A stretch of DNA of 34,254 nucleotides from an uncultured bacterium (GTDB lineage Bacteria; Myxococcota_A; UBA9160; SMWR01), in assembly GCA_937937315.1 (NCBI GenBank), contig CALDCK010000102.1, positions 1 through 34,254 of the forward strand, read 5' to 3'. The stretch's first letter is position 1. Every line of letters begins with the position of its first letter. Positions 1-34,254 of the stretch are shown one piece after another. The notes beneath the pieces are model-generated. The model saw only the letters and a list, made by a program, of their open reading frames with translations. It searched no databases and was not told where the DNA came from. The translations under genes were made by a program, and so were the position numbers.

Positions 1-1671
1 ACCCAGCAGCTCGTGAAGAACTTCTTCCTCACCCCGGAGCGGACCTTCCGACGCAAGCTCCAGGAAGCCCTGATGGCCCTGATCGTCGAGGCCCGCTACG
101 GCAAGGGGGAGATCCTCGAGTCGTACCTGAACGAGATCTACCTCGGACAGCGCGGTGCGACGGCGATCCACGGCTTCGGCGAGGCCGCCCGGCTCTACTT
201 CGGGAAAGCCGCCCGAGAGCTGACGGTGGCCGAGGCGGCCCTGCTCGCCGCGATCATCCAGAGCCCCAACGGCATCTCCCCCCACCGGGACCCGGAGCGC
301 GCGACCGGCCGTCGCGATCTCGTGCTGAACCTGATGCGCGATCAGGGACGCATCGACGACGCCCAGCACGCCGAGGCGCAGGGGGAGCCCCTGCGTCTGG
401 CCTCGGTCACACCGGACGCCGGTGACGCCCGTTACTTCCTCGATCTGCTCCAGCGCCAGCTGGCCGAGACCTACGCGGCGTCGGATCTCGCCCAGGAGGG
501 GCTGCGGATCTACTCGACCCTCGACCGCCGTCTGCAGACCCTCGCCGCCCGCTCCCTCGAGGAGGGCATCGCCGCCATCGAGCGCCGCCTTCCGAGGCTC
601 GCCGAGGCGCCGGCGGATCGCCGTCTCCAGGGCTGCCTGGTGGCGATGCGTCCCCAGACCGGAGAACTGCTCGCTCTGGTCGGCGGCCGGGACTATCGGA
701 TCTCCCAGTTCGACCGCTGCACCCAGGCGCGGCGCCAGTCGGGCAGCGTGTTCAAGCCCTTCGTCTTCATCGCCGGCCTCGAGCCCGTCGGAGGAACCCC
801 ACGGATCACCTTGGCCAGCCACCTCGACGACGCGCCCCTGTCGGTGTCCACCCCCTCGGGACCCTGGCGTCCGCGCAACTACGACGGGGAGTTCCACGGC
901 GAGGTCTCGGTGCGCGAGGCACTGGAGCGATCCTTCAACGTGGCGACCGCGCGTCTGGCCCAGGACGTCGGCCTGCGTCGCGTGGCGGACGTGGCGCGGA
1001 GACTCGGAATCGAGAGCCCGCTGCCCCTGGTGCCCAGCCTCGCCCTGGGCACCGCTGATCTCGCGCCGGTCGAGGTCGCTCGCGCCTACGCCACCATCGC
1101 CAGCGGCGGCGTCCGGCCGCGACTCCAGTCCGTCGAGGATCTGGTGGACCGCGGCGGCGACGTGATCGAGCGCCGCCGGCTGGGCTTCGAGCGGGTGCTC
1201 GACCCGGGCACGGCCTATCTCGCGACGAGCCTGCTCGAGGGCGTGGCGGACCGGGGCACCGCCGCCGGAGTCCGCTCCGGAGGACTGCGCGGTCCGGTGG
1301 GTGCGAAGACCGGCACCACCGACGAGGAGCGCGACCTGTGGTTCGTGGGGTTCACGCCGGACCTGGTGGCGGTCGTGTGGGTGGGCTTCGACGAGCCGCG
1401 CAGCGTCGGTGTGCCGAGCAGCGTCGGTGCGCTGCCCATCTGGCGGACCTTCGTCGAAGGGGCGACCGGTGGCGTGGTGCGCGGACGCTTTCCGCGGCCG
1501 CCCCGGGTCGAGCGCGTGGCAATCCACCCTGCGACCGGCGCCCTGGCGCTGGACGGCTGTCCGGAGCGTCGTGACGAGTACTTCCTGCAGGGCACGTTGC
1601 CCGACGACGTCTGTCCCTCCGCGGGAACCCACGATGGCGAGTTCCTGCGTTGGCTGCGGAGGCAGCTGTGA
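1..1671 (+). CDS. mrcB: Class A penicillin-binding protein (glycosyltransferase/transpeptidase), PBP1B-like, 5' end cut by the window
   Basis: Open from base 1 (TQQLVKNFFLTPERTFRRKLQEA...YGKGEILESYLNEIYLGQRG, GT51 signature); transpeptidase motifs SVFK, SFN and KTGTT; TGA at 1669-1671. Confidence 0.92.
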   Translation, partial: TQQLVKNFFLTPERTFRRKLQEALMALIVEARYGKGEILESYLNEIYLGQRGATAIHGFGEAARLYFGKAARELTVAEAALLAAIIQSPNGISPHRDPERATGRRDLVLNLMRDQGRIDDAQHAEAQGEPLRLASVTPDAGDARYFLDLLQRQLAETYAASDLAQEGLRIYSTLDRRLQTLAARSLEEGIAAIERRLPRLAEAPADRRLQGCLVAMRPQTGELLALVGGRDYRISQFDRCTQARRQSGSVFKPFVFIAGLEPVGGTPRITLASHLDDAPLSVSTPSGPWRPRNYDGEFHGEVSVREALERSFNVATARLAQDVGLRRVADVARRLGIESPLPLVPSLALGTADLAPVEVARAYATIASGGVRPRLQSVEDLVDRGGDVIERRRLGFERVLDPGTAYLATSLLEGVADRGTAAGVRSGGLRGPVGAKTGTTDEERDLWFVGFTPDLVAVVWVGFDEPRSVGVPSSVGALPIWRTFVEGATGGVVRGRFPRPPRVERVAIHPATGALALDGCPERRDEYFLQGTLPDDVCPSAGTHDGEFLRWLRRQL

Positions 1672-2198
1672 CCCGCGCCGGGAGCGGCGTCGCGATCCGG
1701 CGCGCGATGGTCGCCGTGCTGGCGGCTCTCGTGTTCGGAGGCTGTCCCTTCGTGCCCTTGCGCCCCCCCGAGAGTCCGTCGCTGCATCTCCGCGAGCTCG
1801 CCGGCGACGGGGACGCGACGCGCCGGGCATCGCTCGGCCTGGTGCTCCAGGGACTCGATGCGGACGCCCGCTCCGACACACGGCGTGCGCAGGGGCTCTA
1901 CGCCCGCGCTCTGCAGATCGATTCGGGGAACCCCTACGCCTACCTCGCACTCGCTCGACATCACGTCGCACAGCGCGATTCCGAGCGCGCCCTCGATCAC
2001 CTCGTGCGCGCTCGCGATCTGCTGGATGCGTACGAGTTGATGTCCCCCCGGGTCGAAGTGCACGTCCTGGGGCTTCGCGGCAACGTGCTGCGACTGGAGG
2101 GTCGGGAGATCGAGGCGCGGGAGTACCTGGCTCGAGCGGCCCGGACGGCGCCGACGGTGTGGGGTGATGCCACGCTCACCGCCGAAGAGCTTCGTTGA
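1668..2198 (+). CDS. Small lipoprotein with TPR-like repeats
   Basis: GTG at 1668 overlaps the upstream TGA; N-terminus VTRAGSGVAIRRAMVAVLAALVFGGC looks like a lipobox; helical repeats such as YARALQIDSGNPYAYLALARHHV. Confidence 0.7.
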   Translation: MTRAGSGVAIRRAMVAVLAALVFGGCPFVPLRPPESPSLHLRELAGDGDATRRASLGLVLQGLDADARSDTRRAQGLYARALQIDSGNPYAYLALARHHVAQRDSERALDHLVRARDLLDAYELMSPRVEVHVLGLRGNVLRLEGREIEAREYLARAARTAPTVWGDATLTAEELR

Positions 2199-2297
2199 AT
2201 CGCGTGCCCTATTCCCGCACGGGAGCTCCGGTCCGCGCGGCGGTCGGCCCTCGACTCCTGCGTTTTTCACGGGCCCTGTGATAGGTTCGCCGCCGCC

Positions 2298-2816
2298 ATG
2301 ACGCCGAAGCTTCGGATCGCACTCGCTGCGCTGGTGGTGAGCCTGCCGCTGGATCAGATCAGCAAGCTCCTGGTCGACCGGCATCTGGACTACGCGGATC
2401 GCATCCCGGTCATCGAGGGGTTCTTTTACCTCACACACGTTCGCAATCCGGGTGCAGCCTTCGGATTGTTCGCCGACGGCGATGCGACCTTCCGCCTCGC
2501 GTTCTTCGTAATCGTCTCGATCGCCGCGATTGCGATCATCCTCTCCTTCTTCCGACAGCTGGCCCCGGGGGATCGATTGTCGGCACTGGCCCTGGGCCTC
2601 ATCCTCGGCGGTGCGACCGGCAACCTCATCGACCGACTGACGCGCGGCGAGGTCGTCGACTTCCTCCACTTCCGTCTCTGGGGCGGGTATTCGTGGCCCG
2701 ACTTCAATTTCGCCGACAGCTTCATCGTCGTCGGTGTGGCGATCCTGATGCTCGACCTGCTCGCCTCCGAGGGAGAAGACCGCGCCGGGACCGAGTCGAA
2801 CGAGCCCAACGCCTGA
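2298..2816 (+). CDS. lspA: Lipoprotein signal peptidase (signal peptidase II)
   Basis: DQISKLLVDRHL, VRNPGAAFGLF, GGATGNLIDRLTRGEVVDFLHF, FNFADSFI motifs; about 172 aa with TM helices. Confidence 0.95.
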   Translation: MTPKLRIALAALVVSLPLDQISKLLVDRHLDYADRIPVIEGFFYLTHVRNPGAAFGLFADGDATFRLAFFVIVSIAAIAIILSFFRQLAPGDRLSALALGLILGGATGNLIDRLTRGEVVDFLHFRLWGGYSWPDFNFADSFIVVGVAILMLDLLASEGEDRAGTESNEPNA

Positions 2817-2958
2817 TTTTTTCGTCGGTGGGTGGCAACTTTTTCCGTCGGGAATCGCAGGCCGAATTCCGTTTCTCCGTCGGTGGCGTGCGATCGGACA
2901 CGTCTACACTCCCGAGTGACGGACCCACCCGGATCGACGGAAACGCCGCTTCGAGTTC

Positions 2959-2987
2959 TTGACACATTCCGCGCCCATGGATACAAG
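2959..2987 (+). promoter_or_regulatory. Candidate sigma70-type promoter: TTGACA - 17 bp - TACAAG
   Basis: Perfect -35 TTGACA at 2959-2964, 17-bp spacer, TACAAG at 2982-2987; about 300 nt upstream of the IclR-family start codon. Confidence 0.5.
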
Positions 2988-3291
2988 GGCTGCGTTTGTG
3001 CTGCATGCACACTCGCGCTCGGAGGCGGTATCCCCAGCCCCGGTCGTCGGACGGAGGGAGGAAGAAGCGGAGGTCGAGGAGAGCCGAAGCCGGCACTCTC
3101 TCCGTCGGAGAACTCCCCAATCGGTCCGAGCCGGAGGGAATCGGAAGGTGATTGGAGAGCGCCGCCGGGATCGCGAGTTCTGAATCATGGACCGACGCAG
3201 CGGATCGAGTACCCCGGGCACCCCCTTGGCCCGCGGGGACTCTGGCGAAGGTCGAATGGATGACGGGCTGAGGGGTTGAGGACTCAGGCCA

Positions 3292-4080
3292 ATGAAGAAA
3301 CCGAAGGCTGACTACGCGATCCAGACGGTCGCGAACGCACTCAGGCTGCTCGAGGAGTTCGGAGACGAGGTGGAGATCGGCGTCGCCGAGCTCTCCCGCC
3401 GGCTTCGGCTGCACAAGAACAACGTCTTCCGGCTGCTCGCGACGCTCTAGGACCAGGATTACATCGAGCAGGACCCGGAGACCGAGCGCTATCGCCTCGG
3501 CATCGCCGCCCTCGAGCTCGGGCAGTCCTTCGCCCGCAGCCGCCCGCTGCTGGCGAGGGCCCGGCACAGTCTCGAGGAGCTCTCCCAGGCCACCGGGGAG
3601 ACCGCGCACCTCGGCGTGCTCCGCGACTTCGAGGTGGTGCACCTCGACGGCGTGGCACCCGACCGGCTCCTGGTGACCGGCGTGCGAACCGGGCGGCGCC
3701 TGCCCGTCTACTGCACGGCCCTGGGGAAGGTCCTGATCGGCTGCTGCCCCGAGGGACAGCGAGAGGCCTACGACCGCACGGTATCCGCCGACGGTCGGCT
3801 TGCCGCCCGGACCCGGAGCACCATCACCGATCCCGACAAGTTCGTCGAGCACATCCGGACCGTCGCTGGACAGGGCTTCGCCGTCGATCGCGACGAGTGC
3901 GAGGTCGGGCTGAGCTGCATCGCGGCGCCGGTGTACGACGAGAGCGGCCGGGTCGTCGCCGCGATCTCGGTCTCCGCCCCCACGGGCCGGGTGACCGACG
4001 ATGAGCTGCTCGGTGGGATCTGCCCCCAGGTCGTCTCGGCGGCGGAGCGACTCTCCCGCGAGCTCGGTCACCGGATCTAG
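3292..4080 (+). pseudogene. IclR-family transcriptional regulator with an in-frame TAG in the HTH region
   Basis: ATG at 3292: MKKPKADYAIQTVANALRLLEEFGDEVEIGVAELSRRLRLHKNNVFRLLATL*DQDYIEQDPETERYRLGIAALELG...; same frame continues to TAG at 4078-4080. Stop at 3448-3450, no frameshift. Only the C-terminal part is in the ORF track (3616..4080). Confidence 0.8.
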
Positions 4081-4109
4081 GGCACTTCGCCTCCGAGCCT
4101 GGACGCCCC

Positions 4110-5249
4110 ATGGACTTTTCTCTCAGCGACGAGCAGCTCGCTCTCCAGGAGACCGCTCGCCGCTTCGCCCGCGAGGAGGTGGCGCCGGTCGCGGCAGATT
4201 ACGACCGGCGCGCCGAGTTCCCGCGGGCGTTGATCGAGAAGGCCTGGGAGCTGGGGCTCCTGAACACCGTGATCGGCGAGTCCTACGGTGGCCTCGGCCT
4301 GGGCTCCGTCGACGCATGCCTCGTAGCCGAAGAGATCGCCTGGGGCTGCGGCGGCATCGCGACCTCCGTCGTGGCGAACGACCTCGCCCTCACGCCGATC
4401 GTGGTGGCGGGCAGCGAGGACCAGAAGCGGGAGTGGCTCTCGCCCTGCGTCGACCGCTTCCTGCTGGTCGCTTTCTGTCTGTCCGAGCCCGCCGCCGGCT
4501 CGGACGTCGCCGGGCTCCAGCTCCTGGCGGAGAAGGACGGCGACGACTACGTGCTGAATGGCACGAAGTCCTGGATCACCAACGGCGGCGAGGCGGACCT
4601 GTTCACGGTCTTCGCCACCCTGGATCGCAGTGCGCGACACCGCGGCCTGTGTGCCTTCGTGGTCCCGGCGGATTCTCCGGGCATCGAGGTGGGCAAGAAA
4701 GAGGACAAGATGGGGCAGCGGGCCAGCGACACCCGCGTCCTCCACTTCGACGGGGTGCGGGTTCCGGCCGCCCAGCGCCTGGGCGGGGAGGGCGAGGGCT
4801 TCCGCGTGGCGATGCAGACCCTCGATACCTCGCGCCCGCCGATCGCCGCGATGGCGACGGGCATGGCCCAGCGGGCCCTCGACGAGGCCGTCGGCTATGC
4901 CCAGGAGCGCCAGGCCTTCGGCTCGCCGATCGGGAGCTTCCAGGGCGTCCAGTTCATCCTGGCCGACATGGCGAAGGGCATCGAGGCCTCCCGGCTCCTT
5001 ACGCACCAGAGCGCCTGGATGGTCGACCAGGGCCAGCCGGCGTCGAAGTACTCCTCCATGGCGAAGTGCTTCGCCACGGATACGGCCATGCAGGCGACCA
5101 CGGATGCGGTCCAGGTCTTCGGCGGCAACGGCTACACGATGGAGTACCCGGTGGAGAAGCTGATGCGGGATGCCAAGCTGATGCAGATCTACGAGGGGAC
5201 GAACCAGATCCAGCGCATGGTGATCGCGCGGCAGCTGCTCGGGGGGTAG
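4110..5249 (+). CDS. Acyl-CoA dehydrogenase
   Basis: [46 protein letters not shown], ...[40 protein letters not shown]. Confidence 0.95.
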
Positions 5250-5446
5250 GCAACCGGGCCTGGGCCCAGCCGGCCTCGCCATCTCGGCCCCAGACCGATC
5301 CCGGCCGGATCGAGGCCGATCGCTCGGATTCCCTCATGAATTCGGATCGCAAGAACCGGCGTTTGCGGTAGGATTGCGGGTTCCCGAGCTAGGGAACTGT
5401 CGCTCTGGCCGCCTCCCTTTCCCCCCGCCCAGCAAGGATTGCGACC

Positions 5447-6733
5447 GTGATCACACGTGAGCAGGCACTGGCCTACCACTCGACCGGGCGACCGGGCAAG
5501 CTGAAGATCAGCCCGACGAAGCCCACGAAGACCCAGGAAGATCTCTCCCTGGCCTACTCCCCCGGGGTGGCAGAGCCCTGCCGCGAGATCGCCCGGGATC
5601 CGGACGAGGTCTTCAAGTACACGGCCAAGGGCAATCTGGTGGCCGTGGTCAGCAACGGCACCGCCGTTCTCGGGCTCGGCAACATCGGCCCCCTCGCGAG
5701 CAAGCCCGTCATGGAGGGCAAGGCGGTCCTCTTCAAGCGCTTCGCCGACGTGGATGTGTTCGACATCGAGGTGGACAGCCTCGACATCGACGAGATCGTC
5801 CGCGCGGTCGAGCTCATCGCCCCCACTTTCGGCGGAATCAACCTGGAGGACATCCGGGCCCCCGAGTGCTTCGAGATCGAGAGGCGGCTGATCGAGTCCC
5901 TGGACATCCCGGTGTTCCACGACGATCAGCACGGCACGGCCATCATCTCCGCCGCCGCCCTGCTGAACGCGCTCCACCTCACCGGCCGCGAGATCTCCGA
6001 GGTGAAGGTCGTCTTCAACGGTGCCGGGGCCTCGGGCATCGCCTGCGCGAAGCTCTATCACGATCTCGGCGTCCCCCTCGAGAACATCACCCTCTGCGAC
6101 AGCCGCGGCGTGATCTACTCGGGCCGGACCGAGGGCATGAACGAGCACAAGGGCCAGTTCGCCCGGGAGACCGATGCCCGCAAGCTGGCCGATGCCATAC
6201 AGGGGGCGGATGTCTTCGTGGGGCTCTCCCAGGCGGGCCTCGTCGACGAAGACATGGTGCGCTCGATGGCGGACCAGCCCGTGATCTTCGCCATGGCGAA
6301 TCCGGACCCCGAGATCTCGCCGGACCGGGTCCGACGTGTGCGGAAGGACGCCATCATCGCCACCGGGCGCTCCGACTACCCGAACCAGGTGAACAACGTC
6401 CTGGGCTTCCCCTTCATCTTCCGCGGCGCCCTGGACGTGCGGGCCCGGAAGATCAACGAGCCGATGAAGCAGGCTGCGGTGATGGCCCTGGCAGAGCTCG
6501 CATTACGGGGAGAGGCCGTGCCGCGGATCGTGCGCGACGCCTACCCCAACGACGTGTTCGACTTCGGGTCGAGCTACATCATTCCCAAGCCCTTCGATCC
6601 CCGGATCTTCATCTACGTCCCCCTCGCCGTCGCCCAGGCGGCGATGGAGAGCGGCGTGGCCCGCACGAAGGTCGATCTGGTCGAGTACCGCAAGCACCTG
6701 GAGGAGCGAGTCGGCGACCTGGCCGGCCTCTAG
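5447..6733 (+). CDS. NAD(P)-dependent malic enzyme (short form, no phosphotransacetylase-like domain)
   Basis: [101 protein letters not shown]. Confidence 0.93.
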
Positions 6734-6759
6734 CGCTCCGCGGCGCCCGTAAACGCCCC

Positions 6760-8103
6760 ATGTTCTCGAAGGTGTTGATCGCCAACCGGGGCGAGATCGC
6801 GGTGCGCGTCATCCGGGCCTGCCGCGAGCTCGGTGTGGCGACGGTTGCGATCCACTCCGAGGCCGACCGCAAGGCTCTGCACGTTCGCCTCGCGGACGAG
6901 GCCTACCCCTGCGGACCGGCGCCGGCGCGGGAGTCCTACCTGGTGGCCGAGCGGGTGGTCGAGATCGCCGGGCGCGCGGGCGCCGACGCCGTTCACCCGG
7001 GCTACGGCTTCCTGGCCGAGAATGGCGCCTTCGCCGATCTCTGCGCCGCCCGGGGCCTTCGCTTCATCGGTCCGAGTGGTGACGTGATCCGGGCGATGGG
7101 CGACAAGCTGGCGTCGCGGCGCATCGTCGAGGGCGCCGGCGTCGCCACGGTGCCCGGCACCCGGGAGCCCCTGGAAGACGCCGATGCCGTCGACGCGGCG
7201 CGGGCCCTCGGCTTCCCGGTGATGGTGAAGGCCAGCGCCGGCGGAGGCGGGCGCGGGCTGCGCCGGGTGGAGGACGAGGCCGCGCTCGAGAAGGCCCTGC
7301 CCCGGGCCCGCAGCGAGGCGAGGAGCGCCTTCGCGGACGACCGGCTCTACCTGGAGAAGGCCCTCGAAGATCCGCGTCACATCGAGGTCCAGATCCTCGC
7401 GGACGGCGCCGGCGGCCGGGTCCATCTCTTCGAGCGCGAGTGCTCGATCCAGCGTCGCCACCAGAAGCTGGTGGAGGAGGCGCCGGCTGGCAGGATCGAC
7501 CCCGCACTGCGCGAGGCGCTCGGCGAGGCCGCCCTGACGGCGGCGCGGGCCGTGGACTACGAGGGCGCCGGCACCTGCGAGTTCCTGGTGGATGCCTCCG
7601 GGGCCTTCTACTTCCTGGAGATGAACACGCGCATCCAGGTCGAGCACGCGATCACCGAAGAGGTCACCGGCGTCGATCTGGTCCAGGCGATGATCCGCAT
7701 CGCCGCCGGCGAGCCCCTGGGGCTGGATGTCGACGCGCTGGCGATCCGGGGTCACGCCATCGAGGCGCGAATCTACGCCGAGGATCCGGAGAAGGGCTTC
7801 CTGCCCTCGCCGGGGACGGTCACGGCCTGGCGGCCCCCGACGGGTCCCGGCATCCGGGTCGATACCGGGATCGAGGCAGGGGACGTGATCTCGGTGCACT
7901 ACGACCCCCTGCTCGCGAAGCTGGTGGCCTGGGGAGGCGATCGGGATCAGGCGATCGATCGGCTGCGCCGCGCTCTCGACGCCCTCGTTCTCGAGGGACC
8001 GCGCACCACGCTGCCCTTTCACCGCTGGCTCGTACGCCACGAGGCGTTCCGAGCCGGGGCCATCGACACGGGCTTCGTCGACGCGCACTGGAAGCGTCGC
8101 TAG
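6760..8103 (+). CDS. accC: Biotin carboxylase (acetyl/acyl-CoA carboxylase), no BCCP domain
   Basis: MFSKVLIANRGEIAVRVIRACRELG, HPGYGFLAEN, KASAGGGGRGLR, ERECSIQRRHQKLVEEAP, FLEMNTRIQVEHAITEEVTGVDLV; ends at ...VDAHWKRR with no biotinyl motif. Confidence 0.9.
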   Translation: MFSKVLIANRGEIAVRVIRACRELGVATVAIHSEADRKALHVRLADEAYPCGPAPARESYLVAERVVEIAGRAGADAVHPGYGFLAENGAFADLCAARGLRFIGPSGDVIRAMGDKLASRRIVEGAGVATVPGTREPLEDADAVDAARALGFPVMVKASAGGGGRGLRRVEDEAALEKALPRARSEARSAFADDRLYLEKALEDPRHIEVQILADGAGGRVHLFERECSIQRRHQKLVEEAPAGRIDPALREALGEAALTAARAVDYEGAGTCEFLVDASGAFYFLEMNTRIQVEHAITEEVTGVDLVQAMIRIAAGEPLGLDVDALAIRGHAIEARIYAEDPEKGFLPSPGTVTAWRPPTGPGIRVDTGIEAGDVISVHYDPLLAKLVAWGGDRDQAIDRLRRALDALVLEGPRTTLPFHRWLVRHEAFRAGAIDTGFVDAHWKRR

Positions 8104-8268
8104 CGGGCGAGCGCGCCGCGGCGCGGATCTATGCTACCCACAAAGGCGGCCGGACCCATCGAGTCCAGTGTGGCCGTTTTGCTACATCCCCCAACGCTTC
8201 CGCAGCCGTCCTCCGCGGCTGCCCGGCGAGTGGTCGCGAGCCGCTCTCCGGAGAGACGGAACCGACCC

Positions 8269-9927
8269 ATGGACGCTGCGCTCCCCCGGTACTCCCTCGA
8301 GAACCCCCTGGCGAAGCGTGAGAATGGTCGGGACGAGCGCGTCCCCCACTCCACCTACGACGAGGCCCTCGAGCTCGGCGAGGAGATGCTCGCGCGTCCG
8401 AAGCGCGGCGGCGGCGCGGCGCGGGTCCGGGTCCAGCACGCCAAGGGGCGGATGACCGTCTTCGAGCGCATCAAGGTGCTCACGGATCGCGAGCCGAACC
8501 TGCTCTTCCAGAACTGGGGCCCGGATCTCGACGGCGCCTCGATCGTCACCGGCATCATCGACATCGGCGGTCGCGACGTCGCGATCTACGGCCACGACTT
8601 CACCCTTCGAGCCGGCTCGATGGACGCGACCAACGGCGCGAAGCTCGCGCGCCTGATCTACATGGCGGCCGAGCGGGGTATCCCCCTGATCGGGATGAAC
8701 GACTCGGCCGGCGCTTTCGTGCCCGCGGGCGTCGGCGGACTCGACGGCTACAGCGAGGCCTTCACCGCTCTGCGCAAGATCAGCGGCCTCGTGCCCAGCA
8801 TCAGCCTGATGTTCGGGTACAACGCCGGCGGTGGGGCCTACCTGCCGCGCCAGGGCTCGTTCATGATCCAGTGCGACGAGACCTTCATCGGACTCACGGG
8901 GCCCGGGGTGGTGAAGTCCGCCCTCGGGGAGGACGTGACGGCCGACGCCCTCGGCGGACCCGGCGTCCACGGCCTGAACGGCGTCTGCGACGTGACCACC
9001 GCGGACGAGCTGGGCTCCCTGCGGACGGCTATTCGCCTGCTCTCCTATCTGCCGAACGACAACAAGTCCCTCGCACCCTTCGTCGAGACCTCGGATCCCG
9101 TGGACCGCTTCACCCTCGAGGAGCACGTCCTCTTCCGGCGCACCTTCTCTCAGCCCGCGGGCATGAACTCGCCCCTCGACATCACCCTGATGCTCCAGCT
9201 GCTCTCGGACCACGGCGAGTACTTCGAGCTCCAGCACGAACGGGCGCGGAACCTCATCACCGCCTTCGGGCGGATCGCCGGCCACGTGGTCGGCTACGTC
9301 GCAAACAACTCGGCGATCTCGTCCGGCTCCATCGACGTGGACGCCGCGCGGAAGGCCACCCGCTTCATCCGCTTCTGCAATCTCTACAACGTTCCGCTGA
9401 TCTTCCTCGAGGACACGACGGGCTTCACCCCCGGCACCACACAGGAGACGCGCGGCATCATCCTCGAGGGCAGGCGGCTGCTCGACTCGATCATCGACGT
9501 TCGGGTGCCCTCGATGACCCTGATCATCCGCAACGCCTTCGGGGGCGCCTACGCGGCCTACAACTCCTACTTCGTCGGCGCCGACATGGTGTTCGCGATG
9601 CCCATGGCGCGCATCGCGGTGATGGGCCCGGCGGGGAAGGACTTCGTCTACAAGGACGAGCTTCGCGCGATCGACGCTTCCTACCGGAAGGCCGCCGCCT
9701 CGGGCGACGAGAAGGAGGCGGCCCGCGAGCGGGACGACTCACTCAAGCAGCTCTCGGACCGCTACGAGCACGAGCTGATGAATCCGAAGGAGGCGCTCTC
9801 TCTCGGCTCGGTTTCCCGGATCGTGATGCCGGGCACCAGCCGTCGCGTCCTGGCGGAGAACCTGGCCTTCCTCATGCGCACCTACACCCCGGGTCCGATG
9901 GCGGGCCCCCAGCGGGAGTTCGAATAG
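8269..9927 (+). CDS. Acyl-CoA carboxylase carboxyltransferase (PccB/MmdA-like)
   Basis: [94 protein letters not shown]. Confidence 0.9.
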
Positions 9928-12671
9928 TGCGCGACGCCACGGGAACGGAGATGCGTTTCCACGAGTCCGGGTCCGAGTGGATCCGGTCCTTCGCCCTCGA
10001 CGCCCTGAAGGTCCTCGTGGTCTGCCGCGGGCCCGTCCGCCAGGAGGCCTTCGACATCTTCGAGGCGATCGGCATCGGCGAGTACGGGATGCTGCTCTCG
10101 GAGAAGGACTCGGTCACCTATCCGCGCTGCCTCGCTCCCGAGCTGCGGCGCTTCCCGAACTCCGCCAACGTGCACCGCATCCCCGACTACATGGGTGTGG
10201 GGCAGGAGGAGAAGCAGGAGCGGATCCGCGAGATCGTCTCGATCGCGCTCGAGCACCGCTACACCCACATCTTCGCGGGCTACGGGTTCATGGCCGAGGA
10301 CGCCGAGTTCATCGAGGCGATCGAGGCGGCGGGCCTGGGCTTCATGGGTCCGAGCTCCTCGGTCGTGCGGCGCGCCGGTGCGAAGGACGAGGCGAAGCGC
10401 CTGGCCCGCGAGCTGGGAAACGCGGTCATCCCCGGCGTCGACGACGTCTCCTCCCAGGCGCTGCTCCAGCGAGCCGCGGACCGGAAGGCCCTCGAGGCGC
10501 TGGCCGCAGAGCACGGCCTCGACTTCTCCTTCGATGATTCGGGCTCTCCGGCCGAGAACGCCGAGGCGCTCCTCCAGGCAGGCTACGAGAAGCGGGTGGA
10601 GCTCGTCACGATCGAGGAGCTCCAGGCCCAGGCCGAGACGCTCTGTCGCGAGATCTGGCGCGAGTACCCGGACAACCGCATTCGCTTCAAGCACGTCGCC
10701 GGGGGCGGGGGGAAGGGCCAGCGCGTGGTCGCGAAGCCCGACCAGGTTGCCGCTGCCGTCATGGACGTGCTGGCGGAGGTGAAGGTCCTGCCGGCCGGCT
10801 CGAACCGGAACTTCCTGATCGAGCTCAACCTCGAGAGCACGCGTCACAACGAGATCCAGCTGATCGGCAATGGCAGCTGGTGCATCTCCCTCGGTGGCCG
10901 CGACTGCTCGGTGCAGATGCACGAGCAGAAGCTCGTCGAGGTGTCCTTGACCCAGGAGCTTCTGGAGGCCGAGGCGAAGCGCGCCGACGGCACGAAGCGC
11001 GAGGTCCTCGAGGGGGACCGCGGCACCCTGGCGCGCATGGAGGCCGAGAGCGAGCGCTTCGGCGAGGCGACGGGCCTCGACAGCGTCTCCACCTTCGAGT
11101 GCATCGTCGAGGGCTTCAACCACTTCTTCATGGAGATGAATACGCGCATCCAGGTGGAGCACGGTGTGACCGAGCTCGTCTACGACCTGGTGTTCGAGAA
11201 CCCGGAGGCGCCGGAGGAGTGGTTCGCCGTCGAGCACCTGATCGAGGCGATGGCGCTGCTCGCCGCCCACGGCGCGCGCGTGCCGAGGCCGCGGCGGCGA
11301 TCGCGGGCCGTCTCGGGCCTCGAGCTGCGCATCAATGCCACGAACCAGGCGCTCCAGCCCCACGCCGGCGGCATGATCCGGGCCTGGTCGGCGCCGGTCG
11401 AGGGGGAGATCCGCTTCGACCAGGGGATCGGCCATCGCAACCCGGACACCGGATCCTTCGTCTTCTACTCCCTGGCGGGCGCTTACGACTCGAACGTCGC
11501 CCTCGTGCTGACCGACGGCGACTGCCGGCGCGACAACTACGAGCGTATGGCGGAGATCCTCCGCCAGACCGAGCTGCGCGGCGAAGACCTCCAGACGAAT
11601 ACGCCCGTGCACTACGGCCTGATCAGCTGGTTCCTCGGCAAGGACCCGATGGCCGAGCCGGACACGCGCTTCATGCAGTCGTACCTGGCCGCTGTCGGGG
11701 CGCTCCAGGAGAAGGTCGACGACGTCGATCTCGCGGTGGCGCTCGCGGAGCTGGGGCGCCGCCAGCCCGACGCCGAAGCGCGGGCGGTGCTGGCCGAGAA
11801 GGAGACCCTGGTCCTCCGGCCCCTCGACCGGCTGTTGGCGAATCCTCACGTCCTGGCCGGATTCCTGGGACGCTTCGAGGGAAGGCTCTGGAGCCGCCGA
11901 GGCGATTCGGTGGAGTTCGCGGACAACCCGATCCACTTCCTCCACGAGCTCTATCACTACCTCAACATGGAAGAGGACCCGACTACCCCCCCCTCGGAGA
12001 AGATCTGGGCCCACGACGATCAGCTGCTCCAGGCGGCTCTCACCTTCTACGAGGAGGTGGGCGCGCGGACGGGTCTCACGGACTGGTCATCGGTGTCCGC
12101 CCTCTTCGAAGGAGAAGGCGACGATCGGCTGTCGGGCGGCGACGAATCGCTGTGGCGTGCCTGCGTGGCGTCGCACCGCGGGTTCCAGCTGGGGCTCGAG
12201 CTCCTGCTGCTGGTGCCCCGACTGGGCGTGGCCTCCCGGTTCAGCGAGATCGACGTGGACGATCAGCTGCGGGTCGTCTTCCCCGAGACCTTCATGGACG
12301 CCGAGACGATGCGGGAGCACGTGAAAGCCCTCGCGCCGCCGCCGGTCGCCAGCGCCGACGAGATCGTGACACCGATGGGCGGCGCCTTCTACGCGCGGGA
12401 GGCGCCCCACCTGCCGCGGCTCGTCGAGGTGGGAGACCACTTCGAGGCCGGGCAGCCGCTCTTCATCATCGAGGTGATGAAGATGTTCAACAAGATCCTG
12501 GCCCCGTTCTCCGGCACTGTGACCGAGAACCCGATGGCGGACAACGACGGGACGGTCGTGGCGAAGGGCCAGACGATCTTCAAGATCGAGCCCGACGAAC
12601 GAGTGGAGGAGGAGACGGCGGAGGTGCGCGATGCGCGCGTCCGCTCGGCGACGCTCGCGCTCCTCCCGTGA
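9927..12671 (+). CDS. Long biotin carboxylase-biotin carboxyl carrier fusion, noncanonical
   Basis: GTG at 9927 overlaps the upstream TAG. HVAGGGGKGQRVV (ATP-grasp loop), RDCSVQMHEQKLVE, FFMEMNTRIQVEHGVTE, C-terminal IIEVMKMFNKILAPFSGTV biotinyl domain; TGA at 12669-12671. Confidence 0.85.
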   Translation: MRDATGTEMRFHESGSEWIRSFALDALKVLVVCRGPVRQEAFDIFEAIGIGEYGMLLSEKDSVTYPRCLAPELRRFPNSANVHRIPDYMGVGQEEKQERIREIVSIALEHRYTHIFAGYGFMAEDAEFIEAIEAAGLGFMGPSSSVVRRAGAKDEAKRLARELGNAVIPGVDDVSSQALLQRAADRKALEALAAEHGLDFSFDDSGSPAENAEALLQAGYEKRVELVTIEELQAQAETLCREIWREYPDNRIRFKHVAGGGGKGQRVVAKPDQVAAAVMDVLAEVKVLPAGSNRNFLIELNLESTRHNEIQLIGNGSWCISLGGRDCSVQMHEQKLVEVSLTQELLEAEAKRADGTKREVLEGDRGTLARMEAESERFGEATGLDSVSTFECIVEGFNHFFMEMNTRIQVEHGVTELVYDLVFENPEAPEEWFAVEHLIEAMALLAAHGARVPRPRRRSRAVSGLELRINATNQALQPHAGGMIRAWSAPVEGEIRFDQGIGHRNPDTGSFVFYSLAGAYDSNVALVLTDGDCRRDNYERMAEILRQTELRGEDLQTNTPVHYGLISWFLGKDPMAEPDTRFMQSYLAAVGALQEKVDDVDLAVALAELGRRQPDAEARAVLAEKETLVLRPLDRLLANPHVLAGFLGRFEGRLWSRRGDSVEFADNPIHFLHELYHYLNMEEDPTTPPSEKIWAHDDQLLQAALTFYEEVGARTGLTDWSSVSALFEGEGDDRLSGGDESLWRACVASHRGFQLGLELLLLVPRLGVASRFSEIDVDDQLRVVFPETFMDAETMREHVKALAPPPVASADEIVTPMGGAFYAREAPHLPRLVEVGDHFEAGQPLFIIEVMKMFNKILAPFSGTVTENPMADNDGTVVAKGQTIFKIEPDERVEEETAEVRDARVRSATLALLP

Positions 12672-13612
12672 GACCGATCCTCCTCGACACGGACATCGGA
12701 AGCGACTGCGACGACAGCCTGGCGCTCGGCCTGGTGCTGGCCGCGCGTGACGCCCTCGAGCCTGTGGCGGTGACGACGGTCTCCGCCGACACGCGCGCGC
12801 GCGGAGAGATCGCGGCATCGCTCCTCGCGCTGGCGGGACGGGGAGACGTCGACGTGTGCGTCGGAGCGGAAGGTGGCCTCGCGCGCCCCCGGGAGCGCTA
12901 CAACTGGTTCGGCCACGAGCCCGCCTGCGTCGCCGACACGCCCTTCGCCGCGCTCTCGAGCGAGTCCGCTCCCGAGCGGATCGTCCGGGCCGCCCGCGAG
13001 GTGACCGATCTCGAGATCGTGATGATCGGCCCCATGACGAACCTGGCGCTGGCCCTGGCGCTGGATCCGCAGCTGCCGCGGCGGGTGGCCGGCGTGACGA
13101 TCATGGGCGGTCACGTCCGTGAGGCGCGCCTGGGCGCGTTCGTCTGCCCCTTCGGCATCGATTACAACCTGTGCTCGGACCCCGAGGCGAGCGTGGCGGT
13201 GCTGGGTGCCGGGTTCCGCACGACGCTCGTCACCGCCGACGTGACCCTCCAGACCTGGCTCCGCACCCGAGATCTCGAGGGACTCGATGAGGCCGGGCCC
13301 CTCGCCCGGGAGATCGCACGGCAGGTTCGCTTCTGGACGCCGCTCCAGCGGAAGATCTTCACGGCCATGGGCGGAGCCCTGGCCGAGGACAACGTCGCCT
13401 TTCTGCACGACCCGCTGACGGTGCTGGCGCTCGTCGATCCGTCGCCCCTGCACTTCGAGGAGCTGCAGATCGCGACGACCATCCAGGCCGGCGTGCTGCG
13501 GACTCACGAGGTCGACCCCGCCCTGGGCATCGGGGCGCCGATGCGGGTCGCGACGGGGGTCGATCCGAAGTGCGCGCGTGACGCCATCGTCGCGAGGCTC
13601 CAGGGCATCTGA
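12668..13612 (+). CDS. Nucleoside hydrolase (inosine-uridine preferring type)
   Basis: GTG at 12668 overlaps the upstream TGA; VRPILLDTDIGSDCDDSLALGLVL, MIGPMTNLALAL, VTIMGGHV, FGIDYNLCSDPEASVAVL. Confidence 0.85.
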   Translation: MRPILLDTDIGSDCDDSLALGLVLAARDALEPVAVTTVSADTRARGEIAASLLALAGRGDVDVCVGAEGGLARPRERYNWFGHEPACVADTPFAALSSESAPERIVRAAREVTDLEIVMIGPMTNLALALALDPQLPRRVAGVTIMGGHVREARLGAFVCPFGIDYNLCSDPEASVAVLGAGFRTTLVTADVTLQTWLRTRDLEGLDEAGPLAREIARQVRFWTPLQRKIFTAMGGALAEDNVAFLHDPLTVLALVDPSPLHFEELQIATTIQAGVLRTHEVDPALGIGAPMRVATGVDPKCARDAIVARLQGI

Positions 13613-13620
13613 TCGGTAGG

Positions 13621-15594
13621 ATGAGCCCGATGCAGCGCATCCAGCTCGTGAAGGCCGCCGTCGCCGTCGGGCTGGTGTGTCTCGTGCTCGGGGTCTTCGC
13701 ACAGGTCCGCACCCACGACTTCGTCGACCTCGACGATCTCGGTGGGATCGAGGGCAACCCCGACCTCGAGGCGGACTCCTGGCTCGAGGGGCTCGAGAAG
13801 GCCGTGACCCTGCCCTTCCTCTCGAACTGGATTCCGGTGACGGTGCTCTCCCATCAGCTGGATCGCCGACTCCACGGGCCGACCGGCGGTGCCCACCAGC
13901 TCACGAACGTGGCGATCCACGCCGTCGCCTCGGCGCTGCTCTTCCTGGCGTTGTCGTCGCTGACGCGACGGCTCTGGCTGGCCGCGTTCGTGGCCGCGGT
14001 GTTCGCGGTCCACCCGCTGCACGTGGAGACCGTGGCGTGGGTTTCGGAGCGTAAGGGGGTGCTCTCCGGGCTCTTCTTCGCGGCGACGCTGCTGGCCCAT
14101 GCGCGCTACGTCGAGCGGCCGGGCTGGAGCACGCGGATCGCGGTCTACACCGCGCTGCTGCTGGCGCTGCTGTCGAAGCCGACCGCGGTGACCCTGCCCT
14201 TCGTGCTGCTGCTGCTCGACGCCTGGCCGCTGGGCCGGTTGGGCTGGCCGGCGTTGCGAGAGAAGCTGCCGATGCTCGCGTTGGTCGCGGTCGTCTCCGT
14301 GGTCACCTTCGTCGTGCAGCGCGCTACCGGCGCCATGGTCTTCGGCGAGCCGATTCCGCTGGGGCCGAGGCTCGCCAACGGGGTGTCCGCCTACGCCGTC
14401 TACCTCCAGAAGACCTTCTGGCCCACCGGACTCACCGTCTTCTACCCCTACCCGAAGGGAGGGCCGGACCTGGCGCAGGCCGCGCTCTCGGCGCTCCTGC
14501 TCGGCAGCGTCACGCTGTGGTTCCTGCGGCTGCGGCGCTCTCGCCCCTACCTGCTCGTCGGCTGGCTGTGGTTCGGCGGCATGCTGGTCCCGACCCTCGG
14601 AATCGTCCAGGTGGGCGAGCAGGCCTACGCGGATCGCTACATGTACCTGCCCCTCATCGGCCTTTCGATCTGCGTGGCCTGGGGCGTCGCGGACCTGGCC
14701 CGTGGCCCGGGGTGGCGTCGGCTCGTGGCCGGAGTCGGCGCCCTCACGATCGCGCTGCTTGCGGTGACGTCCTGGGCCCAGCTCCCACACTGGCGTGACA
14801 GCTGGGCACTCTGGAAGCGGGTTCTCGAGGTGACGCCCGGGAATCCTCGAGCGCTGTTCGGGCTGGGCTCACTGCATGGTCGGCTCCGCGAGCTCGAGGA
14901 CACGGAGCGCTACTACCTGGCCGCCTACGAGAGCGATCCGGAGTGGATGCGGCCGCGCCTCGGCAGCTACTTCCTCGGCAAGTCGTCCTACCTGCGCAAG
15001 CGCGGCGACGCGGAGGGCGCGCTGGAGAGCCTGCGCCTGGCGGTTCGCTACGACCCGCAGAGTGCCGATGCCCACGAGTCCCTCGGCCGCGCCCTGGCGA
15101 GGCTGGGGCTGGAGGAGGAGGCGCGCCTCCACCTGGAGCGCGCCTTCGGTGACGAGCGCGACGACGCGGTCGTCCCGCTCGTCCTGGCCTCCGCCGCCGA
15201 GGCCAGTGGACGACTGGCCGATGCGGTGCGGCTCCGCCGGGAGGTCTCGCGCATCGCGCCGGACCTCTCGGAGAACACGAACGATCTGGCCTGGCTGCTG
15301 GCGACGGCACCGGATGCGGACGTGCGCGACCCGGTCGAGGCCGTACGCCTGGCGGAAGGTCTGGTGCGCGCGAGCGCCTCTCCGTCGGGGAACCTGCTGG
15401 ACACGCTGGCGGCCTGCTATGCGGCGGCGGGTCGATTCGATGCCGCCGCCGAGGCGGCCGGTCGCGCCGTCGCGCGGGCCCGGGCCGAGGGCGACCCGGA
15501 CGTGGCGGCCCAGGCCGAGGCGCGTCGGATCCTCTATCGGGCCGGGACGCCCTACGTCCAGGCCGCCAGGACGCCACGGGGTGGTGCGCAGTGA
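13621..15594 (+). CDS. Multi-TM protein with C-terminal TPR repeats (TMTC/PMT-like architecture)
   Basis: Many hydrophobic segments, VFAVHPLHVETVAWVSERKGVLSGLFFAATLLAH, FYPYPKGG, YADRYMYLPLIGLSICVAWG, then TPR-like YYLAAYESDPEW...LRLAVRYDPQSADAHESLGRALARLGLEEEARLHLERAF. Alternative start at 13630. Confidence 0.8.
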   Translation: MSPMQRIQLVKAAVAVGLVCLVLGVFAQVRTHDFVDLDDLGGIEGNPDLEADSWLEGLEKAVTLPFLSNWIPVTVLSHQLDRRLHGPTGGAHQLTNVAIHAVASALLFLALSSLTRRLWLAAFVAAVFAVHPLHVETVAWVSERKGVLSGLFFAATLLAHARYVERPGWSTRIAVYTALLLALLSKPTAVTLPFVLLLLDAWPLGRLGWPALREKLPMLALVAVVSVVTFVVQRATGAMVFGEPIPLGPRLANGVSAYAVYLQKTFWPTGLTVFYPYPKGGPDLAQAALSALLLGSVTLWFLRLRRSRPYLLVGWLWFGGMLVPTLGIVQVGEQAYADRYMYLPLIGLSICVAWGVADLARGPGWRRLVAGVGALTIALLAVTSWAQLPHWRDSWALWKRVLEVTPGNPRALFGLGSLHGRLRELEDTERYYLAAYESDPEWMRPRLGSYFLGKSSYLRKRGDAEGALESLRLAVRYDPQSADAHESLGRALARLGLEEEARLHLERAFGDERDDAVVPLVLASAAEASGRLADAVRLRREVSRIAPDLSENTNDLAWLLATAPDADVRDPVEAVRLAEGLVRASASPSGNLLDTLAACYAAAGRFDAAAEAAGRAVARARAEGDPDVAAQAEARRILYRAGTPYVQAARTPRGGAQ

Positions 15595-15667
15595 TCGCCC
15601 ACCGCGACCGGCCGGCTTCGGCGCGACGCTCCGCTGTGTTCCCCCCGCCAGCGGATAGGATGTCGGG

Positions 15668-16585
15668 ATGGACGATCCCATCGCCTTCTCCGGGAGCCCT
15701 CTGGATCGCGAGAACCTGCGACGTCGCGAGCGAGCGTGGCTCGAGGCCCAGGAGCAGGCGCCGGAATCGCGCTATCTGCCGGTGTGGCGACTCCAACCCC
15801 TGCTGAAGCGCGGCGACGAGCGCGCCCTGGCCTGGGCGAAGCGGGAGTTCTTCGAAGACCTCGACCCCGCGCCGGAGCCCGTGCTGCTCGGCACCCGTGA
15901 AGGCGTCGCGCACTTCGCGATCGACGTGTCCGCGGTGGAGAAGCCCGAAGAGACCTTCGGCATCGCCGACGTCGCCAGCTTCGAGGACCTGCGAGCCACG
16001 GTGGCTCGGATTCCCGCCGGTGACGCGGCGATCGCGGCCCAGGCGCGCGCCCTCGTCGACTGGCACGCGCGTCACGGACACTGCGCCGTCTGTGGCGGGC
16101 ACACCCGGTCCGTCCAGGGCGGCGGCAACCGCATCTGCTTCGACTGTCAGGCGGAGCACTTCCCGCGCACCGATCCGGTGGCGATTGCGGTGATCACCCG
16201 GGGCGATCGCTGCCTGCTGGGTCGCGGCCCGGGCTGGCCCGACACGATGTACTCGGCTCTCGCGGGATTCGTCGAGGCGGGGGAGAGCCTCGAGGAGGCG
16301 GTGCGTCGCGAGGTGTGGGAGGAGTCGAAGGTCGTCGTCGGAGCGGTGCGCTACGTATGCTCCCAGCCCTGGCCCTTCCCCTCGTCGCTCATGATCGGCT
16401 GCATCGGAGAGGCGGAGAGCGAAGAGATCGAGATCGACGCGGTGGAGCTCGACGACGCCCGCTGGTTTACGCGGGATGCGCTTCGCGCGGCACTCGACGG
16501 GCGCCGAGACGATCTGGTGGTTCCCCCGCCCTTCGCGATCGCCCACCACCTGATCCGCGCCTGGGTCGGCGGAGAGATCGGCTGA
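15668..16585 (+). CDS. nudC: NADH pyrophosphatase / NAD+ diphosphatase
   Basis: Zinc ribbon CAVCGGHT...RICFDC, PRTDPVAIAVI, Nudix box GFVEAGESLEEAVRREVWEES, and the NudC-type SQPWPFPSSLM motif. Confidence 0.93.
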   Translation: MDDPIAFSGSPLDRENLRRRERAWLEAQEQAPESRYLPVWRLQPLLKRGDERALAWAKREFFEDLDPAPEPVLLGTREGVAHFAIDVSAVEKPEETFGIADVASFEDLRATVARIPAGDAAIAAQARALVDWHARHGHCAVCGGHTRSVQGGGNRICFDCQAEHFPRTDPVAIAVITRGDRCLLGRGPGWPDTMYSALAGFVEAGESLEEAVRREVWEESKVVVGAVRYVCSQPWPFPSSLMIGCIGEAESEEIEIDAVELDDARWFTRDALRAALDGRRDDLVVPPPFAIAHHLIRAWVGGEIG

Positions 16586-16588
16586 GGC

Positions 16589-17338
16589 TCAGGCCTCGTC
16601 CTTCTTCGCCGGGCTTCGCCGCGTTCCAGAGAAGATGTAGGCGACGCCAACGCCGATCAGGTAGAGGCCCACCATCGGTACGCCGAGGAAGATCTGGCTG
16701 ACCCAGTCGGGCGGCGTGAGCAACGCCGCGAAGACGAATACGCCCAGCACTGCGTAGGGGGTGCCGCGCAGCAGCGTCGGCGCGTCGACGATGCCCGCCA
16801 ACGAGAGGAAGAACACGGCGACCGGCAGCTCGAAGGCGACTCCGAAGGCCAGGAAGAGCCGCGTCGTCAGCGCGAAGACCTCGCGCATCGTCCAGGCGGA
16901 TTGGACGAAGTCGCTGTCGAAGCTCGTGAAGAACGAGAACATCAGGGGGAAGACCTGGTAGTAGCCGAAGGAGGCGCCCCCGGCGAAGAGCAGCGTCGAG
17001 GCGACCACGAAGGGAACGATCGCGTGGCGCTCTTTCTCGTAGAGGCCGGGCGATACGAAGGCCCAGATCTGCCAGAAGATCACCGGCAGGGCCAGGACGA
17101 AGCCCGCCAGCAGGGCGCACTTCAGGTAGGTGAAGAAGATCTCGGTCGGCGCGATGGCCTGGAGGGTGCCCTGGCCGTCACCGAGTGCCGCAACCGCGGG
17201 AGCCAGCAGCAGACCGAAGATCTCCTCGCTGAAGCTCCAGGCCGCTGCGGATCCGACGACCCAGGCGATCAGGACGCGGAAGATCCGGTTTCGGAGCTCC
17301 GCCAGATGATCGGTCAGGGGCAGTCGCGTCTCATCCAT
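16589..17338 (-). CDS. tatC: Sec-independent translocase TatC
   Basis: [86 protein letters not shown]. Confidence 0.93.
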
Positions 17339-17762
17339 TGCGGTCCGGTGTGCCCGCATCGGGGGAGGAGGCGGCCGACTGCTCGTCGTCACCGGTCTCC
17401 ACGCGCGCATCGGCCCGCCCACTCGAGTCCCGGACCACACTTGCGTTGGGCTCGCCCGGCGCGGTTGCCGCGTTCACGTTGGAATCGCCGTCCGGAGCGG
17501 TGGTCGTGCTCGCGCTGGATTCTCCACCCGGGGAGGTCGATGGCCCGGCAGCGGCCCCGCCGGAGGGCTCGAGCTTCGGGGGCGCGATGTTCGCTTCGTC
17601 GGCGATGTCCGTGAACTCCTGCCGCATGTCCGTCGTCGCCCGCCGGAACTCCGCCAGACCGCGCCCCAGGCTGCGCGCGAGCTCGGGCAGCCGCTTCGGG
17701 CCGAGCACCAGCAGCCCGATCACGAAGATCACCAGCAGCTCCGTCATTCCGATGCCGAACAT
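17331..17762 (-). CDS. tatB: Sec-independent translocase TatB (TatA/B family)
   Basis: [42 protein letters not shown], amphipathic helix, long low-complexity acidic tail; overlaps the tatC start by 8 nt. Confidence 0.85.
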
Positions 17763-17815
17763 CGCTGGGATGCTACCGCGCAGCGCGCCTTGGCGCGCGA
17801 CTCGCCAGCGCCGAC

Positions 17816-18991
17816 CTAGAGGGAGATCTGGGCCGCTGCGGCATCGTCCGAAGGCTCGGTGATCTGGGTGACGTCGGACTCGCAGACCCCCTCGGCGAGG
17901 ATCTCGAGGAAGATCGCGGTAAGAGCCGGGTCGAACTGCACCGCGGCGAAGCGCTTGAACTCTCCGAGCACGATCTCCCGCCGCAGCGCTTGCCGGTAGG
18001 GCCGGTCGCAGGTCATCGCGTCGAAGGCGTCGGCGATCGACACGATTCGGGCCTCGAAGGGGATCTCCTCCCCGGCGAGCCCGTCCGGGTAGCCGGTGCC
18101 GTCCCACCACTCGTGGTGGTGACGGATCGTGAGCGGGACGATCGCCGGCAGATCGAGGGGCCTCAGCAGGTGTGCACCGATCACCGGGTGCTGCTCGACC
18201 AGGGCCCGCTCCGAGGGCTCCAGGGCGCCGGCCCGCAGCAGCAGATCCGTCGGGACCCCGACCTTGCCGAGGTCGTGGAGGAATGCGGCGATTCGCACCC
18301 GCTCCTGGGTCTCGGTCGGAAGCTCGAGTCGCTCGGCCATCAGGCTCGAGTAGAAGGCCACCCGCCGGGCGTGACCGCGCATGAAGCGGTCCTTGGTCTC
18401 GATGGTCTCGGCGAGCACCTCGAGGAACTCGACGGTCTGATCGGGCTCGGGTCCTTCCGGCGCTCCGAGGGAGATGGCGCGATCGCCGAACAGGAGCCTC
18501 AGCTTCCCGCGCATCCCCTGGCTGCGCTGCACCTCTTCGAGGATCGCAGTCGCATCGCGGTCCCGACCGACGGCGTCGCCCAGGGCCTCGAGGAAGGTCA
18601 CGAGGCCAGTCCGGGCCTTCCGCCGCGTCAGGGCGCGGGTCACGGCGGCGGTGACCTGCACGACGTCGAAGGGCTTCTGCAGGTAGTCGCAGATGCCGTG
18701 GCGGATACCTTCGGTGGCGCTCTCGATCGACGCGCATCCGGTCACGATGATGATCTCGACGTGGGGATGCTCCTCGCGGACCGTGCGCATCACCTCCTCG
18801 CCGCCCATGCCGGGCATCTTGAGGTCGAGGGTGAGGACGTCCACGGACTCGCCGCGCAGGCACTCGAGGGCCTCGGAGCCGCTGCGCGCCCGGAGGACGC
18901 GGTAGGTCGGGGCCAGAATCATGCGCAGGGACTCGCGAGGTCCGCGCTCGTCGTCCACCACCAGGACCGTGGCCCGCCTCTCGTCTCCCAT
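17816..18991 (-). CDS. Response regulator with HD-GYP domain (predicted c-di-GMP phosphodiesterase)
   Basis: [21 protein letters not shown]...[15 protein letters not shown] (receiver), then [66 protein letters not shown]. Confidence 0.93.
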
Positions 18992-19131
18992 GCAGCCTCC
19001 CCTGGCGATCCGACGCCGCGCGCAGCGATCCACGCGAGACCGCCGCTGGGAGCGGCATCGGCGGATCGCCCCTTCGACTGAATCCCGGACCCGTCTCCGG
19101 AGCGGGCTCGGGCGGGTGGCCCCCCGGCGGC

Positions 19132-21288
19132 TCAGGCCGGCGCGGGCAGATCGATCAGGATCACGGTCTCTTCGCCGTCGGTGGAGGTCACCCCCAGGGT
19201 GCCTCCCTGGGCTCGCACGACGATCTCGGCGATCAGAAGCTCCAGGGACTCCTCCGGCGTCGTGCCGCCGATGGTGCCCGGCGGGCCTTCGCCGTTGGGG
19301 TCGTGGAAGCGGATCAGGATCCGGACCGTGGGGCCGGCCCCACCGCTGGCGGCGTGGTGACGGGAGGCCAGATACACGTCCCCGTGGCTCGGGACCCACT
19401 CGAGGGCGCGGCCGAGCAGGGTGTCGAGGGCGAAGCGAAGCTGGGCCTCGTCGCAGATCGCGTGGGGCTCGGTGGTGTCGAGCTCCTTCAGCACCAGCAG
19501 GCGCTGCTCGCGGATCCGGCCGCGGCGAGCGTCGAGCAGGTCCTCCAGCAGCGCGGCCACGTCCACCTGCTCGCGCTTCGGCGGGGAGAGGGTCGCGGCG
19601 TCGGCGAGCCGCTCGATCAGGACGTCGATGCGTCCGACGTCGTCGCGCACCATGTCGGCGAAGCGGTCGCGGAAGCCGGGGTCGTCGAAGCGCTCGGGCA
19701 GCGCCGCGGCGAAGGCGCGGATGGTGGCCAGAGGATTGCGGACCTCCCGGGAGAGCGCGCTCGCGAGGCGCGCCAGGGGCCCGGCGCCGTCCGTCTCCTC
19801 CCTCGCCCGGGCGAAGGAATCGCTGCCGGTCGAGGGCGCGAGAGGGGCCGGTCGATCGATCGCGGGCTCCAGCGCGGGCGGCTTCGGCGACTCGGTCACG
19901 ACCTCCGACTCCGAGGGAAGGGTCTCCTCGAGGAAGGTCTCGAGCTCGAGCTCTCCCGGGTCGCGGTTCGACCCGCCCTCGGGCGTGTCGATCAGGGTTC
20001 CGATCTCGGTCGCATCCAGGGGCTCGTCGAGGAGCGTGCCGAAGTCTCCGGCGTTCTGAGGCTCTTCGAGCAGTGTGCCGAAGTCTGCAGCATTCCGGGG
20101 CTCTTCGAGCGGTGTGCCGAAGTCTCCGGAATTCCGGGGCTCGTCGTCGATGCGGGCGCCGATATCTCCCGGGTCGAGGGGAGCGAAGGCCTCTCCTTCG
20201 AGCTGAAGGTCGTCCGAGCGGATCGGGTCGCTGGAGCAGGCGGCCAGGGTCTGCACCACCAGGGCCTCGAGCTCCGAGACGTTGCCCGGCCAGGGGTACT
20301 CCTCGAGCACGGCCAGCGCGTCCTCGCCGAAGCGCCGCGGCCGCTCCTGACGCGATGTGCACCAGTCGCGTGCGGTCTCTTCGACGATCCGACCCACCAC
20401 CAGCCCCCGTTCGCGCAGCGCCGGGAGATGGATGATCAGCGTCGACAGGCTGCGGCGGAGGCCCGGCTCGATCTGCGGCGCCTCCCGCTCGTCACAGGTG
20501 GCGATCCAGCGCACCAGGGGCGCCCTCACGGCGCCGGTAGGCAGCCCGGACTCGATCCAGCCGTGGAGGATGCGCTGGGTCGTGTTCGACAGGCGCTCCA
20601 CGCTCTCGAGCCAGATCGTCAGGGCCGGGTGGTGGCCTCGGTGGTCCCGGAGCTCGGCCAGGGCTGTCGCGATCTCTCCCGGAGTCGTGTCGGCGGAGCA
20701 GGGCACGTGGGCCAGGGAGCCGCGGCCGGAGCCGCCGAAGAGATGGATGTAGCGGGCGATCACGCTGCGGCCGGTTCCGGGCTCCCCGCAGATCAGGGCC
20801 GGCACGTCGGCGAGCTTGGGATCGAGGGCCCTCAGGAGATCGGGCAGCTCGAGGTCGCTGAACCAGCGGGCAAAGCGGGTGGAGATCGCCTCCCGACGCG
20901 CCCGCTCGGAGAGGGGGGCCGGGCCGATTCCTGCGGGGGGCGAGGCGATCTGCGCGCGCAGGGCATCAGGGCTCGGCGGATAGGCGAAGAATGCGGTGAT
21001 GCGCATGTCGAAGCAGGCCAGGGCGGCCTGCTCTGCGGCGCGGTCGCCCACCAGCAGCCAGCGCGCACGGCTGGTGCCCCGCCGAATCGAGTGGGCGAAC
21101 TGAAGCTCGAGCTCCCAATCTGCGTCCAAGGCCAGGATCACGACGTCCGGACTCGGCGCGGAGGCAAAGCGATGGTCGTCCGGAGCGCCGATCACGGCGC
21201 TCTCCGAGGCGGCAGCGAGGCGGGCAAGAGCCGCGCGCCGGCGGGGATTTCGGTCGACGATCCAAAGCAGGGGCATGGTCCGATTCAT
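19132..21288 (-). CDS. Degenerate signalling fusion: receiver-like + sigma54-type AAA+ + DHp/HATPase (predicted pseudokinase)
   Basis: [21 protein letters not shown]...[31 protein letters not shown]...[12 protein letters not shown]...HLPALRERG...[37 protein letters not shown]...; [23 protein letters not shown]. Alternative start at 21276. Confidence 0.75.
19985..20160 (-). repeat. Degenerate 39-bp (13-aa) in-frame tandem repeat in the linker of the signalling fusion
   Basis: [13 protein letters not shown] / [13 protein letters not shown] / [13 protein letters not shown] plus flanking partial units; GTGCCGAAGTC recurs at 20036, 20075 and 20114 (39-bp spacing). Confidence 0.8.
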
Positions 21289-21317
21289 GGGGGAGGCGAA
21301 GTCCGCGCCGAGCATGC

Positions 21318-21333
21318 GCAAGCGGTGTGCCAA
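21318..21333 (-). promoter_or_regulatory. Candidate sigma54 (-24/-12) promoter TTGGCAC-ACCGC-TTGC
   Basis: Plus-strand GCAAGCGGTGTGCCAA; reverse complement TTGGCACACCGCTTGC matches TGGCAC-N5-TTGC. Predicted start site is about 19 nt upstream of the ATG at 21288. Confidence 0.6.
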
Positions 21334-21627
21334 CGATGCAGGGATCCTACATGGACCCGCAAGATGGTGACCCAAGGGTTTGAAGGTGGAACGGAAGTTG
21401 ACTGGGAGCCGGAGACCTCGACCCGCGCGGCTCCGACGCTGCGCGGTCTCGATTGGGAAAAACTTTGCCCTCGCAGCGCCGCGCGAGGTCTGTAAGAGTA
21501 ATTGGCCGTTGGGGCCGCGGGGGTGACGCGAGACGTTGTGACGAGCCGCCGAAGGCGGCTGTGCGGGGAGGCGTCTCCTCGGATGACCCGACGACACCGG
21601 CCGACGCAAAGGGGGGCCTGCACGCCT

Positions 21628-23163
21628 GTGACGGTGATCGATACCGGACCCGTTGTCCGACTACGCAGCGCGACGGACCGCCCCTACGACGACGCCATCG
21701 CCGCGGCGCGCACCTGCTACTCCACGCGGGTCGTCGAAGCGGACGAGATCACCGAGCGGCAGCGGGAGAACATCGGCCCCCTCACTTTCGAGGGCGGTCA
21801 CCATACGGTGTATCAGCACGCGACCTTCGAGTTCGCGCTGTCCGGGATCTCGCGACAGCTGGTCTGGTCCTTCCTCCACGCGTTTCCCTTCTACAACACG
21901 GAGCAGCAGAGTCAGCGCTACGTGAAGCTCGACGAGCCGGCGGCTCATGTGCCGCCCTCCCTCGAGGGCGAGGCGCGCGAGCTCTACACCCGCTCGGTCG
22001 AAGGCGCCTGGCGCGGCTACGGGGAGCTCACGGAGCGGCTGCTTCCGCGCACCCAGAAGACCCTGTCCGATCTCTGGCGGCTGGATCGCCGCCAGGGCGT
22101 GGCCTTCGGCAAGAACGTCGCCCGGGAGGCGGAGAAGAAGGCGATCGAGACGGCGCGTTACGTCCTTCCGATCGGCTGCCACACCGCGATGGTCTACACG
22201 GTCTCGGGGATCGTGCTCCACCGTCTGCGTCGCATGGCCCGGGTGGGCGACGTACCCCAGGAGGCCACCGATGTGGTGGAGCGGATGGTGGCCGAGGTGG
22301 AGCGGCTCGATCCCAGCTTCTTCGGGCGGGTGGGCGAGCCGGCGCTGAAGGAGGAAGAGGTCGTGGAGCAGCGGCTCGCGCCGCCGGGACTCGGCGACCC
22401 GGCTGCGCTCGAGGCCTTCGACAAATCCCTCGACGGTCGCACGGCCCGCCTCGTCGACTGGAGCGCGCGGGCGCCGGAGGTGGTCGCGGACGCGGTGCGT
22501 CACGTGCTCGGGCGCAGCGATCTGGCCGACGACGAGGCCCTGGCCCTCGCCCTCGATCCCGGCCGGAACCCGTATCGACTGGATCGGCTGAATGTCTCCA
22601 CCCACGCGCCGATCATGCGCGCCCTGGCCCACGCCCACTTCGTGTTCCGCAAGAAGCTCTCCCACACGGCGGACTCCCAGGACCAGCGCCATCGCACGGT
22701 TCCGGGCTCGCGCCCCCTGCTGTCGCGGACGGTTCCGGGGGTCGTGGACGTCATCGAGCCCGAGCTGATCGCCGAGGACCCGGCGAGTCATGCCCTGTTC
22801 CGGGAGCTCGTCGAGGAGCAGTGGGACGTGCGGTCCCGGCTGCTCGCCCTGGGCGCCGCGCCGGAGGCCGCCCTCTACGTGCTGCCGAACGCCCTGGCGA
22901 TCCGTTTCGAGGAGTCGGGCACGCTGCTCGACCTCATCCACAAATGGACGATGCGCACCTGTCTGAACGCCCAGTGGGAGATCTGGCAGGCGTCGATGGA
23001 CGAGATCGAGCAGGTGAGGGGCGTCCATCCGTCGCTGGTGGAGCACGTCGGTCCGCCCTGCTTCGTGCGTAGTGGCCACGCCCGACCGCGCTGCACCGAG
23101 GGAACCCACTTCTGTGGCATCCCGGTCTGGCGGAGCTTCCCAGACACACAGCGAGTCATCTGA
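21628..23163 (+). CDS. Large ThyX-like (FAD-dependent thymidylate synthase family) protein, two-part
   Basis: AAARTCYSTR, GPLTFEGGHHTVYQHATFEFALSGISRQLVWSFLHAFPFYNTEQQSQRYVKL; second part NVSTHAPIMRALAHAHFVFRKKLSHTADSQDQRHRTVPGSRPLL. Alternative start ATG at 21583. Confidence 0.7.
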   Translation: MTVIDTGPVVRLRSATDRPYDDAIAAARTCYSTRVVEADEITERQRENIGPLTFEGGHHTVYQHATFEFALSGISRQLVWSFLHAFPFYNTEQQSQRYVKLDEPAAHVPPSLEGEARELYTRSVEGAWRGYGELTERLLPRTQKTLSDLWRLDRRQGVAFGKNVAREAEKKAIETARYVLPIGCHTAMVYTVSGIVLHRLRRMARVGDVPQEATDVVERMVAEVERLDPSFFGRVGEPALKEEEVVEQRLAPPGLGDPAALEAFDKSLDGRTARLVDWSARAPEVVADAVRHVLGRSDLADDEALALALDPGRNPYRLDRLNVSTHAPIMRALAHAHFVFRKKLSHTADSQDQRHRTVPGSRPLLSRTVPGVVDVIEPELIAEDPASHALFRELVEEQWDVRSRLLALGAAPEAALYVLPNALAIRFEESGTLLDLIHKWTMRTCLNAQWEIWQASMDEIEQVRGVHPSLVEHVGPPCFVRSGHARPRCTEGTHFCGIPVWRSFPDTQRVI

Positions 23164-24695
23164 TGCGCACCGGCCCGGCGGTCTCGCCGCCGCGTTCCCG
23201 GACGCGATCGGGTCGTCGCTGGATCGGGATCCCCCTCGCCCTCGTAGCCTGCCTGTCCATCGCCGGCGGCGCCGTCGCCGAGGAGGTCGACCTGGAGGGA
23301 AGCTGGTACGTCCTGATCCACTACAAGGACGACCACGGGGGAGATCCGGACCAGGACCGCTGGGATGACAGGCTCTGGATCTTCGAATCCAAGGGCCGGC
23401 GCCTGAGCTGGACCGAGTATCCGATCGTCGTGTTCGAGGACGAGTCGGGGCGCTTCGAGCGGCGGCACACGGGTCAGTACGCCCGCATCCTCCACGCCTG
23501 GGAGCCCGACGGCGCGCAGCGCGCCAACATCGCGGCGGGGCTCCAGGTCAACACCCGCGGCTCGAAGACCAAGACTCTGCGGGGATCCGACGCGAAGGGC
23601 TGGGCGTCGGGCCGCAGGCGGTCCGCGGGCTCTGCGTCGGTCGTGACCTACCAGGAGGTGTGGAGCGTCGAGGGCACGCCCGATCTGCCGATCTTCCGGC
23701 GCGCCGACTTCATGGGCAGCGACGGTGGCCGGACCGACACGATGGAGGGCCTCACCGAGTACGCGACGACGAAGGTGCGGCAGCGCGGCGACCTCCTCGA
23801 GGGCACCTTCGAGCGCGACGGCACCCGTCACGGGACCTTCAAGATGATGCGCTCCGGCGGCGCGAAGTCCCTCGGTCCAGGCAGCTCCCAGCAGGAGCGT
23901 CAGCAGCAGGCCTTCCGTCGAAGCGTCGCCGCCAGCCCCCAGATCCGGGCGCAGGCTGCCCAGGACGTGAAGGAGGGCCTCGACGCCTCGGGCATCTTCC
24001 TCGGAGCGGCGGATCTCGACCTGCTCGCGGGAGACGTGGTCCTGTGGTCGATGGACGGCGTTCCGCCCCAGGAGATGCGTCGACGGCTCGGCGAGCGCAT
24101 GATCCGCGACTACTGGAGCTTCCTGCCGAAGGGCGCGTCCCACGACGACGGCGTGCTCTATCGCTTCCCCTTCGACCCGGCGACGGCGCGGCCGCTGCTC
24201 CTCGGCGCGGGTGGGGAGGGCGCCGAGGCCCTGGGCGCGGATGGTGGGTCGGGTCAGTTCGAGGCCCTGGCACGCCACGGGGGATGGGCGCAGCAATCCT
24301 TCAAGTTCGGCATGCCCGAGGGCAGCACGATCCGGGCGGCGCGCGGCGGCGAGGTCGCGCGGGTGGTGGACGGCTTCGAGCCCGAGGCGGGCCAGGATCT
24401 CGGCGGCAATCCCAACGGGGTGTGGGTCCTCCACGAGGACGGCACCGCCGCCTTCTACCTCCACCTGGCCGATCGGATTCCGGTCCGGCCCGGCCAACGG
24501 GTCGAAGCGGGCCAGGAGCTGGGGCGCTCCGGGAAGCCCGGCTACGCAGACGCCCCGCTGCTCCACTTCATGGTGATCCGCGTCGATGAAGGGGGGGCGC
24601 CTCACTCGGTCGGGATCCGCTTCGACGACGGCAGCGAGGCGGGCGTGACCCCCCAGGTGGGGTACGGCTACCCGGGCGGCCGTCCCTCGTCGTGA
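23163..24695 (+). CDS. Secreted protein with degenerate M23 (LytM-like) C-terminal domain
   Basis: Signal peptide GIPLALVACLSIAGGAVAE; C-terminus FKFGMPEGSTIRAARGGEVARVVDGF...GVWVLHEDGTAAFYLHLADRIPVRPGQRVEAGQELGRSGKPGYADAPLLHFMVIR resembles M23; ATG overlaps the upstream TGA. Confidence 0.65.
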   Translation: MRTGPAVSPPRSRTRSGRRWIGIPLALVACLSIAGGAVAEEVDLEGSWYVLIHYKDDHGGDPDQDRWDDRLWIFESKGRRLSWTEYPIVVFEDESGRFERRHTGQYARILHAWEPDGAQRANIAAGLQVNTRGSKTKTLRGSDAKGWASGRRRSAGSASVVTYQEVWSVEGTPDLPIFRRADFMGSDGGRTDTMEGLTEYATTKVRQRGDLLEGTFERDGTRHGTFKMMRSGGAKSLGPGSSQQERQQQAFRRSVAASPQIRAQAAQDVKEGLDASGIFLGAADLDLLAGDVVLWSMDGVPPQEMRRRLGERMIRDYWSFLPKGASHDDGVLYRFPFDPATARPLLLGAGGEGAEALGADGGSGQFEALARHGGWAQQSFKFGMPEGSTIRAARGGEVARVVDGFEPEAGQDLGGNPNGVWVLHEDGTAAFYLHLADRIPVRPGQRVEAGQELGRSGKPGYADAPLLHFMVIRVDEGGAPHSVGIRFDDGSEAGVTPQVGYGYPGGRPSS

Positions 24696-25162
24696 ACGGC
24701 GGGGTGCGCCGCGCCGAGCAGGCCGACCTCGACCGCATCGTCGCCCTGTGGCTGGCCCTCACGGAGCACCACGCGCGCCTCGATCCGCTCTTTGCCCTGC
24801 GCCCGGACGCCGCGTCGGAGGCGCACCGACTCGTGGCGGCCCAGCTCCGAGATCCCGACGTCGCCTGCTTCGTCCAGGCCGAGGAAGGGTCCCTGACCGG
24901 CCTGTGCATCGTGCGGGTCGATCGCGCCCCGCCGATCCACGCGGAGCTGCGGCGGGCCGAGATCACGGATCTCTTCGTCGCGCCGGCGCACCGGCGCGGC
25001 GGAGTGGGGCGAGCGTTGCTCGGGGCGGCCCTCGACTGGGCCCGCTCGCGCGGCATCGACCGCGTCGAGGCGCGGGTCTCGTCGGAGAATCGCCCGGGCC
25101 AGGCGTTCTGGCGGGCCTCGGGCTTCGGTGATTTCATGGACGTTCTGCACCGCCGCTTGTAG
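24692..25162 (+). CDS. GNAT-family N-acetyltransferase
   Basis: VRRAEQADLDRIVALWLALTEHHA..., EITDLFVAPAHRRGGVGRALLGAALDWARSRGIDRVEARVSSENRPGQAFWRASGF; GTG start overlaps the upstream TGA. Confidence 0.85.
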   Translation: MNGGVRRAEQADLDRIVALWLALTEHHARLDPLFALRPDAASEAHRLVAAQLRDPDVACFVQAEEGSLTGLCIVRVDRAPPIHAELRRAEITDLFVAPAHRRGGVGRALLGAALDWARSRGIDRVEARVSSENRPGQAFWRASGFGDFMDVLHRRL

Positions 25163-25190
25163 CTTCCCGGTGCGCACTCCCGAGGACGAC

Positions 25191-26519
25191 ATGACCCCCG
25201 CAGCCAAGCTGAATCCCCTCGCCCGTGAGCTCAACGAGCGTCTCGTCGAAGCCGCGCCCGAAGTGCTCGAGATGCTCTCGGCCCTCGGCCGCCGACTCTA
25301 CTTCCCGAAAGGAATCCTCTTCCAGACGGCCGAGGCGAAGCAGAAGGCCCATCGCTTCAACGCGACCATCGGCATCGCGACCGAGGACGGCGATCCCATG
25401 TATCTGCCGTCGATCGCCGCCCACCTGGCGGACGTGGCTCCGTCGGAGGCCTTCTCCTACGCGCCTCCCGCAGGGCAGCCCGCGCTGCGCGAGCGCTGGC
25501 GCGAGAAGATGCTCGCGGAGAACCCGTCTCTGCGCGGGAAGGCGTTCGGTCAGCCGATCGTCACCTCCGCCATCACCCACGGTCTGTCCCTGGTGGGCGA
25601 TCTCTTCGTCGATCCCGGCGACTGCATCGTCATGCCCGACAAGCTCTGGGGCAACTACCGCCTCACCTACGAGGTGCGGCTCGGCGCCGAGATCGCGACC
25701 TTCCCCTTCTACGACGGGAAGGGCTTCTCGACCCAGGCCTTCGCCCGGGCCCTGGAGGAGAACGCCGAGGGCCGCGAGAAGCTCGTGGTGCTGCTGAACT
25801 TCCCGAACAACCCGACCGGCTATATGCCCACCGTCGCCGAAGCCGACGCGATCGTCGCGGCCTTCGAGGCCCAGGCGGCGCGCGGCACGCGTATCGTGGC
25901 GGTGCTCGACGACGCCTACTTCGGCCTCTTCTACCACCTCGACGGCCCCACGGCGACGGAGTCACTCTTCGGACGGCTCACCAATCTGCATCCCAATCTC
26001 CTGGCGGTGCGTCTCGACGGCGCGACCAAGGAGCTCTTCGTCTGGGGCCTCCGCTGCGGCTTCGTGACCTTCGGTCCGGGGCGAGCCGATGCAGCCGATG
26101 TCGTGTGCGAGGTGCTCGATGCCAAGTCGCGGGGGGCGATCCGCGGGGCCGTTTCGAACGCTCCCCAGCTGTCGCAATCCCTGGTGGCGAAGGCGCTGGC
26201 CTCGGGATCGATCGACGCGGAGCGGAAGCAGAAATGCGAGCTCTTGCGCGCCCGCGCCGAGCGGGTCCACGCCGTGGCGAGTGCTCCGCGCTTCCGGGAG
26301 AGCTGGAGCGTGCACCCCTTCAACAGCGGCTACTTCATGTGCGTCGAGACGAAGGGGGCGACCGCCGAGTCGGTGCGCGTCCACCTGCTCGACTCCGAAG
26401 GCATCGGCACCATCGCCGCCGGAGGCCACGATCTGCGCATCGCGTTCTCGTGTCTGGAAGAGGACGAGATCGAGCCGCTCTTCGAGGCCCTGCACCGCGC
26501 GATTCAGAAGCTGATCTAG
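25191..26519 (+). CDS. PLP-dependent aminotransferase class I/II
   Basis: PAGQPALRERWREKML, VVLLNFPNNPTGYMPT, AVLDDAYFGLFY, RLDGATKELFVWGLRCGFVTFG (SxxK-like lysine region), FNSGYFMCVE. Confidence 0.85.
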   Translation: MTPAAKLNPLARELNERLVEAAPEVLEMLSALGRRLYFPKGILFQTAEAKQKAHRFNATIGIATEDGDPMYLPSIAAHLADVAPSEAFSYAPPAGQPALRERWREKMLAENPSLRGKAFGQPIVTSAITHGLSLVGDLFVDPGDCIVMPDKLWGNYRLTYEVRLGAEIATFPFYDGKGFSTQAFARALEENAEGREKLVVLLNFPNNPTGYMPTVAEADAIVAAFEAQAARGTRIVAVLDDAYFGLFYHLDGPTATESLFGRLTNLHPNLLAVRLDGATKELFVWGLRCGFVTFGPGRADAADVVCEVLDAKSRGAIRGAVSNAPQLSQSLVAKALASGSIDAERKQKCELLRARAERVHAVASAPRFRESWSVHPFNSGYFMCVETKGATAESVRVHLLDSEGIGTIAAGGHDLRIAFSCLEEDEIEPLFEALHRAIQKLI

Positions 26520-26948
26520 CGGATCTCGCTCGCTCGCCCACCGCGTGGCCATGCCTCGAAGGGGCTCGCCTCGCGTGTGGGCCGCTCCGAGGGCGCTCTG
26601 CGGAGGATCGCGCTGCGGAGGGCCCTAAAGCCCGGAGGCGCCTCGGCCGACCTCAGGAGAGTGCAACTGTCGTGCATTTCCAGTGCGGCGGGGTTAGTGT
26701 CCCGGCCTTGCCAGCGGATTTGTCCTCCAAGGCCAGAGCGAAAGGTCCACAACGAAGCTTCGACGGTAGGTCCCCGCGGGATCCCCAGCGTGATCCGGTC
26801 TTCGATCGGGCGCGCGCCTCGCGAGAATCCATCGTCACAGGGAGCGTTCGCTCGCGCCGCCGACACCGTCTGGTCCGGCTGGCCGAACCCGCTCCCGCTC
26901 TTCGTAGGGCCCTCCCCCCGCCCGACGCCAAGCCTCAGGAGCGGTTCC

Positions 26949-28331
26949 ATGCAGACGCGCCCTTCAGAGCGGCCTCGCCGTCGACGCGGGAGCTCGATCG
27001 TCCGCCACCTCGCGTCGGGGACGCTCGTCGTGGGTGCGGTGGTCCTCGTGGCCCTCGGAGCCTTCTCGGCGGCCAACACCCCCTCTGATGCGATTCCCGG
27101 CGAGAAATCGGGGTCTTCCGACCCCAGCACTGTCGATGTCGCTGCAGCTCCCGCCATTGCCGGGGCCGTCGCCATCGGGGTCCCGCCGATCCCGAAGGCC
27201 CCGCCCTTCGACGTGGTCGAAGGGATGATCAAGCGGGGCGACTCCCTGGCCCGCGCCCTCGGCAGCCACGGAGTGCCAGCGGGGATCGTCCATCAGATCG
27301 CGGGCACGATGGCTCCGCAATTCGACTTCCGTAACGCCCGACCCGGACACCTCTACCGGCTCGAGCGTGACGCCGACGGCACGCTCCTGCGCTTCTCCTA
27401 CTGGACATCCCCAGAGAACGCCTTCCACCTCGAGCAGACGCCCGAGGGCTACGCGGTGGAGCAGCACGAGAGCGAGCTGGTGCCCCGCCCGGCCATGATC
27501 GCCGGCCTGGTCTCCACGACCCTCTACAGCGCCATCACGGCCCTCGGCGAGAGCGGGCAGCTGGCTCGCGACTTCGCCGACATCTTTGCCTGGGACATCG
27601 ACTTCCAGCGCTCCGTGAAGCCCGGGGACGCCTTCCAGGTCGTCTACGAGCGCCTGCATCGCCAGCGTCCCGACGGCAGCGAAGTCTACGTCCGTCCGGG
27701 TCGGATCCTCGGCGCACGCTACGACGGGGCGTCGGGGCGCCATACGGCGATCTACTTCGAGGCCGACGAGGGTCGCGGCGGCTACTACCGACCCGACGGC
27801 CGCTCCGTCGAGGGCGACTTCCTCATGGCGCCCCTGCGTCATGCCCGGATCACCTCTCGCTTCAGCCAGGCGCGTCGGCACCCCATCCTCAAGGTCACCC
27901 GGCCCCACCACGGCATCGACTACGCCGGTCCCTCGGGTGCGCCGGTGTGGGCCGTGGCCGATGGCGAGGTGATCTACCGCGCTCGGGCCGGGGGCTTCGG
28001 AAATCTGGTGAAGGTGCGTCACAAGAGCGGCTACGTGTCGTACTACGCCCACCTCTCCCGCTTCGCCCGGGAGCTTCAGGTCGGCCAGCGAGTGCGTCAG
28101 AAGCAGGTGATCGGCTACGTCGGTCAGACCGGCCTGGCCACCGGGCCCCACGTCTGCTTCCGCGTCCGGAAGGACGGTGAGTACGTCGATCCGCTCAAGC
28201 TGCGGATGGGCACCCGCAAGTCGATCCCCGCCCACCTCCAGCCCAACTTCGGCATGGTCCGGGATCTGCTGCTCGCCGAGCTCGACGGCCGTCGCGTCGT
28301 CGCGGGCACGGCCTCCGCTCCCACGCCCTAG
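26949..28331 (+). CDS. M23 family metallopeptidase (MepM-like)
   Basis: N-terminal TM, LysM-like/OapA-like middle, RITSRFSQARRHPILKVTRPHHGIDYAGPSGAPVWAVADGEVIY...YYAHLSRFARELQVGQRVRQKQVIGYVGQTGLATGPHVCFRVRKDGEYVDPLK. Confidence 0.88.
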   Translation: MQTRPSERPRRRRGSSIVRHLASGTLVVGAVVLVALGAFSAANTPSDAIPGEKSGSSDPSTVDVAAAPAIAGAVAIGVPPIPKAPPFDVVEGMIKRGDSLARALGSHGVPAGIVHQIAGTMAPQFDFRNARPGHLYRLERDADGTLLRFSYWTSPENAFHLEQTPEGYAVEQHESELVPRPAMIAGLVSTTLYSAITALGESGQLARDFADIFAWDIDFQRSVKPGDAFQVVYERLHRQRPDGSEVYVRPGRILGARYDGASGRHTAIYFEADEGRGGYYRPDGRSVEGDFLMAPLRHARITSRFSQARRHPILKVTRPHHGIDYAGPSGAPVWAVADGEVIYRARAGGFGNLVKVRHKSGYVSYYAHLSRFARELQVGQRVRQKQVIGYVGQTGLATGPHVCFRVRKDGEYVDPLKLRMGTRKSIPAHLQPNFGMVRDLLLAELDGRRVVAGTASAPTP

Positions 28332-28337
28332 ACGCGA

Positions 28338-28356
28338 CCCCGCCGCGCCGGCGGGG
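28338..28356 (+). terminator. GC hairpin just after the M23 stop codon; no T-tract
   Basis: CCCCGCCG-CGC-CGGCGGGG: perfect 8-bp stem, 3-nt loop, 6 nt after the stop. Confidence 0.4.
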
Positions 28357-28457
28357 AAGGCGTCAGAGAGCCCACTCGCGCGTGCGGCCCGGCTGTCACC
28401 GCTGTGGTCTGGGTGCGCGATCTCGAACCTAGGGGCGGAATGTGCGAGATTCGCACG

Positions 28458-28910
28458 ATGGCAGAGCCGCCCCCCGCACTCCCGGACGGTGATCTCGGAT
28501 CTCGACTCGCCGCCCTGGGGCGGCTGCTGGGCGAGCGTGAGGCCGATCACCACGACGCTCTGGCTCGCGCGCGCCAGGTCGCGACCGAGATCCGCGACGA
28601 TGTCTCCAGGGCCCTCGAGCGCTTCCACGACGCAGTCGCTGGCGCTGGCGCTCCGCACCTCCAGGTCGCCCTCGGTGACATCCGGCTCGACGACAAACAC
28701 CTCCGGGCGATGGAGTTCGATCTCACCCGGGGTCGTTACAAGGCGATCGTCGTGGCGAAGAGCCGCGGCGAGCTGACCCTCGTGGGACCCTTCAAGGTGG
28801 GCAGGGCCGAGGGGCCGTGTCTGAGCTTCCCCTTCGATGCACGCGACGAGATCCAGCGCGCCCTGGGAACGTTCCTCGAACGCTTCCTCCAGGAGGCCGC
28901 AACGCCGTGA
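28458..28910 (+). CDS. Hypothetical protein
   Basis: MAEPPPALPDGDLGSRLAALGRLLGEREADHHDALARARQVATEIRDDVSRALERFHDAV...; ORF track start at 28404 is possible. Confidence 0.6.
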   Translation: MAEPPPALPDGDLGSRLAALGRLLGEREADHHDALARARQVATEIRDDVSRALERFHDAVAGAGAPHLQVALGDIRLDDKHLRAMEFDLTRGRYKAIVVAKSRGELTLVGPFKVGRAEGPCLSFPFDARDEIQRALGTFLERFLQEAATP

Positions 28911-28941
28911 CGGGGCGTGCCTGGTGGTGGAGGGGCAGCGC

Positions 28942-30315
28942 GTGAGCCCCAGCCACCTTTCTGGATCGGGCTCCGAGCCGTCGACTCCGGTCGAATCGGT
29001 CGATGCCCTCGTTGCGTTTCTGCGCGAGGGGGCGAAGCCGGCCGAGCGTTGGCGGGTCGGTACCGAGCACGAGAAGATCGGACTGCGGTTGGGCGACCAT
29101 CAGGTCGTCCCCTTCGAGGGCGACCGCGGTATCGGGGCCCTGCTGACGCGGGTCGCCGAGCTGGACGACTGGAACCCCGTGCAGGAGGGCTCCCACACGA
29201 TCGCGCTGGCGAAGGCGGGAGCGAGTATCACCCTCGAGCCCGGGGGGCAGCTCGAGCTGTCCGGCGCGCCCCTCCGGACCATCCACGAGACCTGCGACGA
29301 GTTCCACACGCATCTGGCGCTGATGAAGGAGGCGTCGGACCCGCTGGGACTGGTCTGGCTGGGCCTCGGGATCAACCCCATCTACGGCGTGGATCGCATC
29401 CCCGTGATGCCGAAGGAGCGCTACCGCATCATGCGGCGCTACCTGCCGACCCGGGGCGCGCTCGCCCTGGAGATGATGTTCGCGACGGCCACGGTGCAGG
29501 CGAACTTCGACTATGCCGACGAGGCGGACATGGTCGAGAAGGTCCGGATGGCGACGGCGGTCTCGTCCATCGTATCGGCGGTCTTCGCGAACTCGGGCCT
29601 CTCCGAGGGCAAGCCCAACGGCTACGCCTCCAAGCGCCTCCACATCTGGCAGCACACGGATCCGGATCGCTGTGGCCTGCTGCCGATGGTCTTCGAGCCC
29701 GACTTCGGCTTCCGGCGCTACGTCGAATGGGCCGTCGACGTCCCCATGTTCTTCGTGATGCGCCGGGGCGAGTACCACGCGACCCCGGGCCTCAGCTTCC
29801 GGCGCTTCGTCGAGGAGGGTTTCGGGGAAGCCCGGGCCACCCTCGAGGACTTCGATCGCCACCTCACGACCCTCTTCCCCGACGTGCGGGTCAAGCGCAT
29901 CATCGAGGTCCGCGGCGCCGATGCGGTTCCGCCGGGTCTCACCTGCTCGCTTCCGGCGCTCTGGAAGGGCCTGCTCTACGACGCCGAGGCGCGGGCGGCG
30001 GCCTGGTCCCTGGTGGCGGACGCGCCCTTCGAGGTGCGGGACGCGGCCCGGGCCGATGTGGCCCGCCGCGGGCTCGAGGCCGAGCACGGGGGCGTCCCGG
30101 TGCTGGAGTTGGCGTGCGAGCTGGCGACGATCGCCCGAGACGGACTGCGGCGGATCGGCCACGCCGGTCGTCGAGATCCCGACGAGTCGGCCTTTCTCGA
30201 TCCGGTCTTCGAGCAGCTGGAGCTCGCGCGCTCGCCCGGGGCGGTGGTGGTCGACCGCTGGGAAGGCGAGTGGGCGCGCTCGGTGGATCGCTTGATCGAC
30301 TACGCGCGATACTGA
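28942..30315 (+). CDS. gshA: Glutamate-cysteine ligase (GCS2/plant-type family)
   Basis: RWRVGTEHEKIGLRL, PFEGDRGIGALL, SITLEPGGQLELSGAPLRTIHETCDEF, LGINPIYGVDRIPVMPKERYRIMRRYLPTRG, ASKRLHIWQHTDPDRCG. Confidence 0.88.
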   Translation: MSPSHLSGSGSEPSTPVESVDALVAFLREGAKPAERWRVGTEHEKIGLRLGDHQVVPFEGDRGIGALLTRVAELDDWNPVQEGSHTIALAKAGASITLEPGGQLELSGAPLRTIHETCDEFHTHLALMKEASDPLGLVWLGLGINPIYGVDRIPVMPKERYRIMRRYLPTRGALALEMMFATATVQANFDYADEADMVEKVRMATAVSSIVSAVFANSGLSEGKPNGYASKRLHIWQHTDPDRCGLLPMVFEPDFGFRRYVEWAVDVPMFFVMRRGEYHATPGLSFRRFVEEGFGEARATLEDFDRHLTTLFPDVRVKRIIEVRGADAVPPGLTCSLPALWKGLLYDAEARAAAWSLVADAPFEVRDAARADVARRGLEAEHGGVPVLELACELATIARDGLRRIGHAGRRDPDESAFLDPVFEQLELARSPGAVVVDRWEGEWARSVDRLIDYARY

Positions 30316-30369
30316 TACAGTCAGCGGCCCTCGGGGGATCGCGCCGTCGGCGCCGGAGACGCCTCAGCC

Positions 30370-30960
30370 ATGCCGAAGAAGTTCAAGGTCGCTTTCGAGC
30401 TCGACGAGAAGGACGCCGCGTACTTTCGCGGCCTCTACCGCCGAGCCAAGCAGAGCGCATCCGAGATGGACCCCGGGACCATCATCCGCGATGCCCGGAA
30501 GCTCGTGACCCACGTACGGGCGTCGCAGCGGGTGCCGCGCTTCGTGGTCGAGGCCATCGAGACCCTCGAAGACATGACCCAGATCATCGAGGACGAGAGC
30601 TACAAGTCACCCGCGGCGGTGCGCAACCAGGTGCTGGCCGGGCTCGCCTACTTCGCGAACCCGGAGGACCTGATCCCGGATCACATCCCCGCCCTCGGCT
30701 TTCTCGACGATGCGATCATGGTGAAGTTCGTCGAGGAGGAGTTCAAGCACGAGCTCTGGGGCTACCGGAAGTTCCGCGGCTTCAAGGCGCCGACGGAGCA
30801 GCGCCCCTGGACCCAGGTCGGTGGCGACCGGCTGAAGTCCCGGACCGAGGCGTACCGGAAGAAGATCCGGGCAGACATCAACGGCCGAAAGGCCGCAGAG
30901 GTCGCCAAGAGGAAGGCCGCCAAGGCGGGGGGCCGCCGGGGTCGCATCCTGGGCTGGTGA
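30370..30960 (+). CDS. YkvA/DUF1232-like protein
   Basis: VRNQVLAGLAYFANPEDLIPDHIPALGFLDDAIMVKFV matches the DUF1232 core pattern; Lys/Arg-rich tail. Confidence 0.75.
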   Translation: MPKKFKVAFELDEKDAAYFRGLYRRAKQSASEMDPGTIIRDARKLVTHVRASQRVPRFVVEAIETLEDMTQIIEDESYKSPAAVRNQVLAGLAYFANPEDLIPDHIPALGFLDDAIMVKFVEEEFKHELWGYRKFRGFKAPTEQRPWTQVGGDRLKSRTEAYRKKIRADINGRKAAEVAKRKAAKAGGRRGRILGW

Positions 30961-30981
30961 CCGCGCCCGGCGGGCTTCGCG

Positions 30982-32118
30982 ATGAAATCGGAACTGCCTC
31001 GCATCCTGGTCGTCGACGACGAGGAGGCCATCCTCGAAACGATGACCTTCACGTTCGAGGACGACTATGAGGTCTTCACCTCGAACGACGCCCGACGTGG
31101 GCTCGAGATCCTCGACGAGCACGCGCCCTTCGCGGCGGTCCTGACCGACCAGCGCATGCCCGATATGAGCGGCGTCGAGTTCGTCGCCGAGGTCTGGAGG
31201 CGCCACCCGGCGACCGTGCGGATGATCCTGACCGGATTCTCCGACATGGACGCCATCATCCAGGCGATCAACGACGGCCACGTCTATTCCTACATCACGA
31301 AGCCCTGGGAGCCGGACCAGCTCAAGCAGGTGATGAAGCAGGCGGTCGAGCATCACAAGCTCACCGTCGAGAACGAGCGCCTCCTGGCCGATCTGCAGAG
31401 CGCGAACCTCTTCCTCGCGGCCGTGATGGACGAGCTCGACACCGGCGCGATCGCGGTGGACGCGGACGATGTGGTGCAGGCCGTCAATCGACCCGTGCGC
31501 GAGTACCTGCGGCTCACCGAGGATCCGCGGGGGATACGCTTCGACGCGCTCATGGCGAATCGCGATCTCGCCGCCATCAAGAGCGCGGCGGTCGCCGCCG
31601 ACGACGCCGAGGAGCTCGCGTTCTACGACGTGGAGACCGAGGTGAACCGCTTCCGCGTGACGAATCGCGTGCTGACCGACGCGGAGGACCGCCCCTTCGG
31701 TCGGGTGATCCTCTTCCGAGAGATCTCTCATGAGCCTCTGCAGCGCCGCTTCAACGAGCTCCTGCGGGAGATCGCGTCGGCCTCCGGCGAGGTGCGCCCC
31801 CAGCTCGAGGGCGCTCGTGACCAGCTCCCGACGCTCGCCGAGGAGGTGGGCTCGTCGAAGATCCGGTCCGCTGGCATGAGCGAGCTCGCGGAGCGCGTGT
31901 CACGTACGCGAACGGCCCTGGAGAACTGGCTCGAGGTGGACGACGCGATGGGCTCGCCGGGCTTTCCCGATGCGCAGCTCCTCCAGGACCGGATCCGCAT
32001 CGCCATGAGCCGCTGGCCACTCCGGGACGACGAGGTGCCGGAGCGGGTCCTCGAGCTCGCGAAGCGCGTCGAGGAGTACTACGAGTCCGGCGAGAAGCCC
32101 GATCAGCGCGTGCTCTGA
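30982..32118 (+). CDS. Response regulator: receiver + PAS-like + helical C-terminus
   Basis: RILVVDDEEAILETMTFTFEDDYEVFTS...AAVLTDQRMPDMSGVEFV...MILTGFSDMDAIIQAINDGHVYSYITKPWEPDQL; no recognisable DNA-binding or enzymatic output. Confidence 0.85.
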   Translation: MKSELPRILVVDDEEAILETMTFTFEDDYEVFTSNDARRGLEILDEHAPFAAVLTDQRMPDMSGVEFVAEVWRRHPATVRMILTGFSDMDAIIQAINDGHVYSYITKPWEPDQLKQVMKQAVEHHKLTVENERLLADLQSANLFLAAVMDELDTGAIAVDADDVVQAVNRPVREYLRLTEDPRGIRFDALMANRDLAAIKSAAVAADDAEELAFYDVETEVNRFRVTNRVLTDAEDRPFGRVILFREISHEPLQRRFNELLREIASASGEVRPQLEGARDQLPTLAEEVGSSKIRSAGMSELAERVSRTRTALENWLEVDDAMGSPGFPDAQLLQDRIRIAMSRWPLRDDEVPERVLELAKRVEEYYESGEKPDQRVL

Positions 32119-32124
32119 GCCGCC

Positions 32125-33786
32125 GTGACCACCCGCGCATCCACCCTCGATCGTCTGGAGCTGCGGATCGAACGGCTTCGCCTCGTCTTTCGCTTCACCT
32201 ACGCGTTCCACGCCCGGGAGGTTCGCTTCGAGTGCGACCGCGGCCAGGGCTTCGAGCGCGTCTTCCCCGAGACCTTCTCCTTCCACGCCGACCGCCACGA
32301 CCCGGCCGAGCTCTTCCTCCAGCTCTCGGACCTGGCCGACAAGCCGCAGCTGCTCTCGCCGAATGCCCGGCGTCGAGATGCCCAGGTCCTGATCTCGCGC
32401 CTGCTGCTCGGGGTGCCGCGCTATCTCGAGGCCCTCGTCCACCGGCTCGAGCGAGAGGGCCGCATGGGCGACGAGGGGCTGGCCCGGGTCTACCAGGACG
32501 TGGCCCTGATCGCCCAGACCACCCAGCGCCTGGCCGGAGAGCCCGCCGGAGAGGATCGGCGCGGTCTGCGCTTCGCCAGCTTCCACCTGAGGAAGCTCGT
32601 CTACGTCTCTCTGCTGCGGCTTGCCCAGCGCCGGGTCGAGCCGAGCTACCTGGCCGACTACATGGCCGGTGCGGTCGATCCCGTCGACCCGAGCGACGAC
32701 CTCTCGGAGACCGGGTTCTTCTACACCCTGGAGGGCGACGACGTCGCCGCGGTGAACCGCTGTCTGGTGCGATTGGCGGAGCGGGCCTTCTACCGCTGGC
32801 TCGAGGACGTGTGCCTCGACGAGTCCAACCAGGTCTTCGAGAGCGAGGAGTCGCCCTTCGGCACCCGGGAGAGCGAGGTCTGCGAGGCCATCGGCGTGGA
32901 GGGGAAGGCCTTCGTCGAGCGGGGGCGCGACCTCTGCCCCTTCCTGAGACGCCCGAAGAACCGGGACTGCTTGCGGGTGCTCGGGAAGCTCGAGCGCTGG
33001 TTCCTGCGCCAGTACGACGTGCACCACGCAGCGGTGATGATCCAGCACGCCCAGAACCTGATCGGTGGGCGTGACGATGGGGATCGGGTGCTGTCGCGCC
33101 ACCGGACGCGCAACTACGTCGCGGTCCTCGCGTTGCTGGCGACGCCCTTCGTGGCGGCAGGCATCGGTTACGAGGCGGCGCCCCGGTTCTTCGACCTGCT
33201 CTGCTCGGCCGAGCTGCTGGTCACGAACGCCGCGGTGCTCTGGTTCCTGCTCTACCGCTTCCTCTGGCGCCGGGATCTCACCTTCTTCCACGCCTCGGTG
33301 CCACGTATCCTGGCCGGGATCATCGTGGGCTACCTACCGATCTTCTTCATCGACGAGGTCTGGAGCCTGGCGAGCCGGTCGTGGTTCACCCTCACCTCGA
33401 TCGTGGTGGTTCTGGGCTCGACGACCCTCCTCTACCTCTATATCGAGGTGCAGCGACGGCTGGACGATCCCGATGTGGCGTTTGCGCGGGCCCGCCAGAT
33501 CTTTCTGCTCGGGGTGGTCCAGGCCGCCGGCATCGGGCTGCTCTTCACGGGGCTGATCGGTCGGTTCATGGCGATCCGCAACTGGATGCCGGGCGGGGAG
33601 GCGATGCCGATCGACGCCGTGCGCGAGGCACTGCCCCCCTTCGTCGGCCAGCTGCCGGCCATGCTGGGTGTCGACCCCTTCCTGACGTTTCCGTCGGCGG
33701 TGTTCATGATGACGTTCATGTCGTTCTTCATCGGGACGTTCCTTCAGCTGATGTGGGAAGACCTGCCGATCACCGAACCCCTTTGA
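32125..33786 (+). CDS. Uncharacterised membrane protein: large soluble N-terminus, about 5 TM helices at the C-terminus
   Basis: GTG start 6 nt after the upstream stop; hydrophobic segments NYVAVLALLATPFVAAGIGY, LLVTNAAVLWFLLYRFLW, ILAGIIVGYLPIFFIDEV, LTSIVVVLGSTTLLYLYI, IFLLGVVQAAGIGLLFTGLIGRFMAI, VFMMTFMSFFIGTFLQLM. Confidence 0.75.
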   Translation: MTTRASTLDRLELRIERLRLVFRFTYAFHAREVRFECDRGQGFERVFPETFSFHADRHDPAELFLQLSDLADKPQLLSPNARRRDAQVLISRLLLGVPRYLEALVHRLEREGRMGDEGLARVYQDVALIAQTTQRLAGEPAGEDRRGLRFASFHLRKLVYVSLLRLAQRRVEPSYLADYMAGAVDPVDPSDDLSETGFFYTLEGDDVAAVNRCLVRLAERAFYRWLEDVCLDESNQVFESEESPFGTRESEVCEAIGVEGKAFVERGRDLCPFLRRPKNRDCLRVLGKLERWFLRQYDVHHAAVMIQHAQNLIGGRDDGDRVLSRHRTRNYVAVLALLATPFVAAGIGYEAAPRFFDLLCSAELLVTNAAVLWFLLYRFLWRRDLTFFHASVPRILAGIIVGYLPIFFIDEVWSLASRSWFTLTSIVVVLGSTTLLYLYIEVQRRLDDPDVAFARARQIFLLGVVQAAGIGLLFTGLIGRFMAIRNWMPGGEAMPIDAVREALPPFVGQLPAMLGVDPFLTFPSAVFMMTFMSFFIGTFLQLMWEDLPITEPL

Positions 33787-33802
33787 CCTTCGCTCGCCTC
33801 CT

Positions 33803-33819
33803 GCGAGGGAAGCCCTCGC
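33803..33819 (+). terminator. GC hairpin 16 nt after the last CDS; no T-tract
   Basis: GCGAGGG-AAG-CCCTCGC: 7-bp perfect stem, 3-nt loop. Confidence 0.35.
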
Positions 33820-34030
33820 CTGCGGCTCGCTGCGCGCGCCTGGCCGGTCGGCTCCGCCTCCCTGGGGCGCTTGCACGGTCCGGGGCAGCGCTTCGGTCGC
33901 TCCCGGCAAGCCGGCCCGCTTCGAGCTCGAGCCTTGCTCGTCACGGCAGGGGGCGTGCGCGTCGTCGGGGGCGGGGCGTTGGGCGCTACGGCATGGGTCT
34001 CCTTCGTGGGGAGCCCCCGTATCGGACGGC

Positions 34031-34254
34031 GCGTGACTCGCTTCGCTCTCACGCTTGCGCACTGCGGTCCTCCGGGGCCGCCTCCGAGGTGGCTCGTCGC
34101 GTGACTCGCTTCGCTCGTACGCTCGCGTGCTGGCGTCCTTTGGGGCCTGCTCAGAGGTGGGTCGTCGCGTGACTCGCTTCGCTCGTACGCTGGCTTCGGG
34201 GAGTCGGGTCGGGGTCGGACGGCGCGTGACTCGCTTCGCTCGTACGCTCGCTTG
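34031..34254. repeat. Cluster of four direct repeats, noncoding, continuing past the window end
   Basis: GCGTGACTCGCTTCGCTC(G/T)(T/C)ACGCT(C/T/G)GC at 34031, 34099, 34167 and 34224; spacings 68, 68 and 57 bp. Confidence 0.85.

Follow-up and report, generated by a model that had tools for sequence, protein, structure and literature searches.

The window examined here, a stretch of 34,254 nucleotides taken at its full length, carries on its minus strand a reading frame of 718 codons plus a stop codon, free of internal stops in translation, whose product joins a degenerate NtrC-like half (receiver and AAA+ domains) to a degenerate NtrB-like half (DHp and CA domains) (Table 1). This fusion gene is followed directly by a gene for an HD-GYP response regulator and then by tatA and tatC, and a thyX-like gene lies divergently upstream. 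The tandem repeat within the linker encodes repeated peptides of 13 residues.

Table 1. Coordinates of the fusion gene, its domains and motifs, and its neighbors in the window (aa, residue numbers of the fusion protein).
Feature	Position	Strand	Basis
Pseudo-NtrC/NtrB fusion protein, 718 aa	19132..21288	(-)	Translation; orthologs in 82/91 class genomes
Pseudo-receiver domain, aa 5-118	20935..21276	(-)	AlphaFold2 fold, family alignment
Degenerate sigma54-type AAA+ domain, aa 145-366, without GAFTGA loop or Arg fingers	20191..20856	(-)	Pfam AAA_lid_14, Foldseek to NtrX/NtrC1, alignment
Walker A GEPGTGRS, Lys replaced by Arg174	20764..20787	(-)	Arg in 70/75 members
Walker B region, 11 residues	20590..20622	(-)	Translation, family residue counts
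Disordered, fast-evolving linker, aa 367-500	19789..20190	(-)	pLDDT <50 at 376-499; dN/dS ~1
39-bp tandem repeat inside linker, 3.5 copies	20012..20146	(.)	Sequence
DHp (HisKA) two-helix hairpin, aa 503-566	19591..19782	(-)	Pfam HisKA; AlphaFold2 helices 504-528 and 537-565
H-box His position, Arg514 in the window	19747..19749	(-)	Codon read, alignment
Asn518 of HExxN, kept	19735..19737	(-)	Same residue in all 56 NtrC-bearing relatives
CA (HATPase-like) fold lacking the N, G1, F and G2 boxes and the ATP lid, aa 570-716	19141..19581	(-)	Alignment, Pfam, AlphaFold2
HD-GYP response regulator, 391 aa, receiver intact; operon partner kept in the window	17816..18991	(-)	Pfam, synteny
tatA, conserved downstream neighbor	17331..17762	(-)	Synteny
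tatC, conserved downstream neighbor	16589..17338	(-)	Synteny
thyX-like gene, divergent upstream neighbor, exact start codon uncertain	21634..23163	(+)	Synteny

An AlphaFold2 model built from the window protein and related sequences (mean pLDDT 76.6, with most domain blocks above 75) comprises a receiver, an AAA+ domain, a disordered linker, a DHp hairpin and a CA domain devoid of an ATP lid. Foldseek matched the N-terminal half to NtrX, NtrC1 and NtrC4 (E 5e-17). For the C-terminal half it returned RetS and ZraS (E about 1e-12), with RetS the best structural match of the DHp-CA portion; by sequence and fold alike, the N-terminal half also matches the NtrC-type AAA+ proteins VpsR and FleQ. Among 29 family members scanned with Pfam, HisKA was recognized in 28 and AAA_lid_14 in all, and neither Response_reg nor HATPase_c matched the window protein or any of these members. 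No C-terminal DNA-binding helix-turn-helix of the NtrC type was found in the window fusion by Pfam or AlphaFold2, the AAA+ lid leading into the disordered linker and from there to the DHp. The fold of each module thus agrees with the initial annotation, which had been made from the DNA letters and had described all four modules as catalytically dead in appearance.

The residues on which that annotation relied were likewise recovered in the translation. The receiver carries Ala53 in place of the phosphoacceptor Asp, within a stretch of 11 residues; the AAA+ domain has the Walker A sequence GEPGTGRS with Arg174, an 11-residue Walker B stretch that contains LESVERL, and no GAFTGA loop; the H-box reads LSREVRNPL, with Arg514 instead of His; and the N-box is the 13-residue stretch reported. 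The list was correct but omitted Glu515 and Asn518 of the HExxN motif, both of which are kept next to Arg514.

Comparison with 75 aligned family members separated old losses from a recent one. At receiver position 53, 64 members have Gly or Ala and a single one has Asp; the acidic pair, Asp12/Arg13 in the window, is usually His-Arg (His at 12 in 61 members, Arg at 13 in 58). The beta5 Lys is missing in the window and no Lys is conserved at 102-103, leaving the fusion without the canonical receiver set of phosphoacceptor Asp, acidic pair and Lys. The Walker A position holds Arg in 70 members and Lys in 4; the GAFTGA and Arg-finger signatures are missing across all 75, and the window copy has none of the NtrC-type sigma54 activator set (Walker A Lys, Walker B Asp-Glu, GAFTGA and the Arg fingers FRxDLxYR). 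The N, G1, F and G2 boxes and the ATP lid that mark an active HisKA kinase of the NtrB/AtoS type are absent from the window copy and family-wide. The H-box His, however, is present in 62 of the 75 and was replaced by Arg in the window's own lineage. The alignment thus indicates that the receiver, AAA+ and CA losses are common to the whole family and older than the window lineage, and that the loss of the His, unlike the others, is lineage-specific; most positions conserved across the family are also kept in the window copy. The modules are therefore not all in one state of decay. For the DHp, catalytic death is not established, because Asn518, which HisKA proteins require for transmitter phosphatase activity, is kept and because a His-to-Ala mutant of the Myxococcus xanthus HisKA protein CrdS retains most of its phosphatase activity (PMC3510030).

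Six-frame searches found fusion orthologs in 82 of the 91 genomes of the window's class (73 of 80 in the window's order and 9 of 11 in the sister order) and in none of 288 sampled genomes from other classes of the phylum. Named relatives carry the NCBI labels Deltaproteobacteria or Myxococcales, and literature searches returned no paper on this fusion family. Close ortholog pairs gave dN/dS values of 0.12-0.31, and the family is under purifying selection. For the window copy, whose nearest relative (in genome G003) is 52-55% identical, dN/dS was 0.51 overall, a value that measures selection weakly since dS is near saturation; by domain it was 0.44 for the receiver, 0.47 for the AAA+ domain, 0.41 for the CA domain, 1.04 for the linker and a noisy 0.77 for the DHp, the highest among the folded domains. 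The window copy is probably maintained, on weaker evidence than the family. Class-wide orthologs, the intact frame and the close-pair dN/dS thus support the earlier proposal of a maintained pseudoenzyme as opposed to a decaying gene; decay is rejected for the family, and only for the window copy does it survive, as a weak rival. An assembly or frameshift artefact is rejected as well, since dozens of orthologs align with the frame over its whole length.

To place the gene in its context, we compared up to 8 kb of flanking sequence at 75 loci. A recurrent order emerged, in which thyX is divergent and the fusion, an NtrC-like regulator, HD-GYP, PilZ, tatA and tatC follow on one strand, some of these genes being missing in some genomes. 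The operon NtrC is canonical (receiver with LDLVMP and TKPFE, GESGTGKE, LFLDEIGE, Arg fingers and helix-turn-helix); across 54 copies (e.g., L133 9977-11353), its sigma54-contact loop reads GAFTDA in 29 and GAFTGA in 19. In the window, both NtrC and PilZ are absent. Elsewhere in the window's metagenome-assembled genome (MAG), the best matches to the operon NtrC are at most 47% identical and fall outside the operon NtrC clade, and we reject mere relocation of the gene on this basis, in a MAG only 84.5% complete. The best NtrC-like matches in the other NtrC-free genomes of the tree likewise lie outside that clade. G021 and G062 have no adjacent NtrC but a copy elsewhere in the genome, and in G025 the adjacent NtrC is split over two reading frames.

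Several further arrangements were observed. In G021 the operon is divided (L126, contig C42), with NtrC (148255) and HD-GYP (143232) both on the strand of the fusion, 14-20 kb downstream of it. The HD-GYP gene beside the fusion in G012 (L139 2557-3549) matches only from residue 180, its receiver domain having seemingly been lost. A PilZ-like gene, identified from its resemblance to a single hub sequence and from its appearance, not from a Pfam scan, lies between the regulators and tatA at 45 loci (L127-L190), and suggests c-di-GMP signaling. In the sister order the fusion is kept without NtrC, HD-GYP or PilZ, and mostly without the His and the HExxN Asn; at 9 loci of this order a conserved frame of ~190 aa follows the fusion at the usual place of NtrC (e.g., L196 9875-10543; L200 9880-10452).

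These arrangements bear on which regulator the fusion serves. The initial annotation had pointed to the HD-GYP protein, which is a plausible partner, being part of the conserved operon and having a receiver helix 1 similar to the one in the operon NtrC; as the original sole partner it is rejected, since NtrC sits between the fusion and HD-GYP in most genomes, and the main ancestral partner looks to have been the canonical NtrC now gone from the window. Helix 1 is a known surface of kinase-regulator specificity (PMC2991266), and those of the two operon receivers are alike (VRESLRMLLK in NtrC and PRESLRMIL in HD-GYP; 58% identity, versus 32% to paralogous NtrCs), so that both regulators may dock on the same DHp. 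As a test of whether the N-terminal half of the fusion is a duplicate of the operon NtrC, we compared the scores of the fusion profile against operon and unrelated NtrCs, and these were similar.

We then compared partner genes with DHp residues across genomes, of which 56 carry the operon NtrC, 17 carry none and 2 are undecided at a contig end; these are incomplete MAGs, and some gene absences may be assembly gaps. G001 was placed in the NtrC-free set, as its 70-aa downstream fragment matches the HD-GYP receiver. Where NtrC is present, the His and the Asn of HExxN are each found in 56 of 56 genomes, and the adjacent kinase-specific Glu in 50 (Ala in 4, Asp in 2). Where NtrC is absent, the His remains in 4 of 17 and the Asn in 5 of 17, having been lost in 13 and 12, respectively. 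The association of His with NtrC gave a Fisher p of 2.8e-11, computed over genomes that are not independent. Counted on the tree before the reassignment of G001, there were 6 changes of the His and 5 of NtrC; outside the sister order the His was lost 5 times, each time on an NtrC-free branch, and such branches make up 16% of tree length (p about 1e-4 if losses are scattered at random in proportion to length). Independent events are few, at 3-6 changes per trait, and paired sign tests, which are underpowered at these numbers, fell short of 0.05. The co-loss is thus strong by count yet rests on few independent events. When either regulator is counted as an operon receiver partner, the Asn is kept in 58 of 58 genomes with NtrC or HD-GYP and in 3 of 15 with neither; the window is the sole genome in the sample with such a partner and no His.

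The residues concerned have been dissected in CrdS. There, the substitutions E372A and E372D abolish kinase activity and E372A keeps phosphatase activity, whereas N375A abolishes the phosphatase (CrdA~P half-life of 47.6 min, compared to 0.7 min with wild type and 53.5 min without CrdS) and the Asn is dispensable for the kinase; H371A merely slows the phosphatase (2.6 min) (PMC3510030). In HisKA proteins the His is described as enhancing the phosphatase reaction by positioning water (PMC7005713). The pattern in NtrC-bearing genomes, with His and Asn fixed and Glu free to vary, is what a phosphatase-only DHp would be expected to leave, though the invariance could reflect docking instead of catalysis.

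Our preferred explanation, which taken as a whole we consider an evenly balanced call, is that the fusion is kinase-dead and acts on the operon regulators in a RetS-like way, as a transmitter phosphatase or a binding hub. Under this explanation the family, lacking the residues with which ATP is normally bound and hydrolyzed, would hence not autophosphorylate; in the ancestral operon, the DHp would dock the receivers of the downstream NtrC activator and of the HD-GYP c-di-GMP phosphodiesterase, acting in the manner of RetS as a transmitter phosphatase or a phosphorylation-sensing hub through the HExxN Asn helped by the His, and the degenerate receiver and AAA+ halves would serve as input or assembly modules. 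In the window lineage, NtrC would then have been deleted and the His changed to Arg while Asn518 and the HD-GYP regulator stayed. Because these two are kept, the window copy may still act on the HD-GYP regulator: most likely it would still bind the HD-GYP receiver, and it may weakly dephosphorylate it. The effect of Arg514 is not predictable with certainty because a PleC His mutant, as cited in PMC3510030, lost both activities, unlike that of CrdS.

The fusion persists in the sister order without NtrC, HD-GYP or PilZ and mostly without the HExxN Asn. This implies that its receiver, AAA+ and CA parts probably fulfil a separate function, so that part of what the fusion does would lie outside the phosphatase role. 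The same persistence favors a pure scaffold or phospho-sensor like DivL, whose DHp would bind phosphorylated receivers without chemistry and relay the signal either to the AAA+ half or to a different kinase; the window and sister-order copies without His would then display the scaffold role by itself. We regard this scaffold role alone as possible but doubtful. The pseudokinase core of DivL is indeed a phosphospecific sensor, and lineages without DivK often lack the DivL DHp-CA, a similar co-loss (PMC4211667); a scaffold alone, however, does not predict that His and Asn be invariant beside NtrC while the neighboring Glu varies. The invariance of the His with NtrC, and its loss only without NtrC, would also suit a phosphotransfer node, in which another kinase phosphorylates the DHp His in trans and the phosphate passes to NtrC, as in a histidine phosphotransfer domain. 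We find this improbable, as the Asn, a phosphatase residue that CrdS does not need for its kinase activity, is equally invariant, six genomes have lost the Glu that HisKA kinases need, and no candidate donor kinase lies within the operon.

For the window copy specifically, one may ask whether the loss of its NtrC partner has left it a relic that is itself disappearing, given that NtrC, PilZ and the His are gone and that dN/dS against the nearest relative is raised overall and above all in the DHp. In lineages without NtrC and His, the end-branch rate of the DHp relative to the rest is about twice as high (median ratio 1.13 versus 0.59). The window branch, at 0.68, is not accelerated, however, and the dN/dS of the receiver, AAA+ and CA domains is 0.41-0.47. 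Moreover, in simulated neutral drift at 0.1 substitutions per site a 718-codon frame stayed free of stops in 3% of runs, most family-wide conserved positions are kept, and the NtrC-free copies of the sister order show function without NtrC. A relic is, in our judgment, very unlikely.

The preferred phosphatase or docking hub can be set against known systems. RetS of Pseudomonas aeruginosa is a transmitter phosphatase whose HATPase is degenerate and whose HExxT is kept (PMC5992135). It shares with the fusion family a DHp with an intact HExxT/N motif, a CA domain without G-boxes and, as predicted for the family, an inability to autophosphorylate; RetS, however, is a hybrid sensor kinase that acts on the kinase GacS, whereas the fusion has NtrC-like domains, and its likely clients are the response regulators of its operon. 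The window copy has the HisKA fold, the CA domain without G-boxes and the Asn of HExxN, and every NtrC-bearing relative has the His in addition; because this His is missing, we do not file the window copy as a RetS-type member, although it may work like one. DivL of Caulobacter crescentus is likewise a pseudo-histidine kinase without a phosphoacceptor His, with co-loss of partner and DHp-CA across genomes (PMC4211667), but it keeps the N, G1, F and G2 boxes and PAS inputs, whereas the CA domain of the fusion is dead family-wide and the His is lost in some lineages only; the family therefore does not share the DivL-type trait of a non-phosphorylatable residue at this position throughout. RocA of group A Streptococcus and the ChrS pseudokinase of Corynebacterium also combine a kinase fold with a defective CA domain and modulate a two-component system, but have no NtrC-like half, and their partners are kinases. 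NtrX, NtrC1 and NtrC4 share the receiver and AAA+ folds and their order; the fusion, unlike them, has no DNA-binding domain, GAFTGA, Arg fingers or phosphoacceptor and is joined to a DHp-CA. VpsR and FleQ are DNA-binding regulators. Both are tied to c-di-GMP, and the fusion operon also carries HD-GYP and PilZ genes.

Another reading, rather unlikely, assigns to the degenerate N-terminal half (receiver and AAA+) the binding of a nucleotide or of c-di-GMP, or else a place in the NtrC ring as an inactive subunit; this would determine whether the DHp dephosphorylates two different regulators, a sigma54-type activator and a c-di-GMP phosphodiesterase. The fusion would then be a class-wide non-enzymatic hub, which in the window and the sister order would have outlived part or all of its phosphatase chemistry.

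Taken as a whole, the family is a near-universal, class-specific signaling protein from which normal ATP chemistry is gone. Its genomes amount to a natural experiment, in which partner genes and single DHp residues vanish together in several lineages while a kinase-only residue drifts even beside the partner, a pattern that sets apart, in natural genomes, the constraints of phosphatase activity or docking from those of kinase activity. The fusion family thereby offers a directly testable case of a pseudokinase outliving its partner.
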